Positions 1 through 64,000 of a stretch of DNA of 64,000 nt are shown piece after piece. The notes under the pieces were generated by a model that was not told the DNA's origin, did no database searches, and saw only the letters and a program-made list of their open reading frames with translations. The number at the start of each line of letters is the position of its first letter. The stretch's first letter is position 1. The position numbers were made by a program, and so were the translations under genes. Source of the stretch: Janthinobacterium sp. CG3 (GTDB lineage: Bacteria; Pseudomonadota; Gammaproteobacteria; Burkholderiales; Burkholderiaceae_D); contig NZ_KB467824.1 of NCBI RefSeq assembly GCF_000344615.1, forward strand, positions 971,658-1,035,657, written 5' to 3'.

Positions 1-85
1 CGGCGCCGCCACCTCGGCCACGCCCGCCGCGCCGGGCTTTCTTGAATTTAGTCTGCAGGCCACGCCTGCGGAGGTGGCCAAATGA
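1..85 (+). CDS. C-terminal end of an MshI/PilN-like pilus assembly protein (partial)
   Basis: Only the last 27 codons are in the window, read in the frame that ends in TGA at 83-85. The tail is Ala/Pro-rich and ends in TPAEVAK. The stop overlaps the ATG of the next gene (ATGA at 82-85), so the two are translationally coupled. The gene before mshJ in MSHA operons is normally mshI, a PilN-like inner-membrane assembly protein; that identity is inferred from position alone, because the visible tail carries no diagnostic motif. Confidence 0.5.
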   Translation, partial: GAATSATPAAPGFLEFSLQATPAEVAK

Positions 86-837
86 AACAGTCCTGGCTGA
101 AACTCGCCGCCAAAATCGACGCGCTCAGTCTGCGCGAGCGCGTCATGGCCTTCGCCGCCGGCATGGTCGTGCTGCTGTTCCTGGCGTTTCTGCTGCTGCT
201 AGACCCGATGTTCGCCAAGCAGAAAAAGCTCGTCGCGCAGTTCCGCCAACAGCAAAGCCAGATGGCCGGCATCGACGCCGAAGTGGCCAACGCGGTGCTG
301 CTGCACGCGCACGACCCCGACAGCGCCAGCCGGGCCAGCCTGCAGGCGCTGCGCGGCGAGGTCGCGCAACTGGGCGGCGCGCTGCGCGCCATGCAGAAGG
401 GGCTGGTCGCGCCGGAGCGCATCGTGCTGCTGCTGGAGCAGCTGTTGAGGAGCAATACCAAGCTGCGCCTGGTGTCGCTGAAGACGCTGCCGGCCACCGG
501 CCTGGCCGACGGCCGCTTTTCCGATCCGGTCCCGGCCGACGCGCCCGAGCCGATGCATGCCGGCGGCAAGCTGCTGCTCAAGATCGCGCAGCCGCCAAGT
601 CCGGCGGCGCCGCCGGCGGCGCCGGTCAAACAGGCGCCGCTGCTGTACCGGCACGGCGTGGAACTCGAATTGCAGGGCGGTTATCTCGACATGGTGAATT
701 ATATGGAGGCGCTGGAAGCGATGCCGACGCAATTGTTCTGGGGTAAGGCCAATTTGCACGCCGGCGACTACCCGAACGCGCGCCTGACCCTGACGCTGTA
801 CACCTTGAGCCTGGCGCCGAAATGGATCGCGCTGTGA
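82..837 (+). CDS. mshJ: MSHA biogenesis protein MshJ-like (GspM/PilO-type)
   Basis: A 251-residue bitopic membrane protein. A short cytoplasmic N-terminus is followed by one hydrophobic segment at about residues 27-48 and then an Ala/Gln-rich coiled-coil stretch (about 50-130) and a small periplasmic domain. This is the build of GspM/PilO-type assembly platform proteins, and the neighbours (MshK, MshL secretin, MshM ATPase, MshN) identify the MSHA version. It would sit in the inner membrane and link the assembly platform to the secretin. It overlaps the gene before it by 4 bp and mshK by 16 bp, so it belongs to one operon. The function is assigned mainly from context and architecture. Confidence 0.75.
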   Translation: MKQSWLKLAAKIDALSLRERVMAFAAGMVVLLFLAFLLLLDPMFAKQKKLVAQFRQQQSQMAGIDAEVANAVLLHAHDPDSASRASLQALRGEVAQLGGALRAMQKGLVAPERIVLLLEQLLRSNTKLRLVSLKTLPATGLADGRFSDPVPADAPEPMHAGGKLLLKIAQPPSPAAPPAAPVKQAPLLYRHGVELELQGGYLDMVNYMEALEAMPTQLFWGKANLHAGDYPNARLTLTLYTLSLAPKWIAL

Positions 838-1208
838 GCGCGCGCCGGCCTGCTTTACGCTTCGGCCTCGCTTGCGGCTTAAGCCTGGTCTTGGGCGGCG
901 CGCCGGTGGCGGCCCAAAGCCTGTTCGATCCGACCCGGCCGCCGGCCGCGCTGACGGCGCCGTCCGACGGCGCGCTCGGGGTTCCCGGCGCGCCGATGTT
1001 GCAATCGGTGCTGGTGTCGCGCAATCCCGGCGGCAGGGCGGTGGCGGTGATCAGCGGCCAGACCGTGCGCCTGGGCGGCAAGGTCGGCGACGCCGTGCTG
1101 GTGCGCATCAGCCAGACCGAGGTCGTGCTCAGGCGCGGCAGGGCGCTGGAGACGCTGCGCCTGTATCCCAGCAAGGTGAACGACGGCGCCGGCCCGGCGA
1201 AGCCATAA
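822..1208 (+). CDS. mshK: MSHA biogenesis protein MshK-like
   Basis: A 128-residue exported protein. The N-terminus has a basic stretch and a hydrophobic core (about residues 14-31) ending in PVAAQS, a likely signal peptide. The mature start SLFDPTRPP is typical of MshK/PilP-like proteins that fit between the inner-membrane platform and the secretin. The rest is a small beta-rich domain (about 58-125) that includes an ISGQTVRLGGKVGDAVL stretch. The ATG lies inside the end of mshJ. It is followed by mshL after a 32-nt gap, which places it in the pilus operon as the probable secretin-associated pilotin-like component. Confidence 0.7.
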   Translation: MDRAVSARRPALRFGLACGLSLVLGGAPVAAQSLFDPTRPPAALTAPSDGALGVPGAPMLQSVLVSRNPGGRAVAVISGQTVRLGGKVGDAVLVRISQTEVVLRRGRALETLRLYPSKVNDGAGPAKP

Positions 1209-1240
1209 AGCATATGCATAACAATACAGAGCGGACGAGA

Positions 1241-3034
1241 ATGCAAAAAAACCTGATCATCGCCTGCGCGCTGGGCGTCGGCGCCGGCTTAAGCGGCTGC
1301 AATAGCGCGCAGTCGCAGCGCGACACCTTCAACGCCATCAATGCGCAAATGAAGAGCGCCGCCGCGCAGGCGCCGGCGGCCAGCCAGCCCGCGGCGGTCG
1401 AGAACGCCCTGTTGCCGCCGCTCAGCGCGCTGGCCGGGCAACTGCCGCGCACCCGCGCCGCGCTCGACGAGCGCTTCAACGTGTCCTTCAACAACGTGCC
1501 GGCGCAGCAGTTTTTCAATTCCCTCGTCACCGGCACGCGCTACAACATGCTGGTCCACCCCGACATCGGCGGCACCGTCTCGGCCAACCTGAAGGACGTC
1601 ACCCTGTTCGAGGCGCTCGACGCGGTGCGCGAACTGTACGGCTACGACTACCGGGTCGACGGCAGCCGCATCTACATCAAGCCGGCGACGATCCAGACCC
1701 GCATGTTCCAAGTCAATTACCTGACCGGCAACCGCAAGGGCAGCTCCAACCTGCGCGTGTCGTCGACCTCGGTTGGCAACGCCAGTTCGCTCGCCTCCGG
1801 GCAGGGCGGCAACAACAATAACAATAGCGGCGGCGGCAACAACAGCAACAACGGCGCCAACGACAACGGCGGCGGCCCGCAGGCGGGCCAGGCGCGCGAC
1901 AGCAGCAACGTCAGCACCACCTCGAACAGCGATTTCTGGGTTGAGCTGAAGGCGTCGCTGGAAGCCATCGTCGGCGCCGGCAAGGACGGGCGCAACGTCG
2001 TGCTCAGCCCGCAGTCCGGCGTCGTGGTGATCCGCGCCATGCCCGACGAGTTGCGCAACGTCGACCTGTACCTGAAGGCGACCCAGTTGTCGGTCGACCG
2101 CCAAGTGATCCTGGAGGCGAAGATCCTCGAGGTGCAGCTCAACGACGGCTTCCAGACCGGCATCAACTGGGCCTCGTTCGCCTCCATCAAGAGCGGCCAC
2201 GGCAACCGCGTCTCGACCGGCTTCGTCTCGCCCGGCACCACGCTGGCGCCGCTGCCGTTCGCCGGCGGCCAGCCGCCGACGATGAGTTCGACGGGCGCGA
2301 CCGCCATCGCCGCCAGCACCGGCTTCGCGCTGGGCAGCGCGGCGACGGCGGCCGGCTCGCTGTTCGGCCTGGCCTTCCAGACCAGCAACTTCGCCGCGAT
2401 GATTTCCTTCCTCGAATCGCAAGGCACGGTGCACGTGCTGTCGAGTCCGCGCATCGCCACGCTGAACAACCAGAAGGCGGTGCTGAAGATCGGCACCGAC
2501 GAGTTTTACGTCACCGGCGTGAGCACCACCACCAACACCAGCGCGGCCAGCGCCACCACCAGCCCGAACGTGACCTTGCAACCGTTCTTTTCCGGCGTGG
2601 TGCTGGACGTCACGCCGCAGATCGACGACCGCGGCAACATCATCCTGCACGTGCACCCGTCGGTCAGCCAGGTCACCACCGTCAGCAAGGACATCGACCT
2701 CGGCAGCGCCGGCCGGCTGACCTTGCCGCTGGCGGCGTCGAACACCTCGGAAATGGACAGCATGGTGCGCGGCCAGAACGGCGGCATCGTCGCCATCGGC
2801 GGCCTGATGCGCCAGTCGTCGACTTCCGACCGTTCGCAGGTGCCCGGCGCGGGCGGGCTGCCGGTACTCGGCGCGCTGTTCCGCAACACCGGCCAGGTCA
2901 CGCAAAAGCGCGAACTGGTGGTGCTGATCAAGCCCACCATCGTCGAGGGCGCCAGCAGCTGGAACGAAGACCTGCTCGACGCCGGGCGGCGCATGGAGGC
3001 GCTCGACCCGCGCCGTCCGGCGGAGCGCAACTAA
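1241..3034 (+). CDS. mshL: MSHA biogenesis secretin MshL (outer-membrane lipoprotein)
   Basis: A 597-residue secretin that forms the outer-membrane channel for the MSHA-type pilus. I chose ATG 1241 because it gives a short lipoprotein signal ending in the lipobox LSGC; an in-frame ATG at 1214 would add nine residues that spoil it. An N-terminal STN/N0-type domain lies at about residues 85-160. It is followed by a low-complexity Asn/Gly/Ser linker at about 188-232 and the secretin domain to the C-terminus, with the usual VLSSPRIATLNNQKAVLKIG and GGLMRQSSTSDRSQVPG elements. The linker is encoded by AAC/GGC-rich DNA. mshM begins 1 nt after the stop. Confidence 0.88.
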   Translation: MQKNLIIACALGVGAGLSGCNSAQSQRDTFNAINAQMKSAAAQAPAASQPAAVENALLPPLSALAGQLPRTRAALDERFNVSFNNVPAQQFFNSLVTGTRYNMLVHPDIGGTVSANLKDVTLFEALDAVRELYGYDYRVDGSRIYIKPATIQTRMFQVNYLTGNRKGSSNLRVSSTSVGNASSLASGQGGNNNNNSGGGNNSNNGANDNGGGPQAGQARDSSNVSTTSNSDFWVELKASLEAIVGAGKDGRNVVLSPQSGVVVIRAMPDELRNVDLYLKATQLSVDRQVILEAKILEVQLNDGFQTGINWASFASIKSGHGNRVSTGFVSPGTTLAPLPFAGGQPPTMSSTGATAIAASTGFALGSAATAAGSLFGLAFQTSNFAAMISFLESQGTVHVLSSPRIATLNNQKAVLKIGTDEFYVTGVSTTTNTSAASATTSPNVTLQPFFSGVVLDVTPQIDDRGNIILHVHPSVSQVTTVSKDIDLGSAGRLTLPLAASNTSEMDSMVRGQNGGIVAIGGLMRQSSTSDRSQVPGAGGLPVLGALFRNTGQVTQKRELVVLIKPTIVEGASSWNEDLLDAGRRMEALDPRRPAERN

Positions 3035-3035
3035 T

Positions 3036-3929
3036 ATGTACAAGGCCCACTTCGGCTTGCGTGAGGTGCCGTTCAGCATCACGCCGGACACCAGCTTCTT
3101 CTTCACCAGCCCGCACTCGCAAGAGGCGCTCAACACGCTGCTGGTGGCGGCAAAGAACGGCGAGGGCTTCATCAAGATCACCGGCGAGGTCGGCACCGGC
3201 AAAACGCTGCTGTGCCGCAAGTTCCTGGCCACGCTGGGGCCGGAATTCGTCACCGCCTACATCCCCAATCCGTATCTGGAGCCGCGCACGCTGATGCTGG
3301 CGCTGGCCGACGAGCTGGGCTTGAAGCTGGAGAAGGACGTCGACCAGCACCAGTTGCTCAAATCGATCACGCAGCGCCTGCTGGACCTGGCGGCCGGGGA
3401 AAAGCGCGTGCTGCTGTGCCTGGACGAGGCGCAGGCGATCCCGCTGGAGAGCTTGGAGGCGTTGCGCCTGCTGACCAACCTGGAGACGGAAAAGCGCAAA
3501 CTGCTGCAAATCGTCCTGTTCGGCCAGCCCGAGCTGAACCGCCACCTGGAACTCGATTCGATCCGCCAGCTGGCGCAGCGCATCACCTTCCATTACCACT
3601 TGGGGCCGTTGAGCCGCGACGACGTCGAATACTACATCGCGCACCGGCTGCGCGTGGCCGGTTTCAGCGGCAGCCGCCTGTTCAGCCGCGCCGCCGTGGC
3701 GAAACTGTATTCGGCCAGCGGCGGCATTCCGCGCCTGGTCAACATCCTGGCGCACAAGGCGTTGATGCTGTGCTACGGCGAAGGCCGCCAGCAAGTGGGA
3801 CGCGGCCACGTGCGCGCCGCCGCCAAGGACACCGTCTCGAGCAAACGTCCGCGCTGGCCATGGCTGGCCGGCGCCGGGGCCGGACTGCTGATTGCCGCGT
3901 GCGGCCTAACCTGGACCCTAAGTAAATGA
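3036..3929 (+). CDS. mshM: MSHA biogenesis ATPase MshM (ExeA-like AAA protein)
   Basis: A 297-residue ATPase of the ExeA/MshM family. The N-terminus MYKAHFGLREVPFSITPD is characteristic of the family. Walker A is GEVGTGKT at residues 50-57 and Walker B is VLLCLDEAQ at about 127-135. The C-terminus has a single hydrophobic segment (about 272-295) that would anchor it in the inner membrane; the longer ExeA proteins carry a periplasmic peptidoglycan-binding domain there instead. By analogy with ExeA it should use ATP to help place or assemble the secretin. The stop overlaps the mshN start (ATGA at 3926-3929). Confidence 0.85.
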   Translation: MYKAHFGLREVPFSITPDTSFFFTSPHSQEALNTLLVAAKNGEGFIKITGEVGTGKTLLCRKFLATLGPEFVTAYIPNPYLEPRTLMLALADELGLKLEKDVDQHQLLKSITQRLLDLAAGEKRVLLCLDEAQAIPLESLEALRLLTNLETEKRKLLQIVLFGQPELNRHLELDSIRQLAQRITFHYHLGPLSRDDVEYYIAHRLRVAGFSGSRLFSRAAVAKLYSASGGIPRLVNILAHKALMLCYGEGRQQVGRGHVRAAAKDTVSSKRPRWPWLAGAGAGLLIAACGLTWTLSK

Positions 3930-5038
3930 GCCTGATTAACAAAATGCTGCAGGACCTGGACGCGCGCGGTTCGCAGGGCGCCGCCGGGGCGCAGGACGCG
4001 GTGCGGCCGGTGCCCGGGCGCGAGCGCGCCGCCGCGCCGCGCATGGTGATGATTGGCGCGCTGGCGGTACTGGTCGGCGCCGGCGGCGCCGCGCTGGGCT
4101 GGCGCGTGTTGCACAAGCCGGCGCCGCCGGTGCCGCCGCGCGCCGCCGCGCCCGCCGTGGTAGTGGTAGCGGCGGCGTCGCCGCCAGCGCCCGCCGCGGC
4201 AACGCCGCCGCTGCCGGTCGCGGTTGCCGCCGAGCCAGTGGCCGCGGCCGCCGCGCCGGCCGCGCCAGAACCGGCCGCGCCGGCAATCGAAGCGGTCAAA
4301 GCCCAAGGCGCCACGGCGGGCGAGCGCATTCAGACAGACGAATCCCTCAAATCCGTCAGGCGCGTCAAGGCGGCGCAAACGGCAAAGCCGGCGCCGGCCC
4401 GCGCCGACGCCGAGGCCACCCGCGCGACGATTAACGCGGCGCCAGTGGCGTTGCAGGGCAAGGAAAGCAATGTCCAGCAGCGCGCCGAAAACGAGTATCG
4501 GCGCGCCTTGGCGGCTTTGCAGGAAGGGCGGGTGAATGAGTGCATCGCCGGGTTGGAGCAAGCGCTGGCGATAGATCCGCGGCACCAGGCCGCGCGCGAG
4601 ACACTGATCCGGCTGCTACTGGAAGGCAAGCGGCCGAACGACGCCGTACGCCACCTGCAACTGGGGTTAGCGCTCGACCCGGCCCAGCCGGCCATGGCGA
4701 TGATGCTGGCGCGCCTGCAACTGGAGAGCGGTGGCCCGGCCGTTGAAACACTGATGCGTACGCTGCCTTTCGCCGGCGCAGACGGCGACTACCGCGCCTT
4801 CCTGGCGGCGGTGCTGCAACGCGGCCAGCGTCACAAGGAAGCTGCGGAGCAATACGAGCTGGCCCTGCGCGGCGCGCCGCAAAACGGCGTCTGGTGGATG
4901 GGCCTGGGCATCTCGTTGCAGGCCGAACAGCGTCTAGTCGAAGCGAAAGACGCCTTCGCCCGCGCCAAGGGCAGCGCCAGTCTGTCGCCCGAGTTGCAGA
5001 CCTTCGTCGAACGCAAGTTGCAGCAACTGCCGCACTGA
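3926..5038 (+). CDS. mshN: MSHA biogenesis protein MshN-like (TPR protein)
   Basis: A 370-residue protein. The N-terminus MSLINKMLQDLDARG is the usual MshN opening. One membrane segment follows at about residues 36-56, then a long Ala/Pro-rich linker (about 60-150) and a C-terminal array of tetratricopeptide-like helices (about 185-370). It probably bridges pilus components across the periplasm. It is the last recognisable gene of the operon in this window: mshE and mshG, which usually follow, are not present, and the next gene is on the other strand. Confidence 0.8.
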   Translation: MSLINKMLQDLDARGSQGAAGAQDAVRPVPGRERAAAPRMVMIGALAVLVGAGGAALGWRVLHKPAPPVPPRAAAPAVVVVAAASPPAPAAATPPLPVAVAAEPVAAAAAPAAPEPAAPAIEAVKAQGATAGERIQTDESLKSVRRVKAAQTAKPAPARADAEATRATINAAPVALQGKESNVQQRAENEYRRALAALQEGRVNECIAGLEQALAIDPRHQAARETLIRLLLEGKRPNDAVRHLQLGLALDPAQPAMAMMLARLQLESGGPAVETLMRTLPFAGADGDYRAFLAAVLQRGQRHKEAAEQYELALRGAPQNGVWWMGLGISLQAEQRLVEAKDAFARAKGSASLSPELQTFVERKLQQLPH

Positions 5039-5299
5039 GGCCTTGAAGCATCGCCGCCGCGCGCGGCGCCGCCTGCCTAAACTCTTCCGCCAAAGGGCGG
5101 AAGTCCTACTCCACCACGCGCCGGGTTTTCCAGCCACACGCGCCTGTACGCGCTGACCTTCCAGAACGACAACGCTGAACATTTCATTCCTACCCAACCC
5201 CTTGCATATAGCCAACGAATAGCTATTGAATTGGGATATGCTTTCCCCTGCCCACGAGGCGCTGCGGGAGCAGTTGGCAAGCTTGTCGCCCGTATGGAA
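5039..5299. other. Intergenic region after mshN, no gene assigned
   Basis: The 261 bp between mshN and a convergent hypothetical gene hold no convincing gene. About 5165-5255 is visibly less GC-rich than the flanks. One plus-strand frame stays open from about 5124 into the 3' end of the convergent gene without a start codon. I cannot tell a gene remnant from chance here. Confidence 0.3.
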
Positions 5300-6040
5300 T
5301 CAGTTGTTCAGGGCGAATGGCTTGCCCAGGTGATTGAGCCAGACCTCGCCTTGTTCGCCTAACATGACTCCTCGCCACGACGAGCCCATGTTGCGTGGAA
5401 CGGCGTCGATGACGGCTTGGCGGTACGCCGGCGAGAAGACGGCGTCATATTTGGCGCTGAACTCGTTGGCGTTGCGAAAAGTTGTTTTCTTGCCGGCGAT
5501 CTGCGCCCGCACCGGATAGGCGAGAACGGATGTAACAGCTTTCTTGTCGCCATTTTTCACGCCCAGCCAGAACTTGTAGGCGTTGGCATGGACGATGTCG
5601 TCCGACTCGGCGCCCGCCGTGTAATAACGATGTCCCAGGCTGCCGCTGTTGCTTTCGGTGTGTTTCAGGCTGTAGGGCAGCTTGCTGCTTGAGCCGGTCT
5701 TTTGCCACGTCCCGTCGAACTTGCCGCAATCGGCGGAAAGCGCTCCGGTGAAGCTTGCCGTCACCTCGCCGTTGGCGCCGCGCTCCTCAAGCACCAGCTT
5801 GTTCCTATCGCCCGATACGGCGCGCAGCGGAATGCCCTTCAACTGCGACAGGTAGAAATATTCTCCCGAGACGGAGTCACCCTTAAAAGCAAGGGTCAAC
5901 TGGATCTTATACTTGCCGCCGATGTCGCCGGCATAGTCTTGCAGGCTGGGGCTGCCACCAATATCCTCGCAAGACGCCACGGCCAGGACAGGCGAGAGCA
6001 GGGTGGTGAGGAAGACAGTGCGAATGAGGGGTTTCATCAT
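5300..6040 (-). CDS. Hypothetical secreted protein
   Basis: A 246-residue protein that I do not recognise. It starts with a clear signal peptide (MMKPLIRTVFLTTLLSPVLA, then VAS). The second Met, at 6037, is an equally possible start. The mature part has two halves: a beta-rich N-terminal region (about 25-125) with GKYKIQLTLAF and FDGTWQKTGSSSKLPYSL, resembling small lipocalin-like periplasmic proteins, and a helical C-terminal half. No catalytic motif is evident. It converges on mshN and is somewhat less GC-rich than its neighbours. The short plain promoter region upstream (6041-6197) shows nothing notable. Confidence 0.6.
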   Translation of the reverse strand: MMKPLIRTVFLTTLLSPVLAVASCEDIGGSPSLQDYAGDIGGKYKIQLTLAFKGDSVSGEYFYLSQLKGIPLRAVSGDRNKLVLEERGANGEVTASFTGALSADCGKFDGTWQKTGSSSKLPYSLKHTESNSGSLGHRYYTAGAESDDIVHANAYKFWLGVKNGDKKAVTSVLAYPVRAQIAGKKTTFRNANEFSAKYDAVFSPAYRQAVIDAVPRNMGSSWRGVMLGEQGEVWLNHLGKPFALNN

Positions 6041-6197
6041 GGCGATTCGATGTTGTTTTATAAAGTCGGCAGTATTCTACCGCCCAGGCCGCGTATGAGG
6101 CCGTCCGCCAGCCTCATCAAGGTGTTACCCATGTCCCCCGACAGGTGCCCCGTTGTGGCGCCGCGGGTATTGGGCGCGCGTCGCGGCGTGCTTGTTT

Positions 6198-7301
6198 TTA
6201 CAGCCGGGCCTGGTCGCCCCAGACGTTTTTCATGCTGAAGCGCACGCCGGCCTGGTCTTCGTGCAGCGCTTCGGCGATGGCGAACTCGGGTTCGCTGGTG
6301 CTGCGCAGCGGCGCCGACGCCAGCAGCGCGGCCGGGATCACGATGCCGGCCGCGTCGCGCAGCGCGTGGACGTGGCTGCCGGATGCGGCGGTAACCACGC
6401 CGACTTCGCCGTTGCGCAGGCGCACCAGGCTGCCCGGCGGGTATTTGCCCAGTCGCAGCACGAATTGTTCGGCCAGCGCCGGGTCGATCTTGTATTCGGT
6501 GTTGAGGAAGATCTTGTGCAGCGCCTGGTCGGGCAGCACCGAGCGCCGGTAGTTGCGCGCCGAGACGTGGGCGCAGTAGCGGTCGGCCAGCCCGATCAGC
6601 TTGGCGTTCTGGGTGATTTCGTCGCTGGTCTTGCCGCCCGGGTAGCCGCTGCCGTCGTCGTTTTCATGGTGCAGCATGACGCAGGAAATCCATTCCTCGT
6701 CGTCGATGCCGGCGCATTTGAGCAGGTCGGCGCTTTCTTCCGGGTGGCGCCGGACGATTTCCATTTCCTCGCGCGTCAGCGGCGTGTGTTTGCTCTGGAA
6801 GCTGTCGTTGTGGCGCAGCATGCCGACGTTCATCGTCAGGGCGGCGGCGGTAATGACCAGGGTTTCCTGGCGCGTTTTCTGCATGCCGCGCGCCACCAGG
6901 ATCGCCACCAGCGCCGTTTCAATGCAGTGGCGCACCGCGTAGGTGCCGGCGATCTGGTTCAGGAACAGGCAGGCCAGCGCGATGTCGGGGTTCAGTTCGA
7001 AAGCCCGCAGCACGTCGCGGGCGACGTCGCGCAGTTCGTGCTCGGCGTTGTGTTTGTCGCGCAATTCGTGCAGCAGCCGTTCCAGGCGTTTGTTGGCTTC
7101 GTTGAGCAGGTGCAGCACCGACGGCGGCGATTCGTCGACGACGAACAGGCCCGCCGCCAGCAGCGTGTCGATCTGGCCCTGGTCGTTGAGCAACTGGCCC
7201 TTGCGCAGCAGCGGGCCGCCGTTGCGGTCGAAGCTGTACAGGTCCCACGGCAGCGGTGCGCCCGGGACGAGGTCGGAGAAAATGATGCGCCGTTGAACCA
7301 T
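6198..7301 (-). CDS. HD-GYP-like protein with degenerate metal-binding motif
   Basis: A 367-residue cytoplasmic protein. The start MVQRRIIFSD at 7301 is preferred: upstream in-frame codons read antisense to the neighbouring aminotransferase. The C-terminal half (about 120-290) has the HD-GYP fold signatures: RHCIETA (H125), LTREEMEIVRRHPEESADLL (H186), LHHENDDGSGYPGG (H211, H212, GYP) and LIGLADRYCAHV (D240). The defining His-Asp pair, normally LLHDIGK, is replaced by LTMNVGM, so M157 and N158 occupy the HD position. HD-GYP proteins hydrolyse cyclic di-GMP using a metal centre that needs that pair. This one is therefore probably a non-catalytic c-di-GMP-binding or regulatory variant. It lies 37 bp downstream of an aminotransferase gene on the same strand. 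Confidence 0.75.
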   Translation of the reverse strand: MVQRRIIFSDLVPGAPLPWDLYSFDRNGGPLLRKGQLLNDQGQIDTLLAAGLFVVDESPPSVLHLLNEANKRLERLLHELRDKHNAEHELRDVARDVLRAFELNPDIALACLFLNQIAGTYAVRHCIETALVAILVARGMQKTRQETLVITAAALTMNVGMLRHNDSFQSKHTPLTREEMEIVRRHPEESADLLKCAGIDDEEWISCVMLHHENDDGSGYPGGKTSDEITQNAKLIGLADRYCAHVSARNYRRSVLPDQALHKIFLNTEYKIDPALAEQFVLRLGKYPPGSLVRLRNGEVGVVTAASGSHVHALRDAAGIVIPAALLASAPLRSTSEPEFAIAEALHEDQAGVRFSMKNVWGDQARL

Positions 7302-7338
7302 GATGTTTCCCGTTTCGCCGGTCGCCGCCGGCCTTGGT

Positions 7339-8517
7339 TTATATCCGCGCCAGCCGTTCCAGCGCCAGGCGCAGCGTCGCGTCTTTCTTGGCGAAGCAAA
7401 AGCGCACGATGCCCGATTCCTTGCCCTGCTGGTAGAAGGCCGACACCGGAATCGCCGCCACCTTGATGTCACTGGCCAGCCATTCGGCGAACGCGGTCTC
7501 GTCCGCGCCCGAAATGGCCGCGTACTTGACGCATTGGAAATAGGTGCCGTCGGCCGGCAGCAGTTCGAAGCGGCTATCCCGCAGGCCCTCGCGGAACAGG
7601 TCGCGCTTGCGCTGGTAGAACGCCGGCAATTCCAGGTAGGGCGCCGGGTCGGCCATGTAGCTGGCCAGGCCGTGCTGCATCGGCGTGTTGACGGTGAAGA
7701 CGTTGTATTGGTGGACCTTGCGAAATTCCGCGCTCAGCGCGGCCGGCGCGGCGACGTAGCCGACCTTCCAGCCGGTCACGTGGTAGGTCTTGCCGAAGCT
7801 GGAGACGACGAAGCTGCGCGCCGCCAGTTCCGGGTGGCGGCACAGCGATTCGTGCGCCACGCCGTCGTAGACCATGTGCTCGTAGACCTCGTCCGACAGG
7901 ATCAGCACGTTGGTGCCGCGCACGATGTCGGCCAGCGCGTCGATGTCGGCGCGGCGCAGGATCGAGCCGGTCGGGTTGTGCGGCGAGTTGACGATGATCA
8001 GGCGGGTGTTGCCGGTGACGGCGGCGCCGACCTTGTCCCAGGGCACGCGGTAGCCCCGCGGCCCCACCTGCATCGCCACCGGCACCGGCACGCCGCCGGC
8101 CAGCGCGATCGCCGGCAGGTAGCTGTCGTAGGCCGGCTCGATGACGATCACCTCGTCGCCCGGGTGCACGCAGCACAGGATCGCCGTCATCAAGGCCTGG
8201 CTGGCGCCGGCGGTGACGGTGATCTCGGCGCCCGCGTGGTAGGCGTGGCCGTACTGCGCCGCGATCTTTTGGGCGATGGCTTCGCGCAGCGCCGGCACGC
8301 CGGCCATCATCGGGTATTGGTTGTGGCCGGCGCGCATGGCCGCGTCGACCATGTCGAGCAGTCGCGGCTGGCAGTCGAAGTCGGGGAAGCCCTGGCCCAG
8401 GTTGACGGCGCCGTGCTCGGCCGCCAAGCTCGACATGCGCGTGAAAATGGTGGTGCCGACGGCCGGCAGTTTGCTGTGCAGGGTCGGCGTCAGTGGCGGT
8501 GTGTGGCGGCTGTTCAT
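7339..8517 (-). CDS. PLP-dependent aminotransferase (methionine transaminase, YbdL-like)
   Basis: A 392-residue class I/II aminotransferase. Family features in order are the N-terminal VNLGQGFPDFD, NQYPMMAGVPALREAIA, the GASQAL cofactor loop, NSPHNPTGS, LSDEVYEHMVYDG, and the PLP lysine in SSFGKTYHVTGWKVGY. The GQGFPDFD opening and NQYP segment are closest to the methionine/kynurenine aminotransferase (YbdL) subgroup, which typically transfers amino groups from methionine or aromatic amino acids to keto acids. Substrate specificity is inferred. The promoter region to the next gene is short (8518-8598). Confidence 0.85.
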   Translation of the reverse strand: MNSRHTPPLTPTLHSKLPAVGTTIFTRMSSLAAEHGAVNLGQGFPDFDCQPRLLDMVDAAMRAGHNQYPMMAGVPALREAIAQKIAAQYGHAYHAGAEITVTAGASQALMTAILCCVHPGDEVIVIEPAYDSYLPAIALAGGVPVPVAMQVGPRGYRVPWDKVGAAVTGNTRLIIVNSPHNPTGSILRRADIDALADIVRGTNVLILSDEVYEHMVYDGVAHESLCRHPELAARSFVVSSFGKTYHVTGWKVGYVAAPAALSAEFRKVHQYNVFTVNTPMQHGLASYMADPAPYLELPAFYQRKRDLFREGLRDSRFELLPADGTYFQCVKYAAISGADETAFAEWLASDIKVAAIPVSAFYQQGKESGIVRFCFAKKDATLRLALERLARI

Positions 8518-8598
8518 GGGTGCGGGACGGTTGGATGGCTCGGTTTGCCTATTCTAGCGCAGCCGGCCGGGTTCGGTGTGGCATTCCCGCCGCGTGTA

Positions 8599-9033
8599 TT
8601 ACGGCGTCAACGCCCAGGCTTCCGGCACCATGATCTGGAACATGCCGGCCTTGGCGGTTTTGCGCCCCAGCTTGAGCAGCGCCTTGTCCTTGGTGATCAG
8701 GATGTCGGCGTTGGCGTCGCGCGCCAGTTCGAGGAATTTCTGGTCGTCCTTGTCGGTGCACACCGGCAGGCGCACGCCCGACACCGGCGGCGCCACCACG
8801 CTGATGAGGGCGTCGAAGCGGGCCGCGCTGACGGCGCGGCTGGCCTCGTCGAGCGGCAGGTGCTTGTAGTGCAGCACCACCAGGTACTCGGCGCGGCAGT
8901 CTTCGCGCGTGATCGCCAGCACCGCGCCGCTTTCGATGGCGGCCAGCAGGGCGGTCCAGCGCGGGTCGTGGAAGACGAACAGGTCGAGGCAAACATTGGT
9001 ATCGAGGACGATGCGTTTCGGAGCGGGTATCAT
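8599..9033 (-). CDS. PIN-domain putative nuclease (COG1569-type toxin family)
   Basis: A 144-residue PIN-domain protein. The acidic residues expected for Mg2+ binding are present: D10 in VLDTN, the glutamate in EDCRAEYL, the CTDKDDQKF pair (about 93-99) and the later [10 protein letters not shown]. The family is usually annotated as the toxin component of a toxin-antitoxin pair with RNase activity. No adjacent antitoxin gene is visible: the upstream neighbour is the divergent yaaA, 38 bp away, and downstream is the aminotransferase. It may be an orphan or a non-TA nuclease. Confidence 0.7.
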
Positions 9034-9071
9034 GTCGGCAATTCTATTCTATGGATGTGTATTGGAATCTT

Positions 9072-9842
9072 ATGTTGATTGTGCTTTCGCCCGCCAAAAG
9101 TCTCGATTTGGAGACGCCCCCGACCACCAAGCTGCACAGCAAGCCCGACTTCCTCGAGCATTCGGCCGTGTTGATCGACCGCATGCGCCAGTTCACGCCG
9201 GCCGAGGTCGGCAGTCTGATGGGCATCTCCGACGCCTTGTCGGCGCTCAACGTGGCGCGCTACGCGTCGTGGACGCCGAACCTGGACCAGGCGCGCCAGG
9301 CCGTCATGGCCTTTAACGGCGACGTCTACGCCGGTCTCGACGCGCGCACGCTCAAGCCGGCCCAGCTCGACTACGCGCAGGCGCGCGTGCGCATCCTGTC
9401 GGGCCTGTACGGCCTGCTGCGCCCGCTCGACATGATCCACCCGCACCGGCTGGAAATGGGCACCCGCCTGTCCAACGCGCGCGGCAAGGACTTGTACGCG
9501 TTCTGGGGCGACACCATCACCGAGGCGCTCAACCGCAGCGCCGAGGAGCAGGGCGCCAAGGTGCTGGTCAACCTGGCCTCGGAGGAATACTTCAAGTCGG
9601 TCAAGCCGCGCCAGCTGTCGGTGCCGGTGATCTCCCCGGTGTTCGAGGACTGGAAAAACGGCAAATACAAAATCATTTCCTTCTACGCCAAGCGGGCCCG
9701 CGGCATGCTGGCGCGCTACGCCGCGGTCAAGGGCATCCGCGACCCGGAAAAGCTGAAGGGCTTCACGGTGGACGGCTACGCCTTCGACAAAAAAGACTCG
9801 ACCGACAAGTCCTGGATCTTCCGCCGCCGCGTCGCCGACTGA
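9072..9842 (+). CDS. yaaA: Peroxide stress protein YaaA (DUF328)
   Basis: A 256-residue DUF328/UPF0246 protein. I start it at the ATG at 9072 because [12 protein letters not shown] is the family's canonical N-terminus; an upstream in-frame ATG at 9051 adds seven unrelated residues. Conserved blocks include [33 protein letters not shown]-like (here [10 protein letters not shown]), NLASEEYF and [14 protein letters not shown]. coli YaaA limits DNA and protein oxidation after peroxide exposure and binds DNA. The gene stands alone, divergent from the PIN gene, and is followed by a large palindrome and a terminator. Confidence 0.92.
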
Positions 9843-9869
9843 GCGGCATAGGTGGCTTAGGGTGGCTTA

Positions 9870-9924
9870 GGGGACAGACCACGATTTCCGGGAAAGTATT
9901 TCCCGGAAATCGTGGTCTGTCCCC
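9870..9924. repeat. Large perfect palindrome (REP-like extragenic element)
   Basis: Two 26-bp arms, 9870-9895 and 9899-9924, are perfect reverse complements separated by only GTA. The left arm begins GGGGACAGACCACG and the right arm ends CGTGGTCTGTCCCC. It is preceded by a short direct repeat, GGTGGCTTAG twice (9851-9870). GGGGACAGACC-type palindromes are, as far as I recall, common extragenic repeats in Burkholderiales genomes, which fits a REP/BIME-like element, but only one copy is in this window. Confidence 0.8.
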
Positions 9925-9963
9925 GGTTTTATTGCAACAAAAAACCGGGGCGCGCCCCGGTTT
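9921..9963. terminator. Bidirectional terminator between yaaA and bamD
   Basis: CCCCGGTTTT (9921-9930) pairs with AAAACCGGGG (9941-9950) around a 10-nt loop. A second, mutually exclusive hairpin uses AAACCGGGG (9942-9950) and CCCCGGTTT (9955-9963) around CGCG. The genes converge here, so the pair can serve both strands. The right edge of the palindrome at 9870-9924 overlaps the first stem by 4 nt. Confidence 0.7.
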
Positions 9964-9967
9964 GTCG

Positions 9968-10771
9968 TTATTGCCAGAACTTCCACCATTTCCGCTCGGC
10001 CTTGCCGCCGCCGGCGGTCAGGAAGCGGCTGTTCGGATAGTTCTTGTTGAACACGCGCAGGGTGTCGTCGCGCAGGTCGGTCATGCCCATCTTGTCGTAG
10101 CCGCGCGACATGATGAACAGCGCTTCCTCGACGGCCGGCGAGTCGCGGAAGTCGTTAATGGCCCCTTGCGCGCGGTTCACCGAGGCCAGGTAGGCCTCGC
10201 GGCGGTAGTAGTAGCGCGCCACGTGCACTTCGTACTGCGCCATCGCGTTGATCAGGTAGTTCATGCGCTGCAGCGCGTCCGGCGTATACTGGCTGTTCGG
10301 GAACTTCTCGACCAGTTGCTTGAACGCCGCGAAGGCTTCGCGCGTCGCCTTCGGGTCGCGCTCGGTCGGGTCCTGTTCGTAGATGAAGTTCAGGAAGCCG
10401 ATCTGGTCGTTGAAGTTGATCAGCCCGCGCAGGTAGTACATGTAGTCGACGTTGGCGTGGTTCGGATGCAACTTGATGAAGCGCTCGACCGCCGCCAGCG
10501 CCTGGGCCTGGTCGCCGGCCTTGTAGTGCGCGTAGGCGATTTCCATCTGCGCTTGCTGGGCGTAGGTGCCGAACGGATAGCTCGATTCGAGCTTTTCAAA
10601 CAGCTGGATGGCACGTTCATAGTGCTGTCCAGCCATTTCTTCGCGCGCCTCCGAGTATAATTTCGACACTGACCAGTTTTTGGTCTCATCGACTTTTTCG
10701 GGCAACAAGCTGCAAGCGGACAAACCGAGCAGAACGAATGAAGCGACAACCAACGATAATTTTTTTTGCAT
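9968..10771 (-). CDS. bamD: Outer-membrane assembly lipoprotein BamD
   Basis: A 267-residue lipoprotein of the BAM complex, which inserts beta-barrel proteins in the outer membrane. I chose the ATG at 10771: MQKKLSLVVASFVLLGLSAC forms a short lipoprotein signal with lipobox LSAC, while an ATG at 10798 adds nine residues. The mature protein is made of TPR repeats, e.g. LYSEAREEMAGQHYERAIQL, FEKLESSYPFGTYAQQAQME and YMYYLRGLINF. Length and order match BamD/ComL. It is divergent from rluD, as in many betaproteobacteria. Confidence 0.93.
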   Translation of the reverse strand: MQKKLSLVVASFVLLGLSACSLLPEKVDETKNWSVSKLYSEAREEMAGQHYERAIQLFEKLESSYPFGTYAQQAQMEIAYAHYKAGDQAQALAAVERFIKLHPNHANVDYMYYLRGLINFNDQIGFLNFIYEQDPTERDPKATREAFAAFKQLVEKFPNSQYTPDALQRMNYLINAMAQYEVHVARYYYRREAYLASVNRAQGAINDFRDSPAVEEALFIMSRGYDKMGMTDLRDDTLRVFNKNYPNSRFLTAGGGKAERKWWKFWQ

Positions 10772-10836
10772 GACGTTTTGCAAGAAGGTTTTAACCAAGT
10801 TTTTACAATAGGCTGATTATAGCCGATGGGAATGCT

Positions 10837-11883
10837 GTGATATTAACTCCGAAGCCGAATTTGGCTGACCCCCTGTCTCACCCCGAACTCGACGACGAGT
10901 TCGATGTCGATTTTACTGCCGACGACGCCGACGACGTCACCGACTCGATGGCGCCGATTGAACTGGAATTGACGCCGGACGCTTGCGGCCAACGCCTCGA
11001 TAAAGTCATTTCAAAACTGGTTCCGCAATTCTCCCGCAGCCGCCTGCAACTGTGGATGGACGCCGGCTTCGTTACCGTCGACGGCAAGGTCGCGAAAAGC
11101 AAGGGCACCGCCTATGGCGACGAAAAGGTTGTCATTCTGCCGCAAAGCGCGCCGGAAGACGAGGCTTTTAAGCCCGAGCAGATCGAACTGAACATCGTGC
11201 ACGAGGACGAGCATATCATCGTCGTCAACAAACCGGCCGGACTGGTGGTGCATCCCGGCGCCGGCAACTGGTCGGGCACCTTGCTCAACGGCCTGCTGTT
11301 CCATTGCCCGCAACTGGCCGGCGTGCCGCGCGCGGGCATCGTGCACCGGCTCGACAAGGACACCAGCGGCCTGATGGTGGTGGGCAAGACGCTGGCGTCG
11401 CAGACCGACCTGGTGCGCCAGCTGGCCGCGCGCACCGTGCGCCGCGAGTACTTCGCGCTGGTGTGGGGCACGCCGAAGCAGAGCGGCACCATCGACGCGT
11501 CGATGGCGCGCCACCCGCGCGACCGCATCAAAATGGCCGTGTCGGAGAACTTCTCGGCGAAGCCGGCGATCACCCACTACGAATTGCTGCAGTCGGGCCT
11601 GCTCGACCGCCGTCCGGTCAGCCTGGTGCAGTGCCGCCTGGAAACGGGACGTACCCACCAGATCCGCGTGCACATGCAGTCGCTCGGCTTTTCGCTGGTC
11701 GGCGACGCGCTGTACGGCAAGCAACATCTGGTCGGCGTGTTCCCGCGCCAGGCCTTGCAGGCGCGCCGCCTGGGCCTGGTGCATCCGGGCAGCGGCGAGG
11801 CGGTCGAGTGGCTGGTGCCGCTGGCCGCCGACTTCGCCGGCTTGATCGCCCAGGCGGGCATCGACGAACCGGCGCTGGTGTAA
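10837..11883 (+). CDS. rluD: 23S rRNA pseudouridine synthase RluD
   Basis: A 348-residue RluA-family enzyme that makes pseudouridines in helix 69 of 23S rRNA (E. coli 1911/1915/1917). It starts at GTG 10837; the ATG at 10832 runs straight into TGA. An acidic N-terminal extension (residues 10-35) precedes an S4 RNA-binding domain (about 45-100). The catalytic motif HRLDKDTSG is at 170-178, with the active Asp at 173. RLETGRTHQIRVHMQ near the C-terminus is also diagnostic. pgeF follows after 2 nt, so the two are one unit. Confidence 0.93.
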   Translation: MILTPKPNLADPLSHPELDDEFDVDFTADDADDVTDSMAPIELELTPDACGQRLDKVISKLVPQFSRSRLQLWMDAGFVTVDGKVAKSKGTAYGDEKVVILPQSAPEDEAFKPEQIELNIVHEDEHIIVVNKPAGLVVHPGAGNWSGTLLNGLLFHCPQLAGVPRAGIVHRLDKDTSGLMVVGKTLASQTDLVRQLAARTVRREYFALVWGTPKQSGTIDASMARHPRDRIKMAVSENFSAKPAITHYELLQSGLLDRRPVSLVQCRLETGRTHQIRVHMQSLGFSLVGDALYGKQHLVGVFPRQALQARRLGLVHPGSGEAVEWLVPLAADFAGLIAQAGIDEPALV

Positions 11884-11885
11884 CG

Positions 11886-12680
11886 GTGGCGACGCCGTTC
11901 CTGTTGCCGCACTGGCCGGACGCGCCCGCCAACATCGGCGCGCTGACGACCATGCGCGGCGGCGGCGTCAGCCCGGCCCCGTACGGCGACGGCCGGGGTG
12001 GTGGTGGACTGAACCTGGGCGTGCACGTCGGCGACCAGGCCGAACTGGTGCAGCGCAACCGCTATTTGTTGCAGGGCGTGTTGCCGGCGTCGCCGGCCTG
12101 GCTGACGCAGGTGCACGGCAGCGTGGTGCTGGACGCGGCGCGGGTGGCCGCGGACGTCGCTGACGCCGCGGCGCCCGAGGCGGACGCCAGTTTCGCGGCC
12201 GCGCGCGGCGCCGTCTGCGCGGTCCTGAGCGCCGATTGCCTGCCGGTGCTGTTCTGTGACGCCGGCGGCAAGGTGGTGGCGGCGGCGCATGCCGGCTGGC
12301 GCGGCCTGGCCGGCGGCGTGCTGGAGCGCACCGTGCAAGCGATGCGCGGCGCCGGCGCCGGCGACGTGCTGGCCTGGCTGGGGCCGGCGATCGGGCCGGG
12401 CCAGTTCGAGGTTGGCGCCGATGTGCTGCAAGCGTTCCGCGACGGCGCCGCCGACGCGGCCGCGCTGGAGCGGGTCGACGCCGCGTTCGCGCCGCTGGCG
12501 GCGCGGCCGGGCAAATACCTGGCCGACATCTACGCGCTGGCGCGCAACGTGCTGCGCGGCGTCGGCGTCGAGCGCGTCGCCGGCGGCGACTGCTGCACCG
12601 CGTCGGAAACGGCGCGTTTTTACTCGTATCGCCGCGACGGCGTGACGGGAAGGCAAGCAAGTTTGATCTGGCGCAAATAG
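11886..12680 (+). CDS. pgeF: Multicopper/laccase-domain protein PgeF (YfiH family)
   Basis: A 264-residue YfiH-family protein. The likely start is GTG 11886, directly after the rluD stop. It keeps the LLPHWPDAP opening and TTMRGGGVS, and a later ATG at 11952 would remove both. Metal-binding and family motifs are LTQVHG, LSADCLPVLFCD, AAHAGWRGLAGGV, GPAIGPGQFEVG and GGDCCTAS. The family edits peptidoglycan precursors (purine nucleoside or polyphenol oxidase activities have also been reported). Its GC content is very high, with many CGG/GCC codons. A 9-bp-stem hairpin overlaps its stop codon. Confidence 0.88.
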   Translation: MATPFLLPHWPDAPANIGALTTMRGGGVSPAPYGDGRGGGGLNLGVHVGDQAELVQRNRYLLQGVLPASPAWLTQVHGSVVLDAARVAADVADAAAPEADASFAAARGAVCAVLSADCLPVLFCDAGGKVVAAAHAGWRGLAGGVLERTVQAMRGAGAGDVLAWLGPAIGPGQFEVGADVLQAFRDGAADAAALERVDAAFAPLAARPGKYLADIYALARNVLRGVGVERVAGGDCCTASETARFYSYRRDGVTGRQASLIWRK

Positions 12681-12702
12681 TCCGGCGGAAAAGCGGACTA
12701 TT
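12676..12702 (+). terminator. Hairpin at the end of pgeF
   Basis: AATAGTCCG (12676-12684) pairs perfectly with CGGACTATT (12694-12702) around GCGGAAAAG. The stem overlaps the pgeF stop codon. There is no long T tract, so it is either a weak terminator or an mRNA 3' stabiliser. The next 100 bp (12703-12807) hold GTCGG-rich repeats and no gene. Confidence 0.45.
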
Positions 12703-12807
12703 GTGCCGGGCTTCTGTCTCACTCTTCGATGGCCTGATGGCGTCGGCGTCGGCGACGGCTCGGCGTCGGATGACGCGTTCGTTCAGCCGACCCGCGGGGC
12801 TGCGCCT

Positions 12808-12999
12808 TCACTCCTCGGGGATCTTTTTTTCAGCCGCGTCGCGTTTGCTTTTGCGCCGCCGCGAACCGGTCAGGTAATATAGTATTGACAGAGGAACCAC
12901 ACAGTAGATGAGGAAGGTCATCATCCCGGCGACGATGGACGGTTCGGTCAGGGCCATCAGCCCGACCACGTAAATCCATGCAACTGCGACGATCAGCAT
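12808..12999 (-). CDS. Small two-TM membrane protein
   Basis: A 63-residue protein with two hydrophobic segments (about 2-18 and 22-43), a YYLTGSRRRKSKRD basic stretch and a charged Lys/Glu-rich C-terminal tail. The positive stretch after the second segment suggests a cytoplasmic C-terminus. I do not recognise a function. It is divergent from phaC, with 51 bp between the starts, and its length and clean codon use suggest a real gene. Confidence 0.6.
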   Translation of the reverse strand: MLIVAVAWIYVVGLMALTEPSIVAGMMTFLIYCVVPLSILYYLTGSRRRKSKRDAAEKKIPEE

Positions 13000-13050
13000 A
13001 AAACGGCCTTGGTAAAGATAGGTTTCTAATTTCTAAATGGACTCAAACAT

Positions 13051-14802
13051 ATGAATATGCCCGATCCTCAAGTGATGACCAACGCGTGGATAGCGCAGAT
13101 GAACGACCCGAACCTGTGGAAAGCCTGGTTTAGCGCGGTACCCGAAGCGCCGGTAAACCCGATCGCGGCCGTGCTTCAAGATGCCGGCGCCAACATCAAG
13201 CCGGAGGTGCTGGACCGGCTCAAAAGCGAGTACATGGGCAAGCTGGGCGCGCTCTGGGCCGACTTCCTGGCGGGCAAAACCCCGGCGCTGGCGGACCGCC
13301 GCTTCGCGGCGCCGGCGTGGCGCGAGAATCCGCTGTCGGCCTACAATGCCGCATCATACCTGCTCAACGGCGAATTTCTCATGGCGCTGGCCGAGTCGGT
13401 CGAGGCCACCGCGCGCCAGAAGCAGAAAATCCGCTTCGCCGTGCAGCAACTGATTGACGCGATGTCGCCTGCCAATTTCCTGGCAACGAATCCGGAGGCG
13501 CAGCAAAAAGTCATCGAAAGCAAGGGCGAAAGCCTGACCAAGGGGCTGTCCAACATGCTGGCCGACATGCAAAAAGGCCGCATCTCGCAGTCCGACGAGT
13601 CGGCGTTCGAGGTCGGCAGCAACGTCGCCACGACGCCCGGCACGGTGGTGTTTGAAAACAATTTGTTCCAGCTGATCCAATACACGCCGACCACGCCGGC
13701 GGTGCACCAGCGGCCGCTGCTGATGATGCCGCCGTGCATCAACAAATTCTACATCCTCGACCTGCAGCCGGAGAACTCGCTGGTGCGCTACGCGGTGGAG
13801 CAGGGCAACACGGTATTTCTGATGTCGTGGCGCAATCCCGACAAGTCGATGGGCCAGCTTACCTGGGACGACTACATCGAGCAGGGCGCCATTGAGGCGG
13901 TCCGCGTGACGCGGGAAATTTCCGGTCAGGACAAGCTCAACGTCTTCGGCTTTTGCGTCGGCGGCACCATCGCCGCGACCGCGCTGGCGGTCTTGAAAGC
14001 GCGCGGCGAGAGCCCGGCGGCCAGCCTGACGTTGCTGACCACCTTGCTCGATTTTTCCGACACCGGCGTGCTCGACGTCTTTATCGACGAAGAGCAGGTC
14101 GGCCGCCGCGAAAAGGCGCTGGCCAAGGGTGGCCTGCTTCCCGGCAGCGACCTTGCCAGCACCTTTTCCAGCCTGCGGCCGAACGACCTGATCTGGAATT
14201 ACGTGCAGTCGAACTACCTGAAGGGCAACGAGCCGCCGGCCTTCGACCTGCTGTACTGGAACGCCGACAGCACCGGTTTGCCCGGCCCGATGTTTTGCTG
14301 GTATCTGCGCAACACCTACCTGGAAAACAGCCTGTGCGTGCCCGGCAAGCTGACCGTCGCCGGCGCGAAGGTCGACCTGTCCAGCATTGACGTGCCGACC
14401 TTTGTCTTCGGTTCGCGCGAAGACCACATCGTGCCGTGGGGCGCGGCCTACGCGTCGACCGCTTTGCTGAATACCAAAAAACCGCAGCAAAACCGTTTCA
14501 TCCTGGGTGCGTCGGGCCACATCGCCGGCGTGATCAACCCGGCGTCGAAGAAAAAACGCAGCTATTGGAGCAACGTCGCGGCCAAGCCGGCCAAAGGCGC
14601 CAAGGCCAAGACGCTGAGCGCCGACGACTGGTTCAGCGGCGCCACCGAGCACCCGGGCAGCTGGTGGCCCGAATGGGCCGGTTTCCTGGCCGAGCACGGC
14701 GGCGACGACGTCAAGGCGCCGGCCAAGCCGGGCAGCCGTCGCTACAAGGCGATCGAGCCGGCGCCGGGGCGTTACGTCAAGGTGCGCGCCGAAAAGGCGT
14801 AG
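13051..14802 (+). CDS. phaC: Class I poly(3-hydroxyalkanoate) synthase PhaC
   Basis: A 583-residue synthase that polymerises (R)-3-hydroxyacyl-CoA into PHA granules. The lipase-like box is GFCVGG at residues 300-305, with the catalytic Cys at 302. The catalytic Asp lies in FGSREDHIVPW and the His in GASGHIAGVINP. The N-terminal block WFSAVPEAPVNPIAA and PENSLVRYAVEQGNTVFLMS are typical of class I enzymes, which act alone without PhaE. The length fits the family. phaR follows 217 bp later; phaA and phaB are not in the window. Confidence 0.95.
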   Translation: MNMPDPQVMTNAWIAQMNDPNLWKAWFSAVPEAPVNPIAAVLQDAGANIKPEVLDRLKSEYMGKLGALWADFLAGKTPALADRRFAAPAWRENPLSAYNAASYLLNGEFLMALAESVEATARQKQKIRFAVQQLIDAMSPANFLATNPEAQQKVIESKGESLTKGLSNMLADMQKGRISQSDESAFEVGSNVATTPGTVVFENNLFQLIQYTPTTPAVHQRPLLMMPPCINKFYILDLQPENSLVRYAVEQGNTVFLMSWRNPDKSMGQLTWDDYIEQGAIEAVRVTREISGQDKLNVFGFCVGGTIAATALAVLKARGESPAASLTLLTTLLDFSDTGVLDVFIDEEQVGRREKALAKGGLLPGSDLASTFSSLRPNDLIWNYVQSNYLKGNEPPAFDLLYWNADSTGLPGPMFCWYLRNTYLENSLCVPGKLTVAGAKVDLSSIDVPTFVFGSREDHIVPWGAAYASTALLNTKKPQQNRFILGASGHIAGVINPASKKKRSYWSNVAAKPAKGAKAKTLSADDWFSGATEHPGSWWPEWAGFLAEHGGDDVKAPAKPGSRRYKAIEPAPGRYVKVRAEKA

Positions 14803-14948
14803 GCTAGCCGGTGGCCGGGGCGGGGCGCGCGGTCCGGCGCCTTGCTTTTCGCTCATTTAGGTTGCGTTGCAATAAAAGTGGGAAACTTATGGTGGGATGT
14901 GCAAAACCCTTGTCTTCCACTCTATAATAGAATTTGTAGGTATGTGCG

Positions 14949-14975
14949 AAAGCGGACCGAAGTGCGCTTTTTTTT
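14949..14975 (+). terminator. Terminator-like hairpin between phaC and phaR
   Basis: AAAGCG (14949-14954) can pair with CGCTTT (14965-14970), followed by a run of eight T (14968-14975). It may end phaC transcripts. It also lies just downstream of a TATAAT at 14923-14928, so if that hexamer is the phaR -10 element the hairpin would sit in the phaR leader. The rest of 14803-15019 shows no gene. Confidence 0.5.
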
Positions 14976-15019
14976 AGGAATATATCAGTACGCGCTGCGG
15001 CGCAATAAGTGGACTTGAG

Positions 15020-15574
15020 ATGAGTAGTGCAAAAAAAAACATTGAACGCCTGATCAAGAAATACCCGAACCGCCGTCTGTACGATACGCAAACCAGTTCG
15101 TATATCACGCTCACCGACGTCAAACAACTGGTGCTCGACAGCGAGGAGTTCGCCGTCGTCGACGCCAAGTCGAACGAAGACCTGACGCGCAGCATCCTGC
15201 TGCAAATCATTCTTGAGGAAGAGGCCAACGGCGCGCCGATGTTCTCCAGCGTCGTGCTGTCGCAAATCATCCGCTACTACGGCCACGCCATGCAGGGCAT
15301 GATGGGTTCCTATCTGGAGAAAAACGTCCAGGCCTTCACCGACATCCAGCACAAATTCACCGGCAATTCGGCCGGCACCTTCGAAGGTAAGCCGTTCAGC
15401 CCCGAAATGTGGACCCAGTTCATGAGTGTGCAAGGGCCGATGATGCAGGGAATGATGAACAACTACATCGACCAGAGCAAAAGCCTGTTCGTGCAGATGC
15501 AAGAGCAAATGCAGAGCCAGAGCAAGAACCTGTTTGGCACCTTCCCGTTCCCGGTCCCGACGGACAAGAAGTAA
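15020..15574 (+). CDS. phaR: PHA synthesis repressor PhaR
   Basis: A 184-residue PhaR. The N-terminal PHB/PHA accumulation regulator DNA-binding domain is obvious: LIKKYPNRRLYDTQTSSYIT then LTDVKQLVLD (residues about 10-45). The middle holds PHB-accumulation-regulatory repeats (about 60-105), including LLQIILEEE and MFSSVVLSQIIRYYG. The C-terminal region is Met/Gln-rich. PhaR binds both PHA granules and the promoters of phasin genes, and represses phasin (and its own) transcription until granules form. Its position after phaC is typical. Confidence 0.94.
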   Translation: MSSAKKNIERLIKKYPNRRLYDTQTSSYITLTDVKQLVLDSEEFAVVDAKSNEDLTRSILLQIILEEEANGAPMFSSVVLSQIIRYYGHAMQGMMGSYLEKNVQAFTDIQHKFTGNSAGTFEGKPFSPEMWTQFMSVQGPMMQGMMNNYIDQSKSLFVQMQEQMQSQSKNLFGTFPFPVPTDKK

Positions 15575-15762
15575 ATGGATGCCCGCGGCTGCGATCCGCG
15601 GTCGCACCCCCGCGGCCCGACGCCGGTCCAGGCCGGTGGTTCTTTTGACGCTAGCGTCGCCTTGGCAGTCAACCGGCGCTGTTTGTCACACTAGTTCGGC
15701 AAGGCATGCGGCGGACGAGGTACAATAGCAGATTCGCCTCATATTTTTCCTCGCATCTACCT

Positions 15763-17175
15763 ATGTCCTCAATTTCCCGTATTCCCGTAGTATCCGCCCA
15801 GCCAGAAAACGTTCTGGCCATGACCGGCGCGGCGCCGAAAGTAGGGTTTGTGTCCCTCGGCTGCCCGAAAGCCCTGGTCGACTCCGAACAAATTCTGACC
15901 CAGCTGCGCGCCGAAGGCTACGAGACGGCGAAATCGTATGACGGGGCCGATCTGGTGATCGTCAACACTTGCGGCTTCATCGACGCCGCCGTGCAGGAGT
16001 CGCTCGATGCCATCGGCGAAGCGCTGGCCGAAAACGGCAAGGTCATCGTCACCGGTTGCCTGGGCGCGAAAAAAGACGCCGCGGGCGACGACATCATCAT
16101 GAAAATCCACCCGAAGGTGCTGGCCGTGACCGGCCCGCACGCGCTGGGCGAGGTGATGGACTCGGTCCACAAATTTTTGCCCAAGCCGCACGCGCCGTTC
16201 TTCGACCTGGTGCCGCCGCAGGGCGTCAAGTTGACGCCGAAGCACTATGCCTACCTGAAAATTTCCGAAGGTTGCAACCACCGTTGCAGCTTCTGCATTA
16301 TCCCGTCGATGCGCGGCGACCTGGTCTCGCGTCCGATCGCCGAACTGATGCTGGAGGCGGAAAACCTGTTCAAGGCCGGCGTCAAGGAATTGCTGGTCAT
16401 TTCGCAAGACACCAGCGCCTACGGCGTCGACGTCAAGTTCCGCTCCGGCTTCTGGAACGGCCGCCCGGTCAAGACCCACATGACGCAGCTGGTCGGCGCG
16501 CTGGGTGAATTGGCCGCGCAATACGGCGCCTGGGTGCGCTTGCACTACGTTTATCCTTACCCGCACGTCAACGAAATCATCCCGATGATGAGCGGCGGCC
16601 ACATCCTGCCCTACCTCGACGTGCCGCTGCAACACGCGCACCCGGACGTGCTCAAGCGCATGAAGCGCCCGGCCAGCGGCGAGAAAAACCTCGACCGCAT
16701 CCAGGCCTGGCGCGCGATGAACCCCGAGCTGACGATCCGCTCGACCTTCATCGCCGGCTTCCCCGGCGAGACCGAGGCGGAATTCGAATACCTGCTGGAG
16801 TTCTTGAAGGAGGCGCAAATCGACCGCCTGGGTTGCTTCGCCTACTCGCCGGTGGACGGCGCGACCGCCAACGCCATCGCCAACCCGGTGCCGGAAGAGC
16901 TGCGCGAAGAGCGCCGCGGCCGCGTCATGCTGCTGCAAGAAGAAATTTCGAAGAAGCGCCTGCAGGCCAAGGTCGGCAAGACCGTGCGCGTGCTGATCGA
17001 CGAAGTCGAAGCGAGCGGCGCCGCCATCGGCCGCTCCAGCGCCGACGCGCCGGAAATCGACGGCGTGGTCTACGTCAAGCGCCCGTTCGAACCGCACCGC
17101 AAACTGGTGGTCGGCGAGTTCTACGACGTCGAAGTCACCTCCGCCGACGCGCACGACCTGTGGGCCGCCGCGTAA
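15763..17175 (+). CDS. rimO: Ribosomal protein S12 methylthiotransferase RimO
   Basis: A 470-residue radical SAM methylthiotransferase that modifies an Asp of ribosomal protein S12. I start it at ATG 15763 ([10 protein letters not shown]); an upstream in-frame ATG adds 19 residues with no family match. The N-terminal MTTase domain begins [17 protein letters not shown]. The radical SAM cluster is CNHRCSFC (CxxxCxxC), with a TRAM-like domain at the C-terminus ([11 protein letters not shown] onward). A TACAAT at 15721-15726 could be its -10, but no good -35 is apparent. Confidence 0.94.
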
Positions 17176-17277
17176 AAAGCGGCCTCGCAACAGGCACCCG
17201 GGGGCAGACCCCGGGGGGCTGGCCGCCGCCCCACGCATGTGGTGTTGGCCGGGGCCGCGAAACATGTCATTGATAAC

Positions 17278-17313
17278 AAGGCGGATCGGCGTAAGCGGTA
17301 TCCGCCTTTTTTT
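17278..17313 (+). terminator. Intrinsic terminator just upstream of metC-like gene
   Basis: AAGGCGGAT (17278-17286) pairs with ATCCGCCTT (17300-17308) and is followed by a T run to 17313. It ends only 10 nt before the ATG of the next gene, so it would either close the rimO transcript or, if metC is transcribed from further upstream, act in its leader. 17194-17219 also contains a CCGGGGG/CCCCGG hairpin. Confidence 0.75.
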
Positions 17314-17323
17314 ATAGGCTGCC

Positions 17324-18493
17324 ATGAGCATCAAAAAATCGCTTCAAACCGCCCTGGTCCACACCGACTACAAGGCGCCGGAGGGCTTCGCCGCCTTTCC
17401 CGCCGCGATCCACCACGCCTCGACGATCCTGTTCAAGGACGTCGCGGCCATGCGTTCGGGCGACTGGAAGGAAAAGAACGGCTACACCTACGGCCTGCAC
17501 GGCACCCCGACCACCTTCACGCTGGAGGCGCGCCTGGCCGAGATCGAAGACGGCAAATATTGCCTGCTGGCGCCCAGCGGCCTGGCGGCGATCGCCATGG
17601 TCGACTTCGCGCTGCTCAACACCGGCGACGACGTGCTGCTGCCGGAAAACGTTTATAACCCGAACCGCGAACTGGGCAAGTGGCTGGCGCAAGACTTCGG
17701 CATCACCGCGCGCTATTACGATCCGCTGATCGGCGCCGGCATCGCCGCGTTGATCCAGCCGAACACCAAGCTGATCTGGACCGAGGCGCCGGGTTCGGTG
17801 TCGATGGAAGTGCCGGACCTGCCGGCGATCTGCCAGGCGGCGCGCGCGCGCGGCGTGCTGGTCGCGCTCGACAACACCTGGTCGGCCGGCCTGGCGCTGC
17901 GCGGCTTCGACCTCGGCGTCGACGTCATCATGCAGGCGCTGACCAAGTACCAGTCGGGCGGCTCGGACGTGTTGATGGGCGCGCTCATCACGCGCGAGCG
18001 GCAGCTGCACGAACGCCTGGCGATGGCGCACATGCGCCTGGGCATGGGCGTGGGCGCCGACGATGCCTACCTGGTGTTGCGCAGCCTGGCGTCGATGAAG
18101 CTGCGCTTCGACGCCCACGACGCGGCCGCGCGCACCGTCGCGACCTGGCTCAAGGGGCGAGCGGAGATCGCCACGGTGTTGCATCCGGCTTTCGAGGATT
18201 GTCCCGGCCACGCGATATGGAAACGCGACTTCAGCGGCGCCGGCGGCTTGTTTTCAGTGCTGTTCGACGCCCGCTACAGCGAGGCCCAGACCGACCGCTT
18301 CGTCAACGCGCTGACCCTGTTCAAAATCGGTTACAGCTGGGGCGGCGCCAACAGCCTGTGCGTACCGTACCGCATCGGCGCGATGCGCAAGGGCTGGCAA
18401 GCGCCGGGCGAACTGGTGCGTTTCAATATCGGCCTGGAAGACCCGGCCGACCTCATTGCCGACATCGAAAGGGCGTTTGCCGCGATGTCGTAA
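17324..18493 (+). CDS. metC: Cystathionine beta-lyase (MetC-like PLP enzyme)
   Basis: A 389-residue Cys/Met-metabolism PLP enzyme. Key elements are NGYTYGLHGTPTT, the cofactor loop LLAPSGLAAIAM, VALDNTWSAG and the Schiff-base lysine in ALTKYQSGGSDVLMG. LFSVLFD and SWGGANSLCVPY near the C-terminus are typical of cystathionine beta-lyases, which split cystathionine to homocysteine, pyruvate and ammonia. A desulfhydrase role cannot be excluded. The ribosome site is poor because the terminator hairpin lies directly upstream. Confidence 0.87.
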   Translation: MSIKKSLQTALVHTDYKAPEGFAAFPAAIHHASTILFKDVAAMRSGDWKEKNGYTYGLHGTPTTFTLEARLAEIEDGKYCLLAPSGLAAIAMVDFALLNTGDDVLLPENVYNPNRELGKWLAQDFGITARYYDPLIGAGIAALIQPNTKLIWTEAPGSVSMEVPDLPAICQAARARGVLVALDNTWSAGLALRGFDLGVDVIMQALTKYQSGGSDVLMGALITRERQLHERLAMAHMRLGMGVGADDAYLVLRSLASMKLRFDAHDAAARTVATWLKGRAEIATVLHPAFEDCPGHAIWKRDFSGAGGLFSVLFDARYSEAQTDRFVNALTLFKIGYSWGGANSLCVPYRIGAMRKGWQAPGELVRFNIGLEDPADLIADIERAFAAMS

Positions 18494-18648
18494 TGGGTCG
18501 GCAACGCTGGTACAAACCCGAGGCAAGGAGCCGGTGGCGGTCAAGCACGTCATCGGCCCGGCATGGTTGCCCGGTTCGACGGTGCCCGCCGGCGTTACAG
18601 ATACGGTTTAAGCGATTTCAACAGGCGGATTGGGCAGCGGATTGTGTG

Positions 18649-19011
18649 TTACACCGGCATTGGCTTGTTGTTGTTCAAGTCGAGGAAGCCGCGGATCAGG
18701 CGGTAAGCCTTCCACAGCCAGGCGCCGCCCCAGATCAGCCACGCCAGCGGAATGCCGATGAAGGTCAGGAACAACACCGCGCCCAGCACCACCCAGAACA
18801 CGTACCACCAGAACGAGCGGATTTGCCAGGTGTGGTGGCTGTAGACGAAGGTGCCGCTGGTCTCGTCGCGCTTGATGTAGTTGACGATCAGCGGGATGAA
18901 GGAAATGGCGCCGAGCGTGAAGATAAAGCTGGCGGCGTGGAAAAGGTACAACCACCAGGCCACGGTTTTCGCCGACTGCTGATTGGTGTCCACTACGATT
19001 TCTTGCGACAT
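18649..19011 (-). CDS. Small membrane protein, DUF4870-like
   Basis: A 120-residue protein with three hydrophobic segments (about 17-42, 65-90, and a shorter one around 92-104). Family-like elements are IVNYIKRDETSGTFVYSHHT, WQIRSFWWYVFW and a FLDLNNNKPMPV tail. These are the features of small DUF4870-type membrane proteins in Burkholderiales. The function is unknown. It converges on the metC-like gene across 155 bp (18494-18648) in which I see nothing else. Confidence 0.72.
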   Translation of the reverse strand: MSQEIVVDTNQQSAKTVAWWLYLFHAASFIFTLGAISFIPLIVNYIKRDETSGTFVYSHHTWQIRSFWWYVFWVVLGAVLFLTFIGIPLAWLIWGGAWLWKAYRLIRGFLDLNNNKPMPV

Positions 19012-19025
19012 ATATAGTCCTGTCC

Positions 19026-19256
19026 TTGCCCGTTTATTCGAATTTCAATTATAGCAATAAGACGCGCCATCGCGCGCACAGCGGGCGTCGGCGCCGGGCG
19101 GTGTTTCCACGCATATATACGAAAGCCGAAGTCGACCTGATCGTCAACCAAAATAACGCCAGGATCGCCGCGTCGACCAAAATGGAGGGCAGCGTGAACC
19201 GGGTGGCGCGCGCGGTGCGCAGCTACATCTGGTATTCCGATAAAGATGTGCGTTAA
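19026..19256 (+). CDS. Possible small hypothetical protein
   Basis: A 76-codon frame starting 14 bp upstream of and divergent from the DUF4870-like gene. The first 25 codons are basic and low-complexity, but from YTKAEVDLIVNQNNARIAAS onward it reads like ordinary protein, ending SYIWYSDKDVR. No family is recognised. It may be the end of a degraded gene or a real small gene with a later start. Confidence 0.3.
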   Translation: MPVYSNFNYSNKTRHRAHSGRRRRAVFPRIYTKAEVDLIVNQNNARIAASTKMEGSVNRVARAVRSYIWYSDKDVR

Positions 19257-19336
19257 GCGATGCAGGGCCGAATCGCCAAGCTGCGCGCTGCGAAAACGCC
19301 GGCATGGCTACACTCCTCGCAACAGGGGGGGCGCGC

Positions 19337-19572
19337 ATGACGGACTTGATCGAACTATTGCAATGGCCGGGAATGGGGGCGTCGCTGCTGGCGGCGTGGC
19401 TGGTGGGTTCGCGCAGCGCCAGGCGGAGGCTGCTCGGCTTCTGGGTTTTTTGTTCAGCAACGTTTTGTGGGTGATGTGGGGCTGGAACGATGGCGCGTGG
19501 GCGCTGATCATCTTGAATTGTTGCTTGGCCGCGACCAACGTGCGCGGCATCATGAAGAATGACGGCGGGTAG
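19337..19572 (+). pseudogene. Small membrane protein gene broken by a 1-nt frameshift in a T tract
   Basis: From ATG 19337 the frame reads MTDLIELLQWPGMGASLLAA and on to RRRLLGFWVF, then goes out of frame and stops at 19481-19483. In the +2 frame the natural continuation LFSNVLWVMWGWNDGAWALI runs on to TNVRGIMKNDGG and a TAG at 19570-19572. Adding one T to the run of six T at 19446-19451 would join them into a 79-residue protein with two membrane segments. So the gene is either disrupted by a 1-nt deletion, a sequencing error in a homopolymer, or read by slippage. Confidence 0.6.
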
Positions 19573-19582
19573 CGCATTGCAA

Positions 19583-20239
19583 CTACCACTTGCAGCCGGA
19601 ATCCTTCTTGTCGGTAAGAACGACATAGGGGACCACCAGCAGCGCCAGCAAGCCGCTGCCGCTGGCCACGTCTTTGCAATCGGCGCGGCTGGCGCGTTGA
19701 ATGTTGCGCGCCAGCCGGCTCTCGCTTTGCGGCTCGTTAATCGGCTTGTCCTGTAGTTGCGCGACAGGCGGATCGCCCGGATGGGCGCGCTCGGTCGCAA
19801 GTTTGCGGGCCGATTTCAAGGCGGCGTTCACGTCGAACTTGGGTTGCGCGCCGACATCGGCGCTGGCCGTGGCCTGCTGCGGCCCTGGCGCCACCGGCGC
19901 CGAAATCGGCTCCGGCAACAGCGCCGCGGCCGCATGGTCCGGCCGCGCCGACCGGCCGGCGGCACGTTTTGCCGCCTCCCGCTTCGGCGCCGCGCTGGCC
20001 ATCTGCGCAGGCATGGGCGGGCGCGCCGGCAAAGGCTCGACCGCTTTCGGCGGCGCCATCCAAACGATCGAGTAGGGCGTGCCCGGACCGTTGTCCGGTT
20101 CCGGCACGCGCGCGGCCGGCGCACCGAAGTAGTGGAGCAGGCCGGCGTGCAGCATCAGCGACAGGGCGGCGCCCAGCAAAACAACTTGAGGGCGGCCGCC
20201 ATGCGCTGGGTAATCCGGGCTGTAGCTAGGCATGGGCAT
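19583..20239 (-). CDS. Hypothetical membrane-anchored Pro/Ala-rich protein
   Basis: A 218-residue protein from the ATG at 20239 (a TTG six codons earlier is possible). One N-terminal membrane anchor, VVLLGAALSLMLHAGLLHYF, is followed by a Pro/Ala-rich linker of about 100 residues and a C-terminal region with ALKSARKLATERAHPGD. The build resembles TonB-like or energy-transduction proteins but lacks the TonB C-terminal YP motif. The last 30 residues have another short hydrophobic stretch (LLALLVVPYVVL). The function is unknown. It is convergent with the frameshifted gene. Confidence 0.55.
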   Translation of the reverse strand: MPMPSYSPDYPAHGGRPQVVLLGAALSLMLHAGLLHYFGAPAARVPEPDNGPGTPYSIVWMAPPKAVEPLPARPPMPAQMASAAPKREAAKRAAGRSARPDHAAAALLPEPISAPVAPGPQQATASADVGAQPKFDVNAALKSARKLATERAHPGDPPVAQLQDKPINEPQSESRLARNIQRASRADCKDVASGSGLLALLVVPYVVLTDKKDSGCKW

Positions 20240-20450
20240 GTGGCACTCTGGATTCAAAAAGTCGTCATCTGTCCGGCGCGTCTAGCGCCGCCAAACATTG
20301 CAATAATATCACTCTTTGCGCTAGCGTGGGCTTGCGCTGCTTGACGGCACGGCGGCGAGGTAGCCGGCGCGACCCGTCCTCGTCGCGTCAGCAGCGAAGG
20401 CTGAGCCGGGCGACGCTCGCGGTGCCGGATGTGTTTATGCTGAAAGGGTT

Positions 20451-20478
20451 TTGCTTGCATTTCCCTCAACGTTATAAT
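20451..20478 (+). promoter_or_regulatory. Sigma70-type promoter for the acyl-CoA synthetase gene
   Basis: A perfect -10 TATAAT at 20473-20478 has a weak -35 TTGCTT at 20451-20456 with 16-bp spacing. The predicted start is near 20485, giving a leader of about 65 nt before the ATG at 20550. The remainder of 20258-20450 shows no gene. Confidence 0.6.
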
Positions 20479-20549
20479 CCATTCGGCGCCCGTGAAAGCC
20501 GCCGCAGCGCAGCGACCGGGCTTTCCCCCTCCGAGACAAGGTAAACTTT

Positions 20550-22238
20550 ATGAGTGCAGCGTTCATCCAAGCCCGCGACTTCTTGCAGCGTCACCGGGAA
20601 GACTACGACACCGCCTACCGCGACTACCGCGCGCCGGTGCTGGATCGCTTCAACTGGGCGCTCGACTACTTCGACGTCCACGCCAAGGACAACGCGGTGG
20701 CCGCGCTGTGGGTCGTCGACGAGGGCGGCGCCGAGCAGAAAATCAGCTACGCCGAGCTGTCCGCGCGCTCGAACCGCATGGCCAACCACCTGCGCGCGCT
20801 CGGCGTGGCGCGTGGCGACCACCTGCTGCTGATGCTACCGAACCGGGTCGAGCTGTGGGACGTCATGCTGGCCTGTATCAAGCTGGGCGCCGTGATGGTG
20901 CCGACCACGACCCTGGTGACGCCGGAGGACCTGGCCGACCGCATCGCCCGCGGCTCGGCGCGCCACGTCGTCGCGCTGGCCTCGGAGACCGGCAAGTTCG
21001 CCAGCGTGGCCGGCGACTACACCCGTATCGCCGTCGGCGGCCGCGTCGACGGCTGGCTGGCGCTGGAGGACGGCGCCGCCGCCCCTGCCGACTTCGCGCC
21101 CGACGGCGTGACGCTGGCCAGCGATCCGTTACTGATTTACTTTACCTCCGGCACCACGTCGGCGCCCAAGCTGGTGCTGCACAGCCACCAGAGCTATCCG
21201 GTCGGCCACCTGTCGACGATGTATTGGATCGGCCTGCAGCCCGGCGACGTGCACTGGAACATCAGCTCGCCCGGCTGGGCCAAGCACGCGTGGAGCTGCT
21301 TCTTCGCGCCGTTCAACGCCGGCGCCACCGTGTTCGTCTACAACTACGCCCGCTTCAGCGCCAAGAGCGCGCTCGCAGTCATCTGCCGCTGCGCCGTCAC
21401 CTCGCTGTGCGCGCCGCCGACCGTGTGGCGCATGATGATCCAGGAAGACTTGGCGGCGTACAAAGTGCCGCTGCGCGAGCTGGTTGGCGCCGGCGAACCG
21501 CTCAACCCGGAGGTGATCGACCAAGTCGAGCGGGCCTGGGGCATCCGCATTCGCGACGGCTTCGGCCAGTCCGAGACGACGGCGCAGATCGGCAACACGC
21601 CGGGCCAGTTGCTCAAGCCGGGTTCGATGGGGCGGCCGCTGCCGGGCTACCGCATCGTGCTGCTGGACGCCGACGACGCGCCGCTGGCGCAGGCGGGCGG
21701 CGGCGGCGGCGGCGAAATCGCCATCGCCCTCGACCAGCGCCCGCTCGGGCTGATGCTGGCCTACGAGGGCGACGCCGCCAAGACCGGCGAGGCCATGCGC
21801 GCCGGCCACTACCACACCGGCGACACCGCCACGCGCGACGCCGACGGTTATTATTTTTATGTCGGACGCAACGACGACGTCTTTAAAAGCTCGGACTACC
21901 GGATCAGCCCGTTCGAACTGGAAAGCGTGCTGATCGAGCACGAGGCGGTGCTGGAGGCGGCCATCGTGCCGAGCCCGGACGCACTGCGGCTGTATGTGCC
22001 GAAAGCCTACGTCAGCCTGCGCGCCGGCTACGCGCCGAACGCCGAGACGGCCGCCGCCATCTTCCGCTTCGCGCGCGACAAGCTGGCGCCATACAAACGC
22101 ATCCGCTGCATTGAATTCACCGAGCTGCCGAAGACCATCTCGGGCAAGATACGCCGGGTCGAACTGCGCAAGCAGGAGGCGGCGAACCACGCCGGCGGCA
22201 TCGCCGTCGTCGAATACCGCGAGGAGGCCGGCGCTTGA
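20550..22238 (+). CDS. AMP-binding acyl-CoA synthetase
   Basis: A 562-residue ANL-superfamily ligase. The P-loop is YFTSGTTSAPKLVLHSH, and other core motifs are GFGQSETT, YHTGDTATRDADGYYFYVGR and the C-terminal catalytic lysine in ELPKTISGKIRRVELRKQE. The overall pattern, with the N-terminal FNWALDYFD and short-chain-type SSPGWAKHAWSCFFAPF, resembles acetyl- or medium-chain acyl-CoA synthetases. It would convert a carboxylic acid, ATP and CoA to an acyl-CoA. Substrate is unknown; a link to PHA precursor supply is possible but not shown. Confidence 0.85.
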   Translation: MSAAFIQARDFLQRHREDYDTAYRDYRAPVLDRFNWALDYFDVHAKDNAVAALWVVDEGGAEQKISYAELSARSNRMANHLRALGVARGDHLLLMLPNRVELWDVMLACIKLGAVMVPTTTLVTPEDLADRIARGSARHVVALASETGKFASVAGDYTRIAVGGRVDGWLALEDGAAAPADFAPDGVTLASDPLLIYFTSGTTSAPKLVLHSHQSYPVGHLSTMYWIGLQPGDVHWNISSPGWAKHAWSCFFAPFNAGATVFVYNYARFSAKSALAVICRCAVTSLCAPPTVWRMMIQEDLAAYKVPLRELVGAGEPLNPEVIDQVERAWGIRIRDGFGQSETTAQIGNTPGQLLKPGSMGRPLPGYRIVLLDADDAPLAQAGGGGGGEIAIALDQRPLGLMLAYEGDAAKTGEAMRAGHYHTGDTATRDADGYYFYVGRNDDVFKSSDYRISPFELESVLIEHEAVLEAAIVPSPDALRLYVPKAYVSLRAGYAPNAETAAAIFRFARDKLAPYKRIRCIEFTELPKTISGKIRRVELRKQEAANHAGGIAVVEYREEAGA

Positions 22239-22274
22239 GTTTCTTAAACCCCGGGGCTAGGCCCTTGGTGTGGC

Positions 22275-23195
22275 TTATGTCAAGGCCGGCCCCAGCCCTT
22301 GCATGGCCGCCAGCACCTGCTCCCTGAGCCAAATATTGGCGGGATCGTGCTCGACGTTGGCATGCCAGTACAGGTGGTTGTCGATCGCCGGCATCGGCAA
22401 GGGGAACGCCAGGATCTGGTTGCCGAATTGCTGGTTGACGACGCGCGCGTAGCGCTCCGGCATCGCCAGCACCAGGTCGGTCTGGCTGACCACGCGGCAG
22501 GCGGCGAAGTAATGCTGGCAGCGCAGGCGCACGCGGCGCTGTAGCCCCAGGCGGCTGAGCTCGAAATCCTCGAAGCCCGGCCCGCGCCGGCGCGAACTGA
22601 CTAATATATGTTCCTGTTGCAGATACGTGTACAGGTCGAGCCCGGCGCCGACCCGCGGGTGCTCTTGGCGCGCCAGCACCACGGTGTTGTCGGTGCCGAT
22701 GCGGCTGTGCCGGATGTCGCCCGACAGCGGCACCAGCACGTCGATGGCGGCGTCGAGGGTGCCGGCGGCCAGTTCGCTTTCGAGCGCGCCCCGTTCGCTT
22801 TGCAGCACCGCCAGGTCGACCTGCGGCGCGTTGGCGGCCAGGCGCGCCATCAGCGGCGGCAGCAGGCTCGGCTCCAGCACCGGCCGCAGCGCCAGCGTGA
22901 ACTGGCGCTTGGCGCTGGCCGGGTCGAAGCGGTCGAGGCCGGTCAAGGTCAGCTCGAAGCCGCGCAGCGACTGCCGCACCGGCTCGATGATGCTGCGCGC
23001 CAGCGGCGTCGGCACCATCGTCTTGTCGCGCCGCACGAACAGCGGATCGCCGAACAGCTCGCGCAGCCGCCCCAGCGCGTGGCTGATGGCCGGCTGGGTC
23101 AGGTTCATCTTCTGGCTGGCGCGGGTAATGCTACCCTCGTCGTAAATCGCCTCGAAGACAATGAAGAGGTTCAGGTCGACTCTGGATATATGCAC
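22275..23195 (-). CDS. LysR-family transcriptional regulator
   Basis: A 306-residue LTTR starting at GTG 23195. The N-terminal winged helix-turn-helix is LNLFIVFEAIYDEGSITRAS then MNLTQPAISHALGRLRELFG (residues about 8-55), with a substrate-binding domain at 95-300. It resembles the NodD/LeuO-like subgroup (DPLFVRRDKTMVPTPLA). It converges on the acyl-CoA synthetase gene and is divergent from the histidine phosphatase gene. By LTTR habit its target could be that divergent gene, but no T-N11-A operator was singled out. Confidence 0.88.
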   Translation of the reverse strand: MHISRVDLNLFIVFEAIYDEGSITRASQKMNLTQPAISHALGRLRELFGDPLFVRRDKTMVPTPLARSIIEPVRQSLRGFELTLTGLDRFDPASAKRQFTLALRPVLEPSLLPPLMARLAANAPQVDLAVLQSERGALESELAAGTLDAAIDVLVPLSGDIRHSRIGTDNTVVLARQEHPRVGAGLDLYTYLQQEHILVSSRRRGPGFEDFELSRLGLQRRVRLRCQHYFAACRVVSQTDLVLAMPERYARVVNQQFGNQILAFPLPMPAIDNHLYWHANVEHDPANIWLREQVLAAMQGLGPALT

Positions 23196-23318
23196 GAGAT
23201 TGATATTAGTGGATAAATACTATTCATTTGATGAATTGTACCCGCGTGCGCTAAGCTTTGTACAAATGGGCGCCGCGCGGCGCCTCCTCTCCAGTACCTA
23301 GACGAAAGCATACCCGCC

Positions 23319-24026
23319 ATGGGACAAATTTACCTGGTACGGCACGGCCAAGCCTCCTTCGGCAGCGCCGATTATGACCAGCTCTCGACGTTGGGCGTCG
23401 AACAGGCGCGCCTGCTGGGGCAGTGGTTCGCCAACTCGCGCCAGGTGTTCCACCGCGTCGTTACCGGCGCCATGAAGCGGCACCGGCAGACCGCCGACGC
23501 CTGCCTGGCGCAATTGCCGAAGGCGCTGCTGACCGAGACCGACTGGCAGACCGACGCCGGCTTCGACGAGTTCGACCACCAGCAGGTGCTGGTGCGGCAC
23601 CACCCGGACTTCGCCGATCCGGCCGGCTACCAGCCCTTCCTGGCGCGGCAGGGCGACGGCGAGCGCGTCTTTCGCGGCATTTTCGAGGCGGCGATGGCGC
23701 GCTGGATGGGCGGCGCCCACGACGCCGACTACAGCGAATCGTGGCCGGCGTTCCGCGCCCGCTGCGTTGGCGCGCTGACGCGGTTGGCGGAAAGCGCCGC
23801 GCCGTCGCAGACCATTGTCGTGTTCACCTCGGGCGGCACCATCGCGACCCTGTGCCATCACCTGCTGGGCCTGCCGGACGACGGCCTGTTCGAGCTGACC
23901 AGTTCGCTGGCCAACTGCTCGGTGACCAAGCTGCAGTACCAACCGGGCAAGGTCGGCCTGAGCTACCTGAACAACTTCGCGCATTTGGAGTGGCTGGGGG
24001 AGGCCGACGCCGTCACTTACCGCTAG
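23319..24026 (+). CDS. Histidine phosphatase family protein
   Basis: A 235-residue phosphoglycerate-mutase-like protein. The catalytic RHG motif is YLVRHGQASFGS at residues 5-16. The second His lies in the later VVFTSGGTIATL region, where family members usually have GH; here a Gly-Gly replaces it, so the second catalytic histidine is not obvious. It is probably a small-molecule or protein phosphatase of unknown substrate. It converges on the sco gene with 7 bp between the stops. Confidence 0.8.
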   Translation: MGQIYLVRHGQASFGSADYDQLSTLGVEQARLLGQWFANSRQVFHRVVTGAMKRHRQTADACLAQLPKALLTETDWQTDAGFDEFDHQQVLVRHHPDFADPAGYQPFLARQGDGERVFRGIFEAAMARWMGGAHDADYSESWPAFRARCVGALTRLAESAAPSQTIVVFTSGGTIATLCHHLLGLPDDGLFELTSSLANCSVTKLQYQPGKVGLSYLNNFAHLEWLGEADAVTYR

Positions 24027-24033
24027 GCGCGGG

Positions 24034-24753
24034 TTAGCCGGCTTTGGCGTTGCCCGCGGCCCGGATGGTTTGCCGCAGCAGCTTCTGGAACGCGGGATCG
24101 ACCGCGCCCAGCTTTTTGGTGCGCCCGACAATGCGCCCCTCGCCGTCCAGCAACAGCAGCACCGTGGTGTGGTTGTATTCGCCGTCGGCCAGCTGGCGGT
24201 ACTGAATGTCGAGCGCGGCGGCGATCTGCCGCACGTTGCCGGCGTCGGTGCGCGCCAGCGTCCAATGTCCCGGCGCCAGGCCGCGCTGCCGCGCCACCGC
24301 CTTCAGCGCCTTGACGTCGTCGCGCGCCGGATCAAACGTAATGAGCAGCACCGACACCTTGGCCCGTTCCTCGGCCGTCAGCGTCTGCTCGGTGGCGCGC
24401 AGCGTGTCGATCAACATCGGACAGACGAATTTGCACGAGTTGTAGAACATGCTTACCAACATGGGTTGGCCGCGCCGCTGTTCCAGCTTGAACGAGCGGC
24501 CGTCCTGGTCGACCAGCGCTCCCTTCAAGTGGTAAAGCGAGGCGCCCGGCACGGCCGCCGGCTTGGCGTCGGCGGCGGACTCGGTCGCGTCGTCCTGCGC
24601 CATATGCGCCCTATGCGCCGCATGGTCGGCATGCGCGGCGGCGGCGGCGTCGGTCTGCGCCGAGGCCGGCGCCGAGCATCCCAGCGCGGCCAGCATCAGC
24701 AGCGGCAGTAGCGGCAGGGTGGGCCGTCGGCGCGTCGTCATCGTAGCGTTCAT
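24034..24753 (-). CDS. SCO1/SenC-type copper chaperone lipoprotein
   Basis: A 239-residue SCO-family protein. The signal ends in an LAALGC lipobox (C26), so it is a periplasmic lipoprotein. The copper site is CKFVCP (C107, C111) in a thioredoxin fold, with the third ligand probably H195 in EYNHTTVL. A short His-rich stretch, HADHAAHRAHM (H41, 44, 47, 50), precedes the fold and may bind extra copper. The ATG at 24753 overlaps the nirV stop by 4 bp (ATGA), so it is the last gene of nirK-nirV-sco. It most likely delivers copper to NirK, though a cytochrome oxidase role is possible. Confidence 0.9.
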   Translation of the reverse strand: MNATMTTRRRPTLPLLPLLMLAALGCSAPASAQTDAAAAAHADHAAHRAHMAQDDATESAADAKPAAVPGASLYHLKGALVDQDGRSFKLEQRRGQPMLVSMFYNSCKFVCPMLIDTLRATEQTLTAEERAKVSVLLITFDPARDDVKALKAVARQRGLAPGHWTLARTDAGNVRQIAAALDIQYRQLADGEYNHTTVLLLLDGEGRIVGRTKKLGAVDPAFQKLLRQTIRAAGNAKAG

Positions 24754-25538
24754 GGTAGTTCCTTGATAAGGTTGCGGGCGCAACGAAAGCCCAGGTTGTT
24801 GGTGGTGTCGGCGCCGTTGAGCGCCGATAGCAGCGCGATGCGCATCAAAATCGCGTAGTTGTCGCGGTCCTGCAGGCTGATGGCGCCGGCGCCGCAAAAT
24901 TGCAACTGCTCCGGGTCGCCCTGGTTGCGGCTGTCGGCGGCGACCAGCAGGGCGTTGAAGTCGTCCACCCATTCCCAGATCAGGCCGTGCATGTCGCGCA
25001 CGCCGTAAAAATTGGCGGCGCCGCCCACGCCCGGCCGCGCCACGCTGGACGACTGCGCATACCAGGCCAGAATCGTCGCGCGCCAGGCCGGGTTGCCGCG
25101 CGCGTCGGCGTTGTTGGCGTCGGCGGCGGCGACATACTCCCACTCGTACCAGCTTGGCAAGCGCGCGCCCTCGCTGGCGCAAAACGCCTGCGCGGCGAAC
25201 CAGCTGACGCTGGTGACGGCTTGCCGCGCCGCGGCGGGCGCGGTGTCCAGGGCATGCAGGTAACTAGCGTCGGCGAAGATCGCCGGCGCCCGGCCGCGCT
25301 GCCATTCGGGGTGTCGCGCGGTGAAGGCGATGAATTCGCCGGTGCTGACCGGCGCGGCGCGCAGCGCGAACGCCGCCACGTCGACCGGGGCGTTGGCGTT
25401 GCCGCCGCCGGACAGCACGCTGGCGAAGCGGCCGGCGGCCACCGCCACATAGTCGCCGCCGGTCGCCGCCAACGCCGGCGCGGCCGGCGCCAGCAGGGTG
25501 GCGGCGAGCGCCGCCGCGCATATCGCGTAGAGGGTCAC
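24750..25538 (-). CDS. nirV: NirV-like formylglycine-generating-enzyme-family protein
   Basis: A 262-residue exported protein. A signal peptide (about residues 1-24) precedes an FGE-sulfatase/SUMF1 fold with GGDYVAVAAGRFASV, PVSTGEFIAF, VTSVSWFAAQAFCASEG, LPSWYEWEYVAAAD, GLIWEWVDDFN and NLGFRCAR. NirV homologues are encoded beside copper nitrite reductases in several denitrifiers, and here it follows nirK after 14 bp. The catalytic cysteine arrangement of true formylglycine-generating enzymes is not obvious, so its role is unclear, perhaps NirK maturation. Confidence 0.82.
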   Translation of the reverse strand: MTLYAICAAALAATLLAPAAPALAATGGDYVAVAAGRFASVLSGGGNANAPVDVAAFALRAAPVSTGEFIAFTARHPEWQRGRAPAIFADASYLHALDTAPAAARQAVTSVSWFAAQAFCASEGARLPSWYEWEYVAAADANNADARGNPAWRATILAWYAQSSSVARPGVGGAANFYGVRDMHGLIWEWVDDFNALLVAADSRNQGDPEQLQFCGAGAISLQDRDNYAILMRIALLSALNGADTTNNLGFRCARNLIKELP

Positions 25539-25552
25539 GGCATACTCCCGGC

Positions 25553-27043
25553 TCAGTGTTCAGCGGTCGATTTCGGGCCGCCCTTGGCGCGGATCGCCTT
25601 CACTTCCTCGGTCGAGACCTTGCCGCCCTTGTTGTCCCAGCTGTTCAGCACGTAGGTGATGATATTGGCCACGGCGTCGTCGTTCAGCTGGTTCATCGGC
25701 GGCATGACCGAGTCGTACTCCTTGCCGTTGACGCTGACCTTGCCGGACAGGCCGTGCAGCACCAGGCTGGCGGCGCGCTTCGGATCGGCGTTCAGATAGT
25801 CCGACTTGGCCAGCGGCGGGAACACGCCCGCCATGCCGGCGCCGTTCGACTGGTGGCACACCGAGCAGGTGCCGTTGAACAGCGACTTGCCCGCGGCCAT
25901 CTGGTCTTGCAGGGTCAGCTTGCCGCTGGCGGCGTTGGCGGTGGCGGTGGTGATCGACTTCATGTCCGGCGCGGCGCGGTCGCCCAGGTACACCGAATCG
26001 ACTTCCTTGCCGGAATAGATGGCCTTGTCCTCCTTGCCTTCCACTTTCATGATGGCCAGCGCGCCCTTGTTAAAGGCGCGGAAAATCGAATGGTCGACGA
26101 TCACATAACTGCCCGGCACGCGGGTGCGGTACTCGACGACGGCCGCGCCGCCGGCCGGAATCAGCGTGGTCTGGACGTTTTTCTGGAAGTTGCTGCCGCC
26201 CTCGTAGCGCACCTTGTCGAAGATGGCGCCGATGACGTGGAAGCTCGACACCAGGTTCGGGCCGCCGTTGCCGACGAACAGGCGCACCGATTCGTTGACT
26301 TTGGCCTTTAGGGCCTTGTCGCCGGTGAGCGCGCCCTCGGCGCCGTTGAACAGCACGTAACTAGGCCGTTCGTCGATGGCTTTGGCCATGTCGAAACCCT
26401 GCAGGCCTTTTTCGCGGTATCTGCCCTCGGTGTAGAAATCGCCCTGCATCACATAATATTCGTGGTCGACCTTCGCCAGGCCCCCCGGCGGCTCGACCAG
26501 GATCAGGCCGTACATGCCGTTGGCGATGTGCATGCCGACCGGCGCGGTGGCGCAGTGGTAGACGTAGATGCCCTCGTTGAGCGCCTTGAAGGTGAACTGC
26601 GACTGGTGGCCCGGCGCGGTGAAACTGGACGCCGCGCCGCCGCCAGGGCCGGTAACGCCGTGCAGGTCGATATTGTGCGGCATCTTGCTGCTGGGGTGGT
26701 TCTTCAGGTGGAACTCGACCGTGTCGCCCTGGCGCACGCGGATGAAGCTGCCCGGCACCGTGCCGCCGAAGGTCCAGAAGGTATAGCCGACGCCTTCGGA
26801 AATCGGCATCTCCTTCTCGATGACTTCGAGTTCGACAACGACCTTGGCCGGATACTTGCGCGTGATCGGCGGCGGTACCATTGGCGGGCTGGTGAGTATC
26901 GCCTGGATCGGCATGCCCTGCGGCGGGCCGAAGTCGCCGCCGGTCCCGGCCTTGGCGGACACGGCGGCGGCGCCGGCGCTGGCGCCGAGCAGCATGGTGC
27001 AAGCCGCAAACAGCGCGGCGATGGATTTGGGTAACAGTGTCAT
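25553..27043 (-). CDS. nirK: Copper nitrite reductase NirK with fused C-terminal cytochrome c
   Basis: A 496-residue periplasmic enzyme reducing nitrite to NO. After a signal peptide (1-26) come two cupredoxin domains (about 60-340). Type 1 copper ligands are H123, C164, H172 and M177; type 2 ligands are H128, H163 and H318; the catalytic Asp is D126 and the His H269. A cytochrome c domain follows (about 375-480), with CSVCH at 393-397 and a probable axial Met in MPPMNQL, so an electron donor is built in. It is the first gene of nirK-nirV-sco and is divergent from a hybrid histidine kinase (180 bp between starts). Confidence 0.95.
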
Positions 27044-27222
27044 AAATGCCCCTGGTGGTGAAAAAAACCGCTGCGAACGCCGCCGGCGCAGTGCTGGTGG
27101 CCGCCCCGCGCGGGTTGCTCGGATGGCGTTTTGCCAAACCGACCGTCGTGTTATCAGATTATGTTGTTTGTTGGAAACGCACCATTCGCCTACCGGCTTG
27201 CCGGCCCACGCAGGGTAGCTAG

Positions 27223-30200
27223 GTGCTTAGGCAGAAAGGAGTAGCGGGCGCGGCGGGGCGGCGCAAGGCGGCGCTTGCGGGGACGGTTGAACTGTCAGCC
27301 ATCTTGCCGCAGAAACAGATACACTACGGGCTATTAAGACAGTTGACCATTTTAGGGACTATTTTGCGAGTTCGTTTTCAGCACCGGCTTCCGACGATAC
27401 GCAAAAAACTGGCGGTCGTGGTACTGGTGTGCGCGTTGCCGGCGGCGGTGGGATTCGCGCTGCTCACCCATCATTTTTATGGGCGGGAATGGGCCCAAAT
27501 ACAGGCCGGCTCGCTGATCACCGCCCGCGCGCTGGTGCAAGCGGTCGACCGCGACTTGAACGCCGGCATCAGCGTGGCGTTCGCGCTCGCCGGTTCGCCC
27601 AGCCTCGACGCCAACGACCTGGGCGCCTTTTACGCGCAAGCCCGGGGCGCCTTGCGCCCGCAATTCCCCGGTTTCAACGTGGTGCTCAGCGACCGCGATG
27701 CACTGCAACTGCTCAACACCGTGCGCCCGTTCGGCGAGACCATGTCCGACCCCGGCAGCCTCGAACGCATCCGCCGCGTGTTCCAGACCGGCAAACCGGT
27801 CATTTCCGACCTGTTCATCGGCGCCGCCCTGCGCCGGCCCCTGGTCGCCGTGCACGTGCCGGTGGTGCGCAACGGCGCGGTGGTGTATTGCCTGTCGATC
27901 GCTCTGGTGCCGGAACGCCTGGGACAGGCGATCTCCGAGCAGCGCCTTGCCGCCAACCGCGTCGTCGCCATTCTCGACAGCCGCGGGGTGATCGTGGCGC
28001 GCACGCACGACCCGCAGAAGTTCGTCGGCAAAAAAGCCGCGCCCGCGCTGCTGGAGCGCTTGCGCCACGCCGGCGAGGACACCATCGAAGCGACCACGCT
28101 GGAAGGCATTCCGGTGTACTCGATGTTCAGCCGCTCGCCGACATCGGGCTGGACCGTCGTCGTCGGCGTGCCGCGCAGCGCCGTGCTGACGGGCATGCTG
28201 GCGTCGCTGGAGTGGATCGGCTGGACGGTGCTGTTGTTGTTCGCGGCCGGCTTCGGCATGGCCTGGTTCCTCGGCGGAAAAATCAGCCGCTCGGTGCGCG
28301 CGCTGTCGACCTCGGCCGCGGCGCTGGGGTCCGGCCGCCCGCTGAGCATTGAAAACTCGGTGTTCCTGGAGGCGGACCAGGCGGCGGCGACCTTGCTCAA
28401 CGTCGAGGCGGAATTGCTGCGCCACCGCAACCACCTGGAAAGCCAGATCGCCGAGCGCACCTTGCAACTGAAGGAGGCCAACGAGCAAATGCAGGCGGCG
28501 CGCGACACCGCCGAGGACAGCAACCGCAAGCTGCTCGACTCCGAACGCGAGGCAACCGACAACGAATTGCGCATACGCACGGTCGTTGAAAACGTCGGCG
28601 AAGGCATCATCACGCTTGACGAACATGGCGACATCGAGTCGTTCAACCGCGCCGCGTCGCGCATTTTCGGCTACGCGGCGCAGGAAATCATCGGCGCCAA
28701 CATCCAGCGCCTGATGCCGCCGGCGATGCGCGCCATGCACCGGGACGGCATGGCGCGCTATCTGGCCGGCGGCGCGCCGCGGGTGGTCGGGCGCGAGCGC
28801 GTCGAGTTGCCGGGCTTGCACAAGGACGGCAGCACCTTCCTGCTGGAGCTGGCCGTCAACGCCATTGAAATCCAGGGGCGCGGCCTGTTCGTCGGCATCG
28901 TGCGCGACGTTACCGAGAAAAAGCGCGCCGAACAGGACGTGCGGGTCGCCATGGAACAGGCGCAACTGGCCAACAGCGCCAAGAGCGCTTTCGTGGCGCA
29001 CATGAGCCACGAGCTGCGCACGCCGATGAACGCGGTGCTGGGCATGGCGCACCTGATGGGGACGACGCGGCTGTCGATGGAACAGCGGCGCTACCTCGAC
29101 ATGATCCGCAGCTCCGGCAATTCGCTGCTGGTGATACTCAACGACATCCTCGACTTCTCTAAAATCGAAGCGGGCAAGGTGGAACTGTCGCCGGCGCCAT
29201 TCCAGTTGAGCGAGGTGCTGCACGAGGTGGCGGCGATCATGAGCGTGAGCGCCGGCGACAGGGACCTGGAATTGGCCATCGGCGTGCAGCCGGACGTGCC
29301 CGACGCCCTGGTGGGCGACGCCATGCGCCTGCAACAAGTGCTGGTCAACCTGACCGGCAACGCCGTCAAATTCACCCACGAGGGCGAAGTGTCGGTGCTG
29401 GTGGAACTGGCCGGGCAGGGCGACGGCGGCGCCACGCTGCGCTTCATCGTGCGCGACACCGGCATCGGCATCAGCGCCGAGCAACAGGAACGCCTGTTCT
29501 CGCCCTTCACGCAGGCGGACTCGTCGACCACGCGCCGCTATGGCGGCACCGGGCTGGGCCTGACGATCTCGAAGGGCTTGATCGACTTGTTGCAGGGCAC
29601 CGTCGCCTTGCGCAGCGCGCCGGGCGAGGGCAGCGAATTTTGCGTCACGCTGCCGTTTGCGCTGGCCGCCGGCGGGGTCGCGCGCGCGCCGTCGTCCGAC
29701 CTGGGGCGCCTGCGCGTGCTGGTGGTGGACGACAACCCGACCAGCCGCGCCTATCTGGGCATGACCATCCGGGCGTGGAATTGGGACGTCGACAGCGTGG
29801 CATCGGGGCCGCAGGCGCTCGACAGCATCCGCCGGCTGCAAGCGGACGGCGCCGGCTACGACGTCGTGCTGGTCGACTGGCGCATGCCGGGCATGGACGG
29901 CGCGGCCACGATGCAGGCGATCCGCACACTGCTGCCGTCGTCGGCGATGCCGGTGGTGATCATGGCGAGCGCCTTCGGCCGCGGCAAACTGCTGCAGGAG
30001 CAGGCGACGGACGACCCGTTCGTGCTGCTGACCAAGCCCGTCACGGCCTCGAGCCTGTTCGACACCGTGCACGAAGCGCTAACGCAGCGCGGCGGCACGG
30101 CGACCGAGCGCAGGCCGACGCCGCTGATGGACAGGCGCATGGCCGCGCGCCTGCTGCTGGTGGAGGACAATCCGATCAACCAAATGGTGGCGAAAGGCAT

Positions 30201-31137
30201 TTTGGAGCACGCCGGCGCCACCGTCGACGTCGCCGACAACGGCCAGATCGCGCTGGAGCTGTTGCGCGCCAACGGGGCGGCCTACGACCTGGTGCTGATG
30301 GACGTGCAGATGCCGGTCATGGACGGCTTCAGCGCGACCCGGCTGATCCGCCAGGAACTGCGGCTGAGCGTGCCGATACTGGCGATGACGGCCGGCGTCC
30401 TGGAATACGAGCGCGAGCAGTGCATCGCGGCGGGCATGAACGATTTTATCGGCAAGCCGATCGACGTCGAACAATTGCTCGACACGATACTGCGGCATTT
30501 GCCGGACAGTTCGCCCGAGGCGCCGCCGGCGCCGATGCGCGCCGGCGTGGAACGCAGCGGCGTGTTCAACGTCGCGACGCTGCTGTCGGTATCGGAGGGC
30601 AAGCCCACGCACCTGCGCGACACCGCCGATTTGGTGCGCCGGGTTACCGACAACGGCGCCGACCGGCTGGCGCAAGTGCGCCAGGCGTGGAACGCCGGGC
30701 GGAGCGAGGACGCCGTTCGCCTGCTGCACACCATGCGCGGCGTGATCGGCACGCTGGGCGCGCAACGATTCGTGCACGTGGCCCTGGCGCTGGAGGAGGC
30801 GTTAAGCGATGGCCATGCCGAACCGGCCGCGCTGGCCGCGCTGCTGTTCAGCGTCGAGCAGGAATTCGCCGCGACGCTGAGCGCGGCGCGCGCCTGGTTG
30901 AACGAACAAGGGGTTGAAGGGCAGGCGTATGCCGCCGTGACGGCGGACGAGGCGCAACTGCAACGCTTCCGCCGCCTGTTGGCCGAGCGCGACCTGGCCG
31001 CGTGCGAGCTGTACGCGGGACTGCGGCTGGCGCTGCACGTCCGCCTGGACGCGGTGGACGCCGCCGCCCTCGACCGCGCCATGGACAGCCTCGACTTCCA
31101 GGACGCGGCAAAGCGCGTCAGCGGCATTTCCGGGTGA
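27223..31137 (+). CDS. Hybrid sensor histidine kinase (Cache-PAS-HisKA-HATPase-REC-REC-Hpt)
   Basis: A kinase of up to 1304 residues. The start is uncertain: the frame opens with GTG at 27223, but the first membrane segment (about 60-85) suggests a start nearer 27364. Order: membrane segment, extracytoplasmic Cache-like sensor, second membrane segment (about 330-355), a HAMP-like helix, PAS (about 460-560), HisKA with H596 in [11 protein letters not shown], HATPase, REC1 with D885 in [14 protein letters not shown]2 with D1027 in [11 protein letters not shown], and Hpt with H1169 in [12 protein letters not shown]. The phosphorelay is thus complete to the Hpt step. Divergent from nirK; its partner response regulator and signal are not identified. 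Confidence 0.88.
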
Positions 31138-31149
31138 ATGGGCATTGGT

Positions 31150-31230
31150 AGGCCGGGGTAGCGCAACGCGTAACCCGACTGGCGCCGGCGGCGGCCCGGC
31201 GTCGGATGGGGCGTTGCGCCGATCCGACCT
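31150..31230. repeat. Extragenic inverted-repeat cluster
   Basis: The gap between the kinase gene and nrdG holds two imperfect palindromes. CGGGGTAGCGCAACGCG then TAACCCGAC comes first, and GTCGGAT (31201-31207) then pairs with ATCCGAC (31222-31228) around GGGGCGTTGCGCCG. The CCGACCT ending recurs at other gene ends in this window (38040-38085, 46267-46296, 42010-42022), so it looks like a dispersed element that may also serve as a terminator. Confidence 0.5.
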
Positions 31231-31244
31231 GCGGAAATACGCGA

Positions 31245-31952
31245 CTAGCCGTTGCGGCGCAGCGTAAAGCGGGTGAACCGCGCGCCGATGCGCGCCAGCG
31301 CGGCCTGGCTCGGATAGCCCGCCGTCGCCACCGCGTTCAAGGCGCCGTCGCCGCAGCCCTGCGGCCGGAAAATCTGCAAGGCGTAATTGTCGACGCCCAT
31401 GCCGGCCAGGGTATCGGCCAGCTCCAGCACCTCCGCCTCGGCCAGCAAGCTTGGATGAATCGTCGTGCGGCACTCGTACTCGACGCCACTGGCGATGACC
31501 GCCTCGGCGCAGGCGCGCGCCTGCGCGCCGCTGTCGGCCACGCCGGTAATGCGGGCGTAGCGGTCAAACGGCGCCTTGATATCAAAGCCCACCCAATCGA
31601 CCAGCGGCAGCACCGCCGCCAACCGTTTTGGGTAAACGCAGGCCGTGTGCAAGCCAATCTTGAAGCCCAGCGCCTTCACCTCGGCGATAGCGTCGGGCAG
31701 CGCCGGGTCCATGGTCGGCTCGCCGCCGCTGAACACCACGGCGTCGACCAGGCCGACGCGGCGCGCCAGCTTGGCCAGCAGCGCCGACCAATGCAGCGCG
31801 CCCCGCGGCGGGCGCGCCTGCAAATGCGGGTTGTGGCAGTAAGCGCAGCGCCACGGGCACCCCTGCACGAAGACCACCGCGGCCAACTGGCCGGGATAGT
31901 CCGTTGCGGTGAACGCGGTCACGCCGCCCACCTTCAGCAAGCGCGCGCCCAT
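31245..31952 (-). CDS. nrdG: Anaerobic ribonucleotide reductase activating protein NrdG
   Basis: A 235-residue radical SAM protein of the NrdG2 type. The cluster motif CPWRCAYCHNP gives C32, C36 and C39, followed by GGEPTMDP and LKIGLHTACV-like (here FKIGLHTACV) SAM-binding strands. It makes the glycyl radical on the class III reductase. The start at 31952 is 1 nt after the stop of the small glycyl-radical gene, so the two are translationally coupled. It is the third gene of nrdD, small gene, nrdG. Confidence 0.9.
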   Translation of the reverse strand: MGARLLKVGGVTAFTATDYPGQLAAVVFVQGCPWRCAYCHNPHLQARPPRGALHWSALLAKLARRVGLVDAVVFSGGEPTMDPALPDAIAEVKALGFKIGLHTACVYPKRLAAVLPLVDWVGFDIKAPFDRYARITGVADSGAQARACAEAVIASGVEYECRTTIHPSLLAEAEVLELADTLAGMGVDNYALQIFRPQGCGDGALNAVATAGYPSQAALARIGARFTRFTLRRNG

Positions 31953-31953
31953 G

Positions 31954-32148
31954 CTAGCTGATCATGCCCGAACATTGCTCATCGAAGTAGGTGCGCTCGT
32001 GGAACTCGCCCTTCTTGCCGATGTTGAACGACGACAGCGGCCGGTGATACCCCATGACGCGGGTCCAGATTTCGCACGGCTGGCGCTCGGAATCGGCGAG
32101 GGTGACGCTTTGCGGCGCGATAAAAACGGGATGGCTCGGGTTGGTCAT
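31954..32148 (-). CDS. Separate glycyl-radical (NrdD C-terminal) subunit
   Basis: A 64-residue protein that reads as the missing C-terminus of class III ribonucleotide reductase. The TRVMGYHRP motif (G33) matches the glycyl-radical loop R-x-x-G-Y, and NIGKKGEFHERTYF resembles the usual tail after the radical glycine. The ATG at 32148 overlaps the nrdD stop (ATGA). An AAGGAA sits at a normal distance upstream, so it is probably translated independently instead of being a frameshift artefact. nrdG follows after 1 nt. The radical-bearing role is inferred from motif and position; how widespread the split is in related genomes I cannot say. Confidence 0.8.
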   Translation of the reverse strand: MTNPSHPVFIAPQSVTLADSERQPCEIWTRVMGYHRPLSSFNIGKKGEFHERTYFDEQCSGMIS

Positions 32149-34196
32149 GCTGTTTCCTTCTTGGTGGTTAAGGTTGGCGACGCGGCTTCGCGCCGCTTGC
32201 GGGCGATGATTTCCTCATCGCATTTCGGACAAAACTCGTGCTTGCCGCCCAGGTAGCCGTGGCGCGGGCAAATCGAAAACGTCGGCGTGACCGTGATGTA
32301 GGGCAGGCGGAAGCGGCTCAGCGCGCGCTTGACCAGCGTGCGGCAGGCGTCGGCGCTCGACAGCGGCTCGGTCATGTATAAATGCAGCACGGTGCCGCCG
32401 GTGTACTTGCGCTGCAAATCGTCCTGGCGCTCCAGCGCCTCGAACGGGTCGTCGGTGAAGCCGACCGGCAACTGCGACGAGTTGGTGTAGTACGGCATGT
32501 CCTTGGTGCCCGCCTGCAGGATGCCCGGATAGCGCTTGCGGTCCTCCTTGGCAAAACGATAGGTGGTGCCCTCGGCCGGCGTCGCCTCCAGGTTGTACAT
32601 GTGGCCGGTTTCATCCTGGAACGCCAGCATGCGCGCGCGCACATGGTCGAGCAGGCGGATCGCCAGCGCGTGGCCGAACTCGCTGGTGATGTCGTGCGCG
32701 TCGTCGGTGAAGTTGCGCACCATTTCGTTGACGCCGTTCACGCCCAAGGTCGAAAAATGGTTGCGCAGCGTGCCGAGGTAGCGCTTGGTGTACGGGAACA
32801 GGCCGTCGTCCATGTGGCGCTGGATCACCTTGCGCTTGATCTCCAGGCTGGTCTTGCCCAGGTCCAGCAGCACGTCCAGGCGCGCCAGCAGCGCCGCCTC
32901 GTCGCCCTGGCACAGGTGGCCCAGGCGGGCGCAGTTGATCGTCACCACGCCGAGCGAGCCGGTTTGCTCGGCCGAGCCGAACAGGCCGTTGCCGCGCTTG
33001 AGCAATTCGCGCAGGTCCAGTTGCAGGCGGCAGCACATCGAGCGGATCATGTTCGGCTTCAGCTCCGAGTTGATGAAGTTCTGGAAGTAGGGCAGGCCGT
33101 AGCGCGCCGTCATCTCGAACAGCAGGTCGGCGTTGGCGCTGTGCCAGTCGAAATCCTCGGTGATGTTGTAGGTCGGAATGGGGAAGGTGAACACGCGGCC
33201 CTTGGCGTCGCCGGCCATCATGATCTCGATATAGGCGCGGTTGATCATGTCCATCTCCGGGCGCAGGTCGCCGTAGGTGAACGGCATCTCGACGCCGCCG
33301 ATCAGCGGCACCTGCTCGCGCAAATCCTCCGGGCAGACCCAGTCGAAGGTCAGGTTGGTGAACGGCGTCTGCGTGCCCCAGCGCGACGGCACGTTGAGGT
33401 TGTAGATCAGTTCCTGGATGTACTGCTTGACGTCGGCGTAGCACAGGTTGTCCTTGCGGATGTAGGGCGCCATGTAGGTGTCGAAGGAACTGAAGGCCTG
33501 CGCGCCGGCCCACTCGTTTTGCAGCGTGCCGAGGAAATTGACGATCTGCCCGATGGCGCTCGACATATGCTTCGGCGGGCTCGACTCGATCTTGCCGGGC
33601 ACGCCGTTCAAACCCTCGTGCAGCAAGGTGCGCAGCGACCAGCCGGCGCAATAGCCCGACAGCATGTCGAGGTCGTGGATGTGCAGGTCGGCGTTGCGGT
33701 GGGCGGCGCCGACTTCCGGCGGATAGACGTGGTTCAGCCAGTAATTGGCGATGACCTTGCCCGAGACGTTGAGGATCAGCCCGCCCAGCGAATAACCCTG
33801 GTTGGCGTTGGCGTTGACGCGCCAGTCGAGCTGGTTCAGGTATTCGTTCATCGACGATTCGACGTCGATCTGGCTCTGGCGCTCGCGCCGCAGCGCGTGG
33901 TGCTGCTCGCGGTAGAGGATGAAGGCGCGCAGCGTCTGGCGGTAGCCGGCGTCGTACAGCACGGCTTCGACCGCGTCCTGGATCTGCTCGATCTGCGCGG
34001 TGTCGCGGCCGTGGGCGGCGACATGTTGCAACAGCACGCTGGCGCCTAGGCAAACCGCTTCGTGGATGTTGTACTCGCCGCTGGCCAGGCCGGCGCGCAG
34101 CAGCGCCGACTCGATTTTGCCGGCGTCGAAAGGCTGCAAGCTGCCGTCGCGCTTGATGATGCTGCTGAGAGTTGAAATTGCTGCTGTGGCTGACAT
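32145..34196 (-). CDS. nrdD: Class III anaerobic ribonucleoside-triphosphate reductase NrdD
   Basis: A 683-residue catalytic subunit from the ATG at 34196 (MSATAAIS); a Met seven codons earlier lacks support. An N-terminal ATP-cone (IIKRDGSLQPFDAGKIESAL) is followed by the ten-stranded barrel with NANANQGYSLGGLILNVSG, DLHIHDLDMLSGYCAGWSL, SMCCRLQLDLREL and GSLGVVTINCARLGHL. The C-terminus has the zinc motif CPRHGYLGGKHEFCPKC and then stops, lacking the usual glycyl-radical loop, which is on the next gene. It makes dNTPs without O2. Upstream are two NrdR-like boxes and an FNR/ANR-type box. Confidence 0.93.
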   Translation of the reverse strand: MSATAAISTLSSIIKRDGSLQPFDAGKIESALLRAGLASGEYNIHEAVCLGASVLLQHVAAHGRDTAQIEQIQDAVEAVLYDAGYRQTLRAFILYREQHHALRRERQSQIDVESSMNEYLNQLDWRVNANANQGYSLGGLILNVSGKVIANYWLNHVYPPEVGAAHRNADLHIHDLDMLSGYCAGWSLRTLLHEGLNGVPGKIESSPPKHMSSAIGQIVNFLGTLQNEWAGAQAFSSFDTYMAPYIRKDNLCYADVKQYIQELIYNLNVPSRWGTQTPFTNLTFDWVCPEDLREQVPLIGGVEMPFTYGDLRPEMDMINRAYIEIMMAGDAKGRVFTFPIPTYNITEDFDWHSANADLLFEMTARYGLPYFQNFINSELKPNMIRSMCCRLQLDLRELLKRGNGLFGSAEQTGSLGVVTINCARLGHLCQGDEAALLARLDVLLDLGKTSLEIKRKVIQRHMDDGLFPYTKRYLGTLRNHFSTLGVNGVNEMVRNFTDDAHDITSEFGHALAIRLLDHVRARMLAFQDETGHMYNLEATPAEGTTYRFAKEDRKRYPGILQAGTKDMPYYTNSSQLPVGFTDDPFEALERQDDLQRKYTGGTVLHLYMTEPLSSADACRTLVKRALSRFRLPYITVTPTFSICPRHGYLGGKHEFCPKCDEEIIARKRREAASPTLTTKKETA

Positions 34197-34211
34197 TGTG
34201 GCTCCGTATGA

Positions 34212-34227
34212 ACACAAGATGTGGTGT
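34212..34227 (-). promoter_or_regulatory. NrdR box 2 upstream of nrdD
   Basis: On the minus strand the 16-mer reads ACACCACATCTTGTGT, matching the NrdR consensus form acaCwAtATaTwGtgt with a near-perfect palindrome. Its centre is 34219.5, 31 bp from box 1. NrdR represses ribonucleotide reductase genes when dATP is high. Confidence 0.7.
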
Positions 34228-34242
34228 TGGGAAGCAGAATAG

Positions 34243-34258
34243 CCACTAGATGTAGTGT
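34243..34258 (-). promoter_or_regulatory. NrdR box 1 upstream of nrdD
   Basis: On the minus strand the 16-mer reads ACACTACATCTAGTGG, again an NrdR-like palindrome with CACTA and TAGTG half-sites. It is centred at 34250.5. The pair therefore stands three DNA turns apart, as expected for cooperative NrdR tetramer binding. The box covers the likely core promoter region. Confidence 0.7.
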
Positions 34259-34291
34259 GGTCAACGAAAGCGCAGCTTGTTTTTAAAATCC

Positions 34292-34305
34292 TTGACTTGG
34301 GTTAA
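34292..34305. promoter_or_regulatory. FNR/ANR-type box upstream of nrdD
   Basis: TTGACTTGGGTTAA fits the FNR-family pattern TTGAT-N4-ATCAA with one change in each half. The same half-sites (TTGAC and GTTAA) occur in the ubiU box at 49089. It is 96 bp upstream of the nrdD ATG. No good -10 sits at the class II distance, so it may act from further upstream. Confidence 0.6.
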
Positions 34306-34682
34306 TTTGACGCGCCGCTCGCGCGAATGTGGATGTTGGGAGGTTTGCTTATCTCGCAATAAGTGGTCTGCCGCCTGAGTCCCATGATGACATCAAAAAG
34401 AACCATGGAATTGTTTCGAGGAAAACTTGAGAACCACGATAATTGTTTTGGAAAAAGGCGAACATGTCAGCAGCGACCGCTTTGGGGATAGCTTCGTGCT
34501 TTCGCCGGCAGGGCCGGCGGGCCGGACAAGCGGCAAGCGCCTCGATTTGTTGGCTGTTTACTTCCGTAAGTATTGATGTGAATCTACAGTGGCCTAGGAG
34601 AGCCATGATTTACTGCGATGTTGCCCGAGACCGCCGTGCTGGAGCGGCGCCAAATTCGCAAAGCCGCCACGGGAGATAAAAC
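34306..34682. other. Gene-free stretch between nrdD control region and lipoprotein genes
   Basis: These 377 bp are less GC-rich than the surroundings. Short open frames exist on both strands, but none has a start with a ribosome site or recognisable protein. I see no clear gene or terminator here. Confidence 0.4.
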
Positions 34683-35117
34683 ATGCCCACCTGCACACTA
34701 CCCCTCTGCCTTGGCCTGCTGGCGCTCACCGGCTGCGCGGGGGTGGAAGTGCTCTCCATCCCCGACGCGGCGGCCGACGCCAGGGCCACCGGCTTCCGCT
34801 ACTACGACACCTCGCCATTCCTGCTGGTCTATACCGACACCAGAGGCGGCGTAAAGTCCGAGCTGCTCTACCTGCCGGACACGAGCAAGAAGCGCTCGAT
34901 CCGGCCGTACAACTACGCGGCTTCCAACGACAGCACTTTCCGCTTCGACAACGGTCGGCTGGTCGAGGCGAAGGCGGTCGTCAACGAGGCGGCCATTCCC
35001 GTCGGCGTGCTGGCGGCGCTGGAGAAGGCGGCGCTGGCCGGCGGCATGGCGGCCGGCCCCGGCAAGCAGATCCCGGCGCCGTATTTGTTTCGTATCGTCA
35101 AAAGGAACGGCAACTAG
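34683..35117 (+). CDS. Hypothetical lipoprotein, probably truncated by an in-frame amber stop
   Basis: A 144-residue lipoprotein with a signal ending LLALTGC. The body has FRYYDTSPFLLVYTDTRGGV and LLYLPDTSKK, which resembles the N-terminal part of the next gene product (HYFLPQPFILVTPNLDGTL and VYLPDP), so the two look paralogous. The frame stops at TAG 35115-35117, but the same frame stays open for 22 more codons (ALAGGQALDLDGRPAVIRYL) to a TAG at 35184-35186. That second stop would leave a normal 8-nt gap to the next gene. The native protein was probably longer. Function unknown. Confidence 0.65.
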   Translation: MPTCTLPLCLGLLALTGCAGVEVLSIPDAAADARATGFRYYDTSPFLLVYTDTRGGVKSELLYLPDTSKKRSIRPYNYAASNDSTFRFDNGRLVEAKAVVNEAAIPVGVLAALEKAALAGGMAAGPGKQIPAPYLFRIVKRNGN

Positions 35118-35194
35118 GCGCTGGCCGGCGGCCAGGCGCTCGACCTCGACGGCCGGCCCGCCGTCATTCGCTATTTGCCGGAGTAGGGCGGGCC

Positions 35195-36298
35195 ATGCGA
35201 TTGCCCCTGCGCTCCGCGCTCGCCGCCGCCTTCGCCGCGCTCTGCCTGCCGGGCTGCGTGTCGGTGATCGGTAGCCAGAGGGCCACGCCGGATAGCGCCG
35301 GCATCCACTACTTCCTGCCGCAGCCTTTCATTTTGGTCACGCCGAACCTGGACGGCACGCTCTCGGTCGAGAAGGTGTATCTGCCCGACCCCGACAACGA
35401 GTATGTAATTTCGGCCAAGTCGGTGCTGGGCAACTATACGCTGGCGGTGGAGCGCAACGAGAAGGGCTTTCTCGACACCGTGTCGTTCAACGGTGACGGC
35501 AGCGGCATCGGCAAGCAACTGGTGCAGACGGCGGCGAGCGCGCGCGCCGCCGGGGCCGACGCCGCCGCCGCGCGGGCCAAGGCGGAGGCCGCCGCCGAGA
35601 AGGCCGCCGCCGAGCGCGAGCGCGCCGCGCTGGCCGGCGCCGACAAGCTGCGGCGGGACGCGCAGCTCGATGTCGACATCGCGCAGCGCAAGCTGGCGCT
35701 GTTGCTGGAATTGCGCGGCCAGCCGGGCGCGCCGTCGAGTATCGCCACGCAGATTTTCACGGCCAGGCTGGCGTTGGCGGAGATGCTGGTGCGGCTGGAC
35801 GCGGCCGCGTGGGCGCGCACGGCCGTGGCGCACGGGCTGGCGGCGGCGCACGGGCCGGCCGCTCATGCGCCGCGCACGGCGCCGGAGCCGGTCTTTTTTC
35901 GCGTCGACATGAGCGCGGACTCGGTCGCGCTGCGCCAGGCGTTCGCGCAGTCGGACCGGGCGACGTGGACGGCGCCGAGGGCCGATCCGGCGCAGGCGGC
36001 GCTGGAGCTGATGCCGGCCGCGCAGGTGGTGCGCCCGCTGGCCAGGACCGCCGCGCTGACGGCCACCGTGAAGGCGAACCGCTTGCTGCGCGAGGCGGCG
36101 TTCTTGCAGATGACGCCGGCCGTGCCGGGCCTGGCGCCGCTGTTTTCGCTGCGGCCCGACCGGGTGTCGGTCGACGTCGAACTGCCGAAGGGAATACCGG
36201 CGGGCGACTACGAATTGGCCGGCAGCTTTGTGCCGGTCGCCGGGGAGGAGCCGACGGAAGCGCTCAGGCGCACTTTTGTGGTGCGTGTTGAGCTATAA
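35195..36298 (+). CDS. Hypothetical lipoprotein with Ala-rich coiled coil
   Basis: A 367-residue lipoprotein with lipobox LPGC near residue 24. Residues about 30-110 match the lipoprotein encoded just upstream. An Ala/Glu/Lys/Arg-rich helical segment follows (about 110-165), likely a coiled coil, and the C-terminal part (about 230-367) is a beta-rich domain ending FVPVAGEEPTEALRRTFVVR. The protein is probably outer-membrane anchored. Function unknown; the tandem with its paralogue suggests a duplication. Confidence 0.65.
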   Translation: MRLPLRSALAAAFAALCLPGCVSVIGSQRATPDSAGIHYFLPQPFILVTPNLDGTLSVEKVYLPDPDNEYVISAKSVLGNYTLAVERNEKGFLDTVSFNGDGSGIGKQLVQTAASARAAGADAAAARAKAEAAAEKAAAERERAALAGADKLRRDAQLDVDIAQRKLALLLELRGQPGAPSSIATQIFTARLALAEMLVRLDAAAWARTAVAHGLAAAHGPAAHAPRTAPEPVFFRVDMSADSVALRQAFAQSDRATWTAPRADPAQAALELMPAAQVVRPLARTAALTATVKANRLLREAAFLQMTPAVPGLAPLFSLRPDRVSVDVELPKGIPAGDYELAGSFVPVAGEEPTEALRRTFVVRVEL

Positions 36299-36547
36299 AG
36301 TGATAATTTTTCCGGTGCGTCGCGGCGTTGCCGTCGCCGTGGACGGGCAGGGGGCAATCGCTGCGCGTATACCAATGGCCAATGGCCAGCAAACCCCTTC
36401 GGATTCCCGAACCGCCTCAGCCTCAGGGAGAGGTGTCGCGGGCGCGGTGGATCAACGCCGTCTTATTTTTCACCGGATTTGCCGGGCGCCCCGATTTTGC
36501 GGAGCAGCGGACAGTACCCGCGGCCAGCACGCATGTCCACAAGCTTG

Positions 36548-36709
36548 TTATTGGCGGGGGTAGGTGTTGTTTGAGGCGCCGCTTGGCTCCCCGGAGAACG
36601 CCACCATCGTCGCGCCGGGCCAGGGCCGCTTCGGCGGCGCCATGCTGCCCAGCTGGGTTGCCATGGCGATGCCGGCGATCATCAATACCGCGAGTTGACG
36701 GGATTTCAT
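36548..36709 (-). CDS. Small exported peptide, 53 residues
   Basis: A short open frame with a good ribosome site (AAGGAAGC about 9 nt before the ATG). It begins MKSRQLAVLMIAGIAMAT, a plausible signal peptide, and continues with a Pro/Ser-rich tail ending NNTYPRQ and TAA at 36548-36550. No homologue is recognised. It could be a real small secreted protein or the 5' remnant of a longer gene. The stretch 36299-36547 before it shows no gene. Confidence 0.4.
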   Translation of the reverse strand: MKSRQLAVLMIAGIAMATQLGSMAPPKRPWPGATMVAFSGEPSGASNNTYPRQ

Positions 36710-37110
36710 CTTGGTGCTTCCTTGTTTTTAGCCTGTGAGAGACTGCCGCCCGGCTATGGTGTGGGAGGAATGTTGCTTACCATTATCGTCCCGCTGCGCG
36801 GAGTGTAGGTTGATGTTGCTCAACAGCAATGATGGTGGACGCCAGGCAGTGAGGACGATGGCTATTTGCGAGGGACTATCCGCGGCTATTGGAGAAAGCC
36901 GCCAATTTCGTCAATTGTCCTCCGACGCTCGCTTCGGCCTTTTCTCAACGGGTTTGAGCACCAGCTTGTCGAGCGAGGCTATGTCGAGGGTGAAGCCAAG
37001 AAATCAATGATAAGCTGTGGAAGGAGCGTGCCGAGGCACATTGAGCTGTTTGCCACGGCGCCCCAGGGCAGGTGCGCGATTCAAATGCGAAGGATATTGA
37101 AGAGATATAA
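36710..37110. other. Stretch without a convincing gene
   Basis: About 400 bp, lower in GC than average, with overlapping short frames but no supported gene. One frame near 36935-37000 reads LNGFEHQLVERGYVEGEAK, which looks protein-like and could be a remnant of a degraded gene, but I cannot identify it. Confidence 0.3.
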
Positions 37111-37995
37111 ATGAGAACGTCGTTCTGGTTGCCGCTGTTAGTGCTTGTTGCGCCATTGTCGGAGGCGAGCGAACTTGGACGTTGCCGTTTTGATCAAGCC
37201 GATCTTCAGTTCTCCGGCGCTCCACGCGAACAAGCCTCGTGCTTGTTGCGGCATGTGGCCAAATGGGGAAAGGTGCAGCCGGGCGCGGCTACTTTGCCGG
37301 CGCCTTTGGATGCCATTATCGGAAAGCCGGTCAATACGCTGCGGGCAGACTTGGGCCGCTACCTCGTCGCGACAAAAATGAGCGAGAACGAGATAGGTGG
37401 GTCGCTCGACGCCGAGCTTTCGCGCGGCCGGGATGGCGCCGCCAGCGCGCCCGTCGCGCGTTATTTCGTTATCCATGACACGAGCTGGCCATTGTATGCC
37501 AATGCCAAAAAATTCCCGGGTGATAAAACGGCGGAGCTCAACGCCTTGGACCGGTACGCCGGGCCGGAGTCGGTCGCGCATGTATTCGTGGATCGCCTTG
37601 GCAATACCTTGCAAGGTCATGATTTCGGCATACCCTGGCGCGGCACGAAACTGGAAAACGACGTCGTGGGCGAGCCGGCAAAGGGCATGTTTTTGCATGT
37701 TGAGTTGCTGCAGCCGCGACGCCGCGATGCGTCCGTCAACCGTAACAACGACGCCATTGCGCCGAAACCCGGGTTTACCGCCGCCCAGTATGAAAAACTC
37801 GCTTTGCTGTATGCGGCGGCAAGCGCGCGTAGCGGCGTGTTTATGATTCCGGCGTTTCACGCGGCGCTCGATGAGGGCATTCCCGACGGCCACGACGACC
37901 CTCAAAATTTCGAGCTGCGTCGTTTTGCCGGCGCGGTCGCGAGCTTGCTCAAGCGGCTGCGGCTGGGTGGAATTGCTAACGCCACAGCGCCGTGA
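37111..37995 (+). CDS. Secreted N-acetylmuramoyl-L-alanine amidase-like protein
   Basis: A 294-residue protein with a signal peptide (residues 1-20). The centre matches the Amidase_2 (AmpD/PGRP-type) fold: YFVIHDTSWP with H122, the strand AHVFVDRLGNTLQGHDFG, GMFLHVELLQP with H196, and the tail AFHAALDEGIPDGHDDPQNF with H250, H261 and D263, from which the third zinc ligand would come. It would cleave cell-wall peptides in the periplasm or outside. GC is lower than neighbours, consistent with accessory DNA. Gene context gives no partner. Confidence 0.7.
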   Translation: MRTSFWLPLLVLVAPLSEASELGRCRFDQADLQFSGAPREQASCLLRHVAKWGKVQPGAATLPAPLDAIIGKPVNTLRADLGRYLVATKMSENEIGGSLDAELSRGRDGAASAPVARYFVIHDTSWPLYANAKKFPGDKTAELNALDRYAGPESVAHVFVDRLGNTLQGHDFGIPWRGTKLENDVVGEPAKGMFLHVELLQPRRRDASVNRNNDAIAPKPGFTAAQYEKLALLYAAASARSGVFMIPAFHAALDEGIPDGHDDPQNFELRRFAGAVASLLKRLRLGGIANATAP

Positions 37996-38039
37996 CGCCG
38001 GGGCTACAAACTTTTGCAAACCAAGCCGCCGCTGCGCCG

Positions 38040-38085
38040 GTCGGCTTACCGACGCTGTGTAAAGGATGGCGGGCTGAGCCGACCT
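38040..38085. repeat. Imperfect inverted repeat of the GTCGGCTTA family
   Basis: GTCGGCTTA (38040-38048) and GAGCCGACCT (38076-38085) are inverted halves around a 27-nt loop. The same half-sites recur at 46267-46296. It lies between two convergent genes and may act as a terminator or be a mobile extragenic element. Confidence 0.45.
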
Positions 38086-38121
38086 GCGAAACTCTTTGCC
38101 GGTATGGCACGCGGTGGCGGG

Positions 38122-38421
38122 CTACTCGCCGTCGAACGTTCTGCCCTCCGCGGCGGCCATGGTGAGGTTGATCGCGCCGCCGACCGTTTTCAGCCGGCCG
38201 GTTTCAATCGATGAAATGGTCCTGCTGTTTTCCTTGCCATACATCCGCGCAATGCGGGAGAAGGGCACGTTGAGCGCCTTTGTCATAGGCGCCAACACGC
38301 CGGCGGTTTCCTTGATCCGGATAACCTCGACCTCGTCCCCGGCCATGTGCGCCAGGCTGAGCGAGCAAATGATATCGAATACTAAAACTACATCTGTTTT
38401 GACGTCGTCCCTGAGAGCCAT
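38122..38421 (-). CDS. Hypothetical 99-residue protein
   Basis: I start it at the ATG at 38421 (MALRDDVKTD); an in-frame Met 21 codons earlier is possible. It is mainly helical and contains FSRIARMYGKENSRTISSIE, which could be a recognition helix, so a DNA-binding or regulatory role is conceivable but unproven. GC is modest compared with neighbours. It has no obvious partner. The 276 bp upstream (38422-38697) show no gene. Confidence 0.45.
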   Translation of the reverse strand: MALRDDVKTDVVLVFDIICSLSLAHMAGDEVEVIRIKETAGVLAPMTKALNVPFSRIARMYGKENSRTISSIETGRLKTVGGAINLTMAAAEGRTFDGE

Positions 38422-38697
38422 CTGGAGTTCCCCGTTATGGTTTCGATATTTATCAGTTAACAGTGCTAGATACGAAAGTAACATATCTGCAACAAATTTG
38501 CCCTACAGTTTTACCAACATGTGCGGGTGCAAGGCCTGCCAGCTCCGCGCCCACCTCCATAGAGTCGCCGACTGGCGATTTTGCGAATTGATTTTTAGCA
38601 AGTTTTACCGCTTCACTGGGCGGGGCAAGGCTGCCCGACGAGACTTGCCGCCAGCCGGCGCGAGAAAGGCTGCCGCCAAGCGGCGCCGCCGCACGGT

Positions 38698-38961
38698 TTA
38701 TGCCGCGATCAGGAAGTCGATGACGATTTCGCCGGGCGCGCGCGAGACGTAGGCCATCTTGACGCGGTCGCCGAAGTATTGGCCGATCTGGTCGAGCAGC
38801 GGCAGGGGATCGTGGTCGTTGCAAAAACGCATCACTTCGCCTTGGCGCAGCGCGTCGAGGGCGCCGAAGATGGCGGCGTGGCGGAAGCGCTTGGCGACGC
38901 CGCGGGCGTCGAACGGATAGACTGCGTCGTGGCGGACCGGGTTGTAACAATCGTGTGCCAT
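38698..38961 (-). CDS. DUF2249 domain protein (first copy)
   Basis: An 87-residue DUF2249 protein, a small TusA-like fold often found near denitrification genes. Typical elements are PFDARGVAKRFRHAAIFGAL, MRFCNDHDPLPLLDQIGQYF with the conserved Cys-His region, and a final IVIDFLI strand. It lies 77 bp downstream of the NO reductase gene on the same strand, so it is probably co-expressed. Its molecular role is unknown; a thiol or metal-handling function is often suggested. Confidence 0.75.
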   Translation of the reverse strand: MAHDCYNPVRHDAVYPFDARGVAKRFRHAAIFGALDALRQGEVMRFCNDHDPLPLLDQIGQYFGDRVKMAYVSRAPGEIVIDFLIAA

Positions 38962-39038
38962 GGTGGAACTCCTTGTCTTGGTTGACGCCGCGGGCGAGTC
39001 GCCCGCGGCGTTGCTGCTATTGCTTTGCTCTTACTTGC

Positions 39039-41315
39039 TTACGCCTGCTTGGCGCCAGCGACCGGCACCAGTTGCGGCTGCTTGCGGCCCTTGGTCAGCA
39101 GGCGCAGCGCGAACAGCGCCAGCAAGCCGCAGCCGATGGCGAAGACGACGTCGCCCGGCACCCGCATCCACACCAGCGTTTCCATAAACGGCGAGTGGAC
39201 CAGCTCCGGCGAGCGGGCGTACCACATGCCCTTGGTGATGCTGGCCCAAGCCTGGTAGATGCCGGCCGGAACCAGCGAGATGAACACCATCATGGCCAGG
39301 CCGATGTTGAGCATCCAGAACATCGGCGCCAACAACTTGTCGGACCAAGCGGCGCGCTCGCTCAGGCCGCGCAGACAGAACAGCAGCAGGCCGATGCCGA
39401 GCATGCCGTAGACGCCGAACAGCGCGGCGTGGCCGTGCGCCGCCGTCATGTTCAAGCCTTGCATGTAGTACAGCGCGATCGGCGTGTTGATGGTGAAGCC
39501 CAGCAGGCCGGCGCCGATCACGTTCCAGAAGCCCACGGCGATAAAGCACAGGATCGGCCATTTGTACGCCTGCACCCATGGCGCCGCTTTCGAGCGCTGG
39601 TAGTTGCGCAGCGCTTCCACGCCGATCATGGCCAGCGGCACCACTTCCAGGGCCGAGAACATGGCGCCGATGGCGATGACGAAGGTCGGCGTGCCGGTGA
39701 AGTACAGGTGGTGCAGGGTGCCGAGGATGCCGCCGAACAGGAACACGATGGTTTCGAGCACGATGGCGGTATTCGCGGTGGCCGCGCGGATCAGGCCCAG
39801 ACGGGTGAACAGCAGCGCGATGACGGCGGTGGCGAACACTTCAAAGAAACCCTCGACCCACAGGTGGACCAACCACCAGCGCCAGTATTCGACCATCGAA
39901 TAGTGGGTATGCGGACCCCAGGTCAGCGAGGTGGCGTAGAAACCGCCTATGCACATCGCCGCCAGGAACACCATGGCGATCAGGCCGCGGCTTTCCGACG
40001 GTTTTTTCAGCGCCGGCATCAAGCCGCGGCCCAGCAGCAGGACCCAGAACAGCAGGCCGACGAACAACAGGATTTGCCAGACCCGGCCCATGCTGGTGAA
40101 TTCCAGGCCCTGGTTGCCGATCCAGAAGCTAAAGTCGTTGCCCTGGTGTTGCAGCGTGCCGAGCCAGCCGAAGGCGGTCGAGCCGACGACGATGAACAGC
40201 AGCGCGTAGAACAGCATGTCGACGCCGAGTTTCTGGAATTTCGGCTCGTGGCCGGAGATCGCCGGGGCGATGTACAGGCCGGTGGCCAGCCAGGCGGTGG
40301 CGATCCACAGTACCGCGAACTGGGTGTGGATGGTGCGGCTGACGGTGAACGGCAGGATCTGGCCCAGCGGGAAGCCGAAGAAACTCTGGCCCTCGACGGC
40401 GTAGTGGGCGGTGATGACGCCCATGCCGACCTGGGCCAGGATCAGGCCGATGACGACGAAGAAGTACTTCTTGGTGGCGCGCATCGACGGCGTCGGTTTC
40501 AGGTCGAACAGCGGATCGGCCTTCGGCGGCGTCGGGTCGCCTTCTTCCTTGCTGGCCGAGTGGAACAGGATCATGCCGGCAATGGCGGCGATCATGAAGA
40601 TGATGCTGGCGATCGACCACATGCCGGCGCCGGCGGTCGGCGTGTTGGCCACCAGCGGTTCGTGCGGCCAGTTGCTGGTGTAGCTCAGCTCGGTTTCGCC
40701 GGGACGGTCGGTGGCGGCCGACCAGGCCGACCAGAAGAAGAACGACGGCAGCGCCTTCAAATCGGCCGGGTCGGGCAGGGTGCCCGGGTTCATCGCGTAC
40801 TGTTCGCGCAGCTTGTCGAGGTTCGGGTCGTTGCCGAACAGGGCCGTGTAGTGGGCCGTGACTTCGCGCACGGCGGCGGCGCGCTGCGGCGACAACGTGA
40901 CCACGCCGGTGACGGCGTCATGGGTGTTGCGGCGCATTTCGCCTTTCAGGCGGGCGCCCAGTTCGGCCTGCTGGCCGACGCTCAACTGCTCGAACGGCTT
41001 GCCGAAGTCCTGTTGCGCCCAGATGGCGCGCAGCGCCACAGCTTCGCGGTGCAGCCAATCGGCCGACCAGTCCGGCGCGAGGTAGCTGCCGTGGCCCCAG
41101 ACCGAGCCGAGTTGCTGCCCGCCGGCGGTCAGCCAGGCTTGCTGCCCGCGCTGGACCGAACCTTCTTCGAACAGCACGGAGCCGTCGGTGCTGACGACTT
41201 GCTTGTGGATCGGCGGCGCCGTCAAATAAATCTCTGTGCCTACCCAGCCGAGGACGGCAAAGGACAGCACGCAGATGACTGCGAGCCAGGTCCATAGTTT
41301 GCGTGTGGCATGCAT
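39039..41315 (-). CDS. norZ: Quinol-dependent nitric oxide reductase (qNOR)
   Basis: A 758-residue single-subunit NO reductase of the NorZ/qNOR type. A first membrane helix (about 8-28) and a large periplasmic domain (about 30-220) replace the separate NorC subunit. The heme-copper-oxidase-like core follows with about 12 helices, including TIHTQFAVLWIATAWLATGL, WVEGFFEVFATAVIALL, YWRWWLVHLW and AAHGHAALFGVYGM. It reduces NO to N2O using ubiquinol and so detoxifies or respires NO. An NsrR-like site and the nsrR gene lie upstream in divergent orientation. Confidence 0.94.
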   Translation of the reverse strand: MHATRKLWTWLAVICVLSFAVLGWVGTEIYLTAPPIHKQVVSTDGSVLFEEGSVQRGQQAWLTAGGQQLGSVWGHGSYLAPDWSADWLHREAVALRAIWAQQDFGKPFEQLSVGQQAELGARLKGEMRRNTHDAVTGVVTLSPQRAAAVREVTAHYTALFGNDPNLDKLREQYAMNPGTLPDPADLKALPSFFFWSAWSAATDRPGETELSYTSNWPHEPLVANTPTAGAGMWSIASIIFMIAAIAGMILFHSASKEEGDPTPPKADPLFDLKPTPSMRATKKYFFVVIGLILAQVGMGVITAHYAVEGQSFFGFPLGQILPFTVSRTIHTQFAVLWIATAWLATGLYIAPAISGHEPKFQKLGVDMLFYALLFIVVGSTAFGWLGTLQHQGNDFSFWIGNQGLEFTSMGRVWQILLFVGLLFWVLLLGRGLMPALKKPSESRGLIAMVFLAAMCIGGFYATSLTWGPHTHYSMVEYWRWWLVHLWVEGFFEVFATAVIALLFTRLGLIRAATANTAIVLETIVFLFGGILGTLHHLYFTGTPTFVIAIGAMFSALEVVPLAMIGVEALRNYQRSKAAPWVQAYKWPILCFIAVGFWNVIGAGLLGFTINTPIALYYMQGLNMTAAHGHAALFGVYGMLGIGLLLFCLRGLSERAAWSDKLLAPMFWMLNIGLAMMVFISLVPAGIYQAWASITKGMWYARSPELVHSPFMETLVWMRVPGDVVFAIGCGLLALFALRLLTKGRKQPQLVPVAGAKQA

Positions 41316-41376
41316 GATGGGGGTTCCTTATCGGAGGTTGAAAAAGCGGAGCGTTGCAGGGGTGCCTGCACCGTTA

Positions 41377-41397
41377 AAGATGTATCTTATCTACCTT
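41377..41397. promoter_or_regulatory. Candidate NsrR operator between norZ and nsrR
   Basis: AAGATGTATCTTATCTACCTT resembles the NsrR-type site built from AAGATG-like half-sites, with AAG/CTT at the ends and partial dyad symmetry about 41387. It sits 62 bp upstream of the norZ start and 133 bp upstream of nsrR, where NsrR control of both would be expected. The match is imperfect. Confidence 0.5.
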
Positions 41398-41529
41398 AAT
41401 ACGACTTTGACCATAGGCATTCGGGAGTATTGCCGTGTAGTCCTTTAAACAAATATTATGCATACTCTATTTGTCGCGACCGTTTCCAGTCCCGGCCTGA
41501 AGGGCATGACACAAGGAGCTTTGCCAGCG

Positions 41530-42012
41530 ATGAGACTCACCGCCTATACCGACTACGCCTTGCGTACGCTGATCTATCTGGGATTGCACCGGGGCCGGCT
41601 GGTGACGATCCAGGATATTGCCGAGTTACACGACATCTCCAAGAACCACCTGATGAAGGTCGTGCACCAGTTGGGCCAGAGCGGGCTGGTGAAGACCGTA
41701 CGCGGGCGCAACGGCGGCTTGCGACTGGGCGCCGAGCCGGCCAGCATCAACGTCGGCGCGGTGGTGCGCGGCACCGAAACCGATTTTTTCATGGCCGAGT
41801 GCTTCAAGGCGGGCCAGGCGGGCTGCGCGTACGCGTCGGCGTGCAAACTCAAGAGTGCGCTGTGCGCGGCGACGGCGGCCTATCTGGCCGTGCTCGACGG
41901 CGTCTCGCTGGCCGACCTGATCGGCGGCGAGCAGCGCTTCCAGCCGGTGGCGCTGGCAACAGCTAACCCGACCTATGAAAATCCGAAGCCTCGCCTAGCC
42001 CGCACGGCGTAA
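41530..42012 (+). CDS. nsrR: NO-sensitive Rrf2-family repressor NsrR
   Basis: A 160-residue Rrf2 regulator. I use ATG 41530 (MRLTAYTDYALRTLIYLGLH), the standard NsrR start; the 24 codons before it are unlike the family. AAGGAG lies 11 nt upstream. The winged helix includes ISKNHLMKVVHQLGQSGLVK and VRGRNGGLRLG. Cluster ligands are C91, C99 and C105 in ECFKAGQAGCAYASACK. The spacing is C-x7-C-x5-C. It binds a [4Fe-4S] or [2Fe-2S] cluster that reacts with NO to relieve repression of NO-detoxification genes such as the adjacent norZ. Confidence 0.9.
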   Translation: MRLTAYTDYALRTLIYLGLHRGRLVTIQDIAELHDISKNHLMKVVHQLGQSGLVKTVRGRNGGLRLGAEPASINVGAVVRGTETDFFMAECFKAGQAGCAYASACKLKSALCAATAAYLAVLDGVSLADLIGGEQRFQPVALATANPTYENPKPRLARTA

Positions 42013-42140
42013 TCCGACCTACTCCATTCGGACGACTCGGCTAGGTAGCTTGCCTTCGCCGAAGTACCCCTACGGCCAATAGTGCCGTTGCCGCCCGCGA
42101 CGTAAGCTGTGCCGTATCGGTTGCTGCGTCTAAGGAGGGT

Positions 42141-43388
42141 ATGGTGGTACGGAATAAAAAGCAGGTCTCGGTGTTGGTCAGCAGCACGTTCGCGTTCACG
42201 ATCTGTTTCGCGGTCTGGATGATGTTCGCGGTGCTGGGCATTCCAATCAAGAACAATCTCGGCCTGAACGAGACCCAGTTCGGCCTGCTGGCGGCGATGC
42301 CGGTGCTGACCGGCTCGCTGGTGCGGGTGCCGCTGGGCATCTGGACCGACAAGTTCGGCGGGCGCGTCGTTTTCTTTGCGCTGATGCTCGCTAGCGTTGT
42401 GCCGATCTACCTGATCTCTTACGCCAGCGCCTACTGGCACTTCCTGGTGCTGGGCATGTTCGTCGGCCTGGCCGGCGGCTCGTTCTCGGTCGGCACGCCG
42501 TACGTCGCGCGCTGGTTCGGCAAGGAGCGCCGCGGCTTGGCGATGGGTATCTTCGGCGCCGGCAACTCCGGCTCGGCGCTGACCAAGTTCGTCGCGCCCG
42601 GCATCATCGCCGCCTTCGGCTGGCAAATGCTGCCGAAGGTCTACGCGGTCGCCATGCTGGCCACGGCCGTGCTGTTCTGGCTGTTTTCCTTCACCGACAA
42701 GGCGCACCAGGCGCCGGCCGGCGTTTCTTTCGCCGAGCAGATGAAGGTGCTCAAGGATCCGCGCGTGTGGCGCTACTGCCAGTACTACTCGGTGGTATTC
42801 GGCGGTTACGTCGGCCTGGCGTTGTGGATGACCAAATACTACGTCGCCGAATACGGCTTCGACATCCGCCACGCGGCCCTGCTGGCGGCCTGCTTTTCGC
42901 TGCCCGGCGGCGTGCTGCGCGCGCTGGGCGGCTGGATCGCCGACAAATACGGCGCCATCAAGGTTACCTGGGCCGTGATGTGGGTCTGCTGGGTCTGCTT
43001 TTTCCTGCTGTCGTACCCGCAGACCAGCATGGTCGTCAAGACGGTGACGGGCCAGATGGCGCTGGACCTGGCGTTGTCGCCGTGGATGTTTACCGCGCTG
43101 CTGTTCGTCGTCGGCATCGCCATGGCGATCGGCAAGGCCTCGGTCTTCAAATTCATCGGCGACGACTTTTCCGACAACATCGGCGCCGTCAGCGGCGTGG
43201 TCGGCCTAGCCGGCGGCCTGGGCGGCTTCGTGCTGCCGATCCTGTTCGGCGCGCTGGTCGACCTGACGGGGGTGCGCTCCAGCGCCTTCATGCTGCTGTA
43301 CGGCAGCGTCTGCGTCTCGCTGGTGTGGATGTATTTTTCGTTCAAACGGGTCCCGGTGGCGGTCCCCGCCATGGCCCCGGCTATCTAA
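42141..43388 (+). CDS. narK: Nitrate/nitrite transporter NarK1-type
   Basis: A 415-residue, 12-helix major facilitator of the NarK family. Signature elements include FAFTICFAVWMMFAVLGIPI, RVPLGIWTDKFGGR, GNSGSALTKFVAPGII, and GVLRALGGWIADKYG; the conserved arginines that bind nitrate lie in these helices. The length and motif set fit the NarK1 nitrate/proton symporter class. The ribosome site AAGGAGG is only 2-3 nt from ATG 42141, so the GTG at 42144 may be the true start. narK2 follows after 22 bp, so the two transporters and hemN form one transcript. Confidence 0.9.
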   Translation: MVVRNKKQVSVLVSSTFAFTICFAVWMMFAVLGIPIKNNLGLNETQFGLLAAMPVLTGSLVRVPLGIWTDKFGGRVVFFALMLASVVPIYLISYASAYWHFLVLGMFVGLAGGSFSVGTPYVARWFGKERRGLAMGIFGAGNSGSALTKFVAPGIIAAFGWQMLPKVYAVAMLATAVLFWLFSFTDKAHQAPAGVSFAEQMKVLKDPRVWRYCQYYSVVFGGYVGLALWMTKYYVAEYGFDIRHAALLAACFSLPGGVLRALGGWIADKYGAIKVTWAVMWVCWVCFFLLSYPQTSMVVKTVTGQMALDLALSPWMFTALLFVVGIAMAIGKASVFKFIGDDFSDNIGAVSGVVGLAGGLGGFVLPILFGALVDLTGVRSSAFMLLYGSVCVSLVWMYFSFKRVPVAVPAMAPAI

Positions 43389-43413
43389 TTGTGTAGAAAT
43401 CGAGGAGAGTGTG

Positions 43414-44799
43414 ATGAGTAGATATATGATCAATACCTGGGAGCCGGAAACCCCGAGTTTCTGGAAGCGGAGCGGCAAGTCGACCGCCGACCGCAACCTG
43501 TGGATTTCGATCCCGGCGCTGCTGCTGGCCTTCGCGGTGTGGATGGTGTGGAGCGTGGTGGTGGTCAACCTGCCCAACGTCGGCTTCAAGTACAGCACCA
43601 ACCAGCTGTTCTGGCTGACCGCCTTGCCCGGCCTGTCCGGCGCGACGCTGCGCATTTTCTATTCCTTCATGGTGCCCATTTTCGGCGGGCGCAAGTGGAC
43701 GGCGCTGTCCACCGGATCGCTGTTGATCCCGGCCATCGGCATCGGCTTCGCGGTGCAGGACATCAACACCGGCTACCCGACGATGCTGGTGCTGGCGCTG
43801 CTGTGCGGCTTCGGCGGCGGCAACTTCGCCTCGTCGATGGCCAACATCAGCTTCTTCTATCCGAAGGCGCGCAAGGGTTTCGCGCTGGGCATGAACGCCG
43901 GCCTGGGCAACCTCGGCGTGTCGGTGGTGCAGTTCGTGGTGCCGCTGGTGATCACCGTCGGCGTCTTCGGCGGCCTCGGCGGCGAATCGCAGACCTGGGC
44001 CAAGGCCGGCGCCAGCAAGGCGTTCTGGTTGCAAAACGCCGGCTTCGTCTGGGTCCCGTTCATCGTCCTGAGCACCGTCACGGCGTGGTTCGGCATGAAC
44101 GACATCGCCTCGGCCAAGGCCTCCTTCGCCGACCAGGCCGTGATCTTCAAGCGCAGGCACAACTGGCTGATGTGCTGGCTCTACACCGGCACCTTCGGTT
44201 CCTTCATCGGCTATTCGGCCGGCTTCCCGCTGCTGATCAAGATCCAGTTCCCCGACGTCAATCCGCTGGAGTACGCCTTCCTCGGCCCGCTGGTCGGCGC
44301 CCTCTCGCGCGTCGCCGGCGGCGTCATCGCCGACAAACTGGGCGGCGCCCGCGTCACGCTGTGGTCGTTCTTCCTGATGATCGCCGCGGTCGTCGGCGTG
44401 CTGCGGTTCGCGCCGCACGGCGACGTGGCCGGCAACTTCACCGGCTTCTTCTGCATGTTCATGCTGCTGTTCGCCGGCACCGGCATCGGCAACGCCTCGA
44501 CCTTCCGCATGATACCGGTGATCTTCCTGACCGAGCGCCAGCGCGCCGCCGCCGGCAAGGGCCGCCCGGCCGAGGAGCGGGCCATCGTCGACGCCAACCG
44601 CGAAGGGGCGGCCGTGCTCGGTTTTACCTCGGCGGTGGCGGCCTACGGCGCCTTCTTCATCCCGAAAAGCTACGGCACCTCGATCGCCCTGACCGGCAGC
44701 CCGGACGCCGCGCTGTGGTGCTTCGTCGGCTTCTACGTCAGTTGCATCGCCATCACCTGGTGGTGCTACGCGCGCAAAAACGCCGCCATGCCTTGCTAA
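43414..44799 (+). CDS. narK2: Nitrate/nitrite transporter NarK2-type
   Basis: A 461-residue second NarK-family transporter. ATG 43414 has AGGAG at 43403-43407, a better distance than the GTG at 43411. The N-terminus SRYMINTWEPETPSFW and the FGGGNFASSMANISFFYPK, NAGLGNLGVSVVQFVVPLV and AVAAYGAFFIPKSYG motifs are typical of NarK2-type nitrate/nitrite antiporters. With NarK1 it gives a K1-K2 pair as in Paracoccus, where the two are fused; here they are separate genes. hemN follows after 22 bp. Confidence 0.9.
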   Translation: MSRYMINTWEPETPSFWKRSGKSTADRNLWISIPALLLAFAVWMVWSVVVVNLPNVGFKYSTNQLFWLTALPGLSGATLRIFYSFMVPIFGGRKWTALSTGSLLIPAIGIGFAVQDINTGYPTMLVLALLCGFGGGNFASSMANISFFYPKARKGFALGMNAGLGNLGVSVVQFVVPLVITVGVFGGLGGESQTWAKAGASKAFWLQNAGFVWVPFIVLSTVTAWFGMNDIASAKASFADQAVIFKRRHNWLMCWLYTGTFGSFIGYSAGFPLLIKIQFPDVNPLEYAFLGPLVGALSRVAGGVIADKLGGARVTLWSFFLMIAAVVGVLRFAPHGDVAGNFTGFFCMFMLLFAGTGIGNASTFRMIPVIFLTERQRAAAGKGRPAEERAIVDANREGAAVLGFTSAVAAYGAFFIPKSYGTSIALTGSPDAALWCFVGFYVSCIAITWWCYARKNAAMPC

Positions 44800-44821
44800 C
44801 TCTTGCAACCGGAGTCCTATC

Positions 44822-46252
44822 ATGAACCCTCCCCGCACCGTCGTCGCGCTGGTCCCGTCGGTCGAATTCGACGCGGCGTTGATCCGCAAGCTCAACCAGA
44901 TGGGGCCGCGCTACACCTCGTACCCGACCGCCGACCGCTTCAGCGGCGATTTCGCGCAGGCCGACTACGTCGATGCGGTGGCGCGGGTGCGCGCCGGCGC
45001 CCGCGCAGCGCCGTTGTCGCTGTACGTGCACATCCCGTTTTGCGAGTCGCTGTGCTATTACTGCGCCTGCAACAAGATCGTCACGCGGGAGCGCGACAAG
45101 GCGGTGCTCTACCTCGACTACCTGAAGCGCGAAATCGCCATGCAGGGCGGGCTGCTGGCCGGCATGAACCGCGTCGAGCAACTGCATTTCGGCGGCGGCA
45201 CGCCGACCTATCTGAGCGACGGGCAGATGGACGACCTGATGGCCTGCCTGCGCCGCTGGTTCGACTTCGCGCCCGACGCGCAGGGCGAATATTCGGTCGA
45301 GGTCGACCCGCGCACGGTCACGCCGGCGCGCATCCGCACCTTGCGCGCGCAGGGCTTCAACCGCATCAGCCTGGGCGTGCAGGACTTCGACGCCGACGTC
45401 CAGCGGGCGGTCAACCGCATCCAGCCGGAGGCCGAGACGGTGGGCATCATCGACGCCGCGCGCCAGGCCGGCTTCCGCTCGATCAGCGTCGACCTGATTT
45501 ACGGCTTGCCGAAACAAAGCCCGGCGACGATGGTGCCGACGCTGCACAAGGTGATCGCCGCCAATCCCGACCGCATCGCGGTCTACAACTACGCCCACAT
45601 GCCGCACCTGTTCAAGTCGCAACGCCTGATCGTGGCGGCCGACTTGCCCACGCCCGACGCCAAGCTCGACATGCTGCGCCTGTGCATCGAAATGCTCGGC
45701 GCCGCCGGCTACGTCTACATCGGCATGGACCATTTCGCCAAGCCCGACGACGACCTGGCCGTGTCCCAGCGCGAGGGCAGGTTGCACCGCAACTTCCAGG
45801 GCTATTCGACCCACGCCGAGGCCGGCATGGTGGCGCTGGGCGTGTCCGGCATCAGCGCGCTGGGCGGCTGCTACAGCCAGAACGACAAGACCCTCGGCGG
45901 CTACTACGCGGCGCTCGACCAGAAGCGCCTGCCGATCGCCCGCGGCATCACCCTGGACCCGGACGACCTGCTGCGGCGCGACATCATCGGCCGCCTGATG
46001 TGCGACTTCGCGCTGTCTTACGCCGAGGCCGGCCTGCCCGACGCGGCCGGTTTCGCCGACTACTTCGCCGCCGAACTGCGGGCGCTGGCGCCGCTGGCGG
46101 CCGACGGCCTGCTGGACATGGACGCGGACGGGCTGCGCGTGAGCTTGAAAGGGCGCCTGTTGATCCGTAACATCTGCATGGTGTTCGACAACTACCTGGG
46201 CCGCGCCGGCGGCGCCGGCCCGGCGCCGCAGCGCTACTCGAAAACCATCTAG
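44822..46252 (+). CDS. hemN: Oxygen-independent coproporphyrinogen III dehydrogenase HemN
   Basis: A 476-residue radical SAM enzyme that replaces O2-dependent HemF in haem synthesis. The cluster motif is CESLCYYCAC (C74, C78, C81, C83), preceded by YTSYPTADRFS, the N-terminal signature of true HemN. ISLGVQDFD and HFGGGTPTYL are family motifs, as is GYVYIGMDHFAKPDD. The full N-terminal substrate region separates it from HemW. It is the last gene after narK1-narK2, fitting a need for haem under anoxia. Downstream lies a remnant of an FNR-family regulator. Confidence 0.94.
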   Translation: MNPPRTVVALVPSVEFDAALIRKLNQMGPRYTSYPTADRFSGDFAQADYVDAVARVRAGARAAPLSLYVHIPFCESLCYYCACNKIVTRERDKAVLYLDYLKREIAMQGGLLAGMNRVEQLHFGGGTPTYLSDGQMDDLMACLRRWFDFAPDAQGEYSVEVDPRTVTPARIRTLRAQGFNRISLGVQDFDADVQRAVNRIQPEAETVGIIDAARQAGFRSISVDLIYGLPKQSPATMVPTLHKVIAANPDRIAVYNYAHMPHLFKSQRLIVAADLPTPDAKLDMLRLCIEMLGAAGYVYIGMDHFAKPDDDLAVSQREGRLHRNFQGYSTHAEAGMVALGVSGISALGGCYSQNDKTLGGYYAALDQKRLPIARGITLDPDDLLRRDIIGRLMCDFALSYAEAGLPDAAGFADYFAAELRALAPLAADGLLDMDADGLRVSLKGRLLIRNICMVFDNYLGRAGGAGPAPQRYSKTI

Positions 46253-46266
46253 GCCGCGGCGACGCC

Positions 46267-46296
46267 GTCGGCTTACGCGCTGCGCGCTAAGCCGAC
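46267..46296. repeat. Inverted repeat after hemN (GTCGGCTTA family)
   Basis: GTCGGCTTA (46267-46275) pairs exactly with TAAGCCGAC (46288-46296) around CGCGCTGCGCGC. The same arms, less perfect, appear at 38040-38085. It follows the hemN stop by 15 bp and may terminate the narK-hemN transcript. Confidence 0.6.
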
Positions 46297-46352
46297 CTAC
46301 GGTCCTCGTCGCGCGGGCGCGCAACCCGACACGCCGCCGCAAGCCGGCGGCT

Positions 46353-46457
46353 GTTCATTCGCGCATCTTGTCCGACTTGAGCGGGCACGCCATGATTGCC
46401 GTCAGCGGGCGCAACGTCACCATCCTCGACATCGAGCGGCTGCGCCGGTACGGGTAG
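46353..46457 (+). pseudogene. Remnant of a Crp/FNR-family regulator C-terminus
   Basis: In one frame the sequence reads VHSRILSDLSGHAMIAVSGR and then NVTILDIERLRRYG with a TAG at 46455-46457. This matches the C-terminal helix-turn-helix and wing of FNR/DNR-type regulators (pattern ET-SR-LS-L---GLI-V-GR-V-ILD---L). There is no start or N-terminal sensor domain upstream within the hemN gap, so only the tail survives. It suggests that an fnr/dnr gene was once adjacent to hemN and has been lost. Confidence 0.5.
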
Positions 46458-46588
46458 GGGCGCGACGCTTGCGGCCAAAGCGACGCCGGCCGGCCGGACA
46501 CCCTGATATACTGATTGCAGGACACTCAACGACGGAAGGCGCCTACCCATGATCCGCACTTTAGCTCACCCCGATTGACGGATCGCAT

Positions 46589-47401
46589 ATGGCGCCGAAC
46601 CGCTTTTCGCTGCTGACGCTCGCCCTGCTGGCCGCCTGCTGCTGCGCCGCCGCCCACGCCCGCGCGTCCGCCACCACGGCGTACAACACTTACATGGTCG
46701 GCCCCTACCTGGTCGATGCGCAGCAGGGCTTGGCGCAGTCGCTAGTCGACCGGCTGAACGACAAAATCGGACCGGGCCAGCAGCTTAGCCTGAGCCACAT
46801 TCCGCGCATCCGGCTCGACGCGATCGAACTCAACAAAGGCGACCAGTTCGGCGGCGTGGTGTTGTTCGTCAACCCGCGCTTCGTCGGCGACGCCGCGAAA
46901 ACCCGTTTCCTGTGGTCGAAACCGCTGTTCGTCGATTGCAACCTGGTCATTTCAAGGGTCGACGAACCCGTCGAATACGTCGGCCTGTCGACCTTATGGG
47001 GGCTGCGTTTTGGCGGCGTGCGCGGTTATCGCTACGTCCACATCGACGACATGGTACGTCTGGGCAAGCTGGCGCGCGAGGACAGCCAGGACGAGTTGAG
47101 CGGCCTGCGCAAGGTGGCGCTGGGCCGGGTCGACCTCACCGTCGTGCCCTATTCCATCTTCAGCCAGTTCGGCGCCGACAAAACCCTGGCCAAGCAACTG
47201 TACGTCGCCGCCAAGCCGCTGCAGTGCTTCGCCCGGCACATTCTGGTGGGCAAGGGCAATCCGGCCATGCTGAAGGCGCTCAACGAGGCCATCGACACGC
47301 TCGCCACCGACAAGGGTTGGCTGGCGGCGATGGCGTACTTCCACCTGGACGTTAAAGTCCTGTCGGGCTGGAGCGCCGACGATCCGTCCGACAAGCCGTA
47401 G
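46589..47401 (+). CDS. Periplasmic substrate-binding-like protein
   Basis: A 270-residue exported protein: a signal peptide (residues 1-25, ending AAHARAS), then a type-2 periplasmic binding fold. The strand-helix pattern, with YNTYMVGPYLVDAQQGLAQS, GLRFGGVRGYRY and KTLAKQLYVAAKPLQCFARH, resembles SBP_bac_3-like proteins found as sensory or amino-acid-binding partners. No transporter genes are adjacent, so the ligand and partner are unknown. A second such protein is encoded at 54888-55736 beside a GGDEF-EAL gene. Confidence 0.6.
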   Translation: MAPNRFSLLTLALLAACCCAAAHARASATTAYNTYMVGPYLVDAQQGLAQSLVDRLNDKIGPGQQLSLSHIPRIRLDAIELNKGDQFGGVVLFVNPRFVGDAAKTRFLWSKPLFVDCNLVISRVDEPVEYVGLSTLWGLRFGGVRGYRYVHIDDMVRLGKLAREDSQDELSGLRKVALGRVDLTVVPYSIFSQFGADKTLAKQLYVAAKPLQCFARHILVGKGNPAMLKALNEAIDTLATDKGWLAAMAYFHLDVKVLSGWSADDPSDKP

Positions 47402-47543
47402 CGCCGCCAGGAACGGATATGCGCGTAACCCGGCGCCTGGCGCTTGATCAGCGTGGCCAGGCCGGCGCCGGCCAACAAGCCTTAGATCGGCGCCGAATCT
47501 GCAACAAAACCTCCAGATCGAGACCTAACCCTATTTTGTAGGA

Positions 47544-48812
47544 TTAGTGCGTCGCTCGCAGGCGCAGCGCGCGCCAGAGTATCCAGGCGAGGTGCAGCGT
47601 CGAGGCGAGCATCGCCACGGCGGCCGCGCGCGCCAGCGGTGTCGGCCACAGCGCGGCGCCCGCCAGCAGCGCCAGCGCCGCCAGGTGGCCGCGGAATTGG
47701 CCGCGCGCCGCTTCTTCCGTGATGATGTGGCGGATGCCCGGCACTGGTTTGTCGTCCGCGTTTTCCTGCCAGTGCTGCCACAGCAGGAAGGGGACGATTT
47801 TGTAGAGCATGCCGAGCACCGCCGAGTAGGCGAAGCCGAGCAGGAACAGCAGGCCGGGCAACAGTGCGCCGGCGCCGGCCGGCGGCGGCGCCAAGCACAG
47901 CGCCGCGCAGGCCAGCAGGCTGGCCATGGCCAGGCGCCAGAACAGGGTGGTGGCGTCGGCCGGGCGCTTGCGCCGTCTGAGCAGGTCGAGCGTGGCCACG
48001 GCGAAGACGCCGAAGGCGCCCAGCAGCAGCGCGTGCAGCGGCGCCGCGCTCCAGTGCCCGGCCAGTTGCGCGGCGCTGGCGGCCAGCGTCAGCCCCAGCA
48101 CCGCGCGGTTCAAGGCGCGCGTCAGGCCGGCCGGGTACAGCGGCGTGACCTGGAACATCGGAATTACTTGGTGGGCGATGGCGATCACCAGCACGCCGAT
48201 CCAGCCCGCCAGGCCCCACAGGGCGTGCAGGTCGGCCAGGCGCGCCAGCGGCAGCGGCAGCGCCCAGGCCAGGGCGGCGGCCATGCCGGCGCCCAGCGCC
48301 GCGGTAACGCCGAGGGCGCCGAGGGCGATGCGCACGCCGTCCAGCATGGGCTGCGCCGCGCCGGCGCGGGCGGCGGCGGCGGGGGCCGCGCGCGCCCGCC
48401 ACAGGCCAAGGGCGCAGGCGCCCAGCAGCCAGGCCAGCGCCAGCGCCAGCGGCGCCAGCGCGAGTTGCAGCAGCGGCGGACGCGACCAGCAAAAGCCGGC
48501 CGCCAGCAGCAGCGTGCCGGCACTTAACAGGGCGTGGATGGCGGGCGCGGCCAGGCCGGCGCGCGGAATGTCGACGCCGGCCACCACCGGCAGCAGTTGC
48601 AGCAGCGCGCCGCTCATGACCATGGTCAGCACGCCCAGCGTGAACAGGTGGGTCGCCGCCAGCGCCGCCGGCGACCAGCGCGAGGCCAGCAGCGGCGGCC
48701 CCTGCCACAGCAGCAGGGCGCCGGCCAGCAGCGCGAACAGCGGCGCGCTGGCGAAAAAGCGCATCGACAGCCACAGCGGCGCGCTGCGTTCGAGCGCGAG
48801 GCGGCGTTGCAT
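47544..48812 (-). CDS. Polytopic membrane protein, NnrS-like
   Basis: A 422-residue protein with about 12 hydrophobic helices and histidines inside helices (THLFTLGVLTMVMSGALLQL, HALLSAGT, LADLHALWGLAGW, AIAHQVIPMFQV), as in NnrS-type or heme-copper-related membrane proteins linked to NO metabolism. The family assignment is tentative. I start it at ATG 48812, overlapping the stop of the DUF2249 gene (ATGA), so the pair is translationally coupled. It is Ala/Leu-rich with high GC. It is divergent from ubiUVT across the FNR-type box. Confidence 0.55.
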   Translation of the reverse strand: MQRRLALERSAPLWLSMRFFASAPLFALLAGALLLWQGPPLLASRWSPAALAATHLFTLGVLTMVMSGALLQLLPVVAGVDIPRAGLAAPAIHALLSAGTLLLAAGFCWSRPPLLQLALAPLALALAWLLGACALGLWRARAAPAAAARAGAAQPMLDGVRIALGALGVTAALGAGMAAALAWALPLPLARLADLHALWGLAGWIGVLVIAIAHQVIPMFQVTPLYPAGLTRALNRAVLGLTLAASAAQLAGHWSAAPLHALLLGAFGVFAVATLDLLRRRKRPADATTLFWRLAMASLLACAALCLAPPPAGAGALLPGLLFLLGFAYSAVLGMLYKIVPFLLWQHWQENADDKPVPGIRHIITEEAARGQFRGHLAALALLAGAALWPTPLARAAAVAMLASTLHLAWILWRALRLRATH

Positions 48813-49033
48813 CAGGCGGCGCGCCAGATCAGCAGGTCGTAGCGCAGGTCGGGTCGGCGCGTGATGCAGTGGCGGTAGCCGCGCCGGTCCAGGATGCGGT
48901 ACAGCGGCAGCGGCTCGCGTTCGATCAGCACGGCCAGGCGCCGCCGCGGCGCCATCGCGCCCAGCGCCTCGAGCACGCGCTGCATCGGTTCGGGCGGCGC
49001 CAGCGCGCAGACGTCGAGGGAAATTTCCTGCAT
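48812..49033 (-). CDS. DUF2249 domain protein (second copy)
   Basis: A 73-residue DUF2249 protein: EISLDVCALAPPEPMQRVLE at the start, a Leu/Ile-rich middle and LRYDLLIWRAA at the end. The TusA-like fold is short but complete. The stop overlaps the start of the membrane protein gene. The first DUF2249 gene lies 10 kb away beside norZ; both are next to NO- or nitrate-related genes. The FNR-type box at 49089-49102 lies 56 bp upstream and could also serve this gene. Confidence 0.65.
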   Translation of the reverse strand: MQEISLDVCALAPPEPMQRVLEALGAMAPRRRLAVLIEREPLPLYRILDRRGYRHCITRRPDLRYDLLIWRAA

Positions 49034-49088
49034 GGCGGTCCCGTTCTGTGCAAAGCGCCATTGTGCATCCCGGGCATGGTTTTAATCC

Positions 49089-49130
49089 TTGACCCAGGTT
49101 AAGGACTTTTATATTTGCCGGGCCTATAGT
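49089..49130 (+). promoter_or_regulatory. FNR/ANR-type class II promoter for ubiUVT
   Basis: TTGACCCAGGTTAA (49089-49102) is an FNR-like palindrome with half-sites TTGAC and GTTAA, and TATAGT at 49125-49130 is a good -10. The start predicted from the -10 is near 49137, which puts the box centre (49095.5) at -41.5, the canonical class II activator position. The ubiU ATG is at 49221. The geometry supports anaerobic induction of ubiUVT. Confidence 0.75.
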
Positions 49131-49220
49131 TCGCCGCAGCGCAATACCGCAGCGCGCGCTTCACGTCGCCGGTTTGATGGACGGCGGCGGCGCGCGGCGT
49201 TCACGAACAGGAAAAGGCTT

Positions 49221-50255
49221 ATGATTGACGATCCCACCCCCGCAGCGGCGCGCGCGCCGCTGGAACTGGTTTGCCCGGCCGGCAGCCTGCCGGCCCTGAA
49301 GGCGGCCGTCGACAACGGCGCCGACTGCGTCTACCTCGGCTTCCGCGACGCCACCAACGCGCGCAACTTCGCCGGCCTCAATTTCGACGACAAGGCCATC
49401 GACGAGGGCGTCGGCTACGCCCACCAGCGCGGATGCAAGGTGCTGCTGGCGCTGAACACCTATCCGCAGCCGTCCAACTGGACGCTGTGGCGCGGCGCCA
49501 TCGACCGCGCCGCCGACGCCGGCATCGACGCGGTGATCCTGGCCGACCCGGGCTTGATGGCCTACGCGCTGCGCCACCACCCGCAATTGCGGCTGCACCT
49601 GTCGGTGCAGGGTTCGGCCACCAATTACGAGGCCATCAATTTCTACCACGAGCATTTCGGCATCGCCCGCGCGGTGCTGCCGCGGGTGCTGTCGCTGACC
49701 CAGGTCGAGCAGGTCGCCAAGAACACCCCGGTGGACATCGAGGTGTTCGGCTTCGGCAGCCTGTGCGTGATGGTCGAGGGCCGCTGCGCGCTGTCCTCGT
49801 ACGCCACCGGCGAGGCGCCCAACACGCACGGGGTCTGCTCGCCGGCCAGGTCGGTGCGCTGGGTGCAGACGCCGAAGGGCCTGGAGTCGCGCCTGAACGG
49901 CGTGCTGATCGACCGCTACGCCGACGCCGAGAACGCCAGTTATCCGACGCTGTGCAAGGGGCGTTTCGACGTCGCCGGCGAAAATTATTACGCCCTGGAA
50001 GAGCCCACCAGCCTGAACACGCTGGAGCTGCTTCCCGCGCTGGTCGGCATGGGCGTGCGCGCGGTCAAGATCGAGGGGCGCCAGCGCAGCCCGGCCTATG
50101 TGGCGCAGGTGACGCGGGTGTGGCGCGAGGCGCTCGACTGCTACGCCGGCAACGCCCAGCGCTATTCGGTCAAGCCGGCCTGGATGGCTGCGCTCGACAA
50201 GGTGGCGGAGGGGCAGCAGCACACGCTGGGCGCCTACCACCGCTCGTGGAAATAA
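49221..50255 (+). CDS. ubiU: O2-independent ubiquinone biosynthesis protein UbiU
   Basis: A 344-residue U32-family protein from ATG 49221, preceded by GGAAAAGG; an in-frame start 44 codons earlier overlaps the promoter. It carries [20 protein letters not shown] and [14 protein letters not shown]. Four cysteines, C182, C189, C206 and C245, have the same spacing (7, 17, 39) as the [4Fe-4S] ligands of E. coli UbiU. With UbiV and UbiT it performs the hydroxylations of ubiquinone synthesis without O2. ubiV follows after 19 bp. Confidence 0.92.
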
Positions 50256-50274
50256 TCTGGACAATGGAAAAAGC

Positions 50275-51177
50275 ATGTTGAAACTGGCATTGGGACCGAT
50301 CCTGTACTACTGGCCACGCGCCGCCGTGTTCGAGTTTTACCACATGGTCGCCGACAGCGCGGTCGATATCGTCTACCTCGGCGAGACGGTGTGTTCGCGC
50401 CGGCGCGAGCTGCGCCAGGCCGACTGGCTCGACGTGGCCGAGTTGCTGGCCGGCGCCGGCAAGGAGGTGGTGCTGTCGACGCAGGCGCTGATCGAGTCCG
50501 GCAGCGAACTGACGGCGATGCGCAAGATCGCCGAGAACGGCCGCTTCGCCGTCGAGGCGAACGACATGGGCGCGGTGCAGCGCCTGAAGGGCGGCGCGCC
50601 CTTCGTCGCCGGGCCGCACCTGAACCTGTACAACGACCCGACGCTGGCGCTGCTGGCCGGGTTGGGCGCGAAGCGCTGGGTGATGCCGCTGGAAATGGGC
50701 CGCGAGGGCCTGGCGCAGATGCTGGCCGCGCGCCCGGCCGGCATGCAGACCGAGGTGTTCGCCTACGGGCGCATGCCGCTGGCGTTTTCGGCGCGCTGCT
50801 TCACCGCGCGCAACCGCAACCTGGCGAAGGACGATTGCCGCTTCAGCTGCCTGGAGCACCCGGACGGCTTGCTGCTGCAGACGCGCGAACACGCGCCGTT
50901 CCTGGTCTTGAACGGCACCCAAACGCAGTCGGCGCTGGTGTATAACCTGGTGGCGGAACTGGACGCGATGGGCCGCATGGGCGTCGACGTCGCCCGCATC
51001 AGCCCGCAGGCCAGCGACACCGGGCGCGTCATCGACGCCTTCGACCGGGTCCGCCGCGGCGCGACCGCGGGCGCCGCGGCCGGCGCGCAGATCGCCGCGT
51101 GGCAGCCGTCGGCCGCCTGCGACGGCTACTGGTACGGCAAGCCCGGCCTGGAGCTGCGCCGCCACGACCAGCACTAA
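50275..51177 (+). CDS. ubiV: O2-independent ubiquinone biosynthesis protein UbiV
   Basis: A 300-residue U32-family protein. It keeps [18 protein letters not shown] and [19 protein letters not shown]. Cysteines C40, C175, C188 and C192 match the spacing (13, then 4) of the E. coli UbiV [4Fe-4S] ligands. UbiU and UbiV form a complex that hydroxylates ubiquinone precursors anaerobically, probably using prephenate as oxygen donor. It is the middle gene of ubiU-ubiV-ubiT. Confidence 0.92.
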
Positions 51178-51205
51178 CACCGCGGCACCCGCCAAGGAGC
51201 AACCA

Positions 51206-51682
51206 ATGCAAGAAAAACCCTACACCCTACCCGAGCCGGCGGCCAAGCTGCTGGCGCTGCTGCCGGCCTATCCCGGCTCCTGGCTGTTCGTCCAGGCGCT
51301 CAACCTGGCGCTGGCGCGGCAACTGCCGGCCGACGTGCGCCAGCGCCTGGAAGGCAAGCGGCTGCGCCTGCGCCTGGACGACGCCGGCCTGGCCTTCGAC
51401 TTCGTCTGGCGCGGCGGCGCCTTTCGCGCCTGCCGGCCGCGGGCCGAGACCGACTTGACCATCGGCGCGGCGGTGCACGACCTGCTGTTGCTGGCGCGGC
51501 GCCAGGAAGACCCGGACACGCTGTTCTTCAGCCGCCGCCTGGCGCTGGAGGGCGACACCGAACTGGGGTTGCTGTTCAAGAACACGCTCGACGCGCTGGA
51601 GGCGCCGGCCTTCGAGTTGGCCGCGCTGGCGCCGGGGCGCGTGCTGGCGCGCCTGCGCCGCGACGCGCGACCGCGCCGCTAA
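51206..51682 (+). CDS. ubiT: SCP2-domain accessory protein UbiT
   Basis: A 158-residue SCP2-like lipid-binding protein with AAKLLALLPAYPGSWLFVQA, a WRGGAFRACRPRAETDLTIG lipid-pocket region and FFSRRLALEGDTELGLLFKN. UbiT holds the hydrophobic ubiquinone intermediates for UbiUV under anoxia. AAGGAGC precedes the ATG at 51206. The gap to ubiV is 28 bp, so the three genes form one operon behind the FNR-type promoter at 49089-49130. It converges on the GGDEF-EAL gene. Confidence 0.88.
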   Translation: MQEKPYTLPEPAAKLLALLPAYPGSWLFVQALNLALARQLPADVRQRLEGKRLRLRLDDAGLAFDFVWRGGAFRACRPRAETDLTIGAAVHDLLLLARRQEDPDTLFFSRRLALEGDTELGLLFKNTLDALEAPAFELAALAPGRVLARLRRDARPRR

Positions 51683-51720
51683 TCCGCGACCTCCGGAAGC
51701 TTCACTGTGCGGCAGTATGC

Positions 51721-54700
51721 CTAGGCCGCCGCTTTCGCCGTCGTCGCGTAGTGTTCGAAGGCCGCCAGCGGCAGCGGCCGGCTGAAGTAGTAACCCTGGT
51801 AGGCGTGGCAGCCGGAGCCGGCCAGGAAGTCGCGCTGGGTCTGCGTTTCGACGCCCTCGGCGATGACCCCCAGCCCCAGGCTTTGCGCCAGCGCGACGAT
51901 GGTGCGGGCGATGGCCGCGTCGTTCGGGTCGACCAGCACGTCGCGCACGAAGGATTGGTCGATCTTCAACTGGTCCAGCGGTAGCCGGCGCAGGTAGGAG
52001 AACGAGGAGTAGCCGGTGCCGAAGTCGTCGAGCGCGAAGCCGACGCCCTTGGCCTTGAGCGCGTGCATCTTCTCGATGACGTCCTGGACGTTGTCGACCA
52101 GCAGCGACTCGGTCAGTTCGAGCTTCAGGCGGATCGGGTTGGCGCCGCTTTCGGCCAGCGCCGCCAGCACCGTGGCGACGAAGTCTGGTTCGCGAAATTG
52201 CCTGGCGCTGACGTTGACGGCCAGCGTCAGGTGCGCCATCAACGGCTGCGCCGCCCACGCCGCCAGCTGGGCGCAGGCGCTGCGCAGCACCCACAGCCCG
52301 AGCGGCAGGATCAGGCCGGTGTCCTCGGCCAGCCCGATGAAGGCGGCCGGCGCCACCATGCCGCGCTGCGGGTGCTGCCAGCGCACCAGCGCCTCGGCGC
52401 CGGTGACGCGGCCGTCGCCGACCACCTGGGCCTGGTAGTGCAGCACGAACTGGTTGGCGCGGATCGCCTCGCGCAGGCCGGCCTCGAGCGCGGCGCGCTC
52501 CATCACCACCGTTTGCATGCCCGGGTCGAAGAAGCGCAGCGCGTTGCGCCCGGTTTCCTTGGATTGGTACATCGCCAGGTCGGCCTGTTTCAGCAGCTCG
52601 TCGATGCTGGTGTCGTGGCCGTGGAACAGCGTGGCGCCGACGCTGGCGGTGCTGCGGTGCTCGACCGCGCCGAGCTGGTAGGGCTTGTTCAGGGCGGCCA
52701 GGATCTTCTCGCCCAGCGCCTCGGTCTGGCCGGCGGCCTCGGCGGCGTTGGGGCCCAGGCTTTCCAGCACCACGACGAATTCGTCGCCGCCCAGGCGCGC
52801 CACCGTGTCGCCGCCGCGCAGGCAGCCTTCGAGCCGGCGCGCCACCTGTTGCAGCAGCAAGTCGCCCTGGTCGTGGCCGAGCGTGTCGTTGAGCGTCTTG
52901 AAGTGGTCCAGGTCGATGAACAGCACCGCGCCGTGGTGCGCGTTGCGGCTGCCCGCGGTCATCGACTGCTTCAAGCGGTCGAGCAGCAGGGTGCGGTTGG
53001 GCAGTTGCGTCAGGGCGTCGAAAAAGGCCAGTTCCTCGATCTTCTTTTCGGCCTTCTTGCGCTCGGTGATGTCGTGGTGCGTGCTGATATAGTTGGTGAC
53101 GGCGCCGTCGGCGCCGCGCACGGCCGAGATGGTTAGCCATTTCGGGTAGGTCTCGCCGTTCTTGCGGCGGCCCCAGATCTCGCCCTGCCAGCCGCCGTTG
53201 CGCCCGATCGCCGCCCACATGTCGCGGTAAAAGGCGGCGTCGTGGCGGTCCGACTGCAGCAGGCGCGGGGTGCGCCCGACGACCTCGGCGTCGCTGTAGC
53301 CGGTGGTCTCGGTGAAGGCCCAGTTGACGCGCAGGATCACGCTGTTGGCGTCGGTGATCATCATGCCCTCGCGCGAGTCGAAGGCGGCGGCGGCGATGCG
53401 CAGCTCGGACTCGGCCAGCTTGCGCTCGGTGATGTCGCGCCCGCTGGTGCGAAAGCCCGTCAGCGCGCCTTTAGCGTCGCTGATCGGCACCCACGACACC
53501 GACAGCCAGAACAGCGAGCCGTCCTTGCGCACGCAGCGGAACTCGAGGTCGTGGCCGCGCTCGCCGCGGCGGCCCTTGAGGAATTCCGGCGCGACGCGCT
53601 CGGCGTCGTCGGGGTAGACCAGCGTGCCGACGAAGTCGTCCATGGCCATGCATTCGTCGACGGTGTAACCGGTGTAGTCGCGCACCGAGGGGTTGATCCA
53701 GCGCGGGCGGCCGTCCAGCCCCCACCAGACCTCCCAGTTGACGGTGCAGTCGGCGATGGCGCGGAATTTCTCCTCGCTGGCGCGCAGCTCGACCGTCATC
53801 GCCGCGGCCAACCGCAGCGCGCGGCTGCGCCCGGTCGCCACCAGCCACGCCAGCAGCGCCAGCAACAGGCTCAGGCCGGCGCCGGCGCCGGCGATCAGGG
53901 CCGCGGCGCTGCGGTCGAAACGGGCGTGGAAGTCGTCGAGCGCGCTCAGCGACAGCATCCAGGTGTGGCCGCCGACGACCAGGTATTCGTTGGCCGCCAG
54001 CGTCGCCGACGGCGGCGCCACCGCCAGCTCGCCGGGCGGATACATGCGCGAACCGTCGGCCTGGCCGATGCCGTCGTAGACCGCCAGCGCCAGGCCGGGC
54101 GGCTGCTCGCCGTACAGCGTGGCCATCATGTCGCGCATGCGGAAGGCGGCGTAGACCCAGCCGACCAGGCTGGCGCGGCGCTCGGCGACGTTGGCCACCG
54201 GCTGGCCGGGCGCGTAGATCGGCAGGTACATGGCGAAGCCGGCCGGGGCGACGCCGGCGGCGTCGACCGCCAGGCGCAGCTTGCCCGACAGGGCCGCCTT
54301 GCCGGAATCGCGCGCGCGCGCCATCGCCTCGCGCCGCACCGGCTCGGCCCAGGCGTCGAAGTCGAGCAGGACGCGCTCGACGCCGGCGTCGGCGCCGGGT
54401 TCGCGCAGCACGATCGGCGCCGACTGCGCGGCGCCGCCCGGGGGCGTGGCGGCGCCGCCGGCCGGGCCGAAGCGCGGCGTCGCCGGCAGCGCGGCGGCGG
54501 CGGCGGCGCGCCCGTCCGTCAGCCAGGCGTGCGCGCCGATCGACATCACGCCGGCGAAGTTGGCGTCGAGCCCGAGCGCGCCGACGTACTGGTGGAAATT
54601 GTCGCGATCGAGCGCGCCGCTGGCGCCGAACAAGCCGCGCACGCCCAGCAGCATTTTTTCATAGCCGGCCATGCGCTGCTCGACTCTGCTGACCGATTCG

Positions 54701-54891
54701 CGCAGGGCGAAGTCGAACTGGGCGCGCAACTCGTTGCGCGCGGTCTGGCGTTCGTGCTTCCACAGCGTCCAGGTCAGGCCCAGGCCGGCCGCCAGCACCA
54801 GCGCCGGCAGCAACAGCGGCGCCAGCGGCAGGCGCGGCAAGCGCCGCGGGCGCGCCGGCCCGGGCAAGGCGGACGGGCCGGACGGCGTCAC
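51721..54891 (-). CDS. CHASE-PAS-PAS-GGDEF-EAL cyclic di-GMP enzyme
   Basis: A 1056-residue membrane protein starting at GTG 54891. After a first membrane segment (about 25-45) comes a periplasmic CHASE-like domain with a second segment near 330-355. Two PAS/PAC units follow (about 365-620), then a GGDEF domain with LGGDEF near 702 and an RGGD inhibitory site five residues before it, and an EAL domain (AEALVRWQHPQRG near 832). Both catalytic motifs look intact, so it could make and degrade cyclic di-GMP. Its GTG overlaps the stop of the binding-protein gene upstream. Confidence 0.9.
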   Translation of the reverse strand: MTPSGPSALPGPARPRRLPRLPLAPLLLPALVLAAGLGLTWTLWKHERQTARNELRAQFDFALRESVSRVEQRMAGYEKMLLGVRGLFGASGALDRDNFHQYVGALGLDANFAGVMSIGAHAWLTDGRAAAAAALPATPRFGPAGGAATPPGGAAQSAPIVLREPGADAGVERVLLDFDAWAEPVRREAMARARDSGKAALSGKLRLAVDAAGVAPAGFAMYLPIYAPGQPVANVAERRASLVGWVYAAFRMRDMMATLYGEQPPGLALAVYDGIGQADGSRMYPPGELAVAPPSATLAANEYLVVGGHTWMLSLSALDDFHARFDRSAAALIAGAGAGLSLLLALLAWLVATGRSRALRLAAAMTVELRASEEKFRAIADCTVNWEVWWGLDGRPRWINPSVRDYTGYTVDECMAMDDFVGTLVYPDDAERVAPEFLKGRRGERGHDLEFRCVRKDGSLFWLSVSWVPISDAKGALTGFRTSGRDITERKLAESELRIAAAAFDSREGMMITDANSVILRVNWAFTETTGYSDAEVVGRTPRLLQSDRHDAAFYRDMWAAIGRNGGWQGEIWGRRKNGETYPKWLTISAVRGADGAVTNYISTHHDITERKKAEKKIEELAFFDALTQLPNRTLLLDRLKQSMTAGSRNAHHGAVLFIDLDHFKTLNDTLGHDQGDLLLQQVARRLEGCLRGGDTVARLGGDEFVVVLESLGPNAAEAAGQTEALGEKILAALNKPYQLGAVEHRSTASVGATLFHGHDTSIDELLKQADLAMYQSKETGRNALRFFDPGMQTVVMERAALEAGLREAIRANQFVLHYQAQVVGDGRVTGAEALVRWQHPQRGMVAPAAFIGLAEDTGLILPLGLWVLRSACAQLAAWAAQPLMAHLTLAVNVSARQFREPDFVATVLAALAESGANPIRLKLELTESLLVDNVQDVIEKMHALKAKGVGFALDDFGTGYSSFSYLRRLPLDQLKIDQSFVRDVLVDPNDAAIARTIVALAQSLGLGVIAEGVETQTQRDFLAGSGCHAYQGYYFSRPLPLAAFEHYATTAKAAA

Positions 54892-55736
54892 GGGCGCGCC
54901 TGGAACTCGACCATCGAAGCGGCCAGCCTGGCGTCGAAGTACTTTTCAAAGATGCGCCGCACGGTGCCGTCCGCGCGCATCTGGTTGACCAACGCGCGCC
55001 ACTTGTCCTGCTCGGCGGCCGGCAGCGCCTTGCGCGACATGATCAGGCCGTGCTGCACGGCCGGGTCGTTGAACTCGATCACGGCGCTGATGTCGCGGAT
55101 GGCCTTCTCGCCGACCGCCGGGTAGTCGAACGGCTTCATGATCATGCCCTGGATGCGGTTGGCGCGCAGCGCCTGGTACAGCGGGTCGAGGCCGCCGGCC
55201 TGGCTGACGCGGCTGGCGGCCTGCAGGCGGTCGACCAGGCCGTTGGCCGAGTCGCTGTAGCGGAAGCTGCGGATCACGCCGAGCTGGAAGCGCGGGTTGT
55301 CCTCGACGTCGGCGAACCGCTGGACATTGGCGTCCCTGCGCGCCAGCAGATAGTATTTATTGCTGAAGTACCAGGCGAAGCCGGCGTAACGGCGCCGTTC
55401 CTCGTTGGCGATGCCGGACAGGCTGAAGTCCAGCGCGCCGGTCTCGATCAACTGCCAAATGCGCGCGCGCGACATCAGGCTGACGACGACCTTGCAACCG
55501 CTGCGGCGGATCAGCTCGTCGGCGAAATCCTTGTCGATGCCGCTGTCGGTGGCGGCCGAATACAGCAGGCCGTGCTCGTGCAGCGCCAAGGTGAACGGGC
55601 GCGGGCAGTCCGGGCCGGCCGTGGCCGCGCCCGCCGCGCCAAAGGCCAGCGCCAGCGCGAGCAGGCCGCGGACCAGCGGCGCCGCGCCGCGGCGGCAAAG
55701 GCGGCTGGCGCGCAGGGCTATAGTTGACGGCAACAA
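54888..55736 (-). CDS. Periplasmic binding protein (SBP_bac_3-like)
   Basis: I start it at TTG 55736 because the next residues (LLPSTIALRASRLCRRG and a hydrophobic LLALALAFGAAGAATAG) make a signal peptide. The frame stays open upstream to 55898 without a better start, and TTG 55733 is also possible. The body is a type-2 solute-binding fold: FTLALHEHGLLYSAATDSGI, LDFSLSGIANEERRRYAGFA and RRIFEKYFDARLAASMVEFQ. No permease is adjacent. Its stop overlaps the GTG start of the GGDEF-EAL gene, so it may be the periplasmic sensor partner of that enzyme. Ligand unknown. Confidence 0.65.
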   Translation of the reverse strand: MLPSTIALRASRLCRRGAAPLVRGLLALALAFGAAGAATAGPDCPRPFTLALHEHGLLYSAATDSGIDKDFADELIRRSGCKVVVSLMSRARIWQLIETGALDFSLSGIANEERRRYAGFAWYFSNKYYLLARRDANVQRFADVEDNPRFQLGVIRSFRYSDSANGLVDRLQAASRVSQAGGLDPLYQALRANRIQGMIMKPFDYPAVGEKAIRDISAVIEFNDPAVQHGLIMSRKALPAAEQDKWRALVNQMRADGTVRRIFEKYFDARLAASMVEFQARP

Positions 55737-55961
55737 TATGGGTCCCGTTGGTGATTGGTCTGCGTTGGCGGGTTGACAAGATCGGTGTTTGCTGCATCCC
55801 TGAATAATTATAGCATCGGCGCAATGAATATTGCCCTGGACTCCTGTCGTGGCCGCCTGGGGCCGCCGCTTCGCCGCCACGGCCATGCGCCACGCCACGC
55901 CAGCCGGCTTCCGCGAAACAGTTTAGTATTAGGTAATATCTATTCCCGGAGCCAAGCCGCC

Positions 55962-56132
55962 ATGCATTTGGCGCCCATCCAGTCGGAGTCGCGCGCGCCG
56001 TGCGGCGAACTGCTCGGCGTGGCGCCGTCCCAGGTGGTGGTGGACGGCAGCGCCAGCTTGTCGCTGATGCACGACGTCATCGTCTACGGCTTGAGCTACG
56101 GCATGCCCGGCCGGCGGCACGGTGCGGCGTAA
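55962..56132 (+). pseudogene. Remnant of a PLP aminotransferase gene
   Basis: The frame from ATG 55962 reads AAMHLAPIQSESRAPCGELL from just upstream, then GVAPSQVVVDGSASLSLMHD. This resembles the ELLGV-E-VI-GGNSSL-LMYD region near the cofactor loop of class I/II aminotransferases of about 420 residues. It stops at TAA 56130-56132 after 56 codons, so most of the enzyme, including the PLP lysine, is gone. The 225 bp before it (55737-55961) show no gene. Confidence 0.5.
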
Positions 56133-56177
56133 AAATAGCAGCACATCACTTTTAACGCGTTCACAAGGATTATTCAT

Positions 56178-56585
56178 ATGCTTCACCACCTTTCATTAGG
56201 CGTTTTGGATCTCGACCGGGCGGCGGCGTTCTATGACGCCGCGCTGGCGCCGTTGGGTTATGTCCGGGTATGGGGCGACGACGAGGCACTCGGTTACGGC
56301 TACGAGGGCGGCGGCGACAAACTCGCGCTGAAACTGACGCCGGCGGCGGCGCTGGTGATCCCCGGCGAGGGTTTCCACCTGGCGTTGACGGCCGGCTCGC
56401 GCGAACAGGTCGGGCAATTCCACCAGGCCGCCTTACTCCATGGCGGTCGCTGCAACGGCGCGCCCGGATTGCGGCCCGACTACGGTGACGACTATTACGC
56501 GGCCTTTGTCTTCGACCCCGACGGACATCGGCTTGAAGCGGTGATCAACGCGCCGGACGCCAGTTGCTGCAACAAGCAAGACTAA
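56178..56585 (+). CDS. VOC-family (glyoxalase-like) protein
   Basis: A 135-residue vicinal-oxygen-chelate protein. The opening MLHHLSLGVLDLDRAAAFYD and the end DYYAAFVFDPDGHRLEAVIN are the usual first and last strands, with possible metal ligands H4 (or H3) and E in LEAV. AAGGATTATTCAT precedes the ATG. Members include glyoxalases, extradiol dioxygenases and antibiotic-binding proteins; nothing here points to one of them. Confidence 0.8.
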   Translation: MLHHLSLGVLDLDRAAAFYDAALAPLGYVRVWGDDEALGYGYEGGGDKLALKLTPAAALVIPGEGFHLALTAGSREQVGQFHQAALLHGGRCNGAPGLRPDYGDDYYAAFVFDPDGHRLEAVINAPDASCCNKQD

Positions 56586-56602
56586 GGTAGCGCCTGCGGT
56601 CC

Positions 56603-57214
56603 TTAGTCGCGCCGGCAATCGTCGATCATCAGACCTTCCTTGCGCCGGTGCCGGTCCAGGCGCCGCTCCGCTTGCACGACGCTGCGGGCGTTGGCGTGCT
56701 CGACCAGAAGCAAGGCCGCCTTCAGCGCGGCCGACATGCTGGCCGCGGCGCCCGCCATCGCGTCGATTGGCGACGTCGGCGCGCTGTGCGCGTTGGCCCG
56801 CAGCGCGCGGCGCCACACGCACGCCGTTTTCCAACGCGGATTGCCGGGAAAGCGCAGCGACAGGTCGCGCCACGCGTTGCGGCCGTCGCCCGCCACCGCC
56901 AGCGTCATCTGCCGCGGCGAGACCCTGCTGCCGCTGAAGATGAGGGCGTCGCCGACCACCTTCGCATGAAAACACTCGCCCAAATACTGCATGCGCACAT
57001 CCGTCGATTCCGGCAAAAACATCTCTTTCCATTGATAACCACGGCTACCCTGCCCAAGCGCGGCGGCCGGCGTATTCTCCGGCCTGGCCAGCCATTCCCG
57101 GATGGCTAGGTTGGCAATCTCGGACGGCGACAGGCGGCCGCGCTCATCGTGCATATAGGCATCGAGTTCGAGGAGAGTAGAGGGTGTCAAAATGGGACTC
57201 TGTAGGGCAAGCAT
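56603..57214 (-). CDS. Hypothetical protein with repeat-rich upstream region
   Basis: A 203-residue protein, not recognised. The N-terminus MLALQSPILTPSTLLELDAY then RLSPSEIANLAIREWLARPE looks like a ribbon-helix-helix or short DNA-binding region, followed by a middle beta-rich section (GECFHAKVVGDALIFSGSRV) and a helical, basic C-terminus. An inverted and direct repeat set lies directly upstream (57231-57303), as expected if the protein regulates itself. Function unknown. Confidence 0.55.
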   Translation of the reverse strand: MLALQSPILTPSTLLELDAYMHDERGRLSPSEIANLAIREWLARPENTPAAALGQGSRGYQWKEMFLPESTDVRMQYLGECFHAKVVGDALIFSGSRVSPRQMTLAVAGDGRNAWRDLSLRFPGNPRWKTACVWRRALRANAHSAPTSPIDAMAGAAASMSAALKAALLLVEHANARSVVQAERRLDRHRRKEGLMIDDCRRD

Positions 57215-57230
57215 ACTCGTTTCTCCTGTG

Positions 57231-57303
57231 CGTTTTGTCTGGTTTTGTCTGGTTTCTCTTGTTGGACAAGCGCTTTAATGATGAGTTCAAATTAGACAAA
57301 ACG
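57231..57303. promoter_or_regulatory. Direct and inverted repeats upstream of hypothetical gene 56603-57214
   Basis: TTTTGTCTGG occurs twice in tandem (57233-57242, 57243-57252). CGTTTTGTCT (57231-57240) is the exact inverse of AGACAAAACG at 57294-57303. TACTCGT near the gene start also has an inverse, ACGAGTA, at 57301-57307. The layout suggests an operator region for a regulator. Confidence 0.4.
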
Positions 57304-57414
57304 AGTACGAATGCGCACCTCGAACGAGCAGGAATGCCCTAGAGGTTTAAAAATTGGAACCGACACCGGTCCTTTTTGCGGGGACGGCGCCTTGCGGCCG
57401 CCGGCTTTCCCCGA

Positions 57415-57783
57415 CTAGAAAAAATTCAGCAGTTCGCCGTCGCGGTCGAACGCCAGATACCCCTTGATTTGCCCTTCCTGGATCGCCGTGATCATTTTGC
57501 GCAGCGGCGCCTCGGCTTCGCTGGCAGCCGGCGGCTGGCCGTCCTTGCCACCCAGGCTGGCCACGAAGACCACGTCCCAGTGCGCCTGCATATGGCGCGA
57601 TTCCTCGACCAGCGCGGCGAAGCTGCCAGCCTCGTCCGGTAATTTGTCGACGCACATCACCGGCGTCAGGCTGCGCCCCTGGGCGCTAGCCGCCTCGGCC
57701 TGGGCGAAGGCGAACAGCAGCCGCTGCGGTTGCGCCTGCGCGCGGGCCGCGCCCAGCAGGCTGTCGTAACTGTTAATTTCCAT
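57415..57783 (-). CDS. Conserved hypothetical protein, 122 residues
   Basis: A 122-residue protein with LLGAARAQAQPQRLLFAFAQ, LPDEAGSFAALVEESRHMQA and YLAFDRDGELLNFF. Similar short proteins in related genera are, as far as I recall, sometimes labelled as ribonucleotide reductase subunit alpha, but no reductase motif is present, so that label looks wrong. Function unknown. It is divergent from narG, 262 bp apart. Confidence 0.6.
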   Translation of the reverse strand: MEINSYDSLLGAARAQAQPQRLLFAFAQAEAASAQGRSLTPVMCVDKLPDEAGSFAALVEESRHMQAHWDVVFVASLGGKDGQPPAASEAEAPLRKMITAIQEGQIKGYLAFDRDGELLNFF

Positions 57784-57886
57784 ATCAAAGCTTTCGAAAG
57801 TTGCGTGAATTGGTGCGTGGCACGCCGCGCCGCGCCTCTCCCCCTAGGTATACCGCAAAGCGGCGCGCCGGCCCATAGCTAGAAGG

Positions 57887-57903
57887 GACTAGGGCGCCTA
57901 GTC
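57887..57903. repeat. Palindrome in the narG upstream region
   Basis: GACTAGG (57887-57893) and CCTAGTC (57897-57903) are perfect inverted arms around GCG. It lies 143 bp upstream of the narG ATG. It could be a regulator site or a terminator half; nothing assigns it to a known factor. Confidence 0.4.
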
Positions 57904-57974
57904 ATTCTCGGCCCGCGGAACCGACTTCTTGCCAATACCCATTGCCGACCCCGCTGCGTAGACTGGCCCCATCG

Positions 57975-58002
57975 ACGTTGCAATGCGTCCGTCTTGCAAC
58001 GT
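57975..58002 (+). promoter_or_regulatory. Inverted repeat in the narG leader
   Basis: ACGTTGCAA (57975-57983) pairs exactly with TTGCAACGT (57994-58002) around TGCGTCCGTC, followed by a TTTTAATT stretch. It ends 43 nt before the narG ATG. It may be a regulatory palindrome or an mRNA hairpin acting as a leader attenuator. No FNR or NarL box is obvious nearby. Confidence 0.45.
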
Positions 58003-58045
58003 TTTAATTACCCAGCATCGTTTGCGGTGCGTGTGTGGAGGCAGC

Positions 58046-61000
58046 ATGAGTCACTTTCTGGATCGTCTGAAATTCTTCAACAAGCCCAAGGAAACCTTTT
58101 CCAACGGTCACGGCGCCGTCGTCGACGAGGACCGCACCTGGGAAAACGCCTATCGCCAGCGCTGGCAGCACGACAAAATCGTGCGCTCGACGCATGGCGT
58201 CAACTGCACCGGTTCGTGCAGCTGGAAGGTGTATGTCAAGAACGGCCTGATCACCTGGGAAACCCAGCAGACCGACTATCCGCGCACCCGTCCCGACCTG
58301 CCCAACCACGAACCGCGCGGCTGCCCGCGCGGCGCCAGCTATTCCTGGTACGTGTATTCGGCGCAGCGCGTCAAGTACCCGATGGTGCGCGGCCGCCTAA
58401 TGGAAATGTGGCGCGAAGCGCGCCGCACCATGGACCCGGTGACGGCCTGGGACTACATCAGCCAGAACCCGGAACGGGCCAAGCGCTACAAGGAAGTGCG
58501 CGGCCTGGGCGGTTTCGTGCGCGCCAAATGGGACGAGGCCAACGAGATCATCGCCGCCGCCAACGCGCTGACGATCAAGAAATACGGTCCCGACCGCGTG
58601 GTCGGCTTCTCGCCGATTCCGGCCATGTCGATGGTCAGTTACGCCGCCGGCACCCGCTACCTGAGCCTGATCGGCGGCGTCGCCCTGAGCTTTTACGACT
58701 GGTACTGCGATTTGCCGCCGGCCAGCCCGCAGGTGTGGGGCGAGCAGACCGACGTGCCGGAATCGGCCGACTGGTACAACTCCACCTATCTGATGGTGTG
58801 GGGGTCGAACGTGCCGATGACGCGCACGCCCGACGCCCACTTCTACACCGAGGTGCGCTACAAGGGCACCAAGACCGTCGCCGTGTCGTCCGACTACGGC
58901 GAGATGGTGAAATTCGGCGACATTTGGCTGGCGCCGAAGCAGGGCACCGACGCCGCGCTGGCGATGGCGATGGGCCACGTGATCCTCAAGGAGTTCCACG
59001 CCGAGGGCCAGTCCGCGTATTTCCGCGGCTACGCCAAGCAATACACCGACTTCCCGATGCTGGTGATGCTCAAGGAGGCCAACGGCACGCTGGTGCCGGA
59101 ATACTTCCTGCGCGCCTCGCACCTGGCCAACAACCTCGACGAGAGCAACAACCCGGAATGGAAGACGCTGCTGATCGACGACGCCAGCGGCGACGTCATC
59201 GCGCCGTCCGGCTCGATCGGCTTCCGCTGGGGCGAGTCCGGCAAATGGAACCTGGAGCAAAAAGCCGGCAGCAGCCGCAAGGAAGTCGACCCGCGCCTGT
59301 CGCTGATCGCTTGCAGCGACGCGGTAGTGCCGGTCGGCTTCGCCTATTTCGGCGGCAAGGACGCCTCCGACATGTTGATGCGTAACGTGCCGGTCAAGAA
59401 GGTCGTGCTGGCCGACGGCAGCAGCGTGCTGGTCACCACCGTGTTCGACCTGACGCTGGCCAACTACGGCATCGACCGCGGCCTGGGCGGCGGCAACGTT
59501 GCCACCAGCTACGCCGACGACGTGCCCTACACGCCAACGTGGCAGGAGAAGCACACCGGCGTCAAGGCCGCCGACGTCGTCACCGTGGCGCGCGAGTTCG
59601 CCCAAAACGCCGACCAGACCCACGGCAAGAGCATGGTCATCGTCGGCGCGGCGCTGAACCACTGGTACCACATGGACATGACCTACCGCGGCATCATCAA
59701 CATGCTGATGATGTGCGGTTGCGTCGGCCAGTCCGGCGGCGGCTGGGCCCATTACGTCGGCCAGGAGAAGCTGCGTCCGCAAACCGGCTGGACCCCGCTG
59801 GCCTTCGCGCAGGACTGGAACCGGCCGATGCGCCAGATGAACGGCACCTCCTTCTTCTACGCCCACACCAGCCAGTGGCGCCACGAGAAGCTGCACACGT
59901 CGGAGATTTCCTCGCCGTCGGCCAACGGCGCGGTGGCGCAGATGTCGCTGCTGGACTACAACGCCAAGTCCGAGCGCATGGGCTGGTTGCCGTCGGCGCC
60001 GCAGCTGGAAACCAATCCGCTGGAGGTGACGCGCGCCGCCGCCGCCGCCGGCCAGGACGCGCGAACCTACGCGGTCGAGCAGATCAAGGCCGGCAAGCTG
60101 AATTTTTCCTGCGACGACCCGGACAACCCGGCCAATTTCCCGCGCAATATGTTTGTCTGGCGCTCGAACATCCTGGGCAGCTCCGGCAAGGGCCACGAGT
60201 ATTTCCTGAAGTACCTGCTGGGCACGCAGAACGCCCTGATGAGCGACGAGAACGATTGCATCAAACCTAGCCACGTCAAAGTGCGCCCGGCCGTCGAAGG
60301 CAAGCTGGACCTGCTGGTGGTGCTGGACTTCCGCATGTCGACCACCTGCCTGTACGGCGACGTGGTGCTGCCGACGGCGACCTGGTACGAGAAGGACGAC
60401 CTGAACACCTCCGACATGCACCCCTTCATCCATCCGTTGTCGGAGGCGGTGCAACCGCTGTGGCAGTCGAAGTCGGACTGGGAAATCTACAAGGGCATCG
60501 CCGAGAAGTTCGCCGAAATCGGCGGCGAGCTGCTCGGCACGCAGCGGGATCTGGTCCTGACGCCGCTGCTGCACGACACCCCGGGCGAACTGGGCCAGCC
60601 CTTCGATCCGAAGGACTGGCGCGCCGGCGAGTGCGAACCGATCCCCGGCAAGACCATGCCGAGCATGACCGTGGTCGAGCGCGACTACCGCGACGTCTAC
60701 AAGAAGTTCACCTCGATCGGGCCGCTGCTGGAAAACATCGGCAACGGCGGCAAGGGCATCGGCTGGAAGACCGGACACGAGGTCGAGGTGCTGCGCGGCG
60801 TCAACCGCACGGTGCTGGAGGAGGGCGTCTCGCAGGGCCAGCCGCGGCTGGACACGGCCATCGACGCGGCCGAGATGATCCTGTCGCTGGCGCCGGAAAC
60901 CAACGGCCACGTGGCGGTCAAGGCCTGGGCCGCGCTGTCGAAGATGACCGGGCGCGACCACACCCACCTGGCGCTGCCGCGCGAGCACGACACCATCCGC

Positions 61001-61756
61001 TTCCGCGACGTCCAGGCGCAGCCGCGCAAGATCATCTCGTCGCCGACCTGGTCGGGCCTGGAGAGCGAGGAGGTCAGCTACAGCGCCGGCTACACCAACG
61101 TGCATGAAATGATCCCGTGGCGCACGCTGACCGGGCGCCAGCAGTTTTACCAGGACCACCTGTGGATGCGCGATTTCGGCGAGGGCCTGTGCGTCTACAA
61201 GCCGGCCATCAACACCAAGACCACGGCGGCGATGCTGGGCGCCAAACCGAACGGCAACAAGGAGCTGGCGCTGAACTTCATCACGCCGCACCAGAAGTGG
61301 GGTATCCACTCGACCTACTCGGACAACCTGCGCATGCTGACGCTGTCGCGCGGCGGCCCGCACGTGTGGCTGTCGGAGGTCGACGCCAAGGCCGCCGGCA
61401 TCGTCGACAACGACTGGATCGAGGTCTTCAACGTCAACGGCACGCTGACGGCGCGGGCGGTGGTCAGCCAGCGCGTCCCCGAGGGCATGACGATGATGTA
61501 CCACGCCCAGGAGAAGATTATCAACGTGCCCGGCGCGGAGCTGTCGGGCAAGCGCGGCGGCATCCACAACTCGGTCACCCGGGCCGTGACCAAGCCGACC
61601 CACATGATCGGCGGCTACGCCCAGCTGTCGTACGGTTTCAACTATTACGGCACCGTCGGTTCCAACCGCGACGAGTTCGTATTGGTGCGCAAGATGAAAA
61701 ACGTCGAGTGGCTGGAAGGCCCGCTGCAAGAGAAAGAGCAAGGAGTGGCAGTATGA
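58046..61756 (+). CDS. narG: Respiratory nitrate reductase alpha subunit NarG
   Basis: A 1236-residue molybdopterin enzyme. ATG 58046 (MSHFLDRLKFF, preceded by GTGGAGG) is the usual NarG start; a longer frame adds 21 residues of no family character. The FS0 iron-sulfur ligands are H50, C54, C58 and C93, the Mo-bis-MGD protein features MVWGSNVPMTRTPDAHFYTE and SSDYGEMVKFGDIWLAPKQG. It reduces nitrate to nitrite on the cytoplasmic side. The narH start overlaps its stop by 4 bp (ATGA). The narK transporters, often beside narG, are 13 kb away. Confidence 0.96.
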   Translation: MSHFLDRLKFFNKPKETFSNGHGAVVDEDRTWENAYRQRWQHDKIVRSTHGVNCTGSCSWKVYVKNGLITWETQQTDYPRTRPDLPNHEPRGCPRGASYSWYVYSAQRVKYPMVRGRLMEMWREARRTMDPVTAWDYISQNPERAKRYKEVRGLGGFVRAKWDEANEIIAAANALTIKKYGPDRVVGFSPIPAMSMVSYAAGTRYLSLIGGVALSFYDWYCDLPPASPQVWGEQTDVPESADWYNSTYLMVWGSNVPMTRTPDAHFYTEVRYKGTKTVAVSSDYGEMVKFGDIWLAPKQGTDAALAMAMGHVILKEFHAEGQSAYFRGYAKQYTDFPMLVMLKEANGTLVPEYFLRASHLANNLDESNNPEWKTLLIDDASGDVIAPSGSIGFRWGESGKWNLEQKAGSSRKEVDPRLSLIACSDAVVPVGFAYFGGKDASDMLMRNVPVKKVVLADGSSVLVTTVFDLTLANYGIDRGLGGGNVATSYADDVPYTPTWQEKHTGVKAADVVTVAREFAQNADQTHGKSMVIVGAALNHWYHMDMTYRGIINMLMMCGCVGQSGGGWAHYVGQEKLRPQTGWTPLAFAQDWNRPMRQMNGTSFFYAHTSQWRHEKLHTSEISSPSANGAVAQMSLLDYNAKSERMGWLPSAPQLETNPLEVTRAAAAAGQDARTYAVEQIKAGKLNFSCDDPDNPANFPRNMFVWRSNILGSSGKGHEYFLKYLLGTQNALMSDENDCIKPSHVKVRPAVEGKLDLLVVLDFRMSTTCLYGDVVLPTATWYEKDDLNTSDMHPFIHPLSEAVQPLWQSKSDWEIYKGIAEKFAEIGGELLGTQRDLVLTPLLHDTPGELGQPFDPKDWRAGECEPIPGKTMPSMTVVERDYRDVYKKFTSIGPLLENIGNGGKGIGWKTGHEVEVLRGVNRTVLEEGVSQGQPRLDTAIDAAEMILSLAPETNGHVAVKAWAALSKMTGRDHTHLALPREHDTIRFRDVQAQPRKIISSPTWSGLESEEVSYSAGYTNVHEMIPWRTLTGRQQFYQDHLWMRDFGEGLCVYKPAINTKTTAAMLGAKPNGNKELALNFITPHQKWGIHSTYSDNLRMLTLSRGGPHVWLSEVDAKAAGIVDNDWIEVFNVNGTLTARAVVSQRVPEGMTMMYHAQEKIINVPGAELSGKRGGIHNSVTRAVTKPTHMIGGYAQLSYGFNYYGTVGSNRDEFVLVRKMKNVEWLEGPLQEKEQGVAV

Positions 61757-63294
61757 AAATCAGAGCGCAAATCGGCATGGTGCTGAACCTGGACAAGTGC
61801 ATTGGCTGCCACACTTGTTCGGTCACCTGCAAAAACGTTTGGACCAGCCGCGACGGCGTCGAGTACGCGTGGTTCAACAACGTCGAGACCAAGCCCGGCA
61901 TCGGCTATCCGAAGGAATGGGAAAACCAGGACAAGTGGAACGGCGGCTGGAAGCGCGGCGCCTCCGGCAAGATCGAACCGCGCCAGGGCAGCCGCCTGAA
62001 GATCCTGGCGAACATCTTCTCGAACCCGAACCTGCCGGCCATCGACGAGTACTACGAGCCGTTCACCTTCGACTACGAGCGCCTGCAAAACGCGCCGCTG
62101 TCGGAAACACCGCCGACGGCGCGGCCGATCTCGGTGTTGACCGGCAAGAAGATGGACAAGATCGAATGGGGGCCGAACTGGGAGGACGACCTGGGTGGCG
62201 AGTTCGCCGCGCGCAGCAAGGACAAGCTGTTCGACAACATGCAAAAGGAGATGTACGGCACCTTTGAAAACACCTTCATGATGTACCTGCCGCGCCTGTG
62301 CGAACACTGCCTGAACCCGACCTGCGTGGCGTCCTGCCCGTCCGGCTCGGTGTACAAGCGCGAGGACGACGGCATCGTGCTGATCGACCAGGACAAGTGC
62401 CGCGGCTGGCGCATGTGCATCTCCGGCTGCCCGTACAAGAAGATTTACTATAACTGGTCGTCCGGCAAGGCCGAAAAATGCACCTTCTGCTACCCGCGCA
62501 TCGAGGCCGGCCAGCCGACGGTGTGCTCGGAAACCTGCGTCGGGCGCATCCGCTACCTGGGCGTGCTGCTGTACGACGCCGACATGATCGAGGCGGCGGC
62601 GTCGGTGCCGCACGAGCACGACCTGTACGAGGCGCAACTGGGCCTGTTCCTCAACCCGCACGACCCGGCCATTATCGAGGAAGCCCGCCGCCAGGGCATT
62701 CCCGACCTGTGGCTGGCGGCCGCGGCCAAGTCGCCGGTGTACAAGATGGCGGTCGAATGGAAGGTGGCGTTCCCGCTGCATCCGGAATACCGCACCTTGC
62801 CGATGGTCTGGTACGTGCCGCCGCTGTCGCCGATCCAGGCCGCCGCCGAGTCCGGCAAGATGGGCTTGAACGGCATCCTGCCGGACACCCGCAGCCTGCG
62901 CATCCCGGTCAAGTACCTGGCCAACCTGTTGACGGCCGGCTACGAGGCGCCGGTCGTCACCGCGCTCGACCGCATGCTGGCGATGCGCGCCTACATGCGC
63001 GGCAAGAGCGTCGACAAGGTCGAAAACCTGACGGTGCTCAAGCAGGTCGGCTTGAGCCAGGCCGAGGTCGAGGACATGTACCACATCATGGCCATCGCCA
63101 ACTACGAGGACCGCTTCGTCATCCCGAGCAGCCACAAGGAAATGGCCGAGGACAGCTTCAACGACAAGGGATCGTGCGGTTTCACCTTCGGCAACGGCTG
63201 CTCCGACGGCAGTAGCGAGCCTACGCTGTTCGGCAAGAAAAAATCCGGTTCGGCGATCTTCATGTCGATGCCGAAATCGCGCAAAAGCGCTTGA
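61753..63294 (+). CDS. narH: Respiratory nitrate reductase beta subunit NarH
   Basis: A 513-residue iron-sulfur subunit that passes electrons from NarI to NarG. Four cysteine groups are visible: CIGCHTCSVTCK near the N-terminus, CEHCLNPTCVASCPSG, CRGWRMCISGCPYKK (where Trp replaces a Cys, as in the [3Fe-4S] cluster) and CTFCYPRIEAGQPTVCSETC. It starts at ATG 61753 inside the end of narG and is followed by narJ. The length fits the family. Confidence 0.96.
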   Translation: MKIRAQIGMVLNLDKCIGCHTCSVTCKNVWTSRDGVEYAWFNNVETKPGIGYPKEWENQDKWNGGWKRGASGKIEPRQGSRLKILANIFSNPNLPAIDEYYEPFTFDYERLQNAPLSETPPTARPISVLTGKKMDKIEWGPNWEDDLGGEFAARSKDKLFDNMQKEMYGTFENTFMMYLPRLCEHCLNPTCVASCPSGSVYKREDDGIVLIDQDKCRGWRMCISGCPYKKIYYNWSSGKAEKCTFCYPRIEAGQPTVCSETCVGRIRYLGVLLYDADMIEAAASVPHEHDLYEAQLGLFLNPHDPAIIEEARRQGIPDLWLAAAAKSPVYKMAVEWKVAFPLHPEYRTLPMVWYVPPLSPIQAAAESGKMGLNGILPDTRSLRIPVKYLANLLTAGYEAPVVTALDRMLAMRAYMRGKSVDKVENLTVLKQVGLSQAEVEDMYHIMAIANYEDRFVIPSSHKEMAEDSFNDKGSCGFTFGNGCSDGSSEPTLFGKKKSGSAIFMSMPKSRKSA

Positions 63295-63311
63295 TCGACG
63301 AGGAGACCGAC

Positions 63312-63968
63312 ATGCAACACTACCAGGTTCTATCCGCCTTGCTGCTGTACCCGGAAGCCGAACTGATCGCCAATCTGCCCGAACTGGCGCTGGCGCTGGC
63401 CGACACGCCGCCATGGCACGCCATGCTGCGCCCGCTGCTGGCGCACCTGGCCGGCACCGGCCTGATCGACCTGCAGCAGGAATACGTGATGACGTTCGAC
63501 CGCACGCCGTCGCACTCGCTGCACCTGTTCGAACACATCCACGGCGAGTCGCGCGACCGCGGCCAGGCCATGGTCGACCTGATGGAGGAGTACCAGAAGC
63601 ACGGCCTGGAAATGACCGGCGACGACTTGCCCGACTTCGTGCCGCTGTTCCTCGAATTCCTGTCGCAGCAGGACCAGGCCGAGGCCACCCGCCTGCTGTC
63701 GGACGCGATCCACGTGCTGGCCCACATCGGGCGCAAGCTGGCCGCCAACGGCAGCCCGTACGCGGTGGTGTTCGAGGTGCTCGAACGTCTTAGCCCGGTC
63801 GCCGCCGAGGCGCTGTCGGAGCCGCCGGTGCGCGACATGGACGAGGCGCTGGAAACCTTCGGCCCCAGCGCCGACGGCGTCGAACCGCTGCTGAAGAAGC
63901 TCGGCGCCGGCGTGCAGCCGATCAATTTCCACCCGACGGCAAGGCGCGCCGCCCAGAAGGCGGCTTAA
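63312..63968 (+). CDS. narJ: Nitrate reductase assembly chaperone NarJ
   Basis: A 218-residue NarJ/DmsD-type chaperone needed to insert the Mo cofactor and assemble NarGHI; it is not part of the final enzyme. ATG 63312 follows AGGAGA at an ideal distance; a TTG at 63291 overlapping narH is less likely. Family motifs are LSALLLYPEAELI, QQEYVMTFDRTPSHSLHLFE and HIHGESRDRGQAMVDLMEEY. The stop is 21 nt before the narI start. Confidence 0.94.
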   Translation: MQHYQVLSALLLYPEAELIANLPELALALADTPPWHAMLRPLLAHLAGTGLIDLQQEYVMTFDRTPSHSLHLFEHIHGESRDRGQAMVDLMEEYQKHGLEMTGDDLPDFVPLFLEFLSQQDQAEATRLLSDAIHVLAHIGRKLAANGSPYAVVFEVLERLSPVAAEALSEPPVRDMDEALETFGPSADGVEPLLKKLGAGVQPINFHPTARRAAQKAA

Positions 63969-63989
63969 CAAGAGCACAAGGAGCGCATC

Positions 63990-64000
63990 ATGGACTATCT
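63990..64000 (+). CDS. narI: Start of nitrate reductase gamma subunit NarI (partial)
   Basis: Only ATG and two codons (MDY, then a partial codon) are inside the window, after AAGGAGCG. Position directly after narJ in narGHJI, with a typical MDYL-like start, supports NarI, the membrane cytochrome b subunit. The rest lies beyond the end. Confidence 0.7.

Follow-up and report, generated by a model that had tools for sequence, protein, structure and literature searches.

The window analysed here, a whole stretch of 64,000 nucleotides from Janthinobacterium sp. CG3, contains three tightly packed minus-strand genes of a putative class III ribonucleotide reductase (RNR). The gene nrdD (32145..34196, minus strand, start ATG at 34196) encodes a large subunit of 683 aa with matches to PF03477 and PF13597, and comprises an ATP-cone (PF03477, residues 12-100), a class III barrel with an MCCR finger loop, and a zinc motif (CPRHGYLGGKHEFCPKC, NrdD residues 643-659, 32220..32270, minus strand), whose zinc role is assigned by analogy with solved NrdD structures. 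Judged from sequence only, the finger-loop radical cysteine is of the MCCR type at NrdD residue 387 (M387; motif types in the available text of PMC9669993). The C-terminus reads ICPRHGYLGGKHEFCPKCDEEIIARKRREAASPTLTTKKETA and is followed by a TGA stop 24 residues past the last zinc-motif cysteine, in agreement with the claim of an earlier sequence-only reading that NrdD ends after its zinc motif and has no radical loop; profile matches place the glycyl-radical loop on a small ORF only and none on the large chain.

This small gene (31954..32148, minus strand) encodes 64 aa and a candidate separate glycyl-radical subunit, with the loop TRVMGYHRP at 32038..32064 (minus strand) and the candidate radical glycine G33 at 32050-32052. 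Its start overlaps the nrdD stop by 4 nt in an ATGA (32145..32148, minus strand), and its AAGGAA ribosome-binding site (32154..32159, minus strand) lies within the nrdD 3′ end, 5 nt upstream of the small-gene ATG; the overlap and the gene's own ribosome site were thus both read correctly before. No intron, intein or homing endonuclease was found between nrdD and the small gene, which overlap. The third gene, nrdG (31245..31952, minus strand), starts 1 nt past the small-gene stop and encodes a radical-SAM activase that scores 197.6 bits against TIGR02495 (NrdG2; cut-off 131.15), so that the activase is encoded alongside NrdD. An FNR/Dnr-like box (TTGACTTGGGTTAA, 34292..34305, no strand assigned), a consensus match only, lies approximately 95 nt ahead of the nrdD start. 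The window also contains a gene for a copper nitrite reductase.

The two proteins divide the NrdD family profiles between them. NrdD covers positions 2-535 of the 562 positions of PF13597 (E 4.8e-172, 574 bits) and the small protein positions 531-562 (29.2 bits, cut-off 26.2), the latter including the NrdD tail recognized in the sequence-only reading. Against NF006126 (684 positions), NrdD covers 3-661 with 1124 bits (cut-off 548) and the small protein covers 649-683, scoring far under this whole-protein cut-off, as is expected of a fragment. This tiling bears out, at the sequence level, the proposal that the radical glycine would sit on a separate chain encoded beside nrdG. PF13597 is the sole Pfam match of the small protein (E ≤1), with no glycine radical domain of the pyruvate formate-lyase (PFL) type found, and RVMGYHRP is invariant in 19 of 19 aligned small-protein rows. 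Compared with three distinct relatives, the small ORF has a dN/dS of approximately 0.14-0.23 (0.073/0.533, 0.184/0.788 and 0.137/0.648), indicating purifying selection. A full-length nrdD elsewhere, which had been named as the case that would speak against the idea, was not found in the genome of CG3 (6.27 Mb, 7 contigs, completeness 100): PF13597 has no match at E ≤0.001 beyond these two. One class I/II RNR large-subunit match lies elsewhere in this genome.

The proposed comparison with solved structures gave a concordant layout. Residues 103-615 of Thermotoga maritima NrdD (4coi) align to the large chain, using a profile of read-through pairs, and residues 616-644 align to the small-protein profile end to end with the large part, a match that is weak when taken alone (E 0.34). 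By counting within this weak match (E 0.34), the conserved small-protein glycine falls on 4coi residue 621. In PcNrdD, the zinc site, radical loop and tail are described as a single C-terminal domain (676-739) in the available text of PMC11226230; the split point here lies between the zinc motif and the radical loop. AlphaFold yielded only a low-quality model of the read-through pair (mean pLDDT 57.7).

At least 542 relatives of the small protein were identified in genome contigs, of which the best 80 were analysed, as a search of related genomes for the same split had been suggested. The ORF-based test marked 78 of these 80 loci as split; L023, with broken frames, was set aside by hand, leaving 77 of 80 with separate ORFs, and the other two (L043 and L049) carry the small gene and nrdG with NrdD absent from the examined stretch. 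Within these 77 loci, L005 and L059 have an upstream interruption in NrdD, and L030 and L031 contain just part of it. The ORF test also corrected several earlier calls. Seven loci had first been called fused; six of these proved to be split, their tblastn alignments having crossed an in-frame stop, and the seventh is the frame-broken L023. L111 showed the same sign but is truly fused. L242 and L243, suspected of being fusions by open-frame length, are both split, and L241, L244 and L245 are true fusions; UGA readthrough in the genus of this trio was rejected, there being no stop at the junction.

The ATGA overlap in the window, together with 21 of the 77 loci in which both ORFs share one frame with stop codons alone between them, could be taken as signs of programmed frameshifting or stop readthrough that joins the frames into one normal NrdD. 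We regard this as very unlikely, in line with the sequence-only reading, because all three relative frames occur (33, 23 and 21 of 77) and the gaps vary widely: the interval between the NrdD stop and the matched portion of the small ORF is between -5 and +376 nt long in 76 of the 77 loci (median 55), and is 679 nt in L059 because its NrdD is interrupted. Furthermore, the genes are not adjacent in two genomes, nrdD being approximately 9.5 kb away from the small gene-nrdG pair in G043 and on a different contig from it in the genome of L043; both belong to one genus (g8) and may represent one event. For the genome of L049, which is possibly incomplete, only the small gene and no NrdD core was found. 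Shine-Dalgarno matches of at least five contiguous bases precede 110 of 143 catalogued separate loops versus 7.3% of 4380 ATGs drawn at random from these loci, a comparison that favours the separate-gene reading because each start was chosen for its Shine-Dalgarno sequence. The catalogue holds 146 loops, viral ones included, with three long fused ORFs (L111, L126 and L128) unscored; L061, L095, L107, L108 and L112 gave no start-site entry.

In the genus of the window, this NrdD is present in 32 of 37 sampled genomes, and the loop is a separate match in 31 of the 32 and lies past an in-frame stop in the remaining one (G022, the same as L084). The genus resembles Janthinobacterium, to which the nearest named relative belongs (96% identity over 550 columns). 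Across the phylum sample, 20 of 397 genomes exceed the NF006126 cut-off and the identical 20 match the small-protein profile, 17 being split (the CG3 genome and G043 included) and three fused. Within the order, the small-protein profile matches 104 of 349 genomes, 95 of them strongly; the nine weak matches (E 6.5e-6 to 6.7e-4, open frames of 596-701 aa) are taken to be ordinary NrdD. At least three of the 95 strong genomes are fused (G547, G583 and G642), the remainder not all having been inspected individually, and seven of the 95 carry two or three loop copies. In a Pseudomonas-like genus around G198 (25 genomes), every one of the 14 genomes that exceed the NrdD cut-off is split. Plasmid records, among them those of Cupriavidus, Paracoccus and Sulfuricurvum, also contain split genes. 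Many bacteria thus appear to make class III RNR as two proteins, with the radical piece on a tiny gene. RefSeq labels the small gene "nrdD" in several orthologues.

A few relatives do have broken NrdD frames (L023, L005 and L059, and G034 of the window's own genus, in which NrdD is in two pieces), as might be expected if the CG3 nrdD were merely broken by an assembly error or had become a pseudogene. This explanation is extremely improbable and is refuted by the conservation of the split: the same layout recurs in different families and also in records that are complete, pHG1 among them, the small ORF shows the low dN/dS given above, and nrdDG works in Pseudomonas aeruginosa and Cupriavidus necator.

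NrdD trees were built without the C-terminal columns and left out L023, L083, L086, the window's own copies (L001, L002 and L101) and NrdD ORFs shorter than 480 aa. Split genes fall in one large clade that includes some fused genes, and more distant fused genes lie outside it. Three changes between the split and fused states are needed in the FastTree tree (114 rows), three in one IQ-TREE tree (51 rows) and four in another (55 rows). The simplest reading, which the tree favours, is one old split plus later re-fusions. Candidates for re-fusion are L111, L126 from an Actinomyces oris plasmid, and three fusions from one genus of the window's order (L241, L244 and L245), which keep the CEIW signature of the small protein and fall within the split clade in the best tree. 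In AU tests, a clade made up of split genes alone was rejected (p 0.00026 in one test, p 3e-93 in another). Placement outside the split clade was not rejected for L126 (p 0.56) or for the L241, L244 and L245 trio (p 0.168), and gave p 0.0487 and p 0.0189 in two tests for L111. Under the model used, it is therefore surer that at least one re-fusion occurred than which of the re-fusions are real. Long branches are in play in these trees.

The split also occurs in C. necator and, very probably, in P. aeruginosa, in both of which nrdDG works in vivo. C. necator H16 carries on pHG1 a split set consisting of an NrdD of 676 aa (76.19 kDa), a small protein of 66 aa (H16_RS32675) and NrdG. A 1999 study of C. 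necator by Siedow et al. reportedly described a 76.2-kDa NrdD, found that G650A caused loss of function, and assigned G650 as the glycyl radical. In the pHG1 NrdD, G650 lies within CPTHG650YLAG, inside the zinc motif, and the RVMGYHRP loop is on the small protein. If the reported result is taken at face value, the small protein could be a mere spare part, similar to GrcA, with the true radical site on NrdD itself, for example at a zinc-motif glycine such as C. necator G650. We consider this quite unlikely, since profile and solved-structure alignments put the loop on the small protein and damage to the zinc site would also be expected to abolish function; the 1999 radical assignment, if it is as reported, was probably mistaken. 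The same paper is said to give NrdG as 30.9 kDa; a start inside the small gene was considered for such a product and found no support, as the single upstream start gives 27.1 kDa.

C. necator NrdDG is cited as essential for complete denitrification in the accessible part of PMC2864759, where the C. metallidurans genes are given as Rmet_5137 and Rmet_5139, with one number between them. Genome G486 is likewise split, and 98 nt ahead of its NrdD, read as 675 aa, lies an exact promoter box (TTGACGCAGATCAA); for P. aeruginosa PAO1, the consulted portion of PMC5645315 describes an nrdD box at -98 with C replacing the first T. G486 is probably P. aeruginosa or a close sister. The same portion of PMC5645315 reports that nrdDG supplied in trans restores B12-independent anaerobic growth of P. 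aeruginosa, yielding wild-type anaerobic cells in the absence of B12, and the complementing fragment presumably included the small gene.

In the genomes compared, NrdD and the small protein cover the family profile between them and come from separate genes, which are conserved as a pair and can be unlinked. The reading we hold highly probable is a class III RNR of two polypeptides, NrdD and a small protein that would act as a detachable radical subunit. The large chain would provide the allosteric cone, catalytic barrel and zinc motif, and the small chain (approximately 50-70 aa) the glycyl-radical loop and C-terminal tail. NrdG would take a hydrogen atom from the small-protein glycine (G33 here), and the loaded small protein would then dock in the NrdD barrel and hand the radical to the finger-loop cysteine; both the formation of a radical on G33 and its activation by NrdG are inferred. 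With a radical domain missing from the large chain, the small protein would be an obligatory subunit. A division into two chains may ease activation, given that the radical domain of one-chain enzymes flips out of the core (PMC12662201, available text). It would also confine cleavage by oxygen to a cheap piece, such that oxygen or NO would destroy only the replaceable 7-kDa chain and the 76-kDa catalytic chain would survive. This oxygen-economy argument may fit the copper nitrite reductase gene and the FNR/Dnr-like box before nrdD.

Canonical NrdD systems (T4, Thermotoga, Prevotella and Streptococcus) likewise have a barrel, zinc motif, glycyl loop and NrdG, and most of them an ATP-cone, whereas a second polypeptide bears the glycyl loop and tail here. 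The PFL spare parts GrcA/YfiD and Y06I, the latter from phage T4, are likewise free-standing small proteins with a glycyl-radical domain. However, the small protein here belongs to the NrdD family and not to PFL, and the partner enzyme of GrcA/YfiD has its own radical domain whereas the large chain here has none. The comparison with GrcA/YfiD drawn in the sequence-only reading therefore has to be amended: the spare-part idea does not apply to an enzyme whose large chain lacks its own radical domain, and the phage and prophage copies described below are the closer parallel. According to the available text of PMC8683613, no more than two spare parts have been validated, both for PFL, and others could exist for other enzymes. 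The class II NrdJa/NrdJb of P. aeruginosa is also an RNR cut into two co-transcribed genes in a free-living bacterium, although NrdJb serves thiol-disulfide exchange whereas the small chain here carries the radical loop; the NrdJ split was called the only split RNR in a non-viral organism in the accessible part of PMC4520616 (2015). Phage nrdD genes split by introns, inteins or homing endonucleases, six cases of which are listed in the portion available of PMC3653736, are similarly in pieces but differ from this locus, which has no intervening element. In the passages accessible to us of the open-licence literature, we found no report of a bacterial class III RNR whose radical domain has a gene to itself, or of phages that carry a free radical domain of the NrdD type, such absence not being proof.

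Small-gene relatives are also encoded by viruses. A first scan identified 33 viral contigs and a profile scan 220 viral-contig stretches with relatives, 80 loci of which were examined, partly on the same contigs as in the first scan. A NrdD relative was present in the examined stretch in one of the 33 (L158) and one of the 80 (L247). In 58 whole viral records, picked mainly from longer ones, 57 have the PF13597 C-terminal stretch and no NrdD core (21 of 21 and 36 of 37), the exception being G797 with NrdD plus a separate loop; as IMG/VR records are often fragments, a NrdD core may lie elsewhere in the virus. PHROG matches near the loop include tail fibre, baseplate, terminase, primase and endolysin (10 proteins, three without a match) and, among further neighbours, an Rz-like spanin (L264) and replication initiation and helicase proteins (L299); thymidylate synthase directly adjoins the loop in L307. 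The tested viral small proteins have phrog_4132 (function unknown) as their sole PHROGs match. In annotated INPHARED phage records, no free small gene was found, with two weak matches only.

Bacterial genomes with extra copies give a similar picture. Seven multi-copy genomes (15 regions) contain seven extra copies free of nrdD and an eighth (L237) next to fragments of nrdD and nrdG. Of the seven free copies, three lie in prophage lysis cassettes: holin, endolysin, loop and spanin (L228); endolysin, spanin, loop and spanin (L231); and endolysin, loop and spanin (L235), the spanin scores of L228 and L231 being weak (E 4e-5 to 6e-4). Their host genomes also carry the nrdD-small gene-nrdG locus (L229, L230 and L236). 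Another free copy (L240) adjoins a relaxase-like gene, and L227, L232 and L234 are the remaining ones. Two Allochromatium plasmids carry a free small gene and have no NrdD match at E 1e-20. In five of the free genes (two from viruses, two from prophages and one other), PF13597 is the sole Pfam match and no PFL radical domain was found (E ≤0.01).

Because the viral records are mostly software-called fragments and 10 of 20 further neighbour proteins in the later set have no PHROG match, these copies might serve some other role as morons, or be bacterial DNA called viral in error. The terminase, tail, holin, endolysin, Rz-like spanin, replication and thymidylate synthase neighbours, and the 57 of 58 records that carry the loop without a NrdD core, argue against this alternative, which we think doubtful while granting it a real chance. 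Somewhat more probable than not, in our judgement, is that phages, prophages and some plasmids carry only the radical subunit and plug it into the host NrdD that lacks a glycyl-radical domain, topping up anaerobic dNTPs. In this transfer reading, a radical placed on a detachable subunit of approximately 60 aa would become a traded part. The extra copies would presumably sustain the dNTP synthesis of anoxic hosts and would fit the radical piece being the limiting, perishable part.

The two-polypeptide enzyme would represent a glycyl-radical enzyme with a separate, exchangeable radical carrier in organisms used for studies of anaerobic DNA synthesis, namely C. necator and, very probably, P. aeruginosa, which suggests that the published radical-site assignment (C. 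necator G650) needs checking. It may offer a natural system for watching an activase handle an isolated radical domain. The compact phage gene may serve nucleotide supply in anoxic hosts and, if so, a phage would boost dNTP synthesis with a gene approximately one-tenth the size of that for the whole enzyme.

A cysteine-rich C-terminus (e.g., SCC, sometimes together with GGCGG) is present on the split NrdD, whose glycyl-radical loop is encoded by a separate small gene, in most of the 14 genomes of a Pseudomonas-like genus (loci L103 and L168–L180), and is possibly a redox or metal tail. The NrdD of the window (32145–34196, minus strand) is without a tail of this type. The window also contains a copper nitrite reductase gene (TIGR02376; 25553–27043) with a C-terminal cytochrome-like stretch, and an ORF (39039–41315) that resembles quinol NO reductase as judged by eye and has no NCBIfam match. 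In the complete chromosome record of Massilia sp. H-1, nrdD (L023:2957–4695) is broken and spread over several frames, probably owing to sequencing errors.

Two viral free-loop proteins (L149:3986–4186 and L133:3902–4159) are matched by the profile of phrog_4132, a phage family of unknown function in PHROG, for which the radical loop is a candidate annotation. In the stretch L307:4501–5218 of another viral contig, a thymidylate-synthase-like gene lies directly downstream of a free loop.

Free radical-subunit genes annotated as nrdD were identified on the Allochromatium plasmids pALVIN01 (L326:5001–5210) and pAt1 (L327:2460–2645), and no NrdD large subunit was found on either plasmid. In locus L240 (6988–8709), a second copy of the small gene adjoins a relaxase-like gene (DUF3363), and therefore mobile elements other than phages may also carry it. 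A fused version, with NrdD and loop on one chain, is encoded by an Actinomyces oris plasmid (L126:2387–4366); its 73% identity to the NrdD of the window over residues 101–661 suggests that the gene has been exchanged between an oral actinobacterium and Proteobacteria.
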